Positions 1 through 64,000 of a stretch of DNA of 64,000 nucleotides are shown piece by piece. The position numbers were made by a program, and so were the translations under genes. The stretch's first letter is position 1. The number at the start of each line of letters is the position of its first letter. The stretch comes from Empedobacter sedimenti (GTDB lineage: Bacteria > Bacteroidota > Bacteroidia > Flavobacteriales > Weeksellaceae). Location: the NCBI RefSeq assembly GCF_030005555.1, contig NZ_JASCQG010000006.1:62001-126000 (forward strand), in the 5' to 3' direction. Below the pieces are notes generated by a model, which was not told where the DNA came from, made no database searches, and saw nothing but the letters and a program-made list of their open reading frames with translations.

Positions 1-248
1 CTCAAGTAATGGCCTTTGTTGTTTGGCAAATTTTATTGACTTGGATTGTGATTATTCGCTTCGGATATTTACTAAAAGCTTATCCCAATCAAAAGAAAGA
101 TCTCTGGTTAATGTGTTTATTATTGGCTTATTTTATTAGTCAAGGTGTTTTTGAGCCAGATTTAGGTTCAGCTGTTCGTCATAAAATCGGGATTTTGCCG
201 TTAATATATTATTTATTTTATTACGATGATTTCAAAAAAGAAGTTTGA
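1..248 (+). CDS. C-terminal end of a polytopic membrane protein (cut by window start)
   Basis: The reading frame is open from the window edge to a TGA at 246-248. The first in-frame ATG at 9 is therefore probably internal and the gene starts upstream. About 80 residues are visible: a hydrophobic helix, a basic linker with KAYPNQKK, a second helix, the segment FEPDLGSAVRHKIGILPLIY and a short acidic tail. A late 'EPDxGSxxRHK' segment followed by a last hydrophobic stretch resembles the end of large membrane proteins in exopolysaccharide clusters (polymerase or assembly type); this is an impression, not a family assignment. It overlaps the next gene by 23 bp, so the two are probably co-transcribed and the protein likely works in polysaccharide assembly at the inner membrane. 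Confidence 0.55.
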   Translation, partial: QVMAFVVWQILLTWIVIIRFGYLLKAYPNQKKDLWLMCLLLAYFISQGVFEPDLGSAVRHKIGILPLIYYLFYYDDFKKEV

Positions 249-1497
249 TGTAATCAACAACATCTTAATAGTTAGTGTATTATCAACGATTTTTTTTCGC
301 CCAATTTGTACGATACTTATCTTTGTTTATGCACTTTTTAATCTAGTTAATTTAAAACATCTAAAATTTGAGAAGAAAATTCTTCCTTATTTTTTTGTGT
401 TGATTATTCCATTCGCTTTAGAAATTATTTTTCTTTGGAATAATATTGGAGCCTCAAATCTCTTTAAACCAATAGAAAAAGTATTGTCTTTCCTTATTTT
501 TCCTTTGTTTATACTACTAAGTTACAAAAGCTACAATTTGTATAAAATAGCAGATTATTACCGAAAAATCACGACAGTTTTAATTATCTTTTTAATGATT
601 CGTTTCGTAATTATTGCGCCAGATTTTGTAGCAAAGTATTTGAATGGAAATGATCTTTGGGAAATGGGGTATGTTTTTACAAACAGTTTTGGTAATCATG
701 CACCAGGTGTTAATATGAAAGTTGCTTTTTTAGTCATATTAAATCTATATTTTGCGTTAACTCAGTTTCCATCCAAAAAAGTAGCGAACTTTTTGTATTT
801 AACAGGAAGTATAATCGCTTTATTAATCATTAATACAAGACTTTCTTTGGGAAGTTGTATAGTTTGTTGCTTATGTTTATTTATTGCTTTTGCTGTGAAA
901 AAGTATAAAGCAAAAGCTGTTTATTTTGTTGGAATTTTCACGGTTTTGATTGGAGTAATTCTAGCTGTTTTTTTTACTGTTAATCCGTATATGAAGGAAA
1001 AGTATACTAAAGTAACTTTTGCCAATATGGATAAAATTGGGAAATTAGATGAGGTCGAAAATCCAGATGGCGTATTACACAATGCATTGGTAACAAGAGT
1101 TACAATTTGGAAAACTGCTATTGAATTGGGAAATAAAGAAGCTATTTTTGGATATGGTTCTGCCAAAGCAAAAGATGAGTTGTTTCGTTATTATGAAGAA
1201 ACGAATCAACAATTTTTAACAAAATATCAATTTCCAGTTCATAATCAGTTTATTGATTATTATTTGAGGTTTGGAATAATAGGATTTATGGCGTTGCTTT
1301 ATTTTTTTGGAGATGTTTTCAGAATTTCAATTCTATCTAAAAATGCTATTGCATTTTGTTTTACTCTCAATTTTTTCTTCTCAAATTTATTTGATGATTT
1401 TCTCCTGCGTTTTGATGGAATAGTCTTTTGTACAGTATTTATATCGTTGTTTTACGCTTATTATTTAGTTCATTTAAAGAAGAATAAATTTGGATAA
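226..1497 (+). CDS. O-antigen ligase/polymerase family (Wzy_C) membrane protein
   Basis: The 423-aa protein is almost entirely hydrophobic, with roughly ten to twelve predicted membrane helices. One larger hydrophilic loop (about residues 255-345) contains GYGSAKAKDELF and then HNQFIDYYLRFGIIG, the 'HNxxL/D...R.G..G' signature of the Wzy_C superfamily. Members join or polymerise lipid-linked glycans on the periplasmic face of the inner membrane. Length and topology are normal for the family. The start overlaps the upstream membrane-protein gene, and the 3' end overlaps the convergent glycosyltransferase by 59 bp. Whether it acts as ligase or polymerase cannot be told from sequence. Confidence 0.8.
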   Translation: MISKKKFDVINNILIVSVLSTIFFRPICTILIFVYALFNLVNLKHLKFEKKILPYFFVLIIPFALEIIFLWNNIGASNLFKPIEKVLSFLIFPLFILLSYKSYNLYKIADYYRKITTVLIIFLMIRFVIIAPDFVAKYLNGNDLWEMGYVFTNSFGNHAPGVNMKVAFLVILNLYFALTQFPSKKVANFLYLTGSIIALLIINTRLSLGSCIVCCLCLFIAFAVKKYKAKAVYFVGIFTVLIGVILAVFFTVNPYMKEKYTKVTFANMDKIGKLDEVENPDGVLHNALVTRVTIWKTAIELGNKEAIFGYGSAKAKDELFRYYEETNQQFLTKYQFPVHNQFIDYYLRFGIIGFMALLYFFGDVFRISILSKNAIAFCFTLNFFFSNLFDDFLLRFDGIVFCTVFISLFYAYYLVHLKKNKFG

Positions 1498-2551
1498 GCG
1501 AGTTGAAGTTTTTTTCGTTATCGAATTTGCTTTTGCAAATTTCAAAAGCATTTTCGCCCATTTCAAATCGTGTTTTTTCATTTTCAAGTTGTTTGAAATA
1601 AGGTTTTAATTCTTCAATATTTTCAAACAAAAAACCATTTACACCATGTACTACAATATCTTTGTTTCCAATGATATTGGTTGCAACAATTGGTTTTCGG
1701 AACGCCAAAGCTTCAAGTAAAGCGATAGGCAAACCTTCCCATAGCGAAGTTTGCAAAATAGCATCTATTCTATTCAATTGTTCGTAAACTTCGTCGCTGT
1801 TAAACATCCAACCAGTAATTTCTATATTTGGAGCAGTAATCTGAGCATTTAAGTCACCATCACCAATCCATATAAAATTATAATCAGGAAATCGAAGGGC
1901 AATTTCATTGAATAGAGTAGGATTTCTGGCAAATGTAATACGACCAACAAGTCCAAAAGTCAACGTTTTATTCGTAGATCCCTTGCTTTTTTTCTCTAAT
2001 TCGGAAAGATTGATTCCGTTTCGAATCATTAGAGCTTTGCCTAAGGTTTTAGCTATTTCAAATTCTGTATCACCGCATGCAATTGTTGTTCCTCCGAAGA
2101 AAGTTTGCGTGTATTTCTCGATGTTTTTTAGAATAGATTTTGAGTTTTTAGATAAGTCTTTTCTTAAAAATGAATAGCCATGTGGTGTATAAAATAATTT
2201 GTGTTTTTTGAAAGAAATAAAACTTGCCCATCGTCCAATTACACCAGCTTTTGATGAATGTAAATGCACTACATCAGGGTTTATTTGTCTAATAAGTTTA
2301 GCTAATTGATAAGTTGATTTTAAGTCTTTAATTGGATTCAAGTTTTTGACCATTTCAACTTTTATTAACTCAACTTTGCTACCAAAATCTTCTTTTATTT
2401 TTTCAGGTATTATTTCGTTTCGTTTATCGTTGTAGATGATAATTGTCTCGTGCTCTTTCGTTATTTCGTCTTGACTAAAAAAAGAACTCAATCCATTAAA
2501 ATAAGTGTAAACACCACCACCCAAAGCTTCAACAACATGTAAGATTTTCAA
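1439..2551 (-). CDS. glycosyltransferase family 4/1 (GT-B fold)
   Basis: This 370-aa protein starts MKILHVVEALGGGVYTYF, the N-terminal beta-strand and glycine loop of GT-B enzymes. The acceptor domain contains PDVVHLHSSKAGVIGR. The C-terminal donor domain has FGLVGRITFARNP, then SLWEGLPIALLEALAFRKPI, the E-x7-E type nucleotide-sugar site of GT4. It probably transfers a hexose from a nucleotide donor to a lipid-linked saccharide at the cytoplasmic face of the membrane. It is the only minus-strand gene in this polysaccharide cluster and its 3' end runs 59 bp into the O-antigen ligase-family gene. Donor and acceptor sugars are not predictable. Confidence 0.88.
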   Translation of the reverse strand: MKILHVVEALGGGVYTYFNGLSSFFSQDEITKEHETIIIYNDKRNEIIPEKIKEDFGSKVELIKVEMVKNLNPIKDLKSTYQLAKLIRQINPDVVHLHSSKAGVIGRWASFISFKKHKLFYTPHGYSFLRKDLSKNSKSILKNIEKYTQTFFGGTTIACGDTEFEIAKTLGKALMIRNGINLSELEKKSKGSTNKTLTFGLVGRITFARNPTLFNEIALRFPDYNFIWIGDGDLNAQITAPNIEITGWMFNSDEVYEQLNRIDAILQTSLWEGLPIALLEALAFRKPIVATNIIGNKDIVVHGVNGFLFENIEELKPYFKQLENEKTRFEMGENAFEICKSKFDNEKNFNSLIQIYSSLNELNNKRKTTI

Positions 2552-2700
2552 AATTTAATAGACTTGTATTTGTAAGACTTCTTTTTAAAACGATAATTCT
2601 CTGATAAAATTATATCGATATTATCAAGACTCAATATACTAAAATGATTAAAATCGAGTTTAATTAGGAGAAAAAGATTTTGTATTGTTAAACTTATAGA

Positions 2701-4089
2701 ATGTTCAAATTTAGATTTATTCATGTAAAAAATATATTGATTGTACTTGACATTTCAATCTTATTGTTACTTTTTTATCTTTTTTTGAAACTGCAATATA
2801 AGTATTTTTATAGTGTAAATTTAGTTAGTCTTCCAACTATTTCTCAGTTGTTTGACGCGCATTTTAAAGCCATATTTCTTTTGTTGATAACGTGGTTTAT
2901 TATTGCAGATTACATTAAACTTTATTCCATCAAAAGACTCAATTATCTTCGAATTATTTTAAAAAAAATAATTTATCAAACCTTTTTTTTTACAATAATT
3001 GTTGTGACGATTTCTGGTTTAAAGAAGAGTGAATTATTTTCGAATAAATTGATTTTATTTCTTGCTGTAAGTGTCTTTTTTTACCTCTTAATCTCAAGAT
3101 TTGCTACATTTTTTATCACTCGTTACAATTTTGATAGAGGAAGAAATCTAAAAAATATACTCATTGTTGGGCAAAATACTAATACAAAACGTTTGAAACG
3201 CATTTTGCAAGGAAGAAAACATTTTGGATATAAAATTTATGAAGTTTCTAATGAATTTAATATCGAAACCTTTCAGGATATTGTATTGAGTAATGAAATA
3301 AAAGAAGTTTTTATTTCACAAAACGGAATTAGTTCAAATAATGATGAATTAGAAATTATTCATTTCTGCGAAAATAATCATATTGTTGTTAATTATATTC
3401 CTTATTCCTTAAACAATGATTTAGTGAGTTTGGAGATAGATTATATAGACACGCTTCCTATTTTTAAAATCAAGAAATTTCCTTTGGAAGAGATCAATAA
3501 TCAGTTTCTGAAATCTTTTTTTGATGTAACTTTTTCATTATTTATCTGCGTTTTTTTATTAAGTTGGTTGTTCCCGGTTTTAGCATTATTAATCAAGTTA
3601 GATTCTAAAGGTTCGGTCATTTTTAAACAAAAAAGAAGAGGGTTGAATGGAGAAGTTTTTGATTGCTATAAATTTAGAACGATGCGAAATGACGGTACAA
3701 ATTCTATAAAAGCAACTATTGTTAATGATAAAAGAATTACAAAAGTTGGTCATTTTTTAAGAAAAACAAGTCTAGACGAATTACCACAATTTATTAACGT
3801 CCTGAATGGAGATATGTCTATTGTAGGACCTCGACCGCATATGATTTCTCAAGATAATTATTATAGTGATATCATAAAAAAATATAATCTTCGTAATTAC
3901 GTAAAACCAGGAATTACAGGTTTAGCACAAGTAAAGGGCTTTAGAGGAGCTGTAGATTGTGATAAAGACATGGAGGGTAGGATAGAAACTGATATTTTTT
4001 ATGTCAGAAATTGGTCTATTTTATTAGATTTTCAGATTATATATCAAACAATGATTTTAATTCTCAAAGGAGATGAAAATGCTATATAA
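2701..4089 (+). CDS. exopolysaccharide polyprenyl-phosphate glycosylphosphotransferase (WcaJ/WbaP-like)
   Basis: At 462 aa this has the full-length architecture: about four N-terminal membrane helices (residues 10-145), a Rossmann-like middle region beginning NILIVGQN, another membrane segment near 275-300, and a C-terminal bacterial sugar-transferase domain. The latter shows KRRGLNGEVFDCYKFRTM, LRKTSLDELPQFINVLNGD, SIVGPRPHM and VKPGITGLAQVKG. The enzyme transfers a sugar-1-phosphate from UDP-sugar to undecaprenyl phosphate, the first step of capsule or O-unit assembly. It is divergent from the glycosyltransferase across a 149-bp gap and ends at a hairpin just after the stop. Confidence 0.93.
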   Translation: MFKFRFIHVKNILIVLDISILLLLFYLFLKLQYKYFYSVNLVSLPTISQLFDAHFKAIFLLLITWFIIADYIKLYSIKRLNYLRIILKKIIYQTFFFTIIVVTISGLKKSELFSNKLILFLAVSVFFYLLISRFATFFITRYNFDRGRNLKNILIVGQNTNTKRLKRILQGRKHFGYKIYEVSNEFNIETFQDIVLSNEIKEVFISQNGISSNNDELEIIHFCENNHIVVNYIPYSLNNDLVSLEIDYIDTLPIFKIKKFPLEEINNQFLKSFFDVTFSLFICVFLLSWLFPVLALLIKLDSKGSVIFKQKRRGLNGEVFDCYKFRTMRNDGTNSIKATIVNDKRITKVGHFLRKTSLDELPQFINVLNGDMSIVGPRPHMISQDNYYSDIIKKYNLRNYVKPGITGLAQVKGFRGAVDCDKDMEGRIETDIFYVRNWSILLDFQIIYQTMILILKGDENAI

Positions 4090-4093
4090 TAAA

Positions 4094-4121
4094 AAACCCT
4101 TCATCATTTGACAAAGGGTTT
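4094..4121. terminator. bidirectional hairpin after the glycosylphosphotransferase gene
   Basis: An 8-bp stem (AAACCCTT pairing with AAGGGTTT) encloses a 12-nt loop between two convergent genes. A-rich sequence lies on the left and no long T tract on the right, so it looks stronger for the minus-strand gene. Confidence 0.55.
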
Positions 4122-4166
4122 CCCGAAATAATTCGAAAAATATATTTTTATACAGACATGGATAAA

Positions 4167-4355
4167 TTATCTGTCGTATCTTTTTTCATTTTCGGTTCCA
4201 AAACTAGCGATTTTCATTAACCACCATCCCATTAATGCACATCCAACGAATGTAAATAACCATCCGAAGATAACACCAACCGGAGATAATAAATTTTCAA
4301 AAGTCCATTTGAAAATATCACCAATCGCAAAAAATAAATCAGTTATAACTCCCAT
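4167..4355 (-). CDS. small membrane protein, DUF6341-like
   Basis: This 62-aa protein has two short hydrophobic segments joined by SPVGVIFGW and a charged C-terminus (ENEKRYDR). Size, composition and position beside a DUF6427-type membrane protein match the DUF6341 family of Flavobacteriia as I remember it; I cannot search to confirm. The function is unknown. It is divergent from the next gene with only 40 bp between the two start codons, so the two promoters must share or overlap that gap. Confidence 0.65.
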   Translation of the reverse strand: MGVITDLFFAIGDIFKWTFENLLSPVGVIFGWLFTFVGCALMGWWLMKIASFGTENEKRYDR

Positions 4356-4395
4356 ATTCTAGTTTATTGCTTAATTTGCATCAAAGTTAATTAAA

Positions 4396-5340
4396 ATGTT
4401 GGTTAATCTACTTGACAAACGAAATTTTTTTATACAGATTTTTATCATTGTACTGTTTTTTGTGCTAGGAGCAACAAATTTTAACAGTATTAATCTGAGC
4501 AATTTAGAAAAAACAGGTGTATTTCTTACTTTACTTACAATTGGTTTTGTAGGATATATCGACAATACAAACGAATTAATAAGTAAATCATCCTATCCTA
4601 CCTATTTTTATATATTATGGTTAATGCCTTTTATTGGAGGATTACTGGATTACAGAATAGCAGGTAGTTTGTTACTTGTAACTTATGTAACGGCTAAATT
4701 ATTATACTTTGAATCAGAAAAGAATGAGATATTCAATGCATTTGACATTGGGCTTTTCATGAGTTTCGCAATATTATTAAGTCCTCCCTTAATTTTTTTA
4801 GGATTAGTTGTATTTACGTACTTTTTAACATTAAGAGCAGTAGAACCGAAAATTCCAATTTTAGGATTTTTAGGATTTTTAGTGCCAATTCTTATTGTAG
4901 CACAAGTAAGTTATTTGTTGGACTATTATTTTATGTTCAACTTTTACAAAGAACAATTAATGTTGACAATGGTTCATTTTGAGTTGAAACAACTTTTTTT
5001 AGCTCCATTGTTCATTATATTGATTATTTCTTCAATTCATCATTTCAAGAATATAAATAAATTAACAGCGCAGAAAAAAAGAGCTTTTGTATTAGTACAT
5101 TTAATGTTTTTAGCGATACTTATAACATTTGTTTTATACGGAGGAAATAATGATACTTATTTAGCATTCTTAGCATTTAGTGTAATGATTATGCTAACAA
5201 GATATTTTAGCGAAAGTAAACCCAAAATAGAGTGGTTAAACGAAGCTCTACTTTGGGTTTATATGATTTGTTTGTTACTCTATAATTTTTATGATAGAAT
5301 CCCTCGATTCTTCTCCCTGATTACGGAGGTAAGTTTTTAA
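4396..5340 (+). CDS. polytopic membrane protein, DUF6427-like
   Basis: The 314-aa protein has about eight to nine hydrophobic helices and very few charged residues between them. The N-terminus MLVNLLDKRNFFIQ and overall pattern resemble DUF6427, a Bacteroidota membrane family of unknown function usually found beside DUF6341 and purine/pyrimidine salvage genes. No catalytic motif is visible. Its 3' end overlaps the convergent lpxH gene by 66 bp. Confidence 0.65.
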   Translation: MLVNLLDKRNFFIQIFIIVLFFVLGATNFNSINLSNLEKTGVFLTLLTIGFVGYIDNTNELISKSSYPTYFYILWLMPFIGGLLDYRIAGSLLLVTYVTAKLLYFESEKNEIFNAFDIGLFMSFAILLSPPLIFLGLVVFTYFLTLRAVEPKIPILGFLGFLVPILIVAQVSYLLDYYFMFNFYKEQLMLTMVHFELKQLFLAPLFIILIISSIHHFKNINKLTAQKKRAFVLVHLMFLAILITFVLYGGNNDTYLAFLAFSVMIMLTRYFSESKPKIEWLNEALLWVYMICLLLYNFYDRIPRFFSLITEVSF

Positions 5341-6102
5341 TTCGAAATTATTTCCATCAAAAACACCGTAAGTAAAGTAATTGATCCAATCGCCCAAATT
5401 AATATGACGCGCTTTACCAATGGCAATTTCCATTGGTAAATGGCGATGTCCGTAAACAAGATAATCGTAATATTTTCTGTTCAATTGTTTGCGGCTATAC
5501 ATAATTAACCACTCGTTTTCAACACCAAGAAAATTGACATCTTCGTCGCCCGAAATCATTTTATTTTTTCGAGAAACAGTAATACCTAACCACATCGCTA
5601 AATCTGGATGAAGTAGATAAAAAAGGAATTGACAAACTTTGTTTGTAAACACCTTTTTCATGCGTTTGTAGCCTTTATCACCAGGACCTTTTCCATCGCC
5701 ATGAACAATGAAAAACTCTTTTTCATTAATAATAAAATCTTGCTTATCACGAAAAACAATTGCATTGATTTGTTCTTCCAAATAATCTTTCATCCACAAA
5801 TCATGATTTCCAACAAAAAAATAAATTGGAATACCACGATCCGAAATTTCAGATAGTTTACCTAAAACACGAACAAAACCTTTCGGAACAACATGTTTAT
5901 ATTCAAACCAAAAATCGAACAAATCGCCAATCAGAAATAAAACACCACAATCGTCTTTTATTTCATCAAGCCATTGTACAAACAATTTTTCGCGTACCAA
6001 GCTATCTTTCTCGTTTGGCGCACCAAAATGATGATCCGAAGAAAAATAGGCTTTTTTGCCAGCTTCTAATTGAATTTTTATTGGTTGTCCTCCGCTAACC
6101 AT
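5275..6102 (-). CDS. lpxH: UDP-2,3-diacylglucosamine diphosphatase (LpxH-like metallophosphoesterase)
   Basis: The 275-aa protein carries the calcineurin-like metal-binding motifs in order: SSDHHFG (residues 21-27), GDLFDFW (59-65), GNHD (98-101), a VHGDG and a YGHRH near the C-terminus. DLFDFWFEYKHVVPKG is typical of LpxH, which hydrolyses UDP-2,3-diacylglucosamine to lipid X in lipid A synthesis at the inner membrane. The ATG start lies 25 bp inside queD, so translation is probably coupled. Family N-termini usually begin nearer IKIQLEAGKK (residue 8), but only ATA/ATT codons are available there. A related UDP-sugar hydrolase role is less likely. Confidence 0.85.
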   Translation of the reverse strand: MVSGGQPIKIQLEAGKKAYFSSDHHFGAPNEKDSLVREKLFVQWLDEIKDDCGVLFLIGDLFDFWFEYKHVVPKGFVRVLGKLSEISDRGIPIYFFVGNHDLWMKDYLEEQINAIVFRDKQDFIINEKEFFIVHGDGKGPGDKGYKRMKKVFTNKVCQFLFYLLHPDLAMWLGITVSRKNKMISGDEDVNFLGVENEWLIMYSRKQLNRKYYDYLVYGHRHLPMEIAIGKARHINLGDWINYFTYGVFDGNNFELKTYLRNQGEESRDSIIKIIE

Positions 6103-6530
6103 TCTGCGTAAGAATTATCAGTTTCATGTAATTTCAAGGCCACTAATTCGATATTCTCGGGTAATAATGGCTTTATTTTATCTACAATCCACAAAATCAT
6201 ATTTTCTGCAGATGGTTGATAATTTGTAAACACAACATTGTGCCCTTCTGACAATAATTTTTCACCTAAACTTTTATGAGGCGAATTTTCGTTCAATAAA
6301 ATAGCGTGATCAAAAAGATTGACAATTTCTTTGTTAATAATCTTCTTCAAGTCACCAAAATCCATTACCATTCCAAGTTTCACATCGTTTATATCTTCTG
6401 ATGGGATTCCCTTTATTGTAACAAATAATTTGTAAGAATGTCCGTGTATATTTTTACACTTTCCGTCGTAACCATATAAGGCATGTGCAGTTTCGAACGT
6501 AAAAGCTTTTGTAAGTCGAATGATTTTCAT
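6078..6530 (-). CDS. queD: 6-carboxytetrahydropterin synthase QueD / PTPS family
   Basis: At 150 aa this is normal PTPS length. FETAHALYGYDGKC and NIHGHSYKL supply the zinc ligands His16, His29 and His31 and the probable catalytic Cys25. VMDFGDLKKIIN and a late LKLHETDNSYAEW complete the signature. QueD converts dihydroneopterin triphosphate to 6-carboxytetrahydropterin for queuosine synthesis. It overlaps the downstream lpxH and is divergent from the comF-type gene across 34 bp. A role in another pterin pathway cannot be excluded. Confidence 0.9.
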   Translation of the reverse strand: MKIIRLTKAFTFETAHALYGYDGKCKNIHGHSYKLFVTIKGIPSEDINDVKLGMVMDFGDLKKIINKEIVNLFDHAILLNENSPHKSLGEKLLSEGHNVVFTNYQPSAENMILWIVDKIKPLLPENIELVALKLHETDNSYAEWLAEDNQ

Positions 6531-6556
6531 TAAATTTAGTACTAAACTTTAATTTG

Positions 6557-6564
6557 CAAAGGTA
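6557..6564 (-). promoter_or_regulatory. Bacteroidota-type -7 element for queD
   Basis: Reading the minus strand, TACCTTTG fits the TAnnTTTG consensus and lies 26 bp upstream of the queD start. It directly abuts the ATG of the divergent ComF gene at 6565. No TTG at ideal -33 spacing was found. Confidence 0.5.
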
Positions 6565-7230
6565 ATGGAAATCAAAACAATCGTAAATTCTTTGGTTGAT
6601 TTATTTTTTCCGATGCGTTGTTTGGATTGTCAAGACATCATTCAACCTTCGCAGTTTCTGTGTGTTTCGTGCAGTTCTAAGTTGCCTTTTACACATTGGC
6701 AGTTCGATCAAAATAATCATGCATTTAGTCAATTAAAAAATCTTTGTGGAGTAGAAGAAGCTTTTTCATTGCTTCATTTTAAGAGTCATAACGCAACACA
6801 AATGATTTTGCATGAGATGAAATATAGAAATCGTCCAGAAATTGGGATCGATTTAGCGCAGTTAATTAAGTTTAATTTGAGTGATTATGACGGAATAATT
6901 CCAATTCCTTTGCATCCAAAACGATTAAAAATAAGAGGTTATAATCAAGTTGAAGACTTTGCGCGAACATTGGCAGAAATCAATCAAATTAATTATTATT
7001 CGGATGGTTTAATTAGAACAAAATATAATCATTCGCAAGTGAATGAAGATAAAAAGCATCGATTAGAGAATTTGAAAGATTCGTTTCAAATCAATCCAAA
7101 TCTAAAACAAGGGCACTATATTTTGATTGATGATGTCTTAACCACTGGTGCTACAATTGCTTCGGCTGTTAAACAATTTAATCTTTCAGAAAATTTTAAG
7201 ATAAGTGTAATAACCATTGCTTGTGCTTAA
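6565..7230 (+). CDS. ComF family phosphoribosyltransferase-like protein
   Basis: This 221-aa protein has an N-terminal zinc-ribbon-like pair (CLDC at about 18-21 and CVSC near 34-37), then a type I PRTase fold with PIPLHPKRLKIRGYNQ and the PRPP loop ILIDDVLTTGAT near residue 190. ComF proteins are cytosolic and support natural transformation by binding PriA or helping single-stranded DNA processing in studied species. It is followed after 27 bp by the Ig-like lipoprotein gene. Confidence 0.9.
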   Translation: MEIKTIVNSLVDLFFPMRCLDCQDIIQPSQFLCVSCSSKLPFTHWQFDQNNHAFSQLKNLCGVEEAFSLLHFKSHNATQMILHEMKYRNRPEIGIDLAQLIKFNLSDYDGIIPIPLHPKRLKIRGYNQVEDFARTLAEINQINYYSDGLIRTKYNHSQVNEDKKHRLENLKDSFQINPNLKQGHYILIDDVLTTGATIASAVKQFNLSENFKISVITIACA

Positions 7231-7257
7231 TAACAAGCTTTTTCTTAACTTGCACGC

Positions 7258-9018
7258 ATGAATAAGACGACTCGTTTATCGCTTTTACTATTAACCATTT
7301 TTGTTGTTATTTCTTGTGCAAGACAAGGAACACCAACAGGAGGACCAAAGGACGAAACGCCACCAGTTTTTATAAAAGCTGATCCAGATACACTTGCAAC
7401 AAATGTTGATGTTAATTTGCAAGAGGCAATTATCAATTTTGACGAATATATTGTACTGAAAGATTACAGCAAAAATGTTGTAGTTTCTCCATCGTTTCAG
7501 ACTCCGCCAATTGTTTCTCCACAAGCATTGGCAAAGAAATACATTTCGATAAAGTTTCAAGAACCATTGCTACCAAATACAACGTATAGTTTCAATTTTG
7601 GAGATGCAGTTCAAGATTTTAATGAAAACAATAAGTTATCAAATTATCAATATGTCTTTTCTACAGGAAATTTTATCGATTCGTTGAAAGTTTCAGGACA
7701 TGTAAATTCTTCTTACGATTTTACAATTCCGGAGAAAGTTTTAGTAGGATTATATAAAATGGACGATACGTACAAAGATAGTATTGTGATGCAAAAAAAG
7801 CCTTATTACATTGCCAGAGCTAATGAGAAAGGTGAATATCAACTGAACTATTTAGCTGCTGGTAAGTATAAATTGATTGCATTTGAAGATAAAGTAGAAA
7901 ATGTACAGTTTGATTACGGGAAAGAAAAATTTGCGTTTATTAATGACCCAGTTGAGTTATCTGAAAACAAACAAATTAATTTGAACTTATACAATCAAAA
8001 ACCAAGTTATCGTAAACCAGAAGCTACTTTTAAAGGAAATGGATTGATTGTTTTCAAAACAATAGGAGCAACGGACAAAGTTAATATAACATCGATTACG
8101 AAAGATTTTACAACAGCTAAAATTCAGGCTTTTCCCGAAAAAGATTCAATTAATTTTTGGTTCAATCCTAAAGTTGATACGATAATGGCTAAATCAACTC
8201 GTTTGAAATTTAAAGTTCAACACAAAGATAAAGAAGATGAAGTAACGGTTTTGTACAACAAACCAACAGAAGAATATAAGTTGGAATTTAAACCAATGAA
8301 TGATCAAAAATTAGCACCAAATAAAGCTTTTATTTTACAAGCTTCTGCACCGATTGTTTCTATTGATGCTTCTAAAATTCATGTTTTTAAAGACACAACA
8401 GAAATTCCTTTTAAAGCAAAAATAGATTCGACAAATAATCAAAATGTGTTATTTAGTTTTGACAAAGCATTGGATGATAAACTTGAAGTCAATATTTATC
8501 CTAAAGCATTAACTGATATTTTAGGAGAAAAAAATGATACGTTAGCTTATCCAATAAAAATGGGCACGCGCGGAGATTTTGGTCATTTAAAATTAGCAGT
8601 TCAGAATGTACCAACAAAGCCATTTATTTTACAATTACTAAAGACAGATAAAGATTTTACAGTTTTAGATGAATCTTATAATCAGCCTGGTAAAAATTAT
8701 TTTGAGTTCAATTTTATTGAACCAGGAGAATATTTATTCCGATTATTAGTAGATGAAAATGGAAACGGAAAGTGGGATTCTGGAGATTTCTTAACTGCAA
8801 TTCAACCAGAACCAATTTATCTATATCCGGCACCAATCAAAATTAGAGCGATGTGGGATGCTTCAGAAACTTGGGTTTTAGGAGAGGCTAATCAGCCCGT
8901 AACTTTACCTAGTGATGAAAAAGATTCAGACAAAAATAGAATTCGTCGAGGAGATTTGAAAGAAGATGAAGAGAGATCGATCAGACGTAATCAAACTACT
9001 GAAAATAAAAAGAATTAA
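7258..9018 (+). CDS. Ig-like domain lipoprotein (SbsA Ig-like family)
   Basis: The 586-aa protein has a lipoprotein signal (MNKTTRLSLLLLTIFVVISC, lipidated Cys20) followed by ARQGTPTGGPKDETPP, a start typical of a conserved Bacteroidota Ig-like surface lipoprotein. An N-terminal Ig-like domain (about 35-135, PDTLATNVD through NTTYSFNFG) is followed by beta-rich repeats and a region with DENGNGKWDSGDFL near 500. The last 35 residues are highly charged. It is probably anchored in the outer membrane; its role is unknown. It ends 3 bp before a convergent gene. Confidence 0.8.
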   Translation: MNKTTRLSLLLLTIFVVISCARQGTPTGGPKDETPPVFIKADPDTLATNVDVNLQEAIINFDEYIVLKDYSKNVVVSPSFQTPPIVSPQALAKKYISIKFQEPLLPNTTYSFNFGDAVQDFNENNKLSNYQYVFSTGNFIDSLKVSGHVNSSYDFTIPEKVLVGLYKMDDTYKDSIVMQKKPYYIARANEKGEYQLNYLAAGKYKLIAFEDKVENVQFDYGKEKFAFINDPVELSENKQINLNLYNQKPSYRKPEATFKGNGLIVFKTIGATDKVNITSITKDFTTAKIQAFPEKDSINFWFNPKVDTIMAKSTRLKFKVQHKDKEDEVTVLYNKPTEEYKLEFKPMNDQKLAPNKAFILQASAPIVSIDASKIHVFKDTTEIPFKAKIDSTNNQNVLFSFDKALDDKLEVNIYPKALTDILGEKNDTLAYPIKMGTRGDFGHLKLAVQNVPTKPFILQLLKTDKDFTVLDESYNQPGKNYFEFNFIEPGEYLFRLLVDENGNGKWDSGDFLTAIQPEPIYLYPAPIKIRAMWDASETWVLGEANQPVTLPSDEKDSDKNRIRRGDLKEDEERSIRRNQTTENKKN

Positions 9019-9021
9019 TTC

Positions 9022-9438
9022 TTAATATTCTGGTGCTAAGTAAATAAAAGGAGAAACAGGTATGTTTCTTAGGATTGAATAAACTAGTAAAAAAATTAAA
9101 AAATAAGAAGCAAATTTGGGCGGAATACTTAGTCCTGAATTTGCTTTTTTGTTGCCTAAAATCCAAACTTCAATAAGAATATAGTAAACATATCCACATA
9201 AAAATAAAGCAAACGGAAGCATAATATTATATCGTAACGATTGAAGAATTTGCCCGTGTAGCAATAAAGAAAATGCACGTTGCCCTCCACAACCAGGACA
9301 CCAAAATCCAGTAACAGAGTGAAACATGCATTTTATTGTAAACGGACTTTGGTTGTGATAAAAACTATAAAAGTAAATAACAATTAATATCGGAAGAATA
9401 ATAGCTATTCCGTAAACCAAAATCCGTTTCATTATCAT
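9022..9438 (-). CDS. DUF2752 membrane protein
   Basis: The 138-aa protein has three to four hydrophobic segments and the DUF2752 signature CMFHSVTGFWCPGCGGQRA around residues 36-54, a CxxCGG element after an aromatic-rich loop. Function is unknown for the family. The start is 5 bp after the stop of the upstream CCC-motif protein, an arrangement suggesting joint expression; these two families commonly sit together in Flavobacteriia. Confidence 0.85.
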   Translation of the reverse strand: MIMKRILVYGIAIILPILIVIYFYSFYHNQSPFTIKCMFHSVTGFWCPGCGGQRAFSLLLHGQILQSLRYNIMLPFALFLCGYVYYILIEVWILGNKKANSGLSIPPKFASYFLIFLLVYSILRNIPVSPFIYLAPEY

Positions 9439-9443
9439 ATTAT

Positions 9444-9833
9444 TTAGTCGTCAATACTTCCTCCTCCAGTGCTATCTAAAACACCTTGGTATTGGTTAAG
9501 AATTGCATCACTACCTTGTGTAATAAATACAAAAATCACATAAATTAAATTTAATGCGACTAAACCAAAAGCAACATAACTTAATATTTTTGAATTTTTT
9601 GCAGCTTGTTCTGCTCCAGCGTAATCGCCAACATCATATTTTGTATTAACTTGATTTGCAAATACGATAGCTACAACACCTAATATTAACCCAATGCAAC
9701 AAGGTGAACATAGACCTAGTACAGTTGCAATAATTGCTAAAACGAGATTGTTTTCGGGCTTTGGAGCTGTGTTTTCAAATGACGAAGTCGTACTTGAGTT
9801 GAATTCGTTTGTTGGTTGGTTTTCAAAATCCAT
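9444..9833 (-). CDS. CCC-motif membrane protein (DUF4190-like)
   Basis: This 129-aa protein has a polar Asn/Ser/Thr-rich N-terminus of about 30 residues, then NNLVLAIIATVLGLCSPCCIGLILGV, an amphipathic stretch KYDVGDYAGAEQAAKNSK, and a second hydrophobic helix. The cysteine cluster within the first helix and the D-x-x-G-A-xxA-xxA-K linker are typical of short Bacteroidota DUF4190-like proteins. Function is unknown. It is the first gene of a two-gene unit with DUF2752. Confidence 0.8.
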   Translation of the reverse strand: MDFENQPTNEFNSSTTSSFENTAPKPENNLVLAIIATVLGLCSPCCIGLILGVVAIVFANQVNTKYDVGDYAGAEQAAKNSKILSYVAFGLVALNLIYVIFVFITQGSDAILNQYQGVLDSTGGGSIDD

Positions 9834-9920
9834 ATTAGTTTTTTTAGAATGAATTTAAAAGTATGAAATTTTGACTCGATAGAAAAAATATTAAATACTT
9901 AAAATTGAAAATTTAACGGA

Positions 9921-11285
9921 TTATTGAAATAACATTCGGTAAATATCTTCAACTTTGGATATACGAACGATTCGAATTCCGAAATCTGTATCTTTTATTT
10001 TATTGTATTTTGAGATGAAAATAGCATCAAAACCTAATTTTTCAGCTTCTATAATGCGCTGTTCAACACGGTTTACAGCTCTTATTTCTCCACTCAAACC
10101 AACTTCTCCCGCAAAACAACAATTATCAGGAACAGCAGAATCCTCGCTCGAAGAAAGAATTGCAGCAATAACAGCCAAATCAATCGCAGGATCATCTACA
10201 CGAATTCCACCTGTAATATTCAAGAAAACATCTTTCATATTCAATCGGAAACCAGCACGTTTTTCTAAAACGGCCAATAACATATTCAGTCGTTTGGCAT
10301 CAAAACCAGTCGCCGTACGTTGTGGTGTTCCATAAACAGCAGTAGAAACTAAAGCTTGAATTTCAATTAACATCGGTCGAACACCTTCCAACGTTGCTGC
10401 AATCGCATTTCCGCTCAGTAACTCATCTTTTTTTGTAATTAATACTTCGGATGGATTTGTAACTTCACGCAAACCGGCTCCTTGCATTTCATAAATTCCA
10501 ATCTCGGCAGTAGAGCCAAAACGGTTTTTATTTGCACGTAAAATTCGGTAAATATGGTTGCGATCGCCTTCAAATTGTAGCACAACATCTACCATATGTT
10601 CCAAAATTTTTGGTCCAGCAATTACACCTTCTTTTGTTATATGACCAATTAAAATAATCGGAGTATTGGTTTCTTTTGCGTACTGAATCAGCTCAAAAGT
10701 TGTTTCTCTAATCTGAGAAATACTACCTGGAGATGACTCTACATAAGTTGTTTGTAGTGTTTGTACAGAATCGACTACAATCAATTGAGGTTGAATTTCT
10801 TTGGCGTGTGCAAATATTTTCTGCGTATTAGTTTCTGGTAAAATAAAACATTGATCTGATTCAATTCCAATTCGTTCGGCACGAAGTTTTACTTGCGAAA
10901 CAGATTCTTCTCCAGATACATATAAGATTTTAATCGTATCTAGCTTTAAGGCAACTTGCAACATCAATGTCGATTTTCCAACTCCCGGTTCTCCACCAAC
11001 TAAAATCACTGATCCAGGAACAATTCCGCCTCCTAAAACTCTGTCTAATTCTTGGTTTTTTGTCGAAATTCGGATTTCACCCAACGGATTTATTTCGCGA
11101 ATATTTAGCGCAAAAGTTTTCTCTTTTTTGTCCGATTTATCTTTCCACGATTTCTTTTCGTCACCTTTGTCCACAATTTCTTCAACAATGGTATTCCACT
11201 CGCCACAACTTTTGCATTGTCCCATCCATTGCGCGGTTTGCGTGCCACAGTTTTGGCAGAAATATGTAGTTTTTGTTTTAGCCAT
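9921..11285 (-). CDS. radA: DNA repair protein RadA
   Basis: The protein is 454 aa from the ATG at 11285. The N-terminal zinc finger CQNCGTQTAQWMGQCKSCG is followed by a RecA-like core with Walker A GGEPGVGKS, the KNRFG motif (RANKNRFGS) and a Lon-like C-terminal domain. RadA drives branch migration and processes recombination intermediates. I chose 11285 because MAKTKTTYFCQNCG matches family starts and a -7 promoter element lies 5 bp upstream. The longer in-frame start at 11381 would place that promoter inside the gene. Confidence 0.96.
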   Translation of the reverse strand: MAKTKTTYFCQNCGTQTAQWMGQCKSCGEWNTIVEEIVDKGDEKKSWKDKSDKKEKTFALNIREINPLGEIRISTKNQELDRVLGGGIVPGSVILVGGEPGVGKSTLMLQVALKLDTIKILYVSGEESVSQVKLRAERIGIESDQCFILPETNTQKIFAHAKEIQPQLIVVDSVQTLQTTYVESSPGSISQIRETTFELIQYAKETNTPIILIGHITKEGVIAGPKILEHMVDVVLQFEGDRNHIYRILRANKNRFGSTAEIGIYEMQGAGLREVTNPSEVLITKKDELLSGNAIAATLEGVRPMLIEIQALVSTAVYGTPQRTATGFDAKRLNMLLAVLEKRAGFRLNMKDVFLNITGGIRVDDPAIDLAVIAAILSSSEDSAVPDNCCFAGEVGLSGEIRAVNRVEQRIIEAEKLGFDAIFISKYNKIKDTDFGIRIVRISKVEDIYRMLFQ

Positions 11286-11290
11286 AGTTT

Positions 11291-11298
11291 CAAATTTA
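11291..11298 (-). promoter_or_regulatory. -7 element immediately upstream of radA
   Basis: Minus-strand TAAATTTG matches TAnnTTTG and ends 5 bp before the radA ATG, so the transcript would be leaderless or nearly so. The best upstream CAA (TTG on the minus strand, 11323-11325) is at 24 bp, longer than ideal. Confidence 0.45.
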
Positions 11299-11483
11299 GA
11301 CAAAAATAATGTTTTATCGCGACAAGATAAGGTGTCGTAATTGTGAAAAATTTTAATACAACAATCAAAAAACGTTAACAATAAATTCGTTTTTTAACAA
11401 ATTTAAAGCTTTAGATAAAATTGAGTTAAATATTGATTTTCAATCATTTTCTCGATTACTTTTAAGCAATTAATTACATGTGA

Positions 11484-12290
11484 ATGAATAGAATTCTACT
11501 TTATAATTTATCACTACTTTTTTGTATTTCGTTACAAGCTCAATCTACTTTAATTTCTGGGAAAATTATTGTGGATGATGCGGATGAGATCATTAATTTG
11601 GATGGATTTTCTATTGAAAATTCTACAACAAACGCGAAAACTTTTGCAAATGCGAAAGGTTTATTCTCAATCAAAGTAAATGAAGGCGATGAGTTACTTT
11701 TTAATCAATTAGGAATTGTTCAAAGAAGGATAAAGGTTTCGCAATCGATGATAAACAAAGGTTTTATTGAAGTTCATGTGAATATTGAAGTGATCGAATT
11801 AGCTGAGACAAAAATAAAACCACTGAAAAAGTTTTGGAAAGATAATATAAGTAAAGAAGAAACGGAGTCAGAGAAATTCAATAAAAGTATTGGAATAAAC
11901 AAAGAATTTAAGTTAGATGTGGTGAAAGCATTTTATGCCGCAAATTATTTGAAAGGATTGGGTGGAGCTTATCGTTACGAAAATGTTTTGGCGTTGATGG
12001 ATATGTTTACAAAAGACGCAAAATCGCATAAAGATTTGAGAGCATTTGTTCCGAAAAAGAAATACGAGAACATTGAGTTTTTGATCAGTTATTTTACAGA
12101 CTATTACTTTACCAATGATTTAAAAATACCGAAAGGAAACATATTTGAGTTTCTTAATTATTGCTACGTAGAAACAAAAATTGAAGAATTATTAAAAGCG
12201 AATCAGTTTGATCAAATTGTTTTGATTTTAGAAGAACAAGCGCCTATTTATCTAAGTAAAATCAATTCAAAATCTATGACAAATGACTAA
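11484..12290 (+). CDS. secreted CarboxypepD_reg-like protein, paralogue 1 of 3
   Basis: The 268-aa protein has a Sec signal peptide (about residues 1-19, ending SLQAQ) and a beta-sandwich of the carboxypeptidase regulatory-like type: LISGKIIVDDADEIINLDGF then NAKTFANAKGLFSIKV and GDELLFNQLGI. After about residue 115 the sequence is lysine-rich and helical, ending EEQAPIYLSKI. The same N-terminal region and C-terminal ending recur in the next two genes, so this is a tandem duplication. Such domains often sit on surface or TonB-linked proteins; the role here is unknown. Its stop overlaps the next start by 8 bp. Confidence 0.8.
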   Translation: MNRILLYNLSLLFCISLQAQSTLISGKIIVDDADEIINLDGFSIENSTTNAKTFANAKGLFSIKVNEGDELLFNQLGIVQRRIKVSQSMINKGFIEVHVNIEVIELAETKIKPLKKFWKDNISKEETESEKFNKSIGINKEFKLDVVKAFYAANYLKGLGGAYRYENVLALMDMFTKDAKSHKDLRAFVPKKKYENIEFLISYFTDYYFTNDLKIPKGNIFEFLNYCYVETKIEELLKANQFDQIVLILEEQAPIYLSKINSKSMTND

Positions 12291-13071
12291 AATTCTATGT
12301 TTTATATTCATCATTTCTGCATTTTCACTTCATGCACAAAGTACTTTAATTTCAGGAAAGATAATTGTAGATGATGCGGATGAAATCATTAATTTGGATG
12401 GTTTCTCGATAGAGAATTTAGCAACGAATTCTCGTACAAAAGCGAATACGGAAGGCTTGTTTTCTCTTAATGTGAACGAAGGAGATGTTTTATTTTTTAA
12501 GCAAAATGGAATTTCTGAACGTCATCTCAAAATTTCGAAATCGATGATAAACAAAGGTTTTGTCGAAGTTCATGTAAATGTTGAAGTGATAGAGTTGGAT
12601 GAAACTAAAGTATCTAAACTAAATAAAGATCTATTAAAGGATGTTGGAAAGAAAAAAATGATTTCTAAAGAAATACTTGATGCAACAGGAGTAAACGATG
12701 AAGCTTTTAAGAAAACTGTAGTAGAGAAACATAATTGGGCTGCATTTCACAGAAAAGCCAATCCGTATGCAGGGAATTTATTAGAAGCTGTAAAACTTTT
12801 TAAATCATCCAATGAGAAAGGAACGATGCTGAAAAAAAGGGTTTCTGCTTACGAGCAAGTACAAAATTTGAAAAGTATAATTGGAGAAACGTTTTTTATC
12901 ATTGATCTGAATATTGCGAGGGAAAACATTGTAGATTTTATTGGGAGTTGCTACGAAACGAATAATATTGATAAATTGATGAGAAAGAAAGATTTTTCAA
13001 AAATTAAACTCATCTTGAAAGAGCAAGCGCCAATTTATTTAAATAAAATTAAAGAGAAAGAAAATGAATAA
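12283..13071 (+). CDS. secreted CarboxypepD_reg-like protein, paralogue 2 of 3
   Basis: This 262-aa protein has a signal peptide ending near SLHAQ, then an N-terminal domain almost identical to paralogue 1 (shared STLISGKIIVDDADEIINLD, shared SMINKGFVEVHVN-type segment). The central helical part differs strongly: RKANPYAGNLLEAVKLF replaces the YLKGLGGAYRYENVL region. The C-terminal EQAPIYLNKI ending is shared. The pattern suggests a conserved fold with a fast-diverging middle. The ATG lies in an 8-bp stop/start overlap with paralogue 1, implying coupled translation. Confidence 0.8.
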   Translation: MTKILCFIFIISAFSLHAQSTLISGKIIVDDADEIINLDGFSIENLATNSRTKANTEGLFSLNVNEGDVLFFKQNGISERHLKISKSMINKGFVEVHVNVEVIELDETKVSKLNKDLLKDVGKKKMISKEILDATGVNDEAFKKTVVEKHNWAAFHRKANPYAGNLLEAVKLFKSSNEKGTMLKKRVSAYEQVQNLKSIIGETFFIIDLNIARENIVDFIGSCYETNNIDKLMRKKDFSKIKLILKEQAPIYLNKIKEKENE

Positions 13072-13840
13072 ATATATCTTAACCATCTGCTTTTTAGTAT
13101 TAGGTATGCTAGCTTTTGCACAAAATACTATGATTACAGGAAAAATAATTATTGATGATGGCGTTGCTGGGCAAGATGCTTTAGATCATATATTAATTAC
13201 CAATCAAGCGACAAATGCGAAAGCCTTTACCAATGATAGAGGAATGTTTTCTATAAAGGTTTCTGTGGGAGACGAATTGCATTTTAGTCATGATTTTTAC
13301 AAAGAACGAACGCTTAAAATTACATCAGATTTAATGGGGCAAGGAATGATAACTGTGCATTTAAATATTGAAACGATTGAGTTGGCGCAAGCTAATGTAA
13401 TTACATTAGATAAAAACTTAAAGAATAATATTAAGCTGAAATATGATAAAATAGATGAGCTGTATAAAGGATTGAATCTGGGAATTGATCCTAATTTACG
13501 TTTCAGAAAAATTGATCCTAATGCAACCTCGATGACCGGTAGTGTAGGATTGTTAAATCCGGTAGCTTGGATTGCGACAATTTCAGGTCAAAGAAAAAGA
13601 GAAAAGAAACAACAAGAGTATTTCAATAAAGTAGAAAGAATAAAAGATTTAGAGAATTATTTTACCAAAAATTATTTTATTGAAAACCTGCATATTCCTG
13701 AAAATAAAGTAAATGATTTTGTAACGTATTGCTACGCAAATTTTGAGTTTGAAAAATTGGTAAAGGAAAATAATTACGATAAAATAACTGAAATTTTAGA
13801 GGAACAAGCGCCTAAATATTTGGAAATGATAAAGAAATAA
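13064..13840 (+). CDS. secreted CarboxypepD_reg-like protein, paralogue 3 of 3
   Basis: This 258-aa protein is the most diverged copy. It has a signal peptide ending MLAFAQ, then NTMITGKIIIDDGVAGQDAL, and keeps ATNAKAFTNDRGMFSIKV and GDELHFSHDFYKERTLKI. Its middle carries SMTGSVGLLNPVAWIATISG, a short hydrophobic stretch absent from the other two, and it ends EEQAPKYLEMIKK. It starts in an 8-bp overlap with paralogue 2, the same geometry as the first junction, which indicates the junction itself was copied. Confidence 0.8.
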   Translation: MNKYILTICFLVLGMLAFAQNTMITGKIIIDDGVAGQDALDHILITNQATNAKAFTNDRGMFSIKVSVGDELHFSHDFYKERTLKITSDLMGQGMITVHLNIETIELAQANVITLDKNLKNNIKLKYDKIDELYKGLNLGIDPNLRFRKIDPNATSMTGSVGLLNPVAWIATISGQRKREKKQQEYFNKVERIKDLENYFTKNYFIENLHIPENKVNDFVTYCYANFEFEKLVKENNYDKITEILEEQAPKYLEMIKK

Positions 13841-13868
13841 AATGTATATTTAATAAAACTTACTTGCT

Positions 13869-13994
13869 ATGGAATTACTTTTTGTATTGTTAGTCAATCT
13901 TATTTTCTTTGTTGTGATGAAAATATTTTATAAAATAAATCCTTGGGAAATCAGTAAAATGCTAAAACTTTGGAATAGAAAGTTTGGATTATAA
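13869..13994 (+). CDS. possible 41-aa single-helix membrane peptide
   Basis: An ATG at 13869 opens 41 codons ending TAA at 13992-13994. The peptide is MELLFVLLVNLIFFVVMKIF followed by a basic, tryptophan-containing tail (KINPWEISKMLKLWNRKFGL), i.e. one membrane helix plus a cationic cytoplasmic tail. It starts 28 bp after paralogue 3 on the same strand and its last 6 bases overlap the end of the convergent gene. There is no independent evidence of expression, and AT-rich gaps can give such frames by chance. Confidence 0.4.
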   Translation: MELLFVLLVNLIFFVVMKIFYKINPWEISKMLKLWNRKFGL

Positions 13995-14348
13995 TTTTTC
14001 AAAATAAGCTTGAATTTCATTTATTTTCAAACAAAAAACTTGAGATTGATGATTATATTGTTGAATCAATTTTAATACAATTTCTTTTGACTCTAATTGA
14101 AAATGAGTATTTTGTAAATAATAGAAGGAAATCAATAATTCCAATTCTTCAACAGAAAATTCTTTATTTGTGAGATTAGGATTTGAAAGAAGATTAATTT
14201 GATGTTCTTTTTCAAAATACGCAGCTATTTTAGCTAAATCGAATTGAATTTCTTCTTCGGAAATACTTTTAGGATTATGTAAATAACGTTCTATACTTTC
14301 TAATAAAGCATTTACAAAACGTGAAAAATAATCTCTTTCGTCTAACAT
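13989..14348 (-). CDS. hypothetical helical protein
   Basis: I do not recognise this 119-aa protein. It is predicted all-helical and soluble, starting MLDERDYFSRFVNALLESIE and rich in Glu, Leu, Ile and Gln, with no cysteine cluster, signal or membrane segment. It is the last gene of a minus-strand run (panD, YbhN-like, this), 12 bp after the flippase-like gene, which suggests co-transcription. Confidence 0.7.
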   Translation of the reverse strand: MLDERDYFSRFVNALLESIERYLHNPKSISEEEIQFDLAKIAAYFEKEHQINLLSNPNLTNKEFSVEELELLISFYYLQNTHFQLESKEIVLKLIQQYNHQSQVFCLKINEIQAYFEKL

Positions 14349-14360
14349 TTTTATAAAAAA

Positions 14361-15380
14361 CTATTTCGTAGAATCTCGACGAATTCGTGCGATTTTGTAA
14401 ATTGCAATTAATCCAAAAGTAATCATCGAAATAACCTGGGCTAGATAAAGTATTAAACCAAAATAATCGCCAATTGCTCGTCCTTCGTGCTGATTTCCAC
14501 CTTTTGCAAGATAAACTGCCGAAAATGCGATTGACATCACATACGGATAAGCTAAACCACCCGAAACAGGCAAAATCATTCCCAAAGAACCTGCAATTAA
14601 AAGAAATAATCCCTCCGATACTCCAAAATTTTTGGTGTCTGGAAAAGCAAAGAAAACAAGGTAAGTCATTAGGAAATAACAAATCCAAAGGGCAAAAGAA
14701 TAAAAGATAAATAAACCTCTTTTCTCTAATTTTGAGATTGATTTTATTCCTTCCCAAAGTCCAAATAGAAAGGTTTTAATCTTTTCGAAAAACTTTAATT
14801 GACTAATTTTTTTCCAGAAGATAGCGATTAGTCCAATTCCTAAAACAAAAACCCCAATTGCGATGTAATATTTTAAGTAAGAAGGTTCTGCTGTAGGTTG
14901 ATGCGCTTTTTCTTTGTTCCCAATTTCGACAAATTTGATGAAAGTTTCGTAATTGAAAATAAGCGTTAAGCCGAAACATAATCCTAAAAATAAAAGATCA
15001 ATAACACGTTCTAATACAACAGTTCCGAAAGATTTTTCGAATGGTACTTTTTCCATTTTATAGAAACTTGTTGCGCGAGCAACTTCACCACTTCTTGGAA
15101 TGGTCAAATTCATGAAATATGCAAAAGCAATAGCCCAAAAACCAGATGAGGTTTGGGTGTTGTAGCCCATAGGCTTTAAAAGTAGATTCCAACGAGCGGC
15201 GCGTATCCAATAAGTCAGAATACTGATTGCCATAGATGCAAAAATCCAAAAGTAATTGGTTTCTTTTAAAACGTTTGCAACTCGTTCGAAATCAATTTGC
15301 TTCACTGTAATCACTACGAAAAAAAGTGCTAACAATGAAGCAATGATTAAGAAGAGCGATTGTTTGATCTTACTCTTCAT
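14361..15380 (-). CDS. YbhN/LPG-synthase transmembrane-domain (UPF0104) membrane protein
   Basis: The 339-aa protein has about eight membrane helices. It carries YWIRAARWNLLLKPMGY, then FMNLTIPRSGEVARATSFYK and ERVIDLLFLGL, the conserved 'PxRxGEvaRa...ER..D' pattern of the lysylphosphatidylglycerol synthase TM/UPF0104 family. Lacking the soluble aminoacyl-transferase domain of MprF, it is probably a lipid flippase-like protein rather than an LPG synthase. It follows panD by 23 bp. Confidence 0.85.
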   Translation of the reverse strand: MKSKIKQSLFLIIASLLALFFVVITVKQIDFERVANVLKETNYFWIFASMAISILTYWIRAARWNLLLKPMGYNTQTSSGFWAIAFAYFMNLTIPRSGEVARATSFYKMEKVPFEKSFGTVVLERVIDLLFLGLCFGLTLIFNYETFIKFVEIGNKEKAHQPTAEPSYLKYYIAIGVFVLGIGLIAIFWKKISQLKFFEKIKTFLFGLWEGIKSISKLEKRGLFIFYSFALWICYFLMTYLVFFAFPDTKNFGVSEGLFLLIAGSLGMILPVSGGLAYPYVMSIAFSAVYLAKGGNQHEGRAIGDYFGLILYLAQVISMITFGLIAIYKIARIRRDSTK

Positions 15381-15403
15381 ATAAGTTTTTGAAAATTAAT
15401 TTC

Positions 15404-15751
15404 TTAATCTAAACGATTGTTCTCGTTAGGGAAAACAATTGTAGGTTCGTAGGTTTTGGCTTCTTCGAAATCCATCATTGCATACGTGATAATAATTACG
15501 GTATCACCTACTTGTACTTTACGTGCAGCAGGTCCATTCAAACAAATTTCTCCACTTCCACGTTTTCCTTTAATAATATACGTCTCAAATCGCTCTCCGT
15601 TCTCTTGAACAACGATTTGTACTTTTTGACCCACTACCATATTCGCAGCATCTATCAAATCTTCGTCGATTGTGATACTTCCGATATAGTTTAATTTTGC
15701 GTCTGTTACCTTAACTCTATGTATCTTAGAGTGAAAAACTTCTACCATCAT
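15404..15751 (-). CDS. panD: aspartate 1-decarboxylase
   Basis: The 115-aa proenzyme has the self-cleavage site Gly24-Ser25 in NYIGSITID, where Ser25 becomes the pyruvoyl cofactor. KSKIHRV-type start ([16 protein letters not shown]), [20 protein letters not shown] and NGPAA are all present. The enzyme makes beta-alanine for pantothenate, the substrate of neighbouring PanC. Aligning with the family favours 15751 over the second Met at 15748. A good promoter ends 7 bp upstream of that ATG, separate from panC. Confidence 0.96.
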
Positions 15752-15758
15752 AATTTTG

Positions 15759-15787
15759 CAAAGTTACACTGAACTTATAAATTTCAA
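15759..15787 (-). promoter_or_regulatory. panD promoter (TTG, 18 bp, TAACTTTG)
   Basis: On the minus strand, TTG at 15787-15785 is separated by 18 bp from TAACTTTG at 15766-15759, an excellent match to the Bacteroidota sigma-ABfr pattern. The -7 element ends 7 bp before the panD ATG, predicting initiation at or next to the start codon. Confidence 0.7.
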
Positions 15788-15836
15788 AACCCGTTCCAAT
15801 ATTTTTCAATTGGGTTGAAGGATTTGATCTATTTTA

Positions 15837-16679
15837 TTAAAACTGAATATTATCGATTAAGCGAACATCGCCTGCATACGCAACGACAAATCCTCGAATT
15901 TTTTCTGCATCAGAAAAATGTTCGATAGACAACAACGTTTCTTCATTTGTGATTTCAAAATATTCTAATTCGAAAGGAGAATTTTTGAATTCATTTTCGA
16001 CGAAAGCTTTTACATCAGCCACATCTTTTCCTTCATTCTTAAGCTTTACAGCTTGTGATAAAATCGAATATATTTGAGGTGCATCAGAAGTTTGTTGCTC
16101 TGTTAAACGTGCATTTCTCGAGCTAAATGCTAAACCAGAATCTGCACGGTGAATTGGCATTGGAACAATTTCTACATCTAAACTTTCTTGGCTTACCATT
16201 TCTTGAATGATACGAATTTGTTGAAAATCTTTTTCGCCAAAATATGCTCTTGTAGGTTGTACCACTCTAAATAATTTAGAGACAATTGTTGCAACACCAT
16301 CAAAATGACCAGGACGAGACGCACCTTCCATTACTTTGTCTATTGTGCCAAAATCGTAGTGTTTTGCACCTTCTCCAGCTTCATATAAATCCTCTACTGT
16401 AGGTAAATAGACAAAATCGCAACCGTTTTTTGTTAACAATTCTTTATCTTTTTCTTCTGTTCGGGGATATTTTTTTAAATCTTCTGGATTGTTAAATTGT
16501 GTCGGATTGACAAAAATACTAACGATTGTGTAATCATTTTGAGCTTTTGATGCTTTTACCAAAGACATATGTCCTTCGTGCAAAGCGCCCATTGTAGGGA
16601 TAAAACCAATGGTTTTGTTTTGCTTTTTTAACTCGACGATAACGGGAGTTAATTTTTCCTTTTCGTTAAATATATCCAT
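15837..16679 (-). CDS. panC: pantoate--beta-alanine ligase
   Basis: The 280-aa protein has the HIGH-like nucleotide-binding motif PTMGALHEGHMSLVKAS near residues 28-44, VNPTQFNNPEDL, the pantoate-site FGEKDFQQIRIIQEM and the ATP loop SSRNARL. It condenses pantoate with beta-alanine using ATP in the cytosol. It lies upstream of panD on the same strand with an 85-bp gap that holds a separate panD promoter. Confidence 0.97.
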   Translation of the reverse strand: MDIFNEKEKLTPVIVELKKQNKTIGFIPTMGALHEGHMSLVKASKAQNDYTIVSIFVNPTQFNNPEDLKKYPRTEEKDKELLTKNGCDFVYLPTVEDLYEAGEGAKHYDFGTIDKVMEGASRPGHFDGVATIVSKLFRVVQPTRAYFGEKDFQQIRIIQEMVSQESLDVEIVPMPIHRADSGLAFSSRNARLTEQQTSDAPQIYSILSQAVKLKNEGKDVADVKAFVENEFKNSPFELEYFEITNEETLLSIEHFSDAEKIRGFVVAYAGDVRLIDNIQF

Positions 16680-16714
16680 AACGTGGATTTGTTAAAAAAA
16701 AACTAATATAAGCG

Positions 16715-16744
16715 CAAAGCTACTATAAGCAAATAATATATCAA
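16715..16744 (-). promoter_or_regulatory. panC promoter (TTG, 19 bp, TAGCTTTG)
   Basis: The minus strand reads TTG at 16744-16742, 19 bp, then TAGCTTTG at 16722-16715. This is the consensus spacing, 35 bp upstream of the panC start. Confidence 0.7.
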
Positions 16745-16754
16745 CAATTTTTTG

Positions 16755-16762
16755 TAATTTTG
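16755..16762 (+). promoter_or_regulatory. -7 element for the glycogen-synthase-like gene
   Basis: TAATTTTG fits TAnnTTTG and lies 36 bp before the ATG at 16799. No TTG at -33 spacing is present. It would form a compact divergent promoter pair with panC. Confidence 0.45.
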
Positions 16763-16798
16763 TGCCTTATTATCATTAGGAAAAGAGAATAAAAAATT

Positions 16799-17611
16799 AT
16801 GGAAGGAAAGCGCATATTGTATGTAACAACAGAAATGGTACCTTACTTTCCTGAAAATCCGATGTCTTCACAAGCATTAGATTTGCCTAAACTTATGCAG
16901 AGCAACGGTGCGGATGTTCGCATCTTTATGCCACGTTTTGGAGCAATCAACGAAAGAAGACACCAATTACATGAGGTAATACGACTTTCAGGTATGAACA
17001 TGATCATTAATGATTTGGATCAACCCTTAATCATTAAAGTAGCATCTGTTCCAGGCGAGAGATTACAAGTGTATTTTATTGATAACGAAGAATATTTTAA
17101 ACGCAAAGAGGTTTATGGAGAAGATAACGCATTATTTTCTGATAACGATGAGCGATCTATTTTCTTTGCGAAAGGAGTTTTAGAAACTGTAAAAAAATTA
17201 AATTGGAAACCAGACGTAGTTCATGTTATGGGTTGGATGTCTAGTTTAGTACCTTTATATCTTAAAAAATATTACTCAGACGATCCATTTTTCCAAGATG
17301 CAAAAGTTGTTGTGTCATTATTTGACAATGCTTTTGATGGAGAATTAGATAAAGAATTGGTTAATAAATTAGCTTTTGATGAAGTAGAAGCTGATGTAAA
17401 ACAATTTTTGGAAAAACCTACACACTTAGGTATGATACAAGCTTCTTTACAGTACGCAGATGCAGTTGCGAAAGGAGAAGAAATTATACCAGAAGATGTA
17501 AAAAACTATATCAACCAACAAAATATTCCTTTATTAGATTATTGCACAAAAGATGATGCAAAAGAAGTTTACAATAACTTTTATCTAGAGGAAGTAATGA
17601 ACTCAAACTAA
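16799..17611 (+). CDS. glycogen/starch synthase N-terminal-domain protein
   Basis: The 270-aa protein matches only the N-terminal (GT5) Rossmann domain of starch/glycogen synthases: RILYVTTEMVPYFPENPMSS, then LPKLMQSNGADVRIFMPRFG and WKPDVVHVMGWMSSLVP. A normal GlgA is about 470 residues; the C-terminal nucleotide-sugar domain is missing and the N-terminal KxGGL loop reads PENPMSSQAL. This short form beside panC, DUF4270 and glmS is, from memory, usual in Flavobacteriia, so it is a family trait and not a local truncation. Catalytic activity is doubtful. Confidence 0.85.
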   Translation: MEGKRILYVTTEMVPYFPENPMSSQALDLPKLMQSNGADVRIFMPRFGAINERRHQLHEVIRLSGMNMIINDLDQPLIIKVASVPGERLQVYFIDNEEYFKRKEVYGEDNALFSDNDERSIFFAKGVLETVKKLNWKPDVVHVMGWMSSLVPLYLKKYYSDDPFFQDAKVVVSLFDNAFDGELDKELVNKLAFDEVEADVKQFLEKPTHLGMIQASLQYADAVAKGEEIIPEDVKNYINQQNIPLLDYCTKDDAKEVYNNFYLEEVMNSN

Positions 17612-17626
17612 AATCTGTTTAGATTA

Positions 17627-19234
17627 ATGAAAAAATTTTTGAATGTCCTTTCTGTCTCTGTTGCAACGATGATTGGAATGGGAGCGTTAGCTTCTTGTGA
17701 AGATGAAGCAATAGGCTTAGGAAATAATGTAATTGGTGGAGAAGCAATTGGTAATGCAAAATCATTAGATGTTATTGCGTATAATGATACAGTAGATACG
17801 ATAAGAACGGACCGATTTGTTTTACAAAATGCTACATTAGGTGTATATAAAGAGCCTGTTTTTGGATCAACTTCTTCTAAATTTTATGGTCAATTAAGAC
17901 CAGAAGGAATTGGAAATAAAGATTTTGGTAAAGAAGTAAAAGTGGACTCTGTAAATTTGTATTTACCAGTTTATTATAGTTCATCAAAAACACCTGTTTC
18001 AAGAGATACAATCAATTTGACTAATCCAGGAAAAAAATCGATTGATACAGATACAATCATGATTACGACAAAATATGCAGTAGATTCTCTTTACGGAAAT
18101 AAAGATGCTACGATGACATTAAACGTTCGTGATATCAATACTGTGTTGTATAGAGATACTAAATACTTTTCAAAATTAGACGGATCTCAATCTCCAATCT
18201 CAGTAAATTCTCCAGTAATTGGAACAGCAACTATAGGTAAAACAGTAACAAATAAAGTTGTAAAAGTAAAGTCAGGAACTTCAAATATTTTTGCAGAAAC
18301 AGTTGGTTATAAAGTAAGTTTAGATAATAATTACTTTTATGATAAAATTGTAAAAAACGGAAATACTGGATTATTAGCGGATCATGCGACTTTTATACGT
18401 GAAAACATTAAAGGTTTTGAGTTTTCGGTAGGTGAGGGTGATGGATTCATCATCAATTTCAATCCGAATAATATTAGTCTAAACATGTATTATTCGTATA
18501 AAAATCCGACAGATAAGAAACCGACAGATACAGCTTACAAAGAAAGACTTTCGGGAACATATGGTTTTGAGTTTAAAAATCAATGGAATGCTACAATAGG
18601 ATCGAATGTTTTAGTGAATCAAATTAAGAATGAATTTGCAGGAACAACTTTTGGTAACGCAGTTGCTAACCCTAATAAAACAGCTGGGGATACACGTTTA
18701 TTTTTAAGTGGAATGAGCGGAAGTAATGTAAAAGTTAAATTCAATCAATCTCAAATAGACCTTCTTAAAAGCGATGTAGCAAAAGGAGCAGTTATTACAG
18801 GTGCTAAGTTGAAGTTTTTTATAGATGATGCATACAGTTTTCCAAAGCCGCCTTATTTAGTTGCTTGGAATAGTTATACAAAAGATGGAAAAAGTATCAA
18901 TGAGCTGTATTCGGATGTTTTAGAGTTTTATAATTCGTACCCAACATCAGTTCATTTTAATCCAATTGTAACTGGTAAAACAGATTATTATACAATTGAT
19001 ATTACAAAACATCTGAAAAGTATGCTTGAGAAAGGAAATGCTTTCGAAAATCAAGAAATGGTCGTAACAATGGGTAATTTTATTACATCTATTTCTGATG
19101 CAACGACTATTAACAGTACAAACCCTTATCAAAACAATAGAGCTTACAATCCTTATAGAATCGTTTTACACGGAAATAAATCTGAAGTAGAAGCGAAAAA
19201 ATTAAAACTTTTAGTATATTACGCTACAAAATAG
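17627..19234 (+). CDS. DUF4270 surface lipoprotein
   Basis: The 535-aa protein has a lipoprotein signal with cysteine in LASCEDEAIG (Cys24), then the DUF4270 opening IGLGNNVIGGEA and TDRFVLQNATLGVYKEPVFG. The remainder is beta-rich with repeated short strands and TKDGKSINELYSD. DUF4270 is a Bacteroidota family of unknown function, probably exported to the outer membrane. It follows the glycogen-synthase-like gene by 15 bp and precedes glmS by 37 bp, so the three may form an operon. Confidence 0.88.
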   Translation: MKKFLNVLSVSVATMIGMGALASCEDEAIGLGNNVIGGEAIGNAKSLDVIAYNDTVDTIRTDRFVLQNATLGVYKEPVFGSTSSKFYGQLRPEGIGNKDFGKEVKVDSVNLYLPVYYSSSKTPVSRDTINLTNPGKKSIDTDTIMITTKYAVDSLYGNKDATMTLNVRDINTVLYRDTKYFSKLDGSQSPISVNSPVIGTATIGKTVTNKVVKVKSGTSNIFAETVGYKVSLDNNYFYDKIVKNGNTGLLADHATFIRENIKGFEFSVGEGDGFIINFNPNNISLNMYYSYKNPTDKKPTDTAYKERLSGTYGFEFKNQWNATIGSNVLVNQIKNEFAGTTFGNAVANPNKTAGDTRLFLSGMSGSNVKVKFNQSQIDLLKSDVAKGAVITGAKLKFFIDDAYSFPKPPYLVAWNSYTKDGKSINELYSDVLEFYNSYPTSVHFNPIVTGKTDYYTIDITKHLKSMLEKGNAFENQEMVVTMGNFITSISDATTINSTNPYQNNRAYNPYRIVLHGNKSEVEAKKLKLLVYYATK

Positions 19235-19271
19235 AATATAATTTTAATAAACTTAAATACTATAAAAAACA

Positions 19272-21119
19272 ATGTGTGGAATTGTAGGATACATTGGTCA
19301 TCGCGAGGCGTACCCAATCATTATTAATGGATTAAAAAGGCTAGAATATCGTGGATATGATAGTGCTGGTTTAGTTCTTTCATCTGGTTCAGATTTTGAA
19401 TTGGTTAAAACGAAAGGAAAAGTTTCTGATTTAGAAGATAAATCAGCAAATATTGATAAAACACCTCATTTAGGAATAGGACATACACGTTGGGCTACAC
19501 ATGGTGTACCAAATGATGTTAACTCTCATCCTCATTTATCTAATAACGGTCGTATAGTGTTGGTTCATAATGGAATTATTGAAAATTATGAAGCAATCAA
19601 ACAATTATTAACGGATAAAGGTTATGTTTTTCATAGTGATACTGATACTGAAGTTTTAGTTAACTTTATTCAGTTATTTCAAGAAGAACAAAATTTAAAT
19701 CTAACAGATGCCGTTCGTTTAGCCTTAAACGAAGTAGTAGGAGCATATGCAATTGCAGTATTAGACAAAGAACAACCAAATACAATTGTTGTTGGTCGTT
19801 TAGGATCACCATTGGCAATTGGTATCGGAGAAAATGAATTTTTTGTTGCTTCTGATGCTTCTCCATTTATTGAATTTACAAAAGATGCCGTTTATTTAGA
19901 AGACGGTGACATGGCAACAATTACTTTAGATAAAGAAGTTGATGTACGTACTATTCAAAATAACGAAGCGGTTTCTTTAGATGTTCAAGAATTACAATTA
20001 AATATCGAAGCGATTGAAAAAGGTGGTTATGAGCATTTCATGTTAAAAGAAATTAACGAACAACCTCGTTCTATTCGTGATACAATGCGTGGACGTTTAT
20101 TAGTAGACGAAGGCGTTATCAAAATGGCAGGTATTTGGGATCATCATGAAAAATTCTTAAACGCTAAACGTATTATTATTGTTGCGTGTGGTACGTCTTA
20201 CCACGCAGGTTTAGTAGCAGAATATATGATCGAAGATTTTGCTCGTATTCCTGTAGAAGTAGAATATGCATCTGAGTTCCGTTACCGTAACCCAATTATC
20301 AACAAACACGATGTGGTTATTGCAATTTCTCAATCAGGAGAAACAGCAGATACATTAGCTGCACTTAAATTAGCAAAAGAAAATGGAGCATTTATCTTCG
20401 GAATCAACAACGTTGTAGGTTCTTCTATTGCTCGTATTACAGATGCTGGTGCATATACACACGCAGGTCCAGAAATTGGTGTTGCATCTACTAAAGCCTT
20501 TACAGCTCAGTTAACAATCTTAGCATTAATCGCTTTAAAATTAGGAAAACAAAATGGTGAATTATCAACAGAAAAATTCAACTTATTAACGCGTGAGTTA
20601 GAACGTATTCCTGAATTAGTTCAACAAATTTTAGATAATTGCGAAGGTGTAATTGATCAAATTGCAGATAAGTACAAGGATAATAAAAATGCAATCTATT
20701 TAGGGCGTGGATATAATTTCCCATCAGCTTTAGAAGGTGCATTAAAATTGAAAGAAATTTCTTATATCCATGCAGAAGGATATCCAGCAGCAGAAATGAA
20801 GCATGGTCCTATTGCATTGTTAGACGAAAATATGCCAGTTATAGTTATTGCAACTAAAAAAGGTTATTACGAAAAAGTGGTTTCTAATATTCAAGAAATT
20901 AAATCTCGTAGTGCAAAAGTAATTGCAATTGTAAACGAAGGTGACGAGCAAGTAACTGCAATGGCAGATGATTACGTAGTAATTCCTGAAACTGCAGAAG
21001 AGTTTTCTCCAATCTTAACTGCTATTCCATTACAATTATTATCGTATTGGATTGCTGTTAAATTAGGTAAAAACGTAGATCAACCTCGTAACTTAGCAAA
21101 ATCAGTTACAGTAGAATAA
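19272..21119 (+). CDS. glmS: glutamine--fructose-6-phosphate aminotransferase (isomerizing)
   Basis: The 615-aa enzyme starts MCGIVGYIG; Cys2 is the glutaminase nucleophile after Met removal. RLEYRGYDSAG, HTRWATHGVPNDVNSHPH and GNDTD-type HSDTDTEVL follow. Two SIS sugar-isomerase domains carry ACGTSYHAG, SQSGETADT and the terminal AKSVTVE. It makes glucosamine-6-phosphate, the entry to peptidoglycan and LPS amino sugars. A strong terminator follows. No glmS ribozyme-like leader is evident in the 37-bp gap upstream. Confidence 0.98.
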   Translation: MCGIVGYIGHREAYPIIINGLKRLEYRGYDSAGLVLSSGSDFELVKTKGKVSDLEDKSANIDKTPHLGIGHTRWATHGVPNDVNSHPHLSNNGRIVLVHNGIIENYEAIKQLLTDKGYVFHSDTDTEVLVNFIQLFQEEQNLNLTDAVRLALNEVVGAYAIAVLDKEQPNTIVVGRLGSPLAIGIGENEFFVASDASPFIEFTKDAVYLEDGDMATITLDKEVDVRTIQNNEAVSLDVQELQLNIEAIEKGGYEHFMLKEINEQPRSIRDTMRGRLLVDEGVIKMAGIWDHHEKFLNAKRIIIVACGTSYHAGLVAEYMIEDFARIPVEVEYASEFRYRNPIINKHDVVIAISQSGETADTLAALKLAKENGAFIFGINNVVGSSIARITDAGAYTHAGPEIGVASTKAFTAQLTILALIALKLGKQNGELSTEKFNLLTRELERIPELVQQILDNCEGVIDQIADKYKDNKNAIYLGRGYNFPSALEGALKLKEISYIHAEGYPAAEMKHGPIALLDENMPVIVIATKKGYYEKVVSNIQEIKSRSAKVIAIVNEGDEQVTAMADDYVVIPETAEEFSPILTAIPLQLLSYWIAVKLGKNVDQPRNLAKSVTVE

Positions 21120-21149
21120 TAAATTAAATTATTTTTAGATAAATTTAGT

Positions 21150-21176
21150 GGGATGATGTAAAAATCATCCCTTTTT
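21150..21176 (+). terminator. intrinsic terminator after glmS
   Basis: An 8-bp perfect stem (GGGATGAT with ATCATCCC) with a 6-nt loop is followed by TTTTT at 21172-21176, 30 bp after the glmS stop. Confidence 0.85.
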
Positions 21177-21224
21177 CATTGTATTTACTTTATTTTTATC
21201 ATTAATTTCACAAAAAATATTACC

Positions 21225-21812
21225 ATGTTTACGGGAATTGTAGAAGGAGTTGGAAAACTTATCAAAATAGAAAAAGAACAAACTAATCTTCATTTATGGA
21301 TTGAAGCAGACTTTGTAGACGAATTAAAAATCGATCAAAGTGTGGCTCATAACGGAGTTTGTTTAACAGTTGTTGATTTTAAAGATGGTCTTTATAAGGT
21401 CACTGCAATTGATGAAACATTGTTAAAAACGAACTTTAACACTTTAAATGAAGGTGATTTGATCAATTTAGAACGATGTTTGATGTTTAATGGTCGTATT
21501 GATGGTCATATCGTTCAAGGACATGTAGATCAAGTAGGGAACGTTGAATCAATAGATAATCATGAAGGTAGTTATATTGTTACGATTAACTATGATGAAG
21601 CATCTACAGGAAATGTTACAGTAGAAAAAGGATCTGTATGTTTAAACGGAATAAGTTTGACTGTTGTTGATAGTAAAGTAGGACAATTTTCTGTTGCTAT
21701 TATTCCGTATACTTGGGAGTTTACAAATCTTAATCGTGTAAAAACTGGAGATACACTAAATCTTGAATTTGATATTATCGGAAAATACGTAAAGAGATTA
21801 TTCCAAAAATAA
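21225..21812 (+). CDS. ribE: riboflavin synthase (alpha subunit)
   Basis: This 195-aa protein is a two-lumazine-domain riboflavin synthase: MFTGIVEGVGKL at the start, SVAHNGVCLTV in domain 1, DGHIVQGHVDQVG at the boundary and KGSVCLNGISLTVVD in domain 2. It dismutates 6,7-dimethyl-8-ribityllumazine to riboflavin. It is followed after 1 bp by a histidine kinase gene, so the two may be co-transcribed without an obvious functional link. No FMN riboswitch fold was found upstream. Confidence 0.96.
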   Translation: MFTGIVEGVGKLIKIEKEQTNLHLWIEADFVDELKIDQSVAHNGVCLTVVDFKDGLYKVTAIDETLLKTNFNTLNEGDLINLERCLMFNGRIDGHIVQGHVDQVGNVESIDNHEGSYIVTINYDEASTGNVTVEKGSVCLNGISLTVVDSKVGQFSVAIIPYTWEFTNLNRVKTGDTLNLEFDIIGKYVKRLFQK

Positions 21813-21813
21813 A

Positions 21814-23262
21814 ATGATTAGAAGAAAAAATAATTTATCGCTTCCTGTTCGTATTATCATCTATATGGTAACAATTCTTCTGTTTACAGCAGGGTCGATA
21901 TTATTAATTACAGCAAGTCATTTTAACGATCAAACGAAGCAATATCACGAAGATATTCTGAAAAGAAAAGTAAAAGCTGTAGAGTCTGCAATTGATTATG
22001 AAATGGATAATTATCCAGGAATTGCAACAAAAGATAATGTGACATCCATCCTCGAAGAAAGTTTTTTGAGAATTGGAGATATCAATAAAACGGATATTGT
22101 TATTTATGATTTGAGAGGTAATAAAGTGTTAACAACACAAGCTGTTCCTACAACATATAGTGTTTTACCTCAAAATATTTTAGATAAATTACAATCTACA
22201 AATGAGTTAATCATTACAAATAAAGATAGTGATTTAGATGCAAAAGTATTTTCATCTTATAGCTATATCAAGAATTATTACAACGAAAATATTGCTATTC
22301 TTTGCTTACCATATCAATCAAATCAAGACTTTCTTCAACAAGACATGTTTACATTAATAGGAAGTTACGGACTTGCTTTTGGTGTTATTTTATTGTTTGG
22401 TACGTTGGCCGTTTATTTTGTAACAAAGCGTACATTAAACAAGCTTTGGTCTTTTGCAGATCGTATTCGAGAAACAGAAGTAATTGTAAATAATATGCCA
22501 ATTCGATACGATGGTAGCGATGAAATAAGAGTTTTGGTCGATTCTTATAACGACATGTTATTTAAGTTAAGAGAACAATCAGATTTATTAGCGAAGCAAG
22601 AAAGGGAAGAGGCTTGGAGAGATTTTGCTAGACAAGTAGCGCACGAAGTAAAAAATCCATTAACACCAATGCGATTGATGCTCCAGAATCATATGCGAAA
22701 GTTTGATGCGAATGATCCTGATATTAAAGAAAAAACAATGCGAACAGGAAATATCCTTTTGCAACAAATTGATACCATTTCTGCAATTGCAGAAGCTTTC
22801 TCAGATTTTGCTAAAATGCCTTCTCGTAAAGACGAAAAAATAGACATTGTAGAAGTGATTAAAAACTCGCTTTATGTTTTTCCGATGGATTTTATCGAGT
22901 TTAATTACTCTCCAGAGGCTATTTTAATGCATTTTGATAAACAATATTTGAATCGAATCATTACAAATATTACGAAGAATGCATTTCAATCTATTCCAAA
23001 ATCACGAAAAGCAAAAGTAAAAGTTGATGTGTTATTAACAGGAGATTTTTTACATCTTACCATACAAGATAACGGAGATGGAATACCTGTAGAAGCGCAA
23101 GATTCTATTTTTATTCCAAAATTTACAACTAAAAATAGTGGAATGGGAATTGGTTTACCAATGGTTAAGAAAATTATTGATGATTATGATGGAACGATTC
23201 GTTTCGAATCAGAAATCTCGGTTGGAACAACGTTTTACATTCTGATTCCATATCATGAATAG
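21814..23262 (+). CDS. NtrY-like membrane sensor histidine kinase
   Basis: The 482-aa protein has membrane helices at about 12-33 and 175-202, flanking a periplasmic sensor region, then a HAMP-like linker and a kinase core. The H-box VAHEVKNPLTPMRLML has His277. N-box NITKNAFQSIP, G1 DNGDGIP, the F-box-like FIPKFTTKNSG and G2 GMGIGLPMVKKI are intact. HEVKNPLTPM is typical of the NtrY/nitrogen-type group. No response regulator is adjacent. It overlaps the following methyltransferase by 8 bp. Confidence 0.92.
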   Translation: MIRRKNNLSLPVRIIIYMVTILLFTAGSILLITASHFNDQTKQYHEDILKRKVKAVESAIDYEMDNYPGIATKDNVTSILEESFLRIGDINKTDIVIYDLRGNKVLTTQAVPTTYSVLPQNILDKLQSTNELIITNKDSDLDAKVFSSYSYIKNYYNENIAILCLPYQSNQDFLQQDMFTLIGSYGLAFGVILLFGTLAVYFVTKRTLNKLWSFADRIRETEVIVNNMPIRYDGSDEIRVLVDSYNDMLFKLREQSDLLAKQEREEAWRDFARQVAHEVKNPLTPMRLMLQNHMRKFDANDPDIKEKTMRTGNILLQQIDTISAIAEAFSDFAKMPSRKDEKIDIVEVIKNSLYVFPMDFIEFNYSPEAILMHFDKQYLNRIITNITKNAFQSIPKSRKAKVKVDVLLTGDFLHLTIQDNGDGIPVEAQDSIFIPKFTTKNSGMGIGLPMVKKIIDDYDGTIRFESEISVGTTFYILIPYHE

Positions 23263-23959
23263 AAAACCTTTTCAGTTCAAACAATTTTCTATTTTTCAAG
23301 ACCAAACTGCGATGAAAGTAGGAACAGATGGTGTTCTATTAGGAGCTTGGGCTAATGTTGTTGGGCAAAATGTATTGGATATAGGAACAGGAACAGGATT
23401 AATTTCTTTGATGATTGCGCAACGTTTTCCTAAAGTTAACATTGATGCTTTAGAAATTGATATTGATGCATTTTTACAAGCCAAAGAAAACTTCGGAAAT
23501 TCAAAGTTCAATAATCGCCTGTCACTTTTTCATACTTCCTTACAAAATTACAATTCAACCAAAAAGTATGATTTAATTGTTAGTAATCCACCTTTTTTTA
23601 CCGTTAACGATTTGGTGAGTTTTGATTCAAGAAAGCAAGCGCGTCAACAAGAAACCTTAACGTTTTCGGATTTAATTTCAAAAACAAGTCAATTACTTGA
23701 TCAAAATGGTTTGGCAAGTTTTATAATTCCGTACGATCAAATAAACGACTTTTGTGCTACGGCTTCTCAAAATGAGTTAAAATTAGGTCGAGTGGTGTAT
23801 ATAAAAGGGAATGAACAATCTGCTATAAAACGTGTGCTTCTTGAGTTTAGTTTTCAAGAGAAACAATTACAAGAAAGTCATTTAATAATTGAATTGGGAA
23901 GACATCAATACACCCAAGATTATATCAATTTAACGAAAGAGTTTTACTTAAAAATGTAA
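23255..23959 (+). CDS. trmN: tRNA1(Val) (adenine(37)-N6)-methyltransferase-like (TrmN/YfiC)
   Basis: At 234 aa it is of family length. FKQFSIFQDQTAMKVGTDGV is the characteristic start, motif I is VLDIGTGTGLISLMIAQR, and the N6-adenine catalytic motif NPPF occurs in LIVSNPPFF. The enzyme methylates A37 in tRNA1(Val) in E. coli; the flavobacterial substrate is inferred by homology. A related protein-glutamine methyltransferase is less likely given the TDGVLLGAW motif. Confidence 0.88.
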   Translation: MNRKPFQFKQFSIFQDQTAMKVGTDGVLLGAWANVVGQNVLDIGTGTGLISLMIAQRFPKVNIDALEIDIDAFLQAKENFGNSKFNNRLSLFHTSLQNYNSTKKYDLIVSNPPFFTVNDLVSFDSRKQARQQETLTFSDLISKTSQLLDQNGLASFIIPYDQINDFCATASQNELKLGRVVYIKGNEQSAIKRVLLEFSFQEKQLQESHLIIELGRHQYTQDYINLTKEFYLKM

Positions 23960-23972
23960 ACCGCAAATATCC

Positions 23973-24197
23973 TTATTGGTCAATTTTTTCTTCTTTCTCT
24001 TCAAATCGATTATATTCTTCGCGTTCTTTAGCTAATCTTTTTTCACGTTGTTTTTTTCTAAAATCGCGAATCGTCATATACGTTAATAAGACAACCAAAC
24101 CGGCTACCAAAAAGTAATTTGCGTAAGTAAAAAGATTGGTAATAGTATCATTTACAACTTCGGTAGGAGTAGTTTCAATAGGTTGTTCTTTCATCAT
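23973..24197 (-). CDS. small single-pass membrane protein
   Basis: I do not recognise this 74-aa protein. A polar N-terminus (about 24 residues) precedes one helix YANYFLVAGLVVLLTYMTI. The C-terminal half is a highly charged RKKQREKRLAKEREEY helix, probably coiled coil. It is convergent with the trmN-type gene (13-bp gap) and divergent from metG (85 bp). The first Met could also be the second codon. Confidence 0.65.
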   Translation of the reverse strand: MMKEQPIETTPTEVVNDTITNLFTYANYFLVAGLVVLLTYMTIRDFRKKQREKRLAKEREEYNRFEEKEEKIDQ

Positions 24198-24253
24198 CTT
24201 GTATTAAGATTATAAAATTAGAAAAAGGTTTTAACAAAACAAACAACAAATCG

Positions 24254-24261
24254 TATCTTTG
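24254..24261 (+). promoter_or_regulatory. -7 element for metG
   Basis: TATCTTTG is a consensus TAnnTTTG 21 bp upstream of the metG ATG. No TTG at the expected -33 position was found. Confidence 0.5.
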
Positions 24262-24282
24262 TAACTTATAGATTTTAAGTAA

Positions 24283-26319
24283 ATGAGTCAACCAAAAAGA
24301 TATACAATTACAGCGGCTTTACCTTATGCTAACGGACCTTTGCACATTGGTCACATGGCAGGTGTTTACGTTCCTTCTGATATTTATGCGCGTTTTTTAC
24401 GAAGAAAAGGAAAAGATGTAGCATTTATTGGAGGTTCTGACGAACATGGTATTCCAATTACAATTCGTGCCAAAAAAGAAGGCGTTACGCCTCAAGACAT
24501 TGTTGATCGTTACCACGAAAATATCAAAAATACATTGGCTAATTTTGGTGTTACGTTTGATATTTATTCTCGTACAACATCAGATAAACACAGAGAAGTT
24601 GCGCAAGATTTCTTCAAAACGTTGTATGATAACAACAAGTTTACAGAAGATGTTACGGAACAATTTTACGATGAAGATGCGCACGAATTTTTAGCGGATC
24701 GATACATTCGTGGTGAATGTCCGAAATGTGGAAATCCAGACGCTTACGGAGATCAATGTGAAAAATGTGGCTCAACATTAAGCCCAGAAGAATTGATTAA
24801 TCCTCGTTCTGCTTTATCTGGAAATACTCCAATCAGAAAAGAAACAAAAAACTGGTATTTACCATTAGATCAATACCAAGATTTCTTATCAAAATGGATT
24901 TTAGAAGGTCACAAAAATGATTGGAAATCGAGTGTTTATGGTCAAGTAAAATCTTGGTTAGACGATGGTTTGAAACCTCGTGCAATGACACGCGATTTGA
25001 ACTGGGGAATTCCTGTTCCTGTTGATGGAGCTGAAGGAAAAGTAATGTATGTTTGGTTCGATGCACCGATTGGTTATATTTCTTTCACGCAAGAATGGGC
25101 GGAGCAAAATGGTAAAAACTGGAAAGATTATTGGCAAAATGAAGAAACGAAATTGGTCCATTTCATCGGAAAAGATAATATTGTTTTCCACTGTATCATT
25201 TTCCCAACAATGATGAAAGCGCATGGCGATTACATTATGCCTGATAATGTTCCTGCAAACGAGTTCCTAAATTTAGAAGATGATAAAATCTCAACTTCTC
25301 GTAATTGGGCAGTTTGGGCACATGAATATTTAGAAGATTTCCCGAATCAACAAGATACATTGCGTTATGTGTTGACGGCAAATATGCCTGAAAATAAAGA
25401 CAATAACTTTACGTGGAAAGATTTCCAAACGAAGAATAATTCTGAATTGGTTGGAATTTTAGGAAACTTTATCAACCGCGTAATGGTACTTTCTCACAAA
25501 TATTACGAAGGAATTGTTCCTTCAAAAACAATTGAATTTGAAGAATTAACTGAAATCAAATATTTTGCAAAGCGTATTGGCGATCATTTAGAGAAATATG
25601 AATTCCGTGCTGCATTAACAGAATATATGAATTTGGCTCGTCTTGGAAATCAATTTTTACAAGCACAAGAACCTTGGAAAAAAGGTGATGATCCAGAAGC
25701 TGTAAAAGGAATTATGTACGCTGCGACGCAAATTGCTGCTGCATTAGGACAATTGGGAGAACCATTTATTCCATTCGCTTCTGAGAAAATGTTGGCTATG
25801 ATGAATGTAGAAAAAATGAGTTGGGATGATTTAGAATCAACAGACGAATTTGTAAAAGCTGGACATCAATTAGGTCAATCTGAATTAATCTTTGCAAAAA
25901 TTGAGGACGAAGCAATCGAAGCACAAATCAATAAATTAAACGAAAGTAAAGTCAAAAATAATATGACAAATCCAAACGCAGAACCTCAAAAAGAATTGAT
26001 TTCTTTTGATGATTTTCAAAAAATGGATATCCGTATCGGAACTATTTTAGAAGCGAAAAAAGTTGAAAAAGCAGACAAATTATTCGAACTAAAAGTAGAT
26101 ACAGGAATGGACGTTCGTACGATTGTTTCTGGTATTGCAGAACATTTTACGTTAGAAGAAATCGTAGGAAAACAAGCAATGGTTTTAGCAAATTTAGCGC
26201 CTCGTAAAATTCGTGGAATCGAATCGAACGGAATGTTATTATTCGCTGATAAAGCAGACGGAAAATTAACGTTCGTAAATCCAGAAGCTGAAACGCCAAA
26301 TGGTGTTCAGGTTGGATAG
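24283..26319 (+). CDS. metG: methionine--tRNA ligase
   Basis: The 678-aa enzyme has the HIGH motif [14 protein letters not shown] (residues 14-27), the zinc knuckle [18 protein letters not shown] (about 147-164) and the KMSKS equivalent [11 protein letters not shown]-terminal EMAP/Trbp111-like tRNA-binding domain ([20 protein letters not shown], about 575-678) is fused, as in many MetRS. It is monocistronic, with a consensus -7 element upstream and a hairpin downstream. Confidence 0.98.
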
Positions 26320-26353
26320 ACTTAGATTTTAGATATAAGTATTGAGATATTAG

Positions 26354-26378
26354 AAAGCCACTTCATCGAAGTGGCTTT
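26354..26378. terminator. bidirectional hairpin after metG
   Basis: An 11-bp perfect stem (AAAGCCACTTC with GAAGTGGCTTT) and a 3-nt loop sit between convergent genes, with T-rich sequence beyond. Confidence 0.8.
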
Positions 26379-26390
26379 TACTTTTGATAA

Positions 26391-26780
26391 TTATCTCTTT
26401 AAAACTTCTATAAATTTTCCTTGTTGATTCTTTTCTAAATTAATTTTTAAGATGTAATTCTTCTTTTTAATTAAAAAATAGTCTTTTCCTTTCATTTTAA
26501 AAACGGTATCTCCTTTTTCGATTGAATCACTCACGTTAGAAAACCATCTACCATCTTTAAAAGAATCAATTTTATTCGTTTCGGGATTATTTCCAATAAT
26601 TGTAAAAGATGCTGATTTTACTTTATCTTCTTTATAATTATTATTAGAAATAATATTTACAGAATAATCTAATTCAGTTTGATTTTGTCCATTTGTAAAA
26701 TCACTTTTAAAAAAGTACAAATAGAAAACTATTAATAAGAAAACAAATATTATTACTTTACTATTAAGAATTTTACTCAT
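26391..26780 (-). CDS. hypothetical single-pass protein
   Basis: I do not recognise this 129-aa protein. It has a short N-terminal anchor (KVIIFVFLLIVFYLYFF, about 8-24) and a lysine/asparagine-rich, probably beta-stranded extracytoplasmic part with SFTIIGNNPETNKIDSF and KMKGKDYFLIKKKNYILKI. It starts 9 bp after the SPFH-protein stop and is probably co-transcribed. Confidence 0.65.
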   Translation of the reverse strand: MSKILNSKVIIFVFLLIVFYLYFFKSDFTNGQNQTELDYSVNIISNNNYKEDKVKSASFTIIGNNPETNKIDSFKDGRWFSNVSDSIEKGDTVFKMKGKDYFLIKKKNYILKINLEKNQQGKFIEVLKR

Positions 26781-26789
26781 TACATTTTT

Positions 26790-27767
26790 CTAAGGATGCT
26801 CTGGAAAAGTAAACGAATCATCTTGATTTGGTTTATTTTTCTGTTGAGTTAGCTGTTCCTTTGTTATTTGATGCTCATTCAGTTCATGTGCTGCTGTAAA
26901 TGAAGTGACCATTGTGTTCAGCATTTCCGAAGCGGCGGTTGGTGAGTTTGGTAATAAAACTAGTTTACTTCCAGATTTTTCTCCAATCGCTTGCAATGTA
27001 TCATAATGTTGCGTTACTACAATTAATGCTGAAGCTTCTTGCGACGTAATTCCCGCTCCATTCAATACATCTACAGATTCCAATAAACCTTTTGCAATTT
27101 CGCGACGTTGATCCGCAATACCTTGTCCTTGTAAACGCTTCGATTCTGCTTCGGCTCTTGCTTTTTCTACAATCAAAATACGAGCAGCATCACCTTCATA
27201 TTGCGCAGCTAATTTTTCGCGTTCCGCAGCATTAATACGGTTCATCGCATGTTTTACTTGTTCATCTGGATCGATATCAGTTACTAACGTTTTCACAATT
27301 TCATATCCATACGAATTCATCGCTTCTTGTAATTCACTTTTTACAGCAACGGCAATATCATCTTTTTTCTCGAAAACATCATCCAAACGAAGTTTTGGAA
27401 CTTCAGCTCGAACAACATCAAATACGAAAGAGGTAATTTGTGTATAAGGATTATCTAATTTGTAAAATGCGTCATAAACTTGCGTTTTGATGACTTGATA
27501 TTGAACAGAAATTTTTAATCGAACAAATACATCATCTTTGGTTTTCGTTTCGACAACAACATCTAATTGCTGAATTTTAAGTGACATTTTTCCCGCAATT
27601 CTGTCTACAATCGGAATTTTGAATTGCAATCCTGGATTACGAATACTATTAAATTTTCCGAAACGTTCTATAATAATCGCAGTTTGTTGCTTGACTGTAA
27701 AAATGAATAAGAAGATAAATATTATCGCAAATAAGAAGATAAATATTATTAGTCCGAAATTTCCCAT
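26790..27767 (-). CDS. SPFH/stomatin-like membrane protein
   Basis: From the ATG at 27767 the protein has 325 aa. It has an N-terminal hydrophobic hairpin (LIIFIFLFAIIFIFLFIF), then the stomatin-type SPFH domain: IIERFGKFNSIRNPGLQFKI, then VETKTKDDVFVRLKISVQYQ. A long alanine/glutamate coiled coil follows (AERKLAAQYEGDAARI-like, KARAEAESKRLQGQGIAD). These proteins oligomerise at membranes and act as scaffolds for proteases or lipid microdomains. I prefer 27767 to the longer frame because MGNFGLIIF puts the anchor at the N-terminus. No NfeD partner is adjacent. Confidence 0.9.
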   Translation of the reverse strand: MGNFGLIIFIFLFAIIFIFLFIFTVKQQTAIIIERFGKFNSIRNPGLQFKIPIVDRIAGKMSLKIQQLDVVVETKTKDDVFVRLKISVQYQVIKTQVYDAFYKLDNPYTQITSFVFDVVRAEVPKLRLDDVFEKKDDIAVAVKSELQEAMNSYGYEIVKTLVTDIDPDEQVKHAMNRINAAEREKLAAQYEGDAARILIVEKARAEAESKRLQGQGIADQRREIAKGLLESVDVLNGAGITSQEASALIVVTQHYDTLQAIGEKSGSKLVLLPNSPTAASEMLNTMVTSFTAAHELNEHQITKEQLTQQKNKPNQDDSFTFPEHP

Positions 27768-27824
27768 AAGTTTTAGTGTTTTGAATTTTGTTGGATTAAG
27801 GTACAAAAAAAATTAGGAATGTTC

Positions 27825-28151
27825 TTATAACATTCCTAATTCAAATTTTGCTTCTTCGCTCATCATATCTCTATCCCAAGGAGGATCAAATGTGATTTCT
27901 ACATAACATTTCGTTACATATTCTATCTCTTCAACACGCTGTTCTACCTCTCGTGGTAAACTTTCAGCTACTGGACAGTTTGGAGATGTAAGGGTCATGG
28001 TAACTTTTACTTCACCATCTGCATTTACCTGTGCATCGTAAACTAATCCTAATTCGTATATATCAACTGGAATCTCTGGATCGTAAACTGTTTTGAATTT
28101 TTCAACCAATTTTTCTCCAATCGAATCTAATTGTTGTTCTGTTAATGCCAT
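27825..28151 (-). CDS. MIP18/DUF59 family Fe-S assembly protein (SufT-like)
   Basis: The 108-aa protein has the DUF59 core TVYDPEIPVDIYELGLVYD, then MTLTSPNCPVAESLPREVE with the conserved cysteine, and FDPPWDRDMMSEEAK. This family (SufT/PaaD/MIP18) helps mature Fe-S proteins in the cytosol. It stands apart from other suf genes here, which is unusual for a SUF component, so assignment rests on the domain. A start 3 codons upstream (28160) is possible; MALTEQQLD looks more natural. Confidence 0.88.
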   Translation of the reverse strand: MALTEQQLDSIGEKLVEKFKTVYDPEIPVDIYELGLVYDAQVNADGEVKVTMTLTSPNCPVAESLPREVEQRVEEIEYVTKCYVEITFDPPWDRDMMSEEAKFELGML

Positions 28152-28173
28152 TGTTATCAACTCTAATTATTTG

Positions 28174-28181
28174 CAAATGTA
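28174..28181 (-). promoter_or_regulatory. -7 element for the SufT-like gene
   Basis: Minus-strand TACATTTG fits TAnnTTTG, 22 bp upstream of the preferred start. No -33 TTG at suitable spacing. Confidence 0.45.
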
Positions 28182-28258
28182 CGAATAGTTTATTTTATGT
28201 GGAATTTTTCTAAATAACTATTTTTAATGACTTAAAATAAAATAGTTATAATAGAAGA

Positions 28259-28330
28259 AAATCGCTCCCTCGGAGAATCCGAAAAAGCGATTTACAAACA
28301 CGAAGAACTTTTTTATAAGAAAAGTTTTTC
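28259..28330 (-). terminator. two hairpins after the TonB receptor/lipoprotein operon
   Basis: The first hairpin on the minus strand (28302-28330) pairs a GAAGAACTTTT-type arm with AAAAGTTTTTC around a 7-nt loop. The second (28259-28293) has an 8-bp outer stem AAATCGCT/AGCGATTT and an inner 5-bp stem TCGGA/TCCGA. They lie 16 bp beyond the lipoprotein stop and probably end that operon. Confidence 0.65.
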
Positions 28331-28345
28331 TTTATATAATGATTA

Positions 28346-29515
28346 TTATAGACCTCTTGTCCATCCTTTAGCCCAAGTAGGTACTTCTATACCTGCACCT
28401 GCACCATTATTATTTGCTTTAGCATATGCTTTAGATACATCAACTGCTAAACCAGCAGAAGTTTTACCTGTAGCTTCTGTCGTTACATTTACGAATTGTA
28501 CATTTTTAAGGAATAAATCGTTAGGAATCCAAGCTAAAGTAGCATCATGCTCGATATCGATACCTTTTGCCCAGTTAGCTAATACAAAGTTTTCAAATTT
28601 ACCTTTTGTACCAACACGTAATTTCATTGCTTGGTTTTCACCTTCTCCTGTATAAGTTGCTCCTAAACCAATTAAAGTAGCATTTTTGATAGATGGATTA
28701 GCGATTGGAGTTAAAGTATGGTTGCTTGAGTTATTATCAGCTTCGATACCTCTATTTCCTTTGTTACGACCTTCTTTTCCGTACCAGTATTCGTTGATAC
28801 CAACCCAACCTTCTGTCCAGTCAAATTGATCATCTTCGTTTTCGTTAGATACGATATATTTTGTGTTTACAGTTCCTCCGAAGAATTCTACACCATCATC
28901 AGATCCTGCGTATAATTGTACGTACTCGATTTTTGTTCCGCTACCAACACCGAATAATGAAAGACCATTAAATTCTTTCTCAGAGTTATAAATAGCACCT
29001 GCAAATTCGATACGAGTATATGTAATTGACCCAGAGTTATCTGTAGCTACATCACCACCATAAGTTAATTCAGAAACCTCTGCAGTTGCTGTTTTAGCTT
29101 TGTTAATTGGTGCTTTACCACATAATACTACACCTCCCCAAGAACCTGGAGTTCCTTTTTCTGATGTAAATACAACTGGTTTTTCTGCTGTACCATTAGA
29201 GTAAATTTGACCTCCTTGTGCTACTGCGATAAAAGATGAAGTTCCTCCATTTGCAATGATTTTAGTTCCTGCAGGGATAGTTAAAACAGCACCATCATTT
29301 ACTTGGATTTTACCAGTTAAATAGTACGTTTTAGTTGCATCTAAAGTAATTTTATCACCACTTTTTAACTCTCCTTTGAAATCAGCTGGGTTAGCAACAA
29401 ATCCAGAAGGATTTGTGTTTCCATTACCTTTGTTATCGTCATCATTGTTACAGCTTACTAAAGCTAATGAAGAAATAGCTCCTACTAAGAATAATCTAGA
29501 AATTGATTTTTTCAT
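28346..29515 (-). CDS. surface lipoprotein of a TonB-receptor pair, beta-helix-like
   Basis: The 389-aa protein has a lipoprotein signal with lipobox ALVSC (Cys22) followed by an Asp/Asn-rich tether. The body looks like a right-handed beta-helix: repeated short strands such as GAVLTIPAGTKIIANGG, GTPGSWGGVVLCG, GTKIEYVQLYAGSDDGVEFF. It lies 33 bp downstream of the TonB-dependent receptor, so it is probably the surface partner that captures ligand. Ligand unknown. No type IX sorting domain is visible at the C-terminus. Confidence 0.75.
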   Translation of the reverse strand: MKKSISRLFLVGAISSLALVSCNNDDDNKGNGNTNPSGFVANPADFKGELKSGDKITLDATKTYYLTGKIQVNDGAVLTIPAGTKIIANGGTSSFIAVAQGGQIYSNGTAEKPVVFTSEKGTPGSWGGVVLCGKAPINKAKTATAEVSELTYGGDVATDNSGSITYTRIEFAGAIYNSEKEFNGLSLFGVGSGTKIEYVQLYAGSDDGVEFFGGTVNTKYIVSNENEDDQFDWTEGWVGINEYWYGKEGRNKGNRGIEADNNSSNHTLTPIANPSIKNATLIGLGATYTGEGENQAMKLRVGTKGKFENFVLANWAKGIDIEHDATLAWIPNDLFLKNVQFVNVTTEATGKTSAGLAVDVSKAYAKANNNGAGAGIEVPTWAKGWTRGL

Positions 29516-29548
29516 AATTTAAAATTGTTTTATTGTGTTTGTTTTTAA

Positions 29549-32296
29549 TTAAAATTGATAGTTAACAGATAAACCGAAGTTCATCCCTTTTTTATAGCTT
29601 AATGTTTTTACGTCACCGTTTAAGTTTTCTTGAACGCGATCAATCGTTGGATTTAAAAGGTTTTTAGCAGAGAAATTGATTCCGATATTTTTGTTCAATT
29701 TTGAACGTAAAATGAAGTCTAATGTGCTAAATCCTTTATCAACTTGATTACCTCTTGTTTCAGTTCCTAAAGCGTAAATACGATCAGAGAAATAGTTGTA
29801 AGCAACCGTTGTCATAATACTTGCACCATTACTCCATTTTTTAGAGTAAGATAAATCTGCATTTGTAATGAATTTTGAAGCTCCTGTAAACGAATCTTCT
29901 GCATTTGTAAAGTTCGTATTGATACGTTGTCCGTTGAACAATGTTTCGTTGTACACTTTCTCATCGTTTAACTCTTGATTAGAATACATGTAGGCTGCAT
30001 TAAGACCAAAAGTTAACTGCTCTGGATTAGTTGTTTTGTTATCGATAATTGCTTTTCTTACCTCTAACTCAGCTCCAACAGCGTATCCCCAATCACCACT
30101 ATTTACATAAGAAATATCATTTGATGATGAAGCAATTGTAGTTGTATTGATCGGATCTTGAATATATTTTCCGAAACCTCCTAACGATAAAACTTCTCCA
30201 TTTTTAGGAAACCATTCCCATTTAATATCTGCATTATAGTTTGTAGATGGATATAACATTGGATTTCCGCGGAAAGTTTCAGTTACATCTTCGTAAACAA
30301 ACATCGCTGTTTCTTTAAACTGTGGTAAAGTATATGTTTTTGACGTTGCGAAACGTAAGTTTTGATTTTCTGTTACTTTGTAACGTAACGCTAAACTTGG
30401 TAATAATTCGAATTGATCAAAAGAATTTTCTCCTTGAGATAAAGCTGTGTACCAATCAATACTTTGTTTAAGGTATTCTGCACGAACTCCTAAAACTGCA
30501 GTTAAGCGATCTGTAAAGTTATATTCAACTTCTGCAAAACCAACTTGTATATCTTTTTGTCCGTTATAAGTCTGAGAGCGGTAACCACCTCTACCATCCA
30601 TATCAAATGTTTCGATTGTAAATAATCGATCTAATCCAAAGTTTGATTGATTGAAAACAGCATCCAAATTGTTAGGATCTACTTGAACACCACTTCTCGT
30701 AAGTTTTAAGTTAAATTGATTTGCTTCAAAATCTCTTTCTTTATGACGACCTTGGTAACCAATAGAGATTCTTGCTTTGTAATCTTTTAAATCACCACCT
30801 AAAACGAAGTTATACTCTAAGTTTGCAGAAATTTCGTTCTCATTTAAGTTTTGGAAGTAACGGTTACTTAACGAAGCATCCTGAGAAGCTAATGTGTATT
30901 GACCAGTCGTTCTATCTAAACGCATCGTGTTTTGTAAACGATCTGGCATATCTTGTTTCACTGTGTTGTAAGAAACACCCCAATGAAATTCAGATGTATC
31001 ATTTAATTTGTGGTCACCTAACAATTGATTAACAAAAACTTGGTTTTTCTCGTATGTTCCACGACGAATAAACCCGTTGTTATCTTCTGCTAAATCACGA
31101 ATAAATCCTTTATATTCTTGTAAAGATTGAGTTGTATTGTTAATAAAAATACTGTTTGCTCTTAATCTATTGTTTGGATTGAAATCATAATACAAATTCA
31201 CCATACCTGTAGTATTTGTTGTATAGCTGTTTTTTGTATAATCATTAAATCCTTTTAAGTTATTTCCTTGTGCATCAACTGAACGAGCTAAACCATTTTC
31301 GATGCTTTGAGCCGAATTATCAAAAGAAGCTGTTGCAAAGAATCCAAATTTAGATCCATTATCAAATTTGAAACTTTTTCCTCCTTTTACATTAAATCCA
31401 CCAGCTACAGCTGATTTAGATTGTGGATTGAAACTATTTTTGAAGTTATATCCAGAAATTGCGTTTGCAGGAATGTTTGTTTTTTGGAAACCAAACCAGT
31501 TTGGACCAGCTTGTAAATTGTAGTTTTTACTTGTAATTGCGTTTGAATTTAAATTCAAATTAGTTCCAATTTCAAATAAACCTTTTCCTTCGTATAATTT
31601 TGAAGCAATGTCAATATTCGCACCTCCAAAATCTGCCATCATACGTACGTTAAATGTTTTACTTAACGAGATATAATCGATCACATCTGTAGGAAATAAA
31701 TCTAACTTAATGTTTTTATTACTCGGATTTTCTGATGGTATTGGTAAACCATTTAAAGAAGTATAGTTATAACGATCTCCTAAACCGCGAACAAATACAT
31801 CACCTGTACCTTCTTGTTTTGTAACTCCGGCCATTTTTGCAACAGCAGAAGCCGCATCACTTACACCTTTACGCTCTAATTCTACAGATCCAATATTCTC
31901 AACCATCTTAACAGATTTTTTCTGCATGCTCAATAAATTCGCTTCAGATGATTTGTTTTTTGTTGCAGTTACAACAGCTGTAGATAAATCAATATTACTA
32001 ATATCAGCTGGCTGTAAATAAAGATTATACGTATTAGAGTCAGTTAAACTTTGTGTGATTGTTTGATATCCATCAACCTTAATATCTAATTGGTAAGTAT
32101 CATCTGGAACTGAGATTTCGTAATGACCTTTTTCATCTGTTTTAGCAGTAATATTTAAACCTTCTACTGTAAATGTTTTACCAGCGATTGGTTGGTTTGA
32201 TTTTTGATCAAATAATGTTCCTTCTAATTTAATATCAGTTTGCGCAAATAATGCTGCTGATCCTAATAATAAAAGTAAAGTTAAATTGCGTTTCAT
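29549..32296 (-). CDS. TonB-dependent outer membrane receptor with CarboxypepD_reg N-terminus
   Basis: From the ATG at 32296 the protein has 915 aa: signal peptide MKRNLTLLLLLGSAALFAQ, a CarboxypepD_reg-like domain (about 22-100), a plug domain with GVTKQEGTGDVFVRGLGDRY, and a 22-strand-type barrel ending in an aromatic residue (GLSVNYQF). It imports a ligand across the outer membrane using TonB energy. The longer frame from 32341 would hide the signal peptide and is rejected. It is divergent from a PhoB/PhoR-like two-component system, which may control it. Confidence 0.93.
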   Translation of the reverse strand: MKRNLTLLLLLGSAALFAQTDIKLEGTLFDQKSNQPIAGKTFTVEGLNITAKTDEKGHYEISVPDDTYQLDIKVDGYQTITQSLTDSNTYNLYLQPADISNIDLSTAVVTATKNKSSEANLLSMQKKSVKMVENIGSVELERKGVSDAASAVAKMAGVTKQEGTGDVFVRGLGDRYNYTSLNGLPIPSENPSNKNIKLDLFPTDVIDYISLSKTFNVRMMADFGGANIDIASKLYEGKGLFEIGTNLNLNSNAITSKNYNLQAGPNWFGFQKTNIPANAISGYNFKNSFNPQSKSAVAGGFNVKGGKSFKFDNGSKFGFFATASFDNSAQSIENGLARSVDAQGNNLKGFNDYTKNSYTTNTTGMVNLYYDFNPNNRLRANSIFINNTTQSLQEYKGFIRDLAEDNNGFIRRGTYEKNQVFVNQLLGDHKLNDTSEFHWGVSYNTVKQDMPDRLQNTMRLDRTTGQYTLASQDASLSNRYFQNLNENEISANLEYNFVLGGDLKDYKARISIGYQGRHKERDFEANQFNLKLTRSGVQVDPNNLDAVFNQSNFGLDRLFTIETFDMDGRGGYRSQTYNGQKDIQVGFAEVEYNFTDRLTAVLGVRAEYLKQSIDWYTALSQGENSFDQFELLPSLALRYKVTENQNLRFATSKTYTLPQFKETAMFVYEDVTETFRGNPMLYPSTNYNADIKWEWFPKNGEVLSLGGFGKYIQDPINTTTIASSSNDISYVNSGDWGYAVGAELEVRKAIIDNKTTNPEQLTFGLNAAYMYSNQELNDEKVYNETLFNGQRINTNFTNAEDSFTGASKFITNADLSYSKKWSNGASIMTTVAYNYFSDRIYALGTETRGNQVDKGFSTLDFILRSKLNKNIGINFSAKNLLNPTIDRVQENLNGDVKTLSYKKGMNFGLSVNYQF

Positions 32297-32504
32297 TGCT
32301 ATAAAATAATTCGTGTTTGTTTGCTTGCAAAGTTGTGGCAATCGGATGAGAATGATTTTTATAAATTGTAAAGGTTTTGTTAGAGAATTGTTATCAAATT
32401 GTCGTAATTTTAAATGAATGTTAAGAAATGATTTCAGCTGTATTCTCGTAAGATTTAAGCTTAATTTTACATCAGCTAAATTTTTTTAGTTATTACAAAC
32501 AATT

Positions 32505-33185
32505 ATGAAGAACATTAAGATTTTATTAGTAGACGATGAACCAGATATCTTAGAGTTTATTGGATACAACTTAAAAAAAGAAGGTTTTGAGATCGAAACA
32601 GCTCAAAACGGTATCGAAGGACTAAAACAAGCCAAAATTTTTCGCCCAGACTTAATTCTATTAGATGTCATGATGCCACAAATGGACGGGATGGAGATGT
32701 GTGCTGAGCTGAGAAAATTAGATTCTTTTAAAGATACTTTAGTTGTTTTTCTTTCTGCACGTGCCGAAGATTTTTCTCAATTAGCAGGTTACGATGCTGG
32801 TGCAAATGATTATATTTTAAAACCAATCAAACCAAAAGTTTTAATTTGTAAACTAAATGCCTTACTTAAATTAAAACAACCAAACGAAACACCAAAAGAC
32901 GAGTTTATTAAACTGAATAATTTCGAAATTAATCGCGAAACATATAAAGTAAACTATCAAGGTGAAGATTTCTTATTACCACGTAAAGAATTTGAATTAA
33001 TCGCTCTTTTAGCTTCTAATCCAGAACGTGTTTTCAAACGTGAAGAAATTTTAGAGAAAGTTTGGGGAAATGAAGTTGTTGTTGGCGGACGTACAATTGA
33101 CGTACATATGCGTAAACTTCGAGAAAAATTTGGAAACGATCGCTTTTCTACTATCAAAGGTATTGGTTACAAAATAAATGATTAA
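32505..33185 (+). CDS. OmpR/PhoB-family response regulator
   Basis: The 226-aa protein has a receiver domain with the acidic pair Asp10-Asp11, phospho-acceptor Asp54 (LILLDVMMPQMDG), FLSARAEDFSQLAGYDAGAN and Lys in ILKPIKPKVL, then a winged-helix DNA-binding domain (PRKEFELIALLASNPERVF, RTIDVHMRKLREKFG, IKGIGYKI). It is followed after 9 bp by its likely cognate kinase. The PhoB/PhoR resemblance and position opposite a TonB receptor suggest nutrient-responsive control of that receptor; this is inference. Confidence 0.93.
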   Translation: MKNIKILLVDDEPDILEFIGYNLKKEGFEIETAQNGIEGLKQAKIFRPDLILLDVMMPQMDGMEMCAELRKLDSFKDTLVVFLSARAEDFSQLAGYDAGANDYILKPIKPKVLICKLNALLKLKQPNETPKDEFIKLNNFEINRETYKVNYQGEDFLLPRKEFELIALLASNPERVFKREEILEKVWGNEVVVGGRTIDVHMRKLREKFGNDRFSTIKGIGYKIND

Positions 33186-33194
33186 AAGCTGCTA

Positions 33195-34223
33195 ATGGCT
33201 TCAACGTTCAAAGTCCAAAATATATTCCTTTATGCTCTTTTAAGCACACTTTTTTTAGCTTTAGGTTTTGTTTTGTTCTCTTTTTTATGGTTTGGAAATA
33301 TTAATTTTATTCTCCAAGAAAAAATATTTTTTTGCGGATTATTCCTTTTTCTTTTAATTGGTTTAACTGCAATGTATTGGTTTTTTTTAAAAAATCAACG
33401 ACGTCGAGATTTTACTGAAATCTCAAAAAACATTCCTCAATTTCAATCGAATAATATGGATTTTGAGGAATTATCCCAAAAAATTTCCACAATTACAGAA
33501 GATCAATCCAAAGAAATTGATGTTTTAAACGAAAGAGAAAATTACCGAAGAGATTTTTTGGGTAATATTTCGCACGAATTAAAAACACCTCTTTTTTCTG
33601 TACAAGGTTATTTATTAACATTGATAGAAGGTGGAGTGGAAGATGAGTCTATTCGTGATAAGTATTTAAACCGAATCAATAAATCGGTTGATCGTTTGAT
33701 TTATCTGGTAAAAGATTTGGACATGATTGCAGAGCTAGAGCGTGGTCGTATAAACATAGAGTTTACAACGTTTAATTTGACTGCTTTGGTGCAAGATGTT
33801 ATCGATTTACTTGAAATTAAAGCAGAAAAAAATAACATCAGACTTTCTCTTAATTATCCTATTCATCAACCTATAAAAGTGGTTGGTGATATTCAGAAAA
33901 TACAACAAGTGCTGATTAATTTAATCGTTAATGCGATTAATTACTCTAATCCAAATACTGAAGTTGTGATTGATTTTGATGATTTTGATGATAAAATACA
34001 AGTCTCAATCAAAGATCAAGGTGTTGGAATAAAACAAGAAGATCTTGACCGTGTTTTTGAACGTTTTTATCGTGTTGATAAATCTAGAAATCGTAACAAT
34101 GGTGGTTCTGGACTTGGTTTAGCAATCGTAAAACACATCTTAGAGGCACATAAACAAAAAATATATGTAAGTAGTAAAGTAGGAAAAGGATCTACCTTTT
34201 CTTTCTATTTACAGAAAGTTTAA
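33195..34223 (+). CDS. PhoR-like sensor histidine kinase
   Basis: The 342-aa kinase has two membrane helices (about 9-34 and 42-64) with almost no periplasmic loop, so it may sense within the membrane or through a partner. The H-box is GNISHELKTPLFSVQGYLL with His127; N-box NLIVNAINYSNP, G1 DQGVGIKQEDLDRVFERFYR and G2 GGSGLGLAIVKHIL are intact. It probably phosphorylates the adjacent OmpR-type regulator. It overlaps the convergent hypothetical gene by 4 bp. Confidence 0.93.
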   Translation: MASTFKVQNIFLYALLSTLFLALGFVLFSFLWFGNINFILQEKIFFCGLFLFLLIGLTAMYWFFLKNQRRRDFTEISKNIPQFQSNNMDFEELSQKISTITEDQSKEIDVLNERENYRRDFLGNISHELKTPLFSVQGYLLTLIEGGVEDESIRDKYLNRINKSVDRLIYLVKDLDMIAELERGRINIEFTTFNLTALVQDVIDLLEIKAEKNNIRLSLNYPIHQPIKVVGDIQKIQQVLINLIVNAINYSNPNTEVVIDFDDFDDKIQVSIKDQGVGIKQEDLDRVFERFYRVDKSRNRNNGGSGLGLAIVKHILEAHKQKIYVSSKVGKGSTFSFYLQKV

Positions 34224-34627
34224 TAAACTTTTTTCTTCGTAAACTTTAGGGTTACATTGTGTTTAAAGACTTTCAAAGTATCATTTTTAGCCTCTTTCCA
34301 AATATAATAAGGAGGCTTCACATTCAAAATACAACCTTTATCTGTTAAAGAGTCTGCCATCAAATCGGCATACAAAATTGTATCATTTTTGATGAATTTA
34401 TCATTTTTATAATCAATCAAAAAATATTCTTTCTTTAAATATAACGGATCTTTTATACGCAAAGTAGAATCTTTTTCATCCAAATTCCATTTGATTAAAG
34501 TTGGGCTAAAACTATCTTCATATCCAACAAAAACACGTGTAGTGTTGACCAAATGGCGAACAGAAAGGAGTAACGCAACAAAAAAGACGACTACACCAAG
34601 GTAGTAAATGATTAATTCTTTTTTCAT
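34220..34627 (-). CDS. hypothetical single-pass protein
   Basis: I do not recognise this 135-aa protein. It has one N-terminal helix (IIYYLGVVVFFVALLLSV) and a beta-rich extracytoplasmic part ending in a basic tail (TLKFTKKKVY). Its 3' end overlaps the histidine kinase stop by 4 bp. It is divergent from leuS with 109 bp between starts. Confidence 0.6.
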   Translation of the reverse strand: MKKELIIYYLGVVVFFVALLLSVRHLVNTTRVFVGYEDSFSPTLIKWNLDEKDSTLRIKDPLYLKKEYFLIDYKNDKFIKNDTILYADLMADSLTDKGCILNVKPPYYIWKEAKNDTLKVFKHNVTLKFTKKKVY

Positions 34628-34697
34628 GGATTAGTTTAGGGGTTGTGTATTAATGTACAAATATCGCTAATCTAACCTAAAAGATACATAAAAAATG

Positions 34698-34705
34698 TAA
34701 ATTTG
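34698..34705 (+). promoter_or_regulatory. -7 element for leuS
   Basis: TAAATTTG fits TAnnTTTG, 31 bp upstream of the leuS ATG at 34737. No convincing -33 TTG. Confidence 0.45.
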
Positions 34706-34736
34706 CATTAATTTAATTTTAATATAACCCTCAGTA

Positions 34737-37700
34737 ATGCAATACAATCCGAATGAAATCGAACCAAAATGGCAAAAATTTTGGATCGAAGACAAGACGT
34801 TCAAGGCTGATAATCAATCAGAAAAACCGAAATTTTACGTATTAGATATGTTTCCTTATCCATCTGGTGCTGGCTTACACGTAGGTCATCCACTTGGGTA
34901 TATCGCGTCAGATATTTATTCTCGTTACAAACGTTTAAAAGGATTTAATGTTTTACATCCAATGGGTTACGATTCGTTTGGATTACCTGCAGAGCAGTAT
35001 GCAATACAGACTGGCCAGCATCCTGCGATTACAACAACTACGAATATTGAAGGTGGTGTTGATAAGCAAGGAAATGAAATTGCAGGTTACGAAAACCAAA
35101 TGAAAAAAATTGGTTTGGGATACGATTGGGATCGCGAAATCAGAACTTCTGAGCCTGAATATTATAAATGGACTCAATGGATTTTTAATCAATTATTTGA
35201 TTCATATTATGATAATTCAACTGATAAAGCTGAATCAATTTCTAAATTAGTTGAAACTTTCAAAACTGAAGGTAATGCTAACGTAGACGTTGTTGCTGAC
35301 GATGATATCGAAATCTTTACAGCTGAACAATGGAATGCTTATTCAGAAAAAGAACAACAAGCTATTTTATTAAAATATCGTTTAACATTCTTAGCAGAAG
35401 CAGAAGTAAACTGGTGTCCAGATTTAGGAACTGTTTTAGCGAATGATGAGGTGATTAATGGATTATCAGAGCGTGGAGGTTTCCCTGTTGTGCGCAAAAA
35501 AATGACACAATGGATGATGCGTATCACGGCTTATGCAGATCGTTTGTTAACTGGTTTGGATAAATTAGATTGGCCAGATCCAATCAAAGAATCGCAAAAA
35601 AACTGGATTGGTAAATCGCAAGGAGCTTCAATCTTTTTTGATGTTGATGGATATGCAGATAAAATTGAGGTTTTTACAACTCGTCCTGATACTGTTTTCG
35701 GCGTTTCTTATGTTACTTTAGCACCAGAACATCCTTTGGTTTCTCAAATTACAACAGCTGAGCACAAAGCGAAAGTTGATGCTTATGTCGATTATACTTC
35801 AAAACGTTCAGAAAGAGATCGTTTGGCTGATGCAAAAAATATTACAGGTGAATTTACAGGCGCTTATGCTATTCATCCTTTCACAGGAAAACAAGTTCCG
35901 ATTTGGATTGGTGATTATGTCTTAGCTTCTTACGGAACGGGTGCTGTAATGGCTGTTCCTGCTGGTGATGAGCGTGATTTTGCTTTTGCGAATCATTTCA
36001 ACTTACCAATTATTAATATTTTCAAAGGACAAGATATTTCTGAAACTGCTTTTACAGAAAAAGGCGGTTTCGAATTACAAGATTCTGATTTCTTAAATGG
36101 ATTAGATTATAAACAAGCAGTTGCAAAAGCAATTGAAGCGTTAGAAGAAAAAGGTTTTGGACAAGGAAAAACAAACTTCCGTTTACGCGAAGCTGTTTTC
36201 TCTCGTCAACGTTATTGGGGAGAACCAGTTCCGGTTTATTTCAAAGATGAAATGCCATATACAATTCCAACTGCTGCATTACCAATTATTTTACCAGAAG
36301 TTGACGAATATTTACCAACGAAAGATGGTGAACCACCATTGGGACGTGCGACAAAATGGGCTTTTGATACAACAACAAACGAAGTTGTAGACAATAGTTT
36401 AATCAACAATGAAACGATTTTCCCTATCGAATTGAATACTATGCCAGGTTGGGCAGGTTCTTCTTGGTATTGGTTACGTTATATGGATGCGAAAAATGAC
36501 AACGAATTTGTGTCTAAGGAAGCAGTTGATTATTGGCAAAATGTCGATTTGTACATGGGTGGATCTGAGCATGCAACTGGTCACTTGTTGTATTCTCGTT
36601 TTTGGCAAAAATTCTTGTTCGATAAAGGTTTAGTTCCGACTGATGAGTATGCAAAAAAACTGATTAACCAAGGAATGATTTTGGGAATGAGTGCGTTTGC
36701 TTATCGTATAAACTTAAAATTTGATCCAAATGGAGCAAATCTTCTTAACGATGGACCATTTCCAACTTTTTTCATTTCAAAAAACATAATAGATAAATAT
36801 ATAGATTCGAATAGAGATAATCCTTTACGTAGAGATTTTAGTATTTTGGGTGAAAAAATTTCAACTATTATAAATTCCAGAATAAATAATAAATATGGAA
36901 TAATGAATGATTCTATCACTTTTTCTGGAATACATGTCGATGTTAATATGTTGAAAGATGGAGGAGACGAATTAGATACAGAGAAATTCAAAGCATGGAG
37001 AGAAGATTTCGCAAATGCAGAATTTATCTTAGAAGATGGTAAATACATCACAGGACGCGAAGTTGAAAAGATGTCAAAATCTTACTACAATGTCTTGAAT
37101 CCAGATGATATTTGTGAACAATACGGAGCAGATTCATTGCGTCTATATGAAATGTTCTTAGGTCCAGTTGAACAATCAAAACCATGGAATACGCAAGGAA
37201 TTTCTGGAGTTTATTCATTCTTAAAGAAATTCTGGAAATTGTATCATTCAGGAGCAGAAGAAACATTCTTCATTTCTGATGAAGAGCCAACTAAAGAAGA
37301 AATGAAAGTGTTGCATCAAACTATCAAAAAGGTGGATGAAGATGTAAATAATTTCTCTTTCAATACGTCTGTTTCTACTTTTATGATTGCTGCAAACGAA
37401 TTAGGAAAATTAAAAACAACTAAACGAGCAATTTTAGAGCCTTTGGCAATTATTATTTCGCCTTATGCGCCACATATTGCAGAAGAATTATGGGCGAAAT
37501 TAGGACATGAAACTTCTATTGCAAATGCAGATTTCCCTGCTTTCGAAGAAAAATGGTTGGTTGCAGATGCAAAAGAATATCCAGTTTCTTTCAATGGTAA
37601 AATGAAATTCTTGTTAGAATTACCTTTATCGTTATCGAAAGATGAAATTCAGGATATTGTAATGAAAGATGAACGAACAATCAAACAATTAGGTGATCGT

Positions 37701-37754
37701 ACTCCAAAGAACGTCATTATTGTTCCAGGAAAGATTATTAATATCGTAGGATAG
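34737..37754 (+). CDS. leuS: leucine--tRNA ligase
   Basis: The 1005-aa enzyme is long for LeuRS (E. coli 860). HIGH is in YPSGAGLHVGHPLGY, the editing domain carries TTRPDTVFGVSYVTLAPEH and GTGAVMAVPAGDERD, and KMSKS lies near residue 779. Two insertions explain the length. One at about 160-210 (TDKAESISKLVETFKTEG...) is usual in Bacteroidota LeuRS. A second at about 655-745, between GMILGMSAFAYR and DVNM, is longer and more A-rich than I expect. The frame is intact and the enzyme should be active. A strong terminator follows. Confidence 0.97.
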   Translation: MQYNPNEIEPKWQKFWIEDKTFKADNQSEKPKFYVLDMFPYPSGAGLHVGHPLGYIASDIYSRYKRLKGFNVLHPMGYDSFGLPAEQYAIQTGQHPAITTTTNIEGGVDKQGNEIAGYENQMKKIGLGYDWDREIRTSEPEYYKWTQWIFNQLFDSYYDNSTDKAESISKLVETFKTEGNANVDVVADDDIEIFTAEQWNAYSEKEQQAILLKYRLTFLAEAEVNWCPDLGTVLANDEVINGLSERGGFPVVRKKMTQWMMRITAYADRLLTGLDKLDWPDPIKESQKNWIGKSQGASIFFDVDGYADKIEVFTTRPDTVFGVSYVTLAPEHPLVSQITTAEHKAKVDAYVDYTSKRSERDRLADAKNITGEFTGAYAIHPFTGKQVPIWIGDYVLASYGTGAVMAVPAGDERDFAFANHFNLPIINIFKGQDISETAFTEKGGFELQDSDFLNGLDYKQAVAKAIEALEEKGFGQGKTNFRLREAVFSRQRYWGEPVPVYFKDEMPYTIPTAALPIILPEVDEYLPTKDGEPPLGRATKWAFDTTTNEVVDNSLINNETIFPIELNTMPGWAGSSWYWLRYMDAKNDNEFVSKEAVDYWQNVDLYMGGSEHATGHLLYSRFWQKFLFDKGLVPTDEYAKKLINQGMILGMSAFAYRINLKFDPNGANLLNDGPFPTFFISKNIIDKYIDSNRDNPLRRDFSILGEKISTIINSRINNKYGIMNDSITFSGIHVDVNMLKDGGDELDTEKFKAWREDFANAEFILEDGKYITGREVEKMSKSYYNVLNPDDICEQYGADSLRLYEMFLGPVEQSKPWNTQGISGVYSFLKKFWKLYHSGAEETFFISDEEPTKEEMKVLHQTIKKVDEDVNNFSFNTSVSTFMIAANELGKLKTTKRAILEPLAIIISPYAPHIAEELWAKLGHETSIANADFPAFEEKWLVADAKEYPVSFNGKMKFLLELPLSLSKDEIQDIVMKDERTIKQLGDRTPKNVIIVPGKIINIVG

Positions 37755-37776
37755 TTCTTATTAAGATATATACTAG

Positions 37777-37808
37777 AATCCGTTTAGCAAGACTAAACGG
37801 ATTTTTTT
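37777..37808 (+). terminator. intrinsic terminator after leuS
   Basis: An 11-bp perfect stem (AATCCGTTTAG with CTAAACGGATT), 5-nt loop, then a run of T residues. Confidence 0.88.
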
Positions 37809-37839
37809 ATTTCCTTATTTTGAGAAATTGATGCATATA

Positions 37840-37865
37840 AAAACCACTCAATGTTGAGTGGTTTT
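37840..37865 (-). terminator. terminator of the ricT-gldH-PBP1A unit
   Basis: A 12-bp perfect stem (AAAACCACTCAA with TTGAGTGGTTTT) with a 2-nt loop, 6 bp beyond the class A PBP stop on the minus strand. Confidence 0.8.
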
Positions 37866-37871
37866 AAATTA

Positions 37872-40208
37872 TTATTGACCTTCTTCTTCAGGTATTTCAT
37901 AGTTTTCACCGACGCTTTCGCTTCCGCTACCTTCTATAATTGGACCTGGATCGTAGATTTGATCATATTGATGGAATCCATATGTATTTGAACAATCCCA
38001 ATGTTTCTCAATATCTTTTGGCTTCTCAAACTTATCACTTTGTGTTACGCCAAATTTACCTCCTTCTTTGTATACGCCTTGCATATAGTAAGCCCAAATA
38101 GGCATAGCTGTATTAGCTCCCTGTCCTGTTGCTGTACTTTCGAAGTGAGCAAAACGGTCTTCTGCACCAACCCAAACACCTGTTACCAAGTTTGGAGTAA
38201 GTCCCATAAACCAACCATCGGAGTTTTCGTTTGTTGTACCTGTTTTACCAGCGATTTCTGCTGTCATACCATAACGATTTCTAAGACGTGCACCAGAACC
38301 TCTGTCTACAACACCTTTCATTAAATCAATCATTGTATAAGCAACATTTTCGTTTACAACTTCGCGTGTTTTTGGCGTATAGTCACGAATTACTTTACCT
38401 TGTTTATCTTCTATTCTTAAAATTAACTGAGGTTTAATATAAATACCACCATTTGCAAAAGCGCTCATTGCTCCAACCATTTCATATAATGATAAATCAG
38501 CAGAACCTAAAGCAATTGTAGGGTCGTTTATAATTGGAGATTCAACTCCTAGATCTCGAGTCATTTGAATAACAGGTTCTGTACCTGTTTGCATAATCAA
38601 ACGAGCTGCAACAATATTAGTAGAATAAGCTAAAGCTGTTCTCAAATCTTGAGATCCACCATATCGACCATTAGCATTACGAGGAGACCATTTACCTGGT
38701 ATTCTCTCATTAGATACAGTATGACAAGGCGTTAATCCTAATTGATTAATTGCTGTTGCATAAACAAATGGCTTGAAAGTAGAACCAACCTGACGACGCG
38801 CTTGTTTTACGTGGTCAAATTTGAAATAATTCCAATCTATTCCGCCAACCCAAGCTTTAATCGTACCATCTTTAGGGTCCATCGACATTAAACCAGCTTG
38901 TAAAATATGTTTGTGGTACTCAATAGAGTCCATTAACGTTTTTCCTTTTTTGTATTGAATACCATTCCAAGTAAAGAATTGTACAGAATCACGAGGTGTA
39001 TTGAAAATAGTCTCGATTTCGGCTTCTGATTTTCCTTCTGCCTTCATTTTCTTAAACAAATCAGTACGTTGCATTGCTTGTTTAAAGATTCTTGTTCTTT
39101 TATCAGCAGATACATTGTAAAATGGTGCTAAACTACGACCACGTTGCTCTCCAAAAAATTGATCTTGTAAAACTTTTAATTGTTTTTTTACAGCTTCTTC
39201 TGCAAGAGTTTGCATTCTAGAGTCTAATGTTACATAGATTTTAAGACCATCTTTCTCTAAATTATATGATTTTCCAGTTTCTTTTTCGTATTCAACCATC
39301 CAATCCGTGATTTCTTTACGTAAAGCTGTCTTGAAATAAGCTGAATGCGAATCATCAGTTTTCATGATGTCTTGCTTATCTGTAACCAATGGAGTTGCTT
39401 TAGCAGCTTCTCCTTCAGCCTGAGAAATTTTATTGTATTTCATCATTTGATCCAATACAAGATTTCTTTTTTCTGTAGATAATGCAGGATTTTTTATTGG
39501 ATTAAATTTCACAGGGTTTTGAAACATAGAAACCAATGTTGCAGCTTCATCAAGGTTTAATTCTTTTGTTGTTTTATTGAAATAAACTTTTGATGCAGAT
39601 TCGATACCTTTTGCGCCATATATAAAGTCGAATTTATTGAAATACATTGCAATAATTTCTTCTTTTGTATATAATTTTTCTAATTGAACAGATGTTACCC
39701 ATTCTTTTAACTTCTGTAAACCACGTTTTACTTTGTTAGAAGAAGGATCTTTTGTATACAATTGTTTTGCTAATTGCTGTGTAATAGTAGAACCACCACC
39801 TGACTCACCACCTGAAGAAATTGCACGGAATGCAGCTTTGATGTCGACTCCTGAGTGTTCAAAATAACGAACATCTTCTTTTGCTAACAAAGCATCTACC
39901 AAATGCGGAGGTAAATCTTTATAGTCTACTGGTGTTCTACGCTCTGCTTCAAAACGGTCAAGTAAAACACCATCAGAAGAAATAATTTCTGATGAAACAT
40001 AAATATCAGGGTTTTCTAAGTCGCGAACATTAGGTATTTCACCTAACCATCCGTTAGATGTAGCCCAAAAAATTCCGAAAATACCCAATATACCAGCAAA
40101 AAATAATACCCAAATAGTGACGATTATTTTTTTAACTAATGAAAAGCTATTGAACTTCTTTTTTGCTTTAGAAGTAGTGCTTGTTTTAGGATTGTTATTG
40201 TTTTCCAT
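37872..40208 (-). CDS. class A penicillin-binding protein (PBP1A-like)
   Basis: The 778-aa protein has one N-terminal anchor (about 30-50). Its GT51 transglycosylase domain has LLAKEDVRYFEHSGVD, with the catalytic Glu in KEDVR, and GGSTITQQLAKQLY. The transpeptidase domain has SxxK as GSTFKPF, SxN as YSTNIV and KTG as AGKTGTTNENSDGWFMG. It polymerises lipid II and cross-links peptidoglycan in the periplasm. The C-terminal tail is acidic. It starts 6 bp after gldH, so cell wall synthesis and gliding genes are co-transcribed here. Confidence 0.95.
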   Translation of the reverse strand: MENNNNPKTSTTSKAKKKFNSFSLVKKIIVTIWVLFFAGILGIFGIFWATSNGWLGEIPNVRDLENPDIYVSSEIISSDGVLLDRFEAERRTPVDYKDLPPHLVDALLAKEDVRYFEHSGVDIKAAFRAISSGGESGGGSTITQQLAKQLYTKDPSSNKVKRGLQKLKEWVTSVQLEKLYTKEEIIAMYFNKFDFIYGAKGIESASKVYFNKTTKELNLDEAATLVSMFQNPVKFNPIKNPALSTEKRNLVLDQMMKYNKISQAEGEAAKATPLVTDKQDIMKTDDSHSAYFKTALRKEITDWMVEYEKETGKSYNLEKDGLKIYVTLDSRMQTLAEEAVKKQLKVLQDQFFGEQRGRSLAPFYNVSADKRTRIFKQAMQRTDLFKKMKAEGKSEAEIETIFNTPRDSVQFFTWNGIQYKKGKTLMDSIEYHKHILQAGLMSMDPKDGTIKAWVGGIDWNYFKFDHVKQARRQVGSTFKPFVYATAINQLGLTPCHTVSNERIPGKWSPRNANGRYGGSQDLRTALAYSTNIVAARLIMQTGTEPVIQMTRDLGVESPIINDPTIALGSADLSLYEMVGAMSAFANGGIYIKPQLILRIEDKQGKVIRDYTPKTREVVNENVAYTMIDLMKGVVDRGSGARLRNRYGMTAEIAGKTGTTNENSDGWFMGLTPNLVTGVWVGAEDRFAHFESTATGQGANTAMPIWAYYMQGVYKEGGKFGVTQSDKFEKPKDIEKHWDCSNTYGFHQYDQIYDPGPIIEGSGSESVGENYEIPEEEGQ

Positions 40209-40214
40209 TTTTTA

Positions 40215-40691
40215 TTATTCAGCTTTATCAACAATCAAACTAATGTCTTCGATTCCTTTTAAATTTTTAGTTCGCATACCTTGCCAAATCTTTAGCTGAT
40301 AGCGACCAGAATCTTTAATCGGTAATTTTTCTCGATAAACCAACATCATTTCTTTTGTAGTCATTCCTTTACCAATCGAACTTCCATCAGGATTTGCGAT
40401 GTAATACTGTAAGGTATCAATCATTTCATTTCCTTTAGGATCGATGAATTTTGTGAACAAATATAAGTTACTATATTCATACGACGTATTATTTCTTAAG
40501 ACAAATCCAATGTTAACAGCCGCAGGTTTAGGATCTTTTACATCAAACGTAAAGGTTTGAGGTTGATTACTTTTCCATTGGTCTTTTACATTTTTTGTGT
40601 CTTGATAATAATGTTTTGCTTCGCAGCTAAACAATAAAACGACAAAAATAAAAAGCAAGCTACTCTTGCGTATTATCTGGTTTTGGCCCAC
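40215..40691 (-). CDS. gldH: gliding motility lipoprotein GldH
   Basis: The mature part matches GldH: CEAKHYYQDTKNVKDQW, then IGFVLRNNTSYEYSNLYLF and YRLKIWQGMRTKNLKGIEDI-like ending. No ATG precedes the lipobox LLFSC. A GTG at 40691 gives a good lipoprotein signal (VGQNQIIRKSS then LLFIFVVLLFSC, Cys23) and a 158-aa product; a TTG nine codons before the Cys leaves no basic residue. The start lies 32 bp inside ricT. GldH is required for gliding in F. johnsoniae; the motility of this organism cannot be told from the window. Confidence 0.85.
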   Translation of the reverse strand: MGQNQIIRKSSLLFIFVVLLFSCEAKHYYQDTKNVKDQWKSNQPQTFTFDVKDPKPAAVNIGFVLRNNTSYEYSNLYLFTKFIDPKGNEMIDTLQYYIANPDGSSIGKGMTTKEMMLVYREKLPIKDSGRYQLKIWQGMRTKNLKGIEDISLIVDKAE

Positions 40692-42312
40692 GATTAAATC
40701 TTTTTTTATTTCGATTCTTCGATTTATTTGGATTCGGTTGAGCATTATTTGGATTCTCTCCCGAAGCATTTGCTTTTGGTTCAGCAGGTTGATTATTATT
40801 CTGCTGAGGTTGTTTTTTTGGTTGTTGACTTGACTGATTAGCCTGATTATTTTGTTGGCTATTGTTGTTCGGATTATTCGGTTTTCGTTTTTGCTGATTA
40901 CGATTGCGATTATTTCCTTGCGGCTTTTGCTGATCAGTATTTGGTTGAGCTTGTTGCTCTTTTGCCTGAGTTGGCTGTTGCTTTTCTCTAGGCTGATTTT
41001 GTTGATTCTGATTCGAATTTTTATTCGGTCTATTTTGATTATTCTTTTTAGACTGATTAGGATTCTTTCCTTGTTTATTTTCAGGACGACTTGCTTGATC
41101 TTTTCGCTCATTTGGCTGCTTTGGTTTAGCCTGTTGAGGTCGTTGATTATTCGCATTCGCTGCAACTTTTTCGTTTCCAGAATTAGTATTGTTTTTAATT
41201 CTTTTACGTTTTTTGTTTTGCTTTTCTTTACGTTCAAAACGCTCTAAAGAATCTTCGCCAATTACATCTGTAAAATCTGGTTTAGATTCTTCTACATTTT
41301 TAGCCAAGTCCTCTAAAGGTTCAGTTTTTTGACCTTTAGCTGTTATCGCTAAAAATTCTTGAATATCGTCTACCGAAAATTTGTACCAAACAATTCCTCC
41401 TTTATCATAAGCAAACCACATTTCTTTCTTGAAAACGTCGATTTTGACACAATGTGCCCAACCTTTTTCAGTTTCGAAACGGCTTTCCATTGACGGAAAA
41501 CTATTTAATGCATCTAAATATGAATCTAATTCAAAATTTAAACAACATTTTAACTTACCACATTGTCCAGCTAACTTTTGAGAGTTAATTGACAATTGTT
41601 GATAACGTGCCGCAGCAGTGCTCACAGAGCGGAAATCTGTTAACCAAGTTGAACAACACAATTCGCGTCCACATGATCCAATTCCTCCAACTTTTGCTGC
41701 TTCTTGACGATATCCGATTTGTTTCATCTCAATTCTTACGCCAAACTTACCTGCGTATTCTTTGATTAATTGACGGAAATCGACACGTCCTTCTGCTGTA
41801 TAATAAAATGTAACTTTCGCTCCATCTCCTTGGTACTCAACATCACAAATTTTCATTTCCAAATTAAGATTTTTAGCCATAATTCGAGAATCAACCATTG
41901 TTTGTTTTTCTCTGTCACGAAACTCTTGCCAAGTTTCGATATCTTTTTGGTTCGCTTTGCGATAAACCTTTTTGACATCTTCCGCAGTCCACGAAAGATT
42001 CTTCTTTTTCATCTGGATTCTAACAAGCTCACCCGTAAGTGTAACAACCCCAATATCATGACCAGGTGTTCCTTCAACAGCGATTACATCGCCAATATTT
42101 AGAGATATGTTGTTTTCGTTTTTATAATAAAACTTTCGATCGTTTTTGAAACGAACTTCCACAAAATTGAACTTTTCTTGTCCATTTGGAAGTTGCATAT
42201 TCGATAACCAATCAAAAACTGATAATTTTCCACAACCATCAGTGCCACAAGCACCATTATTGTTACATCCTTTCGGAAGGCCACTAGAAGTTCCACAAGA
42301 TCCACATCCCAT
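40660..42312 (-). CDS. ricT: PSP1-domain protein, RicT-like
   Basis: The 550-aa protein has a cysteine-rich N-terminus (MGCGSCGTSSGLPKGC then CGTDGCGK) and a PSP1 domain with KADVQ-type middle, IGSCGRELCCSTWL and LAGQCGKLKCCLNFE carrying the Fe-S cysteines of the RicT/YaaT family. From about residue 350 the tail is Asn/Gln/Lys/Pro-rich low complexity, about 190 residues. In Firmicutes RicT works with RicA/RicF in RNA processing; in Bacteroidota the role is unproven. Its 3' end overlaps gldH by 32 bp. Confidence 0.88.
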   Translation of the reverse strand: MGCGSCGTSSGLPKGCNNNGACGTDGCGKLSVFDWLSNMQLPNGQEKFNFVEVRFKNDRKFYYKNENNISLNIGDVIAVEGTPGHDIGVVTLTGELVRIQMKKKNLSWTAEDVKKVYRKANQKDIETWQEFRDREKQTMVDSRIMAKNLNLEMKICDVEYQGDGAKVTFYYTAEGRVDFRQLIKEYAGKFGVRIEMKQIGYRQEAAKVGGIGSCGRELCCSTWLTDFRSVSTAAARYQQLSINSQKLAGQCGKLKCCLNFELDSYLDALNSFPSMESRFETEKGWAHCVKIDVFKKEMWFAYDKGGIVWYKFSVDDIQEFLAITAKGQKTEPLEDLAKNVEESKPDFTDVIGEDSLERFERKEKQNKKRKRIKNNTNSGNEKVAANANNQRPQQAKPKQPNERKDQASRPENKQGKNPNQSKKNNQNRPNKNSNQNQQNQPREKQQPTQAKEQQAQPNTDQQKPQGNNRNRNQQKRKPNNPNNNSQQNNQANQSSQQPKKQPQQNNNQPAEPKANASGENPNNAQPNPNKSKNRNKKRFNRGPKPDNTQE

Positions 42313-42340
42313 GCTTCTATAATTTTTTTAAATGACAACA

Positions 42341-42348
42341 CAAAGGTA
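42341..42348 (-). promoter_or_regulatory. -7 element for ricT
   Basis: Minus-strand TACCTTTG fits TAnnTTTG, 28 bp upstream of the ricT start. It may drive ricT, gldH and the class A PBP together. Confidence 0.45.
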
Positions 42349-42398
42349 TGAAAATATTTTTCTGAATTTGTGAAATCATTTTTGTTAAGATTACGATT

Positions 42399-43268
42399 TT
42401 ATATTGAATCAAAAACTTCTGAAAATGAATAAGTTTGATCTAATCTTACACCTTTTTCGGTCATTTTTAATGTTGCTAATTCGTTCACATGATCGTGTTC
42501 GAAAAATAAAATATACTCATTTTCTACGGCTTTTTGTAAAAAATCTCCTTTTTCTTCTAAAGTTATTAAAGGACGAGTATCATATCCAATTACATAAATT
42601 AGTGGGATATGTCCTACAGTAGGGATTAAATCTGCGATGTAAACAATTTTTTTGCCTTTATATGTAATGATTGGCAACATTTGTTTTTCGGTATGTCCGT
42701 CTACAAATAAAATATCAAAACCGAGTGGAGAATTTTCTAAAATTGTTCCATTTTGAGGTAAATCAATCAAATTAAGTTGTCCACTTTCTTGTAGAGGTAA
42801 AATATTTTCTTTCAGGAAAGATGCTTTTTCACGAGGATTTGGATTCACTGCCCAATCCCAATGATTCGCATTTGACCAAAATTTTGCGTTTTTGAATGAA
42901 GCTTCTAAATAATCTTTCTCTTTGTTGTATTGAATTGCGCCACCACAATGATCAAAATGTAAATGCGTCAAGAAAACATCTGTAATATCATCGCGATGAA
43001 AACCATGTTTGGCTAAAGAATTATCCAAAGTAGCATCGCCCCATAAATAATAAAAACCAAAGAATTTTGCATCTTGTTTAGTTCCTATTCCTGTATCAAT
43101 CAATATTAATCTTTCGCTATCTTCGATTAATAGACATCTCATGGCAAGATCTATTAAATTTCTATCATCAGCAGGATTGGTTTTATTCCAAATCGATTTT
43201 GGTACAATTCCGAACATGGCACCGCCATCTAATTTAAAACTTCCTGTTTCTATTGTATATAATTTCAT
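42399..43268 (-). CDS. MBL-fold metallo-hydrolase
   Basis: The 289-aa protein has the metallo-beta-lactamase motif HLHFDHCGG near residue 102, a preceding LILIDTGIGTKQD, a later DGHTEKQMLP and YIADLIPT, and FFEHDH near the end, i.e. two metal sites. It resembles the lactonase-type branch (AiiA-like and relatives), but the substrate cannot be assigned. It stands alone between ricT and gltX. Confidence 0.88.
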   Translation of the reverse strand: MKLYTIETGSFKLDGGAMFGIVPKSIWNKTNPADDRNLIDLAMRCLLIEDSERLILIDTGIGTKQDAKFFGFYYLWGDATLDNSLAKHGFHRDDITDVFLTHLHFDHCGGAIQYNKEKDYLEASFKNAKFWSNANHWDWAVNPNPREKASFLKENILPLQESGQLNLIDLPQNGTILENSPLGFDILFVDGHTEKQMLPIITYKGKKIVYIADLIPTVGHIPLIYVIGYDTRPLITLEEKGDFLQKAVENEYILFFEHDHVNELATLKMTEKGVRLDQTYSFSEVFDSI

Positions 43269-43362
43269 TTTTATGTGGTTTTATTTTGTTGAATTTTTGT
43301 TTTACGAAGATAAAAAATAGAATATTATTTAAAATAAATATCTATTATAGAATTGAACGACT

Positions 43363-43370
43363 TAAATTTG
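43363..43370 (+). promoter_or_regulatory. -7 element for gltX
   Basis: TAAATTTG fits TAnnTTTG, 16 bp upstream of the gltX ATG. No ideal -33 TTG. Confidence 0.45.
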
Positions 43371-43386
43371 CAAAAATTTTGATACA

Positions 43387-44895
43387 ATGGCAAAAGAAGT
43401 TCGTGTAAGATTTGCGCCAAGTCCAACAGGTGCGTTACACATCGGAGGAGTCCGTACTGCGTTATACAATTATCTTTTCGCAAAACATAATAACGGAAAA
43501 TTCTTATTAAGAATAGAGGATACAGACCAAACACGTTATGTGGAAGGTGCTGAACAATATATTATCGATTCGTTAAAATGGTTAGGCTTAACTCCTGATG
43601 AAGGTGTTGGTTTTGGTGGAGATTTAGGTTCTTACCGTCAATCAGAGCGTAAAGAAATCTACCAACAATATGTAGACGAATTATTAGCTTTTGGAAATGC
43701 ATATTATGCGTTTGATACAGCAGAAGAATTAGATGCTGCGCGTGCAAAAGCAGAAGAAAATAAAGAAACATTTATTTATAACTGGTCAACAAGAGGAAAG
43801 TTGAAAAACTCTTTATCATTGACGGAAGATGAAACAAAAGCTTTAATTGAGAATGGAACGCCTTATGTGATTCGTTTCAAAATTGATGATTCTCGTACGG
43901 TTTTATTGGATGATATGATTCGTGGAAAAATCACGATTGATGCAGCAACTTTAGATGATAAAGTTTTGTTTAAATCTGATGGAATGCCGACGTATCACTT
44001 AGCTAATATTGTAGACGATCATTTGATGGGAATTTCTCACGTAATTCGTGGAGAAGAATGGTTACCATCAATGGCTTTACACGAATTATTGTATGATGCA
44101 TTTGGTTGGGAAGCGCCTCGTTTCGCACATTTACCATTAATCCTAAAACCAGAAGGAAAAGGAAAATTAAGCAAACGTGATGGAGATAAACACGGATTTC
44201 CAGTTTTCCCAATGGAATGGAAAACAGAAGAAGGAATTGCAAAAGGATACAAACAAGAAGGTTATTTCCCAGATGCAGTATTGAATATGTTAGCTTTATT
44301 GGGGTGGAATTCTGGAACTGATCAAGAGATTTTTACAATGGAAGAATTGATTCAATTATTTTCATTAGAAAAAGTTTCAAAATCAGGAGCACGTTTTTCT
44401 CCAGAAAAAGCAACTTGGTTTAATCATCAATATTTACAACAAAAATCTGTTGAAGAATTATTACCATCTTTCGAAGAAGTTTTAAAAGAAAACGGAATCG
44501 AAGCGAATCCAGCTTTAGATGTAAAAGTGGTTGAATTGTTAAAAGAAAGAGCAAACTTTGTAAAAGATATTTTCGAACAAGGTCAATTCTTTTATATAGC
44601 TCCTTCTACTTACGACGAAAAAGCAGCTAAAAAAGCTTGGAAAGATGATTCTAAAGAGATTTTAGGAAAATTTGTTGACGTTTTAAATTCATCAGAGTTT
44701 ACGTCAGAAATTTTACACGATGCAATGGCAGAATTTGTTACAACGCAAGAAATTGGATTTGGAAAAATCGGAATGCCTTTACGTCTTAGTTTAGTTGGTG
44801 CTTTACAAGGACCAGATGTTCCTGTAATTATGGCAACTTTAGGAAAAGAGGAAACGATTGCGCGTATCAACAAAGCGATTGAAGTTTTAGGATAA
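43387..44895 (+). CDS. gltX: glutamate--tRNA ligase
   Basis: The 502-aa class I synthetase has FAPSPTGALHIGGVRTAL (HIGH variant, residues 9-26), LLRIEDTDQTR, HLPLILKPEGKGKLSKRDGD (KMSKS variant KLSKR) and a C-terminal anticodon-binding helical domain ending ARINKAIEVLG. It charges tRNA-Glu; whether it also charges tRNA-Gln depends on whether GatCAB is present elsewhere. It is monocistronic with a strong hairpin downstream. Confidence 0.97.
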   Translation: MAKEVRVRFAPSPTGALHIGGVRTALYNYLFAKHNNGKFLLRIEDTDQTRYVEGAEQYIIDSLKWLGLTPDEGVGFGGDLGSYRQSERKEIYQQYVDELLAFGNAYYAFDTAEELDAARAKAEENKETFIYNWSTRGKLKNSLSLTEDETKALIENGTPYVIRFKIDDSRTVLLDDMIRGKITIDAATLDDKVLFKSDGMPTYHLANIVDDHLMGISHVIRGEEWLPSMALHELLYDAFGWEAPRFAHLPLILKPEGKGKLSKRDGDKHGFPVFPMEWKTEEGIAKGYKQEGYFPDAVLNMLALLGWNSGTDQEIFTMEELIQLFSLEKVSKSGARFSPEKATWFNHQYLQQKSVEELLPSFEEVLKENGIEANPALDVKVVELLKERANFVKDIFEQGQFFYIAPSTYDEKAAKKAWKDDSKEILGKFVDVLNSSEFTSEILHDAMAEFVTTQEIGFGKIGMPLRLSLVGALQGPDVPVIMATLGKEETIARINKAIEVLG

Positions 44896-44917
44896 AATTA
44901 TTTCTATCATAAATAAG

Positions 44918-44944
44918 AAAGCCATTTGCATTGCAAATGGCTTT
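44918..44944. terminator. bidirectional hairpin between gltX and DUF779
   Basis: A 12-bp perfect stem (AAAGCCATTTGC with GCAAATGGCTTT) and a 3-nt loop lie between convergent genes. Confidence 0.85.
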
Positions 44945-44948
44945 TCTG

Positions 44949-45320
44949 TTATAAATTGATTTTGACTTCGTCTAATTGATTAACTTCATCTTGAGAGAAT
45001 ATTCGATAATTGACTTTAAATGTTTTGCCAAGTGGAACTTCTAACGAAAAACCTCCTGCGCCAATTGCATCAATCACATCTAATTCGAAATGTGCATGTT
45101 TCCAATATTCGAACAAATCTTTGTCAATCCAAAATTCAACTCCATCAATTTCTCCAATGCAAACATCTTTGTATCGAAGATAAAATTCTCCTTTTCTGAA
45201 ACATTGCGGTTGCGTTCCTTCACAGCAACCTCCTGCTTGATAAAGCATTAAATCGCCATGTTTTGCTTTTAATTCATTCAATAAATTAATTGCTTTTTCT
45301 GTTGCATCAACACGTTTCAT
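44949..45320 (-). CDS. DUF779 protein (aldehyde dehydrogenase-associated)
   Basis: The 123-aa protein has the DUF779 signature LMLYQAGGCCEGTQPQCF with conserved cysteines, then EIDGVEFWIDKDLFEYWKH and GAGGFSLEVPLGKTF. DUF779 genes typically follow aldehyde dehydrogenase genes, as here with a 27-bp gap. The family may bind metal or support the dehydrogenase, but the role is not established. Confidence 0.9.
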   Translation of the reverse strand: MKRVDATEKAINLLNELKAKHGDLMLYQAGGCCEGTQPQCFRKGEFYLRYKDVCIGEIDGVEFWIDKDLFEYWKHAHFELDVIDAIGAGGFSLEVPLGKTFKVNYRIFSQDEVNQLDEVKINL

Positions 45321-45347
45321 TTTTTGAGATTTTAATTAATTATTGAT

Positions 45348-46853
45348 TTAGAAGAAACCTAATTTCTTTTTGCTGTAAGAAACTAACATATTTTTAGTTT
45401 GACGGTAATGGTCTAACATCATTTTGTGGTTTTCACGTCCGATACCAGATTGTTTATAACCTCCGAAAGGCGCTCCAGCAGGATAACTATGATATTGATT
45501 AACCCAAACACGACCAGCCTGAATAGCACGTGGAACTTGATACAACTGATGAGCATCACGCGTCCAAACACCAGCTCCTAAACCATAAATTGTGTCATTT
45601 GCGATTTCTATTGCTTCTGCTTCATCTTTGAAAGTTGTAACAGCTAATACAGGTCCAAAAATTTCTTCTTGGAAAACACGCATTTTGTTATGTCCTTTAA
45701 ATAACGTTGGTTTGATGTAATATCCGTTTTCGATGTCTCCTTCCAAATGATTTGCATCTCCACCAGTTAATAATTCGGCACCTTCTTCTTTTCCTAAATT
45801 AATATAACTTAAAATTTTGTCATATTGAATTTGAGAAGCTTGTGCACCAATCATTGTTTCAGGATCAAGAGGGTTACCTGCTTTTATTGCATTTACACGC
45901 TCTACAACTCGCGCAATAAATTTATCATAAATAGATTCTTGAATCAATAAACGTGAAGGACATGTACAAATTTCTCCTTGATTAAGAGCAAATAATACTG
46001 CACCTTCAATTGCTTTGTCTAAGAAATCATCATCATGATCCATTACAGATTCGAAGAATACATTAGGCGATTTTCCTCCCAATTCTAACGTTACTGGAAT
46101 AATATTTTCTGTTGCATATTGCATCACGAAACGCCCTGTAGCTGTAGATCCTGTAAATGCAGCTTTCGATACTTTAGGATTTGTCACCAATGCGCGACCT
46201 AATTCTCCACCGAAACCATTTACAATATTAACAACTCCTGGAGGTAATAAATCTCCAATTAATTCGAATAAATATAAAATCGAGATAGGAGTAGATTCAG
46301 CAGGTTTTAAAACTACACAGTTTCCAGCAGCCAAAGCAGGAGCTAATTTCCAAACAGCCATCAAAATTGGGAAGTTCCAAGGAATAATTTGCGCCACAAC
46401 ACCAATTGGTTCGTGAACAATGATAGATACAGTATCTTTATCTAACTCGTTAATAGACCCTTCTTCTGCACGAATTACCGAAGCAAAATATCTGAAATGA
46501 TCTATTGCCAAAGGAATATCAGCATTTAAGGTTTCGCGAACTGGTTTACCATTGTCGTAAGTTTCTACAGCAGCAATATCTTGTAAATTTTGCTCCATAC
46601 GATCCGCGATTCTATTCAGAATAATACTACGCTCTGTTGCTGATGTTTGACTCCACGTCTTGAATGCTTCATGAGCTGCGTCAACAGCTTTAGTCAAATC
46701 TTCTTCAGTTGAATGAGCAGCTTTTGTAAAAACTTTTCCTGTAAGAGGAGTAATTACATCAAAATATTTTCCTTGAGTAGGAGGAGTAAATTGACCATTA
46801 ATGTAATTGTAGTACTGATTTTTGAAAGTAGGTACGTTAACTAAGTTTGCCAT
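45348..46853 (-). CDS. NAD(P)-dependent aldehyde dehydrogenase
   Basis: From the ATG at 46853 the protein has 501 aa. It has Rossmann motif [11 protein letters not shown], Glu in [12 protein letters not shown], catalytic Cys in [11 protein letters not shown], and [13 protein letters not shown] and [20 protein letters not shown]. The ExaC/AldB-like acetaldehyde dehydrogenase branch is the best fit, consistent with the DUF779 partner. The longer frame from 46955 is rejected: [18 protein letters not shown] is the usual start. Confidence 0.95.
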
Positions 46854-46986
46854 GATTTTAAAATTTTTGATTTTTTCTAAGATACTTCTTTTAAACCAGC
46901 AAATATGTTTAAGAAAAGTTAATTCTAATTGGTATAATATTTGTACATTTGGCATCCGTTAATAATTGATTGACAACTTACTTTAA

Positions 46987-47381
46987 GGGGCTGACTGGTT
47001 TTGACAGCAGGGCCAATGGGTAAGTAAGCATGCAGTGATAGGTTGTGTACTCACTTTAATCAGGCACTTCAACTTTTTAACTGGCAACGAAGAGTACGCT
47101 TTAGCTGCATAATTCTGAATTTTAGTAAGAATACGCCACGTCTATACTAGGTATAGAAGCTGAATGTCCCTCAAAAGCCTTGACTTACGGCGTTTGATAC
47201 AGGGACACGGGAAAGTAAGAATAGGAACCTTAGTGCATCGGATAGGTTTCGAGATTTAAGATGATAAGCGGTTGACAGAGTGTTTATTCTCAGGATATCG
47301 TCGAAAATTAATAATAAACTAAGCATGTAGAAAGCTTATTTGTTGCTTGTTTGGACGCGGGTTCGAATCCCGCCAGCTCCA
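46987..47381 (+). ncRNA. ssrA: transfer-messenger RNA (tmRNA)
   Basis: The 5' end GGGGCTGACTGGTTTTGACAG pairs through GGGGCTG with CAGCTCC at 47374-47380. The T-arm CGCGGGTTCGAATCCCGC is intact. The resume reading frame at 47083-47112 encodes GNEEYALAA and a stop, so the tag appended to stalled proteins is A-GNEEYALAA. The discriminator A (47381) is followed by CAA, so the 3' CCA is not encoded. tmRNA with SmpB rescues stalled ribosomes. An element is integrated at its 3' end but regenerates the gene exactly. Confidence 0.95.
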
Positions 47382-47382
47382 C
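47368..47382 (+). repeat. left attachment repeat within ssrA 3' end (attL)
   Basis: TCCCGCCAGCTCCAC overlaps the T-arm and acceptor stem of tmRNA and is identical to 60556-60570. Confidence 0.9.
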
Positions 47383-47413
47383 AACTTTAAATGTTACTAG
47401 TTATGTAACCATT

Positions 47414-47446
47414 ATAAAACCTTCAATTTTAGGAGGTTTTATATTT
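47414..47446 (+). terminator. element-supplied terminator after ssrA
   Basis: An 8-bp stem (ATAAAACC with GGTTTTAT) around a 13-nt loop, followed by T-rich sequence, 33 bp past the tmRNA. It replaces the original ssrA terminator now at 60572. Confidence 0.65.
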
Positions 47447-47483
47447 TTATAAAAATTCTTCTATTAACAACTATTAAATTTTC

Positions 47484-47502
47484 CATCCGTTTTTCCATCC
47501 GT
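47484..47502 (+). repeat. left pair of CATCCGT repeats (candidate integrase arm sites)
   Basis: CATCCGT occurs at 47484-47490 and 47496-47502, starts 12 bp apart, each followed by T tracts. The same pair with the same spacing is at the right end. Arm-type integrase binding is inferred. Confidence 0.6.
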
Positions 47503-47532
47503 TTTTGTATTTTTATAAAAACGCTTAGTATT

Positions 47533-48765
47533 ATGAATGTAACTTTCGTATTAGCAAAACCATCTTCAAACTTAGAAACGACAATAGAAATGGTAGTGAG
47601 ATGGGATTCGCAACAAATTAGAATAAGCTCTAAAAAGAAAATATTGCCAAAAAATTGGAATCCTTTAAAAATGAAAGTTAAGGACTCTAATTTTAATAAA
47701 ACTGGTCTAGAAATTAACTCTCATCTAGAGAAGATGAAATCATCAGCTACGGATGTATATATTTTTTTAACTAATGGGTTTGGAAGACCTCCGCTGAAAG
47801 AAGAATTTAAAGTGAAATTTAAGAATTATTTTTTTGGTGGTGGTAAAATTGATTCAAAACCTAAAATTACAACATTGGTAGAAGCATTCAATTTGTATAT
47901 CAAAACTAAAACGTATTTAAAAGAATCATCTATTCAAACGATCAATCAAACAAAGACAAATATTGTGAATTATGAACTTCTAAATAAAGAAATAGTTACA
48001 TTAGATAATTTTGATGTTAATATAAGGAATAGCCTTATTGATTTATTTTTTGAATTAGATTATAAAGGACCAACTATTTATCGTCGTTTAAAATATATAA
48101 GGACAGTTTTGAAGTTTGCTGAAGAATTAGGATATTCTGTACATCCTTACTATAAAGTTAATTCATTCTTAACTAAGGACGAGGAGTCTTATCAAATTGC
48201 TTTAACGGAAGAAGAGTTGAATGAGTTTATTAACCTAGATTTGAATTATGATAGTTCACTTGAATTAGTTCGAGATCAATTTTTAGCCTTAGTAATTACT
48301 GGACAGAGGTTTTCAGATTTAAATAAGATTACTTCTAATTATGTTGATGATGATGGATCACTTAAATTTATTCAAGAGAAAACCAAAATATCAGTTCATT
48401 TTCCGTTGATGAAAAATTTGAAACAAATTTTAGACAAATATCCTTTGGGTTGGCCAATTCGATATTCGAATCAAAAGTTTAATAAAAAACTACAAGCTAT
48501 AGCTAAGAAATGTAGTTTGTTAGAGCGTCCATTAATAAATAATGAGAATATTAAGAGAATGGATAAGATTTCATCACATACAGCACGTCGATCTTTTGTT
48601 ACCATTTATTATTCTAAAGGGGTTCCATTAGATGTTATTATGCTAGCAACTGGTCATAAACAAGAGAAGACGGTGAAAGGTTACATTAAAATGAATAAAA
48701 ACCAAGAAGCTAGATTGCTGGAAATGGTATTAAAAGATGTAGAAATTAATATATCAAACGAATGA
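47533..48765 (+). CDS. tyrosine-type site-specific integrase
   Basis: The 410-aa protein has an N-terminal arm-binding-like domain (about 1-90, beginning MNVTFVLAKPSSNLET), a SAM-like core-binding domain (about 115-220) and a catalytic domain. Catalytic residues visible: Arg in VITGQRFSDL, HTARR (His and second Arg), GH in LATGHKQ and the nucleophile Tyr in KGYIKM. It integrates and excises the element at the ssrA 3' end. Its position next to attL, transcribed away from it, is standard. It overlaps the next gene by 4 bp. Confidence 0.95.
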   Translation: MNVTFVLAKPSSNLETTIEMVVRWDSQQIRISSKKKILPKNWNPLKMKVKDSNFNKTGLEINSHLEKMKSSATDVYIFLTNGFGRPPLKEEFKVKFKNYFFGGGKIDSKPKITTLVEAFNLYIKTKTYLKESSIQTINQTKTNIVNYELLNKEIVTLDNFDVNIRNSLIDLFFELDYKGPTIYRRLKYIRTVLKFAEELGYSVHPYYKVNSFLTKDEESYQIALTEEELNEFINLDLNYDSSLELVRDQFLALVITGQRFSDLNKITSNYVDDDGSLKFIQEKTKISVHFPLMKNLKQILDKYPLGWPIRYSNQKFNKKLQAIAKKCSLLERPLINNENIKRMDKISSHTARRSFVTIYYSKGVPLDVIMLATGHKQEKTVKGYIKMNKNQEARLLEMVLKDVEINISNE

Positions 48766-49472
48766 AATTTTTAGAATATTGGGAGGTTTTTGATGGATTA
48801 TTAGAAATATCAATAGAAAAGGACTTTAAAGATTCAGTTGATTATACAGAGCTATTCAAAAGATTAATTACTTCAGGGGAGGAAGAAAGTATTGATTGGG
48901 ACTTTAATCATTTTGAAACGTTTGAATTACTTTTAAATAACAAATTAAAGGGTAAAGATCTCATCGAAGAAAAAAATTTGATCCAGGCGGAGCAAGAAAA
49001 AATACTTGATAGATTATCTTATGATGGTGGATCTTTTCAAACGATTATTTTTAACGATCTCTTCTTTGATTGGATTGATACAAAAATGGTTGATAATGTA
49101 AAGCTTCAGCAATATAAGAAACTTCAGTATTTGAAGGGGAAATTAGATCGAATCGATGCAGCAGCTAACGATCCAAACAATTTTGACGCTGATGATCCGA
49201 AATTTGATTCTATCGCTAAAAAAATAATTGCATTGTACAAGCTGGGTATTTTAGATCATTTGGATAATAATAATAAATTAGTGGTATCGACAAATGCGAA
49301 AGCTAGGATTGTTAGTTTAATAACAGGAGATAATGTTACTACAATTCAATCGGCATTAAATGCGATGGTTAAAGGAAATATTGGTAAAAATAATCCACTA
49401 AACTCCACTAAGAGTTGTAATGAAGTAGACGTAATTCTTAACAAAATCGGAGCTAAAATAATTAAGGAATGA
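48762..49472 (+). CDS. hypothetical integrase-linked protein
   Basis: I do not recognise this 236-aa protein. It is acidic at the N-terminus and helical, with YKKLQYLKGKLDRIDAAAND in the middle. The C-terminal part (GDNVTTIQSALNAMVKGN then KNNPLNS) resembles a domain seen in unnamed Bacteroidota proteins near integrases, where 'TTIQ..lN.m...KNNPyn' recurs; that is recollection, not a search. It starts in an ATGA overlap with the integrase stop, so it is co-expressed and may affect integration or excision. Confidence 0.75.
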   Translation: MKFLEYWEVFDGLLEISIEKDFKDSVDYTELFKRLITSGEEESIDWDFNHFETFELLLNNKLKGKDLIEEKNLIQAEQEKILDRLSYDGGSFQTIIFNDLFFDWIDTKMVDNVKLQQYKKLQYLKGKLDRIDAAANDPNNFDADDPKFDSIAKKIIALYKLGILDHLDNNNKLVVSTNAKARIVSLITGDNVTTIQSALNAMVKGNIGKNNPLNSTKSCNEVDVILNKIGAKIIKE

Positions 49473-49531
49473 CGAATTAGGGAATCCCTAATTTTAGTTC
49501 ATGGTAGTTTTGGAGTAGAAAATTAAAACGC

Positions 49532-49807
49532 ATGAACAACTTAATTATGAACGAGGCTTTCGTTCAACAAATCGTAAAAGAACAAGTAGCAAAAGAACTT
49601 GAAAAGAATAAACAAGAACTAAAGGAAAAGGATACCTACTTAACAAAAGAAGAAGCTGCATCAATGTTTGGTATTTCAGTTTCTTCCGTAGATAATTACA
49701 AACGTAATGGTCTAATCCCGTATACCAAAATCGGTCGAGCAGTACGTTTTACTCTTCACGATTTGAAGAACTCAATAATTCTCCAAAAGAAAGGTAAAAG
49801 TAGATAA
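49532..49807 (+). CDS. excisionase-like HTH protein (MerR/HTH_17 type)
   Basis: The 91-aa protein has an N-terminal helical segment rich in Gln, Lys and Glu, and a winged-helix excisionase fold: LTKEEAASMFGISVSSVDNY then KRNGLIPYTKIGRAVRF (about 37-72). Such proteins act as recombination directionality factors or repressors. A 59-bp gap separates it from the upstream gene, and a 490-bp non-coding region follows, which may hold its binding sites. Confidence 0.85.
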   Translation: MNNLIMNEAFVQQIVKEQVAKELEKNKQELKEKDTYLTKEEAASMFGISVSSVDNYKRNGLIPYTKIGRAVRFTLHDLKNSIILQKKGKSR

Positions 49808-50298
49808 CAACCTCCCTACGGGGAGGGGTATCTCCGTATCCGCTTAGATAAGGGGTACCTCCGCAATAAATTTCTTATCGAGCAGGTCGCTCCAAAAAAA
49901 TTTCTAAAATTTTTCATTAAATAGGTTTAAAGTCTTAATGTGTACATACTAGGCAGTATTTTGTATTGCCTAAATGTCACGTTATTAGTTTATAAAGTGA
50001 CATTTTACGGATTGGATTTCAGTTAAATGATCTGGATTTTAGTTAGTGTTTTCTCATAAAAGAGCGAAAAAAAGAAATTACCAGAAATTGATGTGACATA
50101 ACTACAAGAATTTGATGTCACTATTTGTAGAATAAAACAAGGTTAATTAACTCTATTTCATTTAATTGTAAATATTTAAAAATTTTAATGTCTTATCTGA
50201 CATAAGCGACTATTTATAATAAATGAGTAATGGGGCTCATTATATCTTATTATATAATAATAGAATATGGTGAATAATAATATTTTAAAAAATTAAGA
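49808..50298. promoter_or_regulatory. 490-bp non-coding region with GC-rich hairpins and GTGACA repeats
   Basis: No gene is evident. The left part (49808-49895) is unusually GC-rich: a CCTCCC/GGGAGG hairpin at 49810-49825, two GGGGTAYCTCCG repeats at 49824-49835 and 49851-49862, and a GAGC/GCTC hairpin at 49879-49891. The right part has inverted GTGACAT repeats: 49972-49980 with 49997-50005 (9-bp arms), 50093-50099 with 50115-50121, and ATGTC/GACAT at 50188-50203. Position just upstream of the HUH-like gene suggests an origin, transfer origin or operator; this is inferred. Confidence 0.5.
49972..50005. repeat. 9-bp inverted repeat AAATGTCAC / GTGACATTT
   Basis: Perfect 9-bp arms are separated by 16 bp. 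The core TGTCAC/GTGACA recurs as a second inverted pair at 50093-50121, indicating a repeated protein-binding site rather than a terminator (no T tract). Confidence 0.6.
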
Positions 50299-50949
50299 AT
50301 GTGGAATACAATAGAATTTTATAGGAGAACTAATATAATAGATGTCTCGTATAGAACACTTATGAGACAAATTGGAAAAATATATGGTGTAAATGATGTA
50401 GTAAAAAAGAAAGTAATCAATGGATCAGAAACTTGGTTAATCAATTACAAATTCATTCCAGAGTATTTTCAAAGAAAAAGAAAGTTAAAATCTAATATTG
50501 ATGATTTTAACCAGAAGATGGAAAAGAAGGTAAGAAAAGTAAAATCCACTTTTATTGTACCAGTTGACATTGATAAATATAACATTGAAATGAGTATAAA
50601 CTTCAAAGACGATTACGATAAGGATTATTATGAATATATAGTAAAGGATTTATTTCTGCGATCCTGTTTTGATATGTTTTATGTAATAGAGGAAGATTCT
50701 ATTGGTTTTAATCATTTGCACGTTGGAATAAAAGGTGATGATACGCAAGAACTCAAATTAATTTTACGACATACGTATGATTACCTTCATTTGCATGATT
50801 ACGATGGTGATAAAAACAAAATATTTTCAAAACAAACAAATGTTGCCGTTATCCGTAATCACAATGCTTACCTGGACTACCTGAAGAAAGGATCGACAAT
50901 AGAATTCTTATTAAAGAAGAATAATTTAGAATTATTTGTAGATGGATAA
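50299..50949 (+). CDS. putative HUH-type Rep/nickase-like protein
   Basis: The 216-aa protein is not a recognised family. An N-terminal region (about 1-75) looks like a DNA-binding segment with a very basic stretch near 60-80. It then shows STFIVPVDI, possible motif 1; NHLHVGIKG with His139-x-His141, like HUH motif 2; and AYLDYLKKGS with Tyr194-x-x-Lys197, like motif 3 (YxxKxG) of single-tyrosine Rep proteins. Order and spacing fit a rolling-circle initiator or relaxase-like fold. It follows a repeat-rich region that could be its origin. The downstream gene overlaps by 8 bp. Confidence 0.5.
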   Translation: MWNTIEFYRRTNIIDVSYRTLMRQIGKIYGVNDVVKKKVINGSETWLINYKFIPEYFQRKRKLKSNIDDFNQKMEKKVRKVKSTFIVPVDIDKYNIEMSINFKDDYDKDYYEYIVKDLFLRSCFDMFYVIEEDSIGFNHLHVGIKGDDTQELKLILRHTYDYLHLHDYDGDKNKIFSKQTNVAVIRNHNAYLDYLKKGSTIEFLLKKNNLELFVDG

Positions 50950-51414
50950 TATATATAAATTAGTTGAGGTAATTACCCAACAAAGTATTGCTGAAGATTG
51001 GTTAGAAGCAAAGAAAGAATGGGTTCCGTTTGACTTTTATTGTGATAATTCTGGTGTAATAGGTTGTTCGTATAGTAAGTTACCAACAATGAATATATAT
51101 GTGTGATAAAGCATAAGTTGTCGGGAAAAACATTGATTGTAGGAAACTGCTGCGTCACAAAATTCATGGATTTGCCTATAAGTAACAAGATCTTTACATC
51201 AGGAAGTAAGTTGAGAAAAGATATTTCAAAAAGTCTTAATGGCGATGTTATTCATCGTTTAAAGGAAATCAGTATCATAAATCATTACGAGTATCAATTT
51301 TATTTGGACCGTAAGAACAAAAAGAAATTGACGGATAAGCAAAAAGTATTCAAAATTAAAACTAACCAAAAATTCTTGAATTGGTTAACAAGTTGTAAAA
51401 AAACCACATCATAA
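50942..51414 (+). pseudogene. frameshifted gene with CxxC-less zinc-like C-terminus
   Basis: The 5' part (50942-51106) encodes MDNIYKLVEVITQQSIAEDW... ending in TGA. The 3' part continues in another frame as ICVIKHKLSGKTLIVGNCCV and runs to TAA at 51412-51414. A one-base deletion near CCAACAA (51083-51089), or an extra AT unit in the run at 51092-51100, restores one frame. The joined product (about 157 aa) has Cys residues (YCDNSG, GCSY, ICVIK, GNCC) suggesting a metal-binding protein; similar 'C.i.nkl.g....vGNCCv..F' proteins occur in Bacteroidota elements. It may be dead or phase-variable. Confidence 0.65.
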
Positions 51415-51430
51415 TTGATGTGGTTTTTTT
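51401..51430 (+). terminator. intrinsic terminator before the defence operon
   Basis: An 11-bp perfect stem (AAACCACATCA with TGATGTGGTTT), 4-nt loop, then a T tract to 51430. It insulates the downstream three-gene operon from the mobility genes. Confidence 0.88.
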
Positions 51431-51466
51431 GTATATTCATAACCGAATTACATTATTGATTATAAT

Positions 51467-54304
51467 ATGATCAACCAATACCAAGCTAAATATTACGCAT
51501 ACGAATTGTCTAAAAAAGCAACATCAGATAGTCCTGAAAAGTTCGGAGCTACCTTGATGGATGCAAAAGTAGAATTAAATCCTCACCAAGTTGAAGCTGC
51601 TTTGTTTGCTTTTAAATCTCCTTATTCTAAAGGTGCTATTCTTGCAGACGAGGTTGGTTTAGGTAAAACCATTGAAGCAGGAATTTTATTAAGCCAAAAG
51701 TGGGCAGAAGGGAAAAAGAAAATTTTAATTATTTGTCCTTCCTCTCTACGTAAACAATGGGTAAACGAATTAGAAGATAAATTTTATTTAAAAGCTGAAG
51801 TATTAGATAATATATCTTACAATAAAAAAGCTAAATCTGGAATTAAAAATCCATTTGATAATGGCCATACAATAAAAATTTGTAGTTATCAATTTGCTCG
51901 AAAATGCGCGGAAGAAATACAATTGACTTCGTGGGATTTGGTTGTATTAGACGAAGCACACTATTTAAGAAATGCATACAAATATGGTAACGTGACTGCT
52001 CAAACCATTCAAAATGCAATCCGTGATTATAAAAAAGTGTTACTTACTGCCACACCTTTGCAAAATAGATTAGATGAATTGTATGGTTTAGTTTCTTTTA
52101 TCGATCCTGAGATTTTTGGTGACATTAAAAGTTTTAGACGCAATTATATTTTAGAATCTGGTAACCGAGATATTGAAGGGTTAAAAAACAGGTTAAATTC
52201 AATTGTACATCGGACGTTACGTCGTGATGTTAAGGAATTCATCAATTATAGAGAACGTATCCCAATTACTCAACAATTTATTCCTACAGAAAAAGAACAG
52301 GAGTTATATGAAAAGGTTTTAGAATATCTAAGACAAGAAAGAACCTATGCTTTTCCGCCAGCTCAAAAACATTTGATGCAGTCAGTAATTTTTAAATTAC
52401 TAGGTTCATCTTCTTTCGCAATTAGTAGAACACTAGAATCTTTATTAAAAAGGTTAAGAATACTTTTAGAATCATCTAAAGTAGTAGAAGATGATTTGTA
52501 TGAAATGTTTCTAGAAGAATATGAAAATCTAGATGATGAATTTGATGAAGGTGAAATTATTGATGATGATGATTTTAATGAAATTACCTTAGATGATAAA
52601 ATTGCAATAGAAGAGGAGATCAAGCAGCTAGAAGAATTTTTAATTCTTGCGAATAGCATACAACATAATGAAAAGGGTGAAAAATTATTAATTGCTTTAG
52701 AACAAGGCTTTACAAAATTGAATGAGTTAGGTGCAAAGCAAAAAGCATTGATATTTACAGAATCAACTAGAACACAGCAATATTTATTAGAGCGTTTATC
52801 GAAAGAAAAATATGCAGGAAGAATTTTAATCTTTAATGGGAATAATTCTGATCCTATATCAAATCAAATTTATCGTGATTGGATTGCAGATGATAAAAAT
52901 GTAGGAAAAGTAACGGGTTCTAAAGCCGTTGATATCAGACAAGCCTTAGTAGATGCTTTCAGAAGTGATCAATATGATATAATGATTGCGACAGAAGCTG
53001 CTGCTGAGGGGATCAATTTACAGTTCTGTAGTATGATTGTCAATTACGATTTACCTTGGAATCCACAGCGTGTAGAACAACGCATTGGCCGTTGTCATCG
53101 CTATGGACAAGAGTATGATGTGGTGGTTGTAAATTTCATTAATGCAGCGAATGCAGTAGAAACTAGAGTATACGAATTACTAGAAAATAAATTCCGTTTA
53201 TTCGATGGTGTTTTTGGTTCTTCAGATGAGGTTTTAGGTTCAATTGAAAGTGGTGTTGATTTTGAAAAACGAATCATTGAAGTTTACAAAATGTGTCGAA
53301 CAAAAGAAGAGATAGAAAACTATTTCAACCAGCTGCAAAGTGAATTCGAAGACCAAATCAATCAAAAAGTTAAAGACGTACAATCTAAATTGTTTGATCA
53401 TTTTGAAGCAAGTGTAATTGATAAACTACGTACAACTTATTCGGACACGATTGTGTTTATAGAGAAATTTGAAAAATGGTTATGGGAGTTAACCCAGTTT
53501 TACCTTCAAAACAGAGCACAATTTATATTTGATGATTATACCTTCATTTTAGATAATGGTGAAAAATATACATTAAATAAAAAACGTGAAGATGCTAAAC
53601 GATTTTTAATAAATGGATCAATTGCTCAAAAAATTATCATCCAGGGTAAAAAGGAAAAAACACCTTCTGCTCATCTTTCTTTTGATTGGAGTAAAGTAAA
53701 TGTTACTCATACAGATGTTAGTAATCTAAAATCTAAGTCAGGCGTATTAAGAGTTAGTAATTTAGAGGTTTCTTCTGAAATTGAATCACATTCCGTATTA
53801 CTTTTTTCTGGTATTACTACCGAAAACGAGGTTTTAAATGACGATATTTGCCGCTTTATTTTAGGGCTTAATTCTACAATAAATGATACTTTTAAAGGTG
53901 ATTTAGATGCAATTGAAAAATTTCATGCTAAAGTTAAAGCAGAAAGGCTAAAGTATCTCGAAGATACAGATGCCGCTTTAATGCAACGCGAATTTAAAAA
54001 ATTCCACAATTGGGCTGATGATAAGATTTTTGAATTAGAATCCGAATTAAAAGAGGCTAAGAAAGAAGAAAAAGAAATTGATAAAGCTGCGATGCAAGAA
54101 GGATTATCAGGTGCGGAAGCTTTAGCGATGCAGGAAAAATTAGCAAAGGCAAAGAAAAAAGTATCACGCCTGAAAAGAGAAATGTTTGATCGTGAAGAGG
54201 AAATTGAAGCTGAACGCGATCAAATGATTGCTGAAGCGAAGAATAAATTAAACAGAACAATAACAGAAGAAGAAGTGTTCACCATTTCTTTTGAATTGAT
54301 ATAA
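51467..54304 (+). CDS. SNF2/RapA-type helicase-like ATPase of a restriction operon
   Basis: This 945-aa protein is a superfamily 2 motor of the SNF2 branch. Q-motif-like LNPHQVEAALFA precedes Walker A DEVGLGKT (61-68). DEAH lies at 162-165, motif III is LLTATPLQNRLDELYGL, motif V is ATEAAAEGINLQ and motif VI is QRIGRCHRYGQ (538-548). An acidic insert (about 345-390) lies between lobes, and the last 90 residues are a long charged coiled coil. It resembles DrmD-like and RapA-like helicases in defence loci. It precedes the methyltransferase by 6 bp. Likely role: DNA translocation or remodelling for restriction. Confidence 0.88.
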   Translation: MINQYQAKYYAYELSKKATSDSPEKFGATLMDAKVELNPHQVEAALFAFKSPYSKGAILADEVGLGKTIEAGILLSQKWAEGKKKILIICPSSLRKQWVNELEDKFYLKAEVLDNISYNKKAKSGIKNPFDNGHTIKICSYQFARKCAEEIQLTSWDLVVLDEAHYLRNAYKYGNVTAQTIQNAIRDYKKVLLTATPLQNRLDELYGLVSFIDPEIFGDIKSFRRNYILESGNRDIEGLKNRLNSIVHRTLRRDVKEFINYRERIPITQQFIPTEKEQELYEKVLEYLRQERTYAFPPAQKHLMQSVIFKLLGSSSFAISRTLESLLKRLRILLESSKVVEDDLYEMFLEEYENLDDEFDEGEIIDDDDFNEITLDDKIAIEEEIKQLEEFLILANSIQHNEKGEKLLIALEQGFTKLNELGAKQKALIFTESTRTQQYLLERLSKEKYAGRILIFNGNNSDPISNQIYRDWIADDKNVGKVTGSKAVDIRQALVDAFRSDQYDIMIATEAAAEGINLQFCSMIVNYDLPWNPQRVEQRIGRCHRYGQEYDVVVVNFINAANAVETRVYELLENKFRLFDGVFGSSDEVLGSIESGVDFEKRIIEVYKMCRTKEEIENYFNQLQSEFEDQINQKVKDVQSKLFDHFEASVIDKLRTTYSDTIVFIEKFEKWLWELTQFYLQNRAQFIFDDYTFILDNGEKYTLNKKREDAKRFLINGSIAQKIIIQGKKEKTPSAHLSFDWSKVNVTHTDVSNLKSKSGVLRVSNLEVSSEIESHSVLLFSGITTENEVLNDDICRFILGLNSTINDTFKGDLDAIEKFHAKVKAERLKYLEDTDAALMQREFKKFHNWADDKIFELESELKEAKKEEKEIDKAAMQEGLSGAEALAMQEKLAKAKKKVSRLKREMFDREEEIEAERDQMIAEAKNKLNRTITEEEVFTISFELI

Positions 54305-54310
54305 TAAAAC

Positions 54311-57277
54311 ATGAGTAACTATAATAAACTTCAAGACGTTTTAAAAGAAATATTTGAGATGGATAAGGCGGATTTAGATTTTGGAATCTACCGCATTATG
54401 AATCAAAAACGTGATCAGGTAATGGATTTTATAGATCGTAAATTACCGAAAGATATTAAAGACATATTAGCGCAAACACAATCAAAAGATTCTACTTCTA
54501 TTCAAGCAGAATTAGATAAAGCGATTAAATCTGCGCAAGATTTAGGTGTGGAGCCAGATACTTTACCTAAAGTAATCGAGTTAAAAGCGCAACTGAATAA
54601 TGCGATTGATACCAATGCTTTAGAGCAGGAAGTATTCTCACATTTGGCGAATTTCTTTAAGCGTTATTACAAAGACGGCGATTTTATTTCGTTACGTCGT
54701 TACAAGAAAGACGTGTATGCCATTCCTTATGAAGGGGAAGAAGTAAAACTACATTGGGCAAACCATGACCAATATTATATCAAAACATCGGAATATTTAA
54801 AGAATTACAGCTTTAAATTAAAAGATGGAAAATCGGTTCATTTCCAATTAAAGGAAGCTTCTACGGAACAAAACAACAATAAAGCACAAGGTGATCAAGA
54901 GCGTCGTTTTGCTATTTATGAGGAGCAACCTGTGGAAGTAATCGATGGACAATTATACATCAACTTTACGTATGAACCGCACAAGAAAACGGTAAAACAA
55001 GCTGACCTAGAAGCGAAGGCAATTGAAGTGATTCAAAACAATATTCCTGCTGAATTTGCTTTAGCATTTGACAAAGCGCCAACAGAGAAAAATAAGAATC
55101 GTACCATTGTAGAGAAACATCTGAACGATTTCATTTCTCGTAACAGTTTCGATTATTTCATCCATAAAGATTTAGGTGGATTCTTACGTCGTGAGTTAGA
55201 TTTCTACATCAAAAATGAAGTTTTATACATCGACGATATCAATACCGAAAATCCAGCCTATTTTACAGCGCAGTTATCCAAGATAAAAGCGTTGAAAACC
55301 GTTGCTTCTAAGATTATTACCTTCTTAGCGCAGATAGAGGATTTCCAAAAGAAATTATGGTTAAAGAAAAAGTTTGTGATCAGTACCCATTACTGCATCA
55401 CCTTAGACCGTATTCCTGAAAAATATTATGCCGAAATTGTGGCCAACCAAGCACAATTAGACGAATGGAAAGAATTGTTTGACATTGTCATTCCGAACGG
55501 TAGTGAGGAATCTCTACGCAACGAACCTTATTTGGTTCTGGATACCAAACATTTCTCCGAAGAATTCAAAGATAAATTATTAGCCGAATTCGACAATTTA
55601 GACGAAGAAACTAATGGGCTATTAATCAATTCTGAGAATTTCCAAGCATTGAATGTATTGCAAGAAAAATATCAGGAGCGTATTTCATTAAATTATATAG
55701 ATCCACCTTATAATACTTCTGCTTCAGAGATATTATATTTAAATGGATTTAAAAGTGCTTCATGGATGTCATTAATAGAAAATAGAGAGTTATTATCAAA
55801 AAAATTATTATCGAATTCAGCTGTTAAAATTGTAGCTATAGATGATACAGAATTTAATAATATTTCTTTTATCCTTCGTGAAGTTCATTCTGATAAAGAT
55901 ATTAATAATGTCATTGTAAATCATCATCCTGCAGGGGCTGGATTAACAGGGACAAATATTTCAACTACTCATGAATATGCGATATTTTTGACGCCCAAAA
56001 ATAAAAAGGTATTATTTGGTGAAAAGAAAGAAGCTGGTATTGGGAAAATTGGATTTATTAGAACCGGAACTGCTGAAAGTAACTTAAGAATTGGAAGACC
56101 TAATAGTTTTTATGCTGTCTTGGTTGATAGTAATTATAATGTTGTAGGTATAGAAGTTCCACCCAAAATCAATGAATCTTACCCTGAAGAAAACACAGTT
56201 GATGGTTTAATAAGAATTTATCCTAAAAGTAAGGATGGAACAGAAAGAGTTTGGAGAAGATCATATGAATCTTGTTTGAAAGAGATTGAAAACAATAATA
56301 TTATTTGTTCTCCAAATTTAAGTCTAAGTTTAATCTCTGATAATGAAGAATCTTCAAAACCTATTTTTAGTAACTGGACTGACACGAAATATAATGCTGG
56401 TGTTCATGGAACTAATGTGTTAACTAATATAATTGGTAAACCACTATTTAGCTATCCCAAGTCAATTTACAATTTGTATGATTGTATTTATTACTCTACA
56501 AATCTAAATAGTTTAATTTTAGACTACTTCGCTGGATCAGGAACTACAGGTCACGCAACTATAAAACTAAATCGTGAAGATGGTGGTAATCGTAAATACA
56601 TCTTGGTAGAAATGGGTACATATTTTAATACAGTAACCAAACCACGTATTCAAAAAGTCATCTACACCGACAACTGGAAAAACGGTAAACCACAAGATAA
56701 AGCGGGTATTTCGCAACTATTCAAATACCAAGTCTTAGAATCGTACGAAGATGCCTTAAACAATTTGCAGTTACCGAATAAAACCAATGCCGCTTTATTA
56801 AACTTTGAGGAGCAAGCGCAAGAAGAGTACCTCTTAAACTATATGTTGGATGTAGAAACACAAGATCATTTGTTCAATGTTCAAATGTTCCGCAATCCAT
56901 TCAATTACCAATTAAAGGTGACAGAGAATAACGAGTTGGTACCTACGAAAGTAGATTTAGTAGAAACCTTCAATTATTTAATTGGCTTGTATGTAGAACG
57001 TGTACAACGTGTAGGCGATATCAAGTTTGTAGAAGGTAAAACCAGAGAGGGCATCAAAACTTTAGTGATTTGGCGCAATCTGGAAACCACCAGCAATGAA
57101 GAAACCGCACAACGTTTCCGTAAAATTTACGACAGCGTACGTTCTTCGGAGTTTGACCAAATCTACATCAACGGCGATCATCATTTCGACAATATGCGCA
57201 CTGGTGAAGATAATTTCAAAGTAAAACTAATCGAAGAAACCTTCTTCAAGCAAATGTTTAATATTTCGGAATTGTAA
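54311..57277 (+). CDS. large beta-class adenine-N6 DNA methyltransferase (type III Mod-like)
   Basis: The 988-aa protein has catalytic motif IV DPPY at 464-467 (NYIDPPYNT) upstream of the SAM-binding motif I DYFAGSGTTG at 738-747, the beta-class order of type III Mod enzymes. About 270 residues between them should include the target-recognition region. A 440-residue N-terminal part (LDFGIYRIMNQKRDQVMDF at the start) exceeds normal Mod length. It modifies host DNA to protect it from the adjacent Res protein. The central segment (about 55690-56590) is more AT-rich than its flanks, suggesting module exchange. Confidence 0.9.
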   Translation: MSNYNKLQDVLKEIFEMDKADLDFGIYRIMNQKRDQVMDFIDRKLPKDIKDILAQTQSKDSTSIQAELDKAIKSAQDLGVEPDTLPKVIELKAQLNNAIDTNALEQEVFSHLANFFKRYYKDGDFISLRRYKKDVYAIPYEGEEVKLHWANHDQYYIKTSEYLKNYSFKLKDGKSVHFQLKEASTEQNNNKAQGDQERRFAIYEEQPVEVIDGQLYINFTYEPHKKTVKQADLEAKAIEVIQNNIPAEFALAFDKAPTEKNKNRTIVEKHLNDFISRNSFDYFIHKDLGGFLRRELDFYIKNEVLYIDDINTENPAYFTAQLSKIKALKTVASKIITFLAQIEDFQKKLWLKKKFVISTHYCITLDRIPEKYYAEIVANQAQLDEWKELFDIVIPNGSEESLRNEPYLVLDTKHFSEEFKDKLLAEFDNLDEETNGLLINSENFQALNVLQEKYQERISLNYIDPPYNTSASEILYLNGFKSASWMSLIENRELLSKKLLSNSAVKIVAIDDTEFNNISFILREVHSDKDINNVIVNHHPAGAGLTGTNISTTHEYAIFLTPKNKKVLFGEKKEAGIGKIGFIRTGTAESNLRIGRPNSFYAVLVDSNYNVVGIEVPPKINESYPEENTVDGLIRIYPKSKDGTERVWRRSYESCLKEIENNNIICSPNLSLSLISDNEESSKPIFSNWTDTKYNAGVHGTNVLTNIIGKPLFSYPKSIYNLYDCIYYSTNLNSLILDYFAGSGTTGHATIKLNREDGGNRKYILVEMGTYFNTVTKPRIQKVIYTDNWKNGKPQDKAGISQLFKYQVLESYEDALNNLQLPNKTNAALLNFEEQAQEEYLLNYMLDVETQDHLFNVQMFRNPFNYQLKVTENNELVPTKVDLVETFNYLIGLYVERVQRVGDIKFVEGKTREGIKTLVIWRNLETTSNEETAQRFRKIYDSVRSSEFDQIYINGDHHFDNMRTGEDNFKVKLIEETFFKQMFNISEL

Positions 57278-57283
57278 TAAGAT

Positions 57284-60200
57284 ATGGCAAACTTTCACGA
57301 CAAGCTCGTACTCAATAAGTATATGCTATCTCTTTTCGGAATTGATAGCATTGGTAAAAAAATCATCGGTAAAAAAGGTGTAGAAATTTTTACCGATTTA
57401 AAGCTTTCTTCTAACGAAGGATATACCGAAGAAGGGAATACCAAATATTTGCAAGCTTTAATTGCGCATATGTACAATAACAAACATATGACGGCTACGA
57501 TGCTGCAAACCTATGACGAAAATATTGTTCGTTATACCAAACAAATTTCTGAAAAACGTGAGGAACAGATTACTTGGAAGTATTTCCAATACCTTTCTTT
57601 ATTGTTCACAGAAGTGTACTTGGATAAGTATTTTAGTAACAAAGTAAAGTTGTTGGCAGATGTTAATGAATATGTGAAAGAATTCAATCTGAAACAAGCT
57701 GAAGCCAATGCAGGAAAGAAAAAAGATAAAGATACTTTTATTGCACAGCCATTTACTTTAGAAAACCTAAACAAATTAGCTTTTTGGAATGCAACAGGTT
57801 CGGGTAAAACCTTATTGATGCACATCAACATCAAGCAATATTTGCATTATGCTAATCAATACAACCAAGGGCACCAAAACAAAGTATTGTTAATTACGCC
57901 AAATGAAGGATTAACCAAGCAACATTTAGCGGAATTTAAGCTTTCTGATATTAGAGCGAATAACTTCTCTAAGAACGATTCTGGTATGTTTTCGGGTAAA
58001 CAAGTAGAAATCTTAGAGATCACTAAATTAGCTGAAAACAGTGGTGATAAAACAGTTGCAGTGGAAAGTTTCGAAACCGACAACTTAGTTTTGATTGATG
58101 AAGGTCACGGAGGAATGTCTGGTGACTCATGGAAAAAATTTAGAGATCAATTGAGCTTAACAGGTTTTGCTTTTGAATATTCGGCAACATTTGGACAAGC
58201 AATTAATGCAGCTTCGGGAGCGAAGAAAACCGAGTTTACACAAGAATATGCTAAAAGTATTTTGTTTGATTATTCGTACAAATATTTTTATGAAGATGGA
58301 TATGGTAAAGATTACCGAATTCTAAATTTAAAAGAAGATAATACCGCTTATCAGCAATTATATTTAACAGCGAATTTAGTTTCCTTCTTTCAACAACAAT
58401 TGATTTTTAAGGAACAGAAAACTTCGTTGAGGGATTTTTTATTGCATAAGCCTTTATGGATTTTTGTAGGTGGCAAAGTAAATGCAGTTCGTAAAGAAGG
58501 AGGAAAAGATGTTTCGGATGTTTTGGAAATTATTTATTTCCTGACCGAATTCTTAAAGAATCCAACGGTTTCTATTCAGAATATAGAAGCTGTCATCACT
58601 GATAAAGCAGGATTGGTAGACAAAAATGGGTATTCTATTTTTGAAACATCATTTTCCTACATCAAAGAACAAAATCTAGATGCTACAACCATTTTCAATT
58701 TGATTAATGAATTGGTATTCAATAACACCACAATTGGTGCTAATCTGTATGTAGATAATCTGAAAGGTGCAGATGGTGAGTTAGGTTTACGAGTAGGAGA
58801 TACAGATAAATATTTTGGTGTTATCAATGTAGGTGATGAGAAAAAACTATATGAGTTAGCGGTTGCCAATAATGTGTTGGGTACAGAACGTGATTTCTCT
58901 GATTCTTTATTTAAAAAGATTAACGAAGATACTTCATCCATTAATTTATTAATTGGCTCTAAAAAGTTCTCAGAAGGTTGGTCATCTTGGCGTGTATCGT
59001 CGATGGGATTAATGAACGTAGGAAAAAGCGAAGGTTCGCAAATTATTCAGTTATTTGGTCGAGGTGTTCGTTTAAAAGGGTATAACTTCTCATTAAAGCG
59101 TTCAACAGGTTTAGATGATTATCAAAAACCTGATAATATCAAAGCGTTGAAAAAATACCTAAGACATTTAGAAACACTTCAGATTTTCGGTGTAAAAGCC
59201 GACTATATGGAGAAATTCAAAGAATTCTTAGAAGAAGAAGGTTTGCCAACGAACGATTCGGCTTGGATAACGATAAAAGTTCCAACGATTCAGAATGACA
59301 TTGTACAACAAAATAGACTAAAACTAATTGCTGTTAAAGATTCTGAAAACTTTAAACAGAAGGTTCTTGTATCCTTAGTGTACAATGCATCCATTTTTGA
59401 TGGGAAAATAGTAGAGTTAGATTGGTATCCAAAAATTGATGTATTAGAGAAGAAAAGCTCTGGTAATGCAGTAAACAAAAACAGTAGCTTTTTAAGCTCA
59501 AAGCATATATCATTTTTAAATTGGAATGCTATTTACTTAGCCCTTCAGAATTTTAAAGCGGATAAAGGTTATCACAACCTTAAAATTGAATTAGATCAAT
59601 TACAAGCCATCTTAAATGAAGTGTCTTGGTATAATTTATTAATACCTGCGCACAAATTAGAATTTAAGCAATTTAGTAATGTACAGATTTGGCAAGAATT
59701 AGCCATTACCTTACTAAAGAAATACATTGAGCAGTTTTATTTATTCTATAAGAATGAATTCAATTCAGACCACGTAGAAGCGATTCAATTAAGTGGTACG
59801 GATGATAATTTCCTTCTAGAATATGACTTCAGATTAAATACGGAAGAAGAAATAGAATACTATCAAAATAAAATTGAACAGCTGAAGACTGAGGTAATGG
59901 ATCCAGCTTTTGATAATATTCAAATAGGAACTGAAGTATCTGCTTTTGATAATTTATTACATTTATATAAACCTTTAGTTTATGTAGGTAAAGGATATAA
60001 AGAAAAATTACAAGTAAGTCCTATTCCTTTAGATGCTTCTGAAAAACAGTTCTTAGATGATTTAATTACTTATATAGGAACTAAACCTGAACATTTAGAA
60101 GGTAAAGAAGTTCATGTACTGAGAAATCAAAGTAAAAAGGGATTAGGTTTCTTTACAGATGGTAATAATTTTTATCCTGATTTTATTTTATGGATTGTAC

Positions 60201-60481
60201 AAGGTGATAAACAAACTATTAAGTTCATTGATCCGAAAGGTATTCGAAATTCGAAAGGTATTAATGATCCAAAGATTCAATTTTTCAAAGTCTTAAAGGA
60301 TAAGATTCAACCACAAGTTGAAAATGCTGGAATAGAATTAGATTCTTATATTGTATCCAATACATCCTACTTAGAAGTAAATTGGAAGGATAATTTAAGT
60401 ATTGAAGAATTCAATAATAACCATGTGTACTTTCAGAAAGAGAATGTTGGTGAGTATATTAAAAATATTTTAATTAATTAG
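57284..60481 (+). CDS. type III restriction enzyme Res-like helicase-nuclease
   Basis: The 1065-aa protein has Walker A NATGSGKTLL (Lys175), motif II DEGH at 272-275 (DEAH variant), and SEGWSSWRVSSMGLM with QLFGRGVRLKG as motifs V and VI of Res subunits. The C-terminus carries a PD-D/ExK nuclease core: YPDFILWI (Asp966), then IDPKG with Asp983 and Lys985. It probably translocates on DNA and cuts when the site is unmodified. It begins 6 bp after the methyltransferase and ends 75 bp before the attR repeat. Confidence 0.92.
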   Translation: MANFHDKLVLNKYMLSLFGIDSIGKKIIGKKGVEIFTDLKLSSNEGYTEEGNTKYLQALIAHMYNNKHMTATMLQTYDENIVRYTKQISEKREEQITWKYFQYLSLLFTEVYLDKYFSNKVKLLADVNEYVKEFNLKQAEANAGKKKDKDTFIAQPFTLENLNKLAFWNATGSGKTLLMHINIKQYLHYANQYNQGHQNKVLLITPNEGLTKQHLAEFKLSDIRANNFSKNDSGMFSGKQVEILEITKLAENSGDKTVAVESFETDNLVLIDEGHGGMSGDSWKKFRDQLSLTGFAFEYSATFGQAINAASGAKKTEFTQEYAKSILFDYSYKYFYEDGYGKDYRILNLKEDNTAYQQLYLTANLVSFFQQQLIFKEQKTSLRDFLLHKPLWIFVGGKVNAVRKEGGKDVSDVLEIIYFLTEFLKNPTVSIQNIEAVITDKAGLVDKNGYSIFETSFSYIKEQNLDATTIFNLINELVFNNTTIGANLYVDNLKGADGELGLRVGDTDKYFGVINVGDEKKLYELAVANNVLGTERDFSDSLFKKINEDTSSINLLIGSKKFSEGWSSWRVSSMGLMNVGKSEGSQIIQLFGRGVRLKGYNFSLKRSTGLDDYQKPDNIKALKKYLRHLETLQIFGVKADYMEKFKEFLEEEGLPTNDSAWITIKVPTIQNDIVQQNRLKLIAVKDSENFKQKVLVSLVYNASIFDGKIVELDWYPKIDVLEKKSSGNAVNKNSSFLSSKHISFLNWNAIYLALQNFKADKGYHNLKIELDQLQAILNEVSWYNLLIPAHKLEFKQFSNVQIWQELAITLLKKYIEQFYLFYKNEFNSDHVEAIQLSGTDDNFLLEYDFRLNTEEEIEYYQNKIEQLKTEVMDPAFDNIQIGTEVSAFDNLLHLYKPLVYVGKGYKEKLQVSPIPLDASEKQFLDDLITYIGTKPEHLEGKEVHVLRNQSKKGLGFFTDGNNFYPDFILWIVQGDKQTIKFIDPKGIRNSKGINDPKIQFFKVLKDKIQPQVENAGIELDSYIVSNTSYLEVNWKDNLSIEEFNNNHVYFQKENVGEYIKNILIN

Positions 60482-60486
60482 ATTTT

Positions 60487-60505
60487 CATCCGTGATTTCA
60501 TCCGT
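60487..60505 (+). repeat. right pair of CATCCGT repeats (candidate integrase arm sites)
   Basis: CATCCGT at 60487-60493 and 60499-60505, starts 12 bp apart, matches the left pair in sequence, spacing and orientation. It lies 50 bp inside attR. Confidence 0.6.
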
Positions 60506-60555
60506 TTTTATATGTGATTGTAGAAAATTCCTTTAAAATAGAGAGTTATTGTAAG

Positions 60556-60570
60556 TCCCGCCAGCTCCAC
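60556..60570 (+). repeat. right attachment repeat (attR)
   Basis: TCCCGCCAGCTCCAC is identical to the tmRNA 3' end at 47368-47382. The preceding bases (GTAAG) do not continue the tmRNA T-arm, so this is a partial copy and not a second gene. Confidence 0.9.
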
Positions 60571-60571
60571 T

Positions 60572-60610
60572 AAATTCCTTTAAAGTGAAATTTAAAGGAA
60601 TTTTTATTTT
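60572..60610 (+). terminator. displaced original ssrA terminator
   Basis: A 13-bp perfect stem (AAATTCCTTTAAA with TTTAAAGGAATTT), 6-nt loop, then T-rich sequence, starting 2 bp after attR. In the unoccupied chromosome it would directly follow the tmRNA gene. Confidence 0.8.
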
Positions 60611-60714
60611 TAATTGAAACTTAATCATCTTTGACACTTATCATTTTAAGAATAATAAAAACTACCTTATCTTAGTAGAAGAATTAACACTTTACTTTTA
60701 AGACAATTAAATTT

Positions 60715-61413
60715 ATGAGCTCGTACGAATATTATAACTTTCCTATTCAGTTAGTAAATGGATTTTTAGATGATTCTAAAAAAACATTAATTGATATTTC
60801 ACATTATTGTATTTATAGGGTTTTTATTGATAATTTCGAGAAATATTCGGGTTCTTTTACGGGATATCAAAAAGCTTGTGATGATTTTGGAATTGAATTT
60901 AAGAATGTTGCTGCAGCTTATCAAAATGGAAAAGACTTGTATGAAGCGACTATAGATAAGAGTCCAATGGTTGGTATGACTTCTGAAATGTATTGGGACT
61001 ATATGACGAATGAGAAATCTGAGTTTGAGAAAGTTTTACTACTTGGAGATCTTGCTTTCAAAAGTATTTTAGGGGCTAAATCATATATTAAATTAGATAA
61101 TAAATACTGGTTTAGTAGAATGAATGGATCTGCTAAATCAATTTTAAAAGATGAACTTTCTCCAAAATTACAGCGTTATTTGAATGAATATCAAACAAAG
61201 AAAATCAAAAATCAGTTAATTGCAAATTGGGGTTTAGCTTCATATTCACGATATAACAGAGGTTTTTATGTTAGTTATAAAATGTCACTTGATGATTTAG
61301 CCTATCACGCAGAGAAAATAAGAAAATCTACCCAAGATAAAAAGATTAAGAATGATGTAAAGTCTGCTCATGAAAAAGCCCTGGAACGTTTAGCTAACGA
61401 GAATACAAAATAA
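60715..61413 (+). CDS. hypothetical protein beside the ssrA island
   Basis: I do not recognise this 232-aa protein. It is soluble, lysine- and aromatic-rich and mostly helical, with YYNFPIQLVNGFLDD at the start, GFYVSYKMSLDDLAYHAEKI near residue 187 and a charged tail. It lies outside attR, between the displaced ssrA terminator and the capsule operon, and ends before a strong palindromic terminator. It could be a native orphan or a relic of an earlier insertion at ssrA. Confidence 0.7.
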   Translation: MSSYEYYNFPIQLVNGFLDDSKKTLIDISHYCIYRVFIDNFEKYSGSFTGYQKACDDFGIEFKNVAAAYQNGKDLYEATIDKSPMVGMTSEMYWDYMTNEKSEFEKVLLLGDLAFKSILGAKSYIKLDNKYWFSRMNGSAKSILKDELSPKLQRYLNEYQTKKIKNQLIANWGLASYSRYNRGFYVSYKMSLDDLAYHAEKIRKSTQDKKIKNDVKSAHEKALERLANENTK

Positions 61414-61435
61414 AATTTATACATTTTCATATTAT

Positions 61436-61467
61436 AAAAAAACCTGAAGTTAACTTCAGGTTTTTTT
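61436..61467. terminator. bidirectional palindromic terminator
   Basis: A 32-bp perfect palindrome (seven A, CCTGAAGTTAACTTCAGG, seven T) lies between convergent genes and can terminate in both directions. Confidence 0.9.
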
Positions 61468-61476
61468 ATATAATAA

Positions 61477-63858
61477 TTATTTTCTTTTGAATAAGTTCTT
61501 GAAGAATCCTCCAGAATTAAGGTTGTCACCATATCCATATCCGTATCCATATCCGTATCCATAACCTTTAGAGAAATCAACATCATTGATAACCATAGCC
61601 ATGTTTTTAAGACGATCTTCACGATATAAATCTTTTGGAATAGCTAACATACGTTTATCTAAATAATTAGCGCGTACAACGTACATTGTAATATCTGCTT
61701 CATTAGCTATTAATAAAGTATCTGTAACTAAACTAACAGGAGCTGTATCAACAATGACATAATCATAATGTTCTTTACCATAAGCAATAATATCTTCGAA
61801 ACGACCATTCATCAATAATTCTGATGGATTAGGGGCTATTTGTCCAGAATAAATTACATCAAATTTATAATGAGCAGGTTTCTTGATGATAATATTATCT
61901 ATTGATACATCCTGAGAGATTAAATACTCTGTTACACCATATTTATTAATATACTGATCTGTAATTCCTAAATAATCTAAAACCTTTGGACTACGAATAT
62001 CAGCACCAATTAATAAAACTGATTTACCTGACATTGTAAGAATCTGCGCAAGATTTGTTGAAATAAATGACTTTCCTTCACCACTTGTTGTAGATGTAAT
62101 ATAAATACATTGAGGATCAGTTGAATTTTTTAATAAGAAATTGACATTTGTTCTTAAAATACGGAATGCCTCAGCAGCACTAGAGTTATCATTGTTTTCT
62201 AAAATCGTAATATTACTTTTAGGAACTTGACCAGCAATAGGAGCACCAACAATATCTTCTACTTCTTCTTTAGAATTAACCGTATTATTTAATAACTTAT
62301 AAATATAAATACAAACAAAAGGAATAACGAAACCTAAAACCAAGGCTCCTAAGAAAATAATACTCTTTTTAGGGGATACGGGTACTTTTTCATCATAAGC
62401 ATAATCAATTACCTTAATATTCTCAGGTGTTGCAGCAGATTTTATTTCATTTTCTTCACGTTTTTGTAATAAGAAAAGGTATAACGCTTCTACAATTTGT
62501 TGTTGACGAGAAATGTCTCTGAAACCACGCTCTTGACTTGGTACTTTTTGAATTTTTCCAGCAATTTGATTTTGTTTTCCCTGAATTGTACTTAAAATAG
62601 TTTGCGTATTGTTTCTATATAGTCTTAAACTATTTTTTAAATTTCTTTTTACATCACTAATCTGTTCCTGTAATTTGATTACGTTTGGATGTTCATTTGT
62701 TACAGACTTTAACATATCTTCTTTAGCAAGAACTAATTCATTATATGAAGCAATTTCAGAAGAAATAGATTTATCTTCTAAACCAATATTAGAAGGTAAT
62801 AAATCTGTACGAGATGTATTAAGCGCTCCATTCATGTAATCGACAAGCTGTAATTGTGTAGAAGCATCTAATAATTTCTTTTCATTATCAGCTGCACTTT
62901 CTAAGAAAATATTAGCTTCAGAAGTAACATCTGTAATATTATTACTTTGTTTAAATTGTTCTAATTGCTTATCAACGCCATGTAAATCTCCACTAACAAT
63001 AGCTAATCGAGAATCAATAAATTTTGATGTTGCTTCAGTTAATTTCTTATTATCACCAACAATATCTTTGTTGTAATTAATAATTAAATCATTAATTACT
63101 TTTTTTGAAATTTCAGGAACTGGACCAACTAACGAAAAATTAATGATTTTTGAACTTTTTTCACTATTAGGAGAAATTGAAAGTTTCTTTTGATAGTTAC
63201 CAACTACTTTGTCAATAGAACTTAAATTAATTACATATTCATTACCAATTGATTTTGTTAGATTATTGTTAGGACTAATAACAAAACTTCCTATTTTGTC
63301 ATTAATTTTTTGACCAAATGAATATTCTTTTTCTGAAGAAGTTGTTTTATTTGTTAAAATAAACTTTGTCGCTGATTTTATTTGTACAATAAATTGAGCT
63401 TTTAAGTCCTCCTTAACTTTATCTGATTCGTTAAGAAAAATAATTTTAATAGGAGATTTTTCGTGCGTTAATTCAATTTCAGCAACACGTCCTTTACTAA
63501 AGTATTGAATGTTTAGATTATTCTCTTCTACAACTTTGGTAAGTAGACGTTTTGATTTTAACACATCAATTTGATCGCCTACTTCTGCATTTCCACCAGA
63601 GCCACCCCCAAGCATTGCTTGGTCCATTAGTCCAGCTAGTTCACCTGTTGCAGATTCTTTTTCATTTAATAAAATTTTTGCAGATACTTGATATTGCTTT
63701 TGTGCATATTTTACGTAAACAAATGCGATAATTAAGGATACAAAAATTCCCAAAACAAACCATTTCCAATAATATAAATATTGTTCAAGTATTGCTCTGA
63801 TATTAATCGTTTCTTCAGTTTCGTCAAACTGATTGTTGTCAAACTTATTCTTACTCAT
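61477..63858 (-). CDS. wzc: Wzc-type polysaccharide chain-length determinant / tyrosine autokinase
   Basis: This 793-aa protein has two membrane helices (about 35-55 and 500-520) flanking a periplasmic Wzz domain with coiled coil, then a cytoplasmic BY-kinase. Walker A is STTSGEGKSF, A' is LLIGADIRSPKVL and B is YVIVDTAP. The C-terminus carries a (Gly-Tyr) repeat with seven tyrosines before DNLNSGG, the autophosphorylation cluster. It controls polymerisation and export of capsule or exopolysaccharide with the outer membrane protein encoded just upstream, 2 bp away. Confidence 0.95.
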   Translation of the reverse strand: MSKNKFDNNQFDETEETINIRAILEQYLYYWKWFVLGIFVSLIIAFVYVKYAQKQYQVSAKILLNEKESATGELAGLMDQAMLGGGSGGNAEVGDQIDVLKSKRLLTKVVEENNLNIQYFSKGRVAEIELTHEKSPIKIIFLNESDKVKEDLKAQFIVQIKSATKFILTNKTTSSEKEYSFGQKINDKIGSFVISPNNNLTKSIGNEYVINLSSIDKVVGNYQKKLSISPNSEKSSKIINFSLVGPVPEISKKVINDLIINYNKDIVGDNKKLTEATSKFIDSRLAIVSGDLHGVDKQLEQFKQSNNITDVTSEANIFLESAADNEKKLLDASTQLQLVDYMNGALNTSRTDLLPSNIGLEDKSISSEIASYNELVLAKEDMLKSVTNEHPNVIKLQEQISDVKRNLKNSLRLYRNNTQTILSTIQGKQNQIAGKIQKVPSQERGFRDISRQQQIVEALYLFLLQKREENEIKSAATPENIKVIDYAYDEKVPVSPKKSIIFLGALVLGFVIPFVCIYIYKLLNNTVNSKEEVEDIVGAPIAGQVPKSNITILENNDNSSAAEAFRILRTNVNFLLKNSTDPQCIYITSTTSGEGKSFISTNLAQILTMSGKSVLLIGADIRSPKVLDYLGITDQYINKYGVTEYLISQDVSIDNIIIKKPAHYKFDVIYSGQIAPNPSELLMNGRFEDIIAYGKEHYDYVIVDTAPVSLVTDTLLIANEADITMYVVRANYLDKRMLAIPKDLYREDRLKNMAMVINDVDFSKGYGYGYGYGYGYGDNLNSGGFFKNLFKRK

Positions 63859-63860
63859 TT

Positions 63861-64000
63861 TTATTTAGCTATAACAGAAATAACAGAAATAATAACACCA
63901 GCTACAGAAATCCACAATGAATAGTTTGGTGTGAATTTAGAAGCTGATATTTTTGCATTATTTGGCTCAACATATACAACGTCATTTTGAGCTAAATAAT
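63861..64000 (-). CDS. C-terminal end of a Wza-type polysaccharide export protein (partial)
   Basis: Reading the minus strand from the window edge gives YLAQNDVVYVEPNNAKISAS, then a terminal hydrophobic segment with SLWISVAGVIISVIS and a stop at 63861-63863. 'L..nDvvYVePnna' followed by a C-terminal helix is typical of Bacteroidota polysaccharide biosynthesis/export proteins of the Wza family. Only the last 45 or so residues are visible. It precedes wzc by 2 bp, so the two are co-transcribed. Confidence 0.8.
   Translation of the reverse strand, partial: YLAQNDVVYVEPNNAKISASKFTPNYSLWISVAGVIISVISVIAK

Follow-up and report, generated by a model that had tools for sequence, protein, structure and literature searches.

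Type III restriction-modification (R-M) enzymes serve in textbooks as the example of restriction in which a few ATP molecules are spent and the enzyme then slides along DNA, so a conserved second motor beside such an enzyme is unexpected. Its presence in a three-gene cassette of Empedobacter sedimenti raises the question of which obstacle or which step requires an SNF2 ATPase. The cassette lies in a window of 64,000 nucleotides (the whole stretch of DNA analysed, whose first letter is position 1), and the trio is best read as a variant of type III R-M that would have an SNF2 motor of its own.

Predicted products of the cassette

The SNF2 gene (51467..54304, 945 aa), the Mod gene (54311..57277, 988 aa) and the Res gene (57284..60481, 1065 aa) follow one another in that order on the forward strand, and the open reading frames, their lengths and the 6-bp gaps between successive genes agree with the original prediction, which had been made from the letters alone and had also named the three products correctly. 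The first, predicted to be an SNF2/RapA-type ATPase, carries the Pfam domains SNF2-rel_dom and Helicase_C with intact motifs (DEVGLGKT, DEAH, TATPLQN and QRIGRCHRYGQ) and is RapA-like along its length; in the structure comparison its residues 1-945 align on residues 122-966 of RapA, and among the best 50 entries listed only the four RapA entries align with the model end to end. The model opens directly with the helicase region, with no Tudor domain ahead of it, and nothing in it corresponds to the part of RapA before residue 122. According to an excerpt of PMC8666675, the N-terminal domain of RapA (residues 1-109) makes contact with RNA polymerase and is believed to be autoinhibitory. Since the part of RapA before residue 122 is absent, recycling of RNA polymerase in the manner of RapA is an unlikely activity for this SNF2.

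Mod, for which a beta-class adenine methyltransferase had been predicted, is a large type III-like N6/N4 methyltransferase (Pfam PF01555, N6_N4_Mtase) in which DPPY (464-467) precedes DYFAGSG (738-744), an order that we take to be that of the beta class. It scores 816 bits with the PADLOC model MTase_III, and its 24 model matches are MTase_III, MTase_II and orphan models, with no PglX or DrmMI among them. The Mod profile matches the solved chains of 6k0w, EcoP15I Mod and Mbo45V Mod, with fold Z-scores of 27.6, 26.4 and 25.8, respectively; none of the solved Mods matches the first 450 or so residues in sequence, though the fold alignments start near residue 145. Res, announced as a type III Res-like helicase with a PD-DxK nuclease, is an SF2 ATPase (Pfam ResIII) with intact TGSGKT and DEGH motifs and a C-terminal PD-DxK motif (60176..60238, residues 965-985; PD at 965-966, DPK at 983-985). 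REase_III is the sole PADLOC model that it matches (652 bits), and its profile finds no PDB chain at E 0.001. Among the Res proteins of alignment A2, PD and D/E are kept in 19/19 and K in 17/19; the simple pattern PD-x-(D/E)xK is absent from the last 230 residues in 4 of 24 Res proteins paired with a long Mod and 26 of 33 paired with a short Mod.

The cassette as cargo of an element in ssrA

The three genes are carried by an element of 13.2 kb that is integrated in the tmRNA gene ssrA (46987..47382, forward strand, located with ARAGORN), a gene present in 14/14 genomes of the genus. The 3' end of the gene forms the left att site, and a 15-bp direct repeat makes up the left (47368..47382) and right (60556..60570) att cores. 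Inside the element, all on the same strand, a terminator-like hairpin just 3' of the tmRNA (47413..47443) is followed by a tyrosine integrase (47533..48765, Pfam PF00589), a 236-aa protein without family that overlaps the integrase stop (48762..49472), a 91-aa HTH_17/excisionase-like protein (49532..49807) and a 216-aa protein without assigned function (50299..50949). Two genomes of the same genus, in which the tmRNA almost adjoins the downstream gene (211 bp in G001, 77 bp in G007), complete the evidence for the integrative element that had been predicted. The triad is also alone on it, as claimed, as far as family searches reach: the rest consists of the integrase, the HTH/excisionase-like protein and small proteins without family. 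A strong terminator had likewise been proposed, and a long terminator-like hairpin (51396..51431, inverted repeat I5, fold z -6.4) does stand between the cassette and the upstream genes, 35 bp upstream of SNF2, though it is absent from the list of the terminator consensus scan.

A related element found within the genus, in G008, has in common the integrase (82% identical), the HTH protein (71%) and the 216-aa protein (74%); no counterpart of the 236-aa protein was seen there. Its slot holds a different R-M-type cassette; sequence comparison thus shows replacement of the whole cassette on a related ssrA element.

SNF2 stays with two kinds of Mod-Res pair

Far from being sporadic, the linkage of SNF2 to the Mod-Res pair, on which the original prediction depended, is strong. 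When named genomes were scanned with the SNF2 profile only, Mod and Res adjoined SNF2 in 42 of 45 evaluable loci (best 80 of 561 relatives), two limits, an SNF2 score of 880 and 7 kb of downstream sequence, having been fixed after the data were seen; outside this count stand 17 loci scoring below 880 and 18 with less than 7 kb downstream (Mod and Res in 3, Mod alone in 7, neither gene in 8). The full pair is lacking in three loci: L128, which has SNF2 without Mod or Res within its 22.9 kb, L149, with Mod only, and L162, with a 69-aa piece of Mod. The corresponding count within the window's phylum is 10/10, drawn from 33 match rows (19 fetched, 1 the window itself, 5 already-known triads and 8 fragments left unfetched); the 19 fetched rows gave 10 evaluable, 7 short-flank (4 Mod only, 3 neither) and 2 low-scoring loci. 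Six loci from the Res searches (L036, L037, L038, L043, L054 and L055) went into the building of the SNF2 profile and were left out of both counts. SNF2 genes scoring below 880 in the same scan had Mod and Res linked in only 3/10, two of these three being frame-split genes, and we therefore reject chance neighbourhood.

The linked pairs are of two kinds, long-Mod and short-Mod. Judged by record title, the trio spans about ten phyla (again among the best 80 of 561 SNF2 relatives), and it also occurs on plasmids, those of Klebsiella, Salmonella and E. coli included; it is thus common enough to be relevant to gene transfer and to phage susceptibility. SNF2 is usually the first gene of the operon; gene order varies while linkage stays, SNF2 lying 3' of Res in Conchiformibius, L121 and L142, and none of 105 loci has SNF2 fused to Mod or to Res.

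The reverse does not hold, since Mod-Res pairs are common without SNF2: 11 of the 17 long-Mod pairs that could be resolved in the window's phylum (from 25 loci, 8 ending too near the genes to judge being left out), 4 of 10 full-length matches of short-Mod Res (no SNF2 on the same contig) and 9 of 27 plasmid Res records. On the tree of long-Mod Res, rooted at midpoint, presence and absence of SNF2 needs 3 changes against a shuffled mean of 9.6, and two SNF2-minus groups sit among SNF2-bearing branches, which suggests that SNF2 is dispensable at times; the SNF2-minus rows come from the window's phylum only and the SNF2-plus rows from all phyla, so that SNF2-minus relatives in other phyla are under-sampled.

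Known defence genes (OLD/AAA, AIPR, YhcG, Fic, RhuM and Abi types) are often found between the core genes of relatives, and their identities vary by locus (78 of 81 embedded ORFs, after removal of two pieces of Mod and one duplicate; one gene of L121 is counted in both gaps). Two of the three small genes between Mod and Res in L036 have no Pfam family.

Divergence is confined to the recognition region of Mod

The target-recognition region of Mod (55661..56560, residues about 451-750) has diverged among close relatives. Identity there falls by at least 23 points in 17 of 18 close locus pairs, which are not independent of one another; in the same pairs Mod is 77-94% identical elsewhere and SNF2 stays within 9 points of Res. 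For the window's own pair, residues 451-750 are 18-44% identical versus 66-100% elsewhere.

SNF2 distances covary with those of Res and Mod, with Mantel r of 0.58 and 0.51 in 24 long-Mod sets and of 0.59 and 0.51 in 33 short-Mod sets, host relatedness not being controlled (0 of 2000 permutations as high). The Mod-Res correlation is higher (0.90 long-Mod, 0.94 short-Mod), and the weaker SNF2-Res correlation fits SNF2 as the looser partner.

A dedicated motor and the alternatives

We propose, with a probability of about 0.7, that the three genes form one R-M cassette in which a type III-like Mod-Res pair is served by a dedicated RapA-like SNF2 motor with a clearing or remodelling role; the sequence evidence supports the earlier view that a motor has been added to a restriction-like system, and the cassette is probably anti-phage. 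Mod would read its DNA site through the exchangeable recognition region and methylate adenine on host DNA, the Mod-Res complex would hold unmethylated invading DNA, and the PD-DxK nuclease of Res would cut the DNA so held. The most likely target of SNF2 is the Mod-Res complex bound to double-stranded DNA; there it may push aside obstacles such as a transcribing polymerase or phage DNA-binding proteins or, alternatively, remodel the complex into a cutting state. SNF2 lacks the RNA-polymerase-contacting domain of RapA and stays unchanged when the recognition region changes. It is tempting to go further and to see in the trio a separate class of ATP-dependent restriction, distributed very widely, whose two motors cooperate: a recognition complex of type III kind works with a RapA-derived remodeller that restriction requires, and slots between the core genes load changing effector genes, possibly under control of the core, but we offer this wider view only tentatively and hold it to be somewhat doubtful.

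Could SNF2 instead be a passenger, an independent ATPase perhaps of defence or repair, that travels with an ordinary type III system since defence genes cluster? The frequent Mod-Res pairs without SNF2, the lone SNF2 of L128, the lack of fusions and the other defence genes that do travel within these loci would all suit such a passenger. The embedded genes, by contrast, change from locus to locus, whereas SNF2 keeps its place in 42/45 and 10/10 loci, does so with two kinds of Mod-Res and covaries in distance with both partners, which makes a passenger quite unlikely. SNF2/Mot1-type ATPases strip proteins off DNA, and an SNF2 acting as a restriction-alleviation factor might use this activity for host protection, removing Mod-Res from host DNA at forks, at repair tracts or on newly entered cassette DNA before cutting. 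Its usual first place in the operon would allow a safety protein to be made ahead of its partners, and a safety device could be as optional as SNF2 is; yet Mod-Res pairs persist without it, so SNF2 is not always needed for safety, and we regard this role as unlikely.

A third view would have SNF2 and the methyltransferase act as sensors in a DISARM- or ARMADA-like block, with Res as an effector that tracks along DNA and does not follow the type III rule of cutting. The top PADLOC model of SNF2 is indeed DrmD (674 bits), and ARMADA, as described in an excerpt of PMC12458937, pairs a RapA-like helicase with an adenine methyltransferase and other helicases, all four genes being needed. Against this, the methyltransferase is of the type III Mod kind, its 24 model matches being free of PglX and DrmMI, Res keeps its nuclease residues in nearly all aligned relatives and the genome has no MZB protein, so we consider such a block very improbable.

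Comparison with known systems

No name for the SNF2-Mod-Res trio was found among the matches listed in open-licence papers, and the generic labels of three annotated plasmid loci ('SNF2-related protein', 'DNA methyltransferase' or 'site-specific DNA-methyltransferase', and 'DEAD/DEAH box helicase family protein') fit the earlier guess that such loci are filed under general terms. All four SNF2 proteins scanned scored highest with a DrmD model, so they could be mistaken for DISARM. Class 1 DISARM comprises DrmD, DrmMI and DrmABC, and the MZB domain (PF09369) is linked to DrmB/YprA. The likeness lies in a RapA-like SNF2 resembling DrmD beside an adenine methyltransferase, but the methyltransferase here is a type III Mod. 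SNF2 reaches 667 bits with the DrmD family NF038318, below its cut-off of 950; the PADLOC lists shown for seven proteins, six of them on the element (integrase and 236-aa protein left out), hold no DrmB or DrmC, the sole DrmA match among the best 25 of the 53 PADLOC families of SNF2 is SNF2 itself, and PF09369 is absent from the whole genome, the control search being positive in 8/14. We thus reject membership of DISARM, as the original prediction had done.

ARMADA, in the excerpt of PMC12458937, likewise combines a RapA/BrxHII-like helicase with an adenine methyltransferase and a second SF2 helicase with a nuclease, is borne by elements in tRNA/tmRNA genes and loses protection on deletion of any of its four genes; there, the place of Mod is taken by a methyltransferase resembling PglX, and that of Res by a YprA-like helicase that bears a Vsr nuclease. 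Membership was rejected, as PglX is lacking among the 24 methyltransferase models and Res matches REase_III only. BrxHII of BREX type 3 and BREX-related systems resembles our SNF2 in its Swi2/Snf2 core followed by a RapA-like C-terminal region, and differs by a Tudor domain ahead of the helicase (excerpt of PMC12839542); among the element proteins scanned, the lists shown hold no BrxC, PglZ or DUF499 ATPase, and BREX was rejected for want of the first two. Hma is also a three-gene set with helicase and methylase, but with an m5C methylase (HmaB) and an ATPase (HmaC), as stated in part of PMC8565338, and other systems are embedded in it, as stated in part of PMC12255303. SNF2 scores only 180 bits with HmaA, the PADLOC lists shown for element proteins hold no HmaB or HmaC and the methyltransferase is of the PF01555 kind, so Hma was rejected as well.

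The closest likeness is to type III R-M systems such as EcoP15I and Mbo45V, which share adjacent Mod and Res genes, the Mod fold and motif order, a variable recognition region flanked by DPPY and FxGxG, and a Res with SF2 and PD-DxK motifs. Type III enzymes methylate a single strand of an asymmetric site and require ATP and two inverted sites to cut. The trio departs from them in the length of its 988-aa Mod, with some 450 N-terminal residues that match no solved Mod in sequence, in a Res profile that matches no solved chain at E 0.001 and in the conserved SNF2 gene, and it would join DISARM, ARMADA and BREX-3 as a further case in which an adenine methyltransferase has a RapA-like motor next to it.

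Three adjoining genes of a likely restriction-modification cassette

The three long genes with 6-bp gaps that the original prediction described were recovered as such: SNF2 (51467-54304, 945 aa, Pfam SNF2-rel_dom and Helicase_C), Mod (54311-57277, 988 aa, N6_N4_Mtase) and Res (57284-60481, 1065 aa, ResIII) follow one another on the + strand with 6 bp between each, and no embedded gene was found within the window's triad. Their catalytic motifs are intact and near-invariant across alignments of 59 SNF2, 32 Mod and 19 Res proteins; in the Res alignment, PD and D/E are kept in 19/19 and K in 17/19. A simple PD-x-(D/E)xK pattern occurs in the last 230 residues of 20 of 24 Res proteins from pairs like the window's (long-Mod kind) versus only 7 of 33 from a second, short-Mod kind (Mod of about 520-680 aa, stop to stop).

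The top PADLOC models were DrmD for SNF2 (674 bits), MTase_III for Mod (816) and REase_III for Res (652); against NCBIfam DrmD_b, SNF2 scored 667 bits, under the model cut-off of 950. The PADLOC DrmD model PDLC02619 gave 652-699 bits for all four SNF2 proteins scanned (the window, loci L092 and L095, and a Klebsiella plasmid), so that DrmD calls may flag type III loci and not DISARM. The first solved structures matched by the Mod profile were 6k0w, Mbo45V Mod and EcoP15I Mod, which the predicted Mod model (pLDDT 79) fits at Z 25.8-27.6; Mod and Res thus look like a type III pair.

A triad in a genome of the same genus (G003), sited away from the tmRNA gene, has SNF2 and Res each 94% identical to the window's, and its Mod is 66-100% identical per 50 residues except in the region between DPPY and FAGSG (451-750), where identity falls to 18-44%. 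Among 18 pairs of loci with Res more than 75% identical, pairs which share members, 17 have a sharp drop in this Mod region (at least 23 points), the sole exception being L106/L164; SNF2 identity in these differs from that of Res by no more than 9 points. Read from sequence, specificity would come from Mod, and the site would not be read by SNF2. In the G003 stretch (L036:8286-9692 and 12798-13337), a Y1-type transposase gene separates SNF2 from Mod, and Mod is parted from Res by three small genes, of which one is HTH_3; the window copy is without these three.

Linkage of SNF2 to Mod and Res

SNF2 is not merely a sporadic neighbour of Mod/Res. The best 80 of 561 loci from a profile scan of a species-genome collection included 63 with a family score of at least 880, 45 of these with at least 7 kb downstream; both Mod and Res were found on the same strand in 42 of the 45 (17 long-Mod and 25 short-Mod). 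Going by record titles, these linked loci come from Bacteroidota, Pseudomonadota, Bacillota, Planctomycetota, Verrucomicrobiota, Lentisphaerota, Actinomycetota, Synergistota, Deltaproteobacteria, Patescibacteria and Omnitrophota. Lower-scoring SNF2 among the same best 80 were linked in 3/10. When 395 genomes of the phylum to which the window belongs, taken to be Bacteroidota, were searched separately, SNF2 matched in 29, with linkage in 10/10 further evaluable loci. SNF2 and Res distances covary (Mantel r 0.58 and 0.59), those of Mod and Res more tightly (0.90 and 0.94), host relatedness being uncontrolled in both; no SNF2-Mod or SNF2-Res fusion was seen among 105 loci.

Mod-Res pairs also occur without SNF2. 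Long-Mod Res was found in 28/395 genomes of the phylum, the window's counted, and in G003; of the 25 stretches read, those that could be judged, having Mod, Res and sufficient upstream sequence, numbered 17: 6 with SNF2 beside the pair and 11 without. Full-length short-Mod Res matches had SNF2 nearby on the same contig in 6/10. Plasmid records with long-Mod Res carried SNF2 within about 10 kb in 18/27; 14 of these 18 are enterobacterial with near-equal scores, and the nine without SNF2 include Priestia and haloarchaea. In a phylogeny of 35 long-Mod Res proteins, three changes suffice for SNF2 presence or absence, SNF2-minus proteins forming one group of six and two groups amid SNF2-bearing branches that could be read as losses. 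It follows that type III relies less on SNF2 than SNF2 does on type III.

In 60 loci with all three genes (SNF2 score at least 880; ORFs of at least 110 aa counted), the SNF2-Mod gap holds extra ORFs in 31 and the Mod-Res gap in 21. Among 78 of the embedded proteins there were matches to Pfam AAA_15 (12, which we take to be OLD-like), AIPR (7), RhuM, YhcG and DUF4276 (5 each), Fic (4) and Abi_2 (2), and PADLOC mad3 (14), PtuA and AriA (12 each) and HEC-01A (9). One defence system inside another is described, in the accounts consulted, for Hma (PMC12988326, PMC12255303).

The Klebsiella plasmid pAP855, typed conjugative, is annotated HTH, SNF2-related protein, DNA methyltransferase and DEAD/DEAH box helicase, and a Salmonella plasmid has the order SNF2, IS, Abi, hypothetical, Mod, Res. 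At the SNF2 start of a Klebsiella (L203:5566-5811) and a Salmonella plasmid (L205:6232-6432) sits a small overlapping HTH gene, reminiscent of an operon control protein; the window has no HTH gene immediately before SNF2. The cargo of a Cronobacter element includes a type III REase, a Mod methyltransferase and an SNF2 helicase, the passages on it describing no three-gene system (PMC12757443). A named SNF2-Mod-Res system was not found in searches of the open-licence literature; a name may exist in subscription papers or REBASE.

An integrative element in ssrA

The tmRNA gene (ssrA) ends at 47382 and its final 15 bases are repeated at 60556-60570; the segment in between encodes a tyrosine integrase, an HTH/excisionase-like protein, small proteins without family and the triad. 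The tmRNA and the gene after the right repeat are both present in 14/14 genus genomes, the window's own counted. They are separated by 211 bp in G001, by 77 bp in G007 (gene on the opposite strand) and by 4 to 18 kb in 7/14 genomes (G000, G002, G003, G004, G006, G008, G012), six of which, all except G012, have a second repeat copy (L238-L245 region); in the remaining 5/14 they lie on separate contigs or farther apart. The site looks like an integration hotspot in the genus. A terminator-like hairpin at 47413-47443 lies within the element, immediately 3' of the tmRNA; directly past the right repeat (60571-60615) there is an inverted repeat that runs into T-rich sequence, perhaps the displaced terminator of the tmRNA.

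A sister element in G008 shares the integrase (82% identity), the HTH protein (71%) and a 216-aa protein (74%), and does not share the 236-aa gene. DNA similarity ends at 50979 and restarts at 60473; G008 carries there an MmeI-like type IIG enzyme, a KAP NTPase, a helicase, a T5orf172 protein and two proteins without family, so the slot filled by the triad holds a different restriction-type cassette in a related element. Two distinct ssrA elements, L240:3504-12828 (G008) and L241:8323-15929 (G002), have a related gene set (MmeI-like type IIG enzyme 48% identical, DEAD/ResIII helicase 62%, T5orf172-type protein 41%), with a KAP NTPase in L240 and an AbiH protein in L241 as extra genes; it looks like another multi-gene restriction-type set.

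Possible role of SNF2 and comparison with RapA

We consider it likely that the triad is a restriction-modification cassette and likely that SNF2 is a dedicated partner of Mod-Res. Long-range diffusion by EcoP15I depends on ATP, and the enzyme cleaves at inverted sites (PMC4490356). It is tempting to propose that SNF2 would act as a helper on the Mod-Res-DNA complex, either clearing obstacles or pushing the complex into its cutting state; such a role fits a RapA-type motor that has no polymerase-contacting domain, tied to two Mod-Res kinds and blind to their specificity. The main rival is that SNF2 protects the host. Clearing would be only the best of several candidate mechanisms.

RapA is the nearest solved relative of SNF2 by sequence. 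The predicted SNF2 model (pLDDT 84) matched many SNF2 cores, and among the 50 matches listed only the four RapA entries align from end to end, SNF2 1-945 against RapA 122-966, over about 700 residues at Z 21-22. The N-terminal domain of RapA (1-109) makes contact with the zinc-binding domain of the polymerase and has been proposed to act as an autoinhibitor (PMC8666675); SNF2 has no equivalent of it. The predicted C-terminus of SNF2, two long helices then a strand, resembles the layout described for RapA and BrxHII (PMC12839542).
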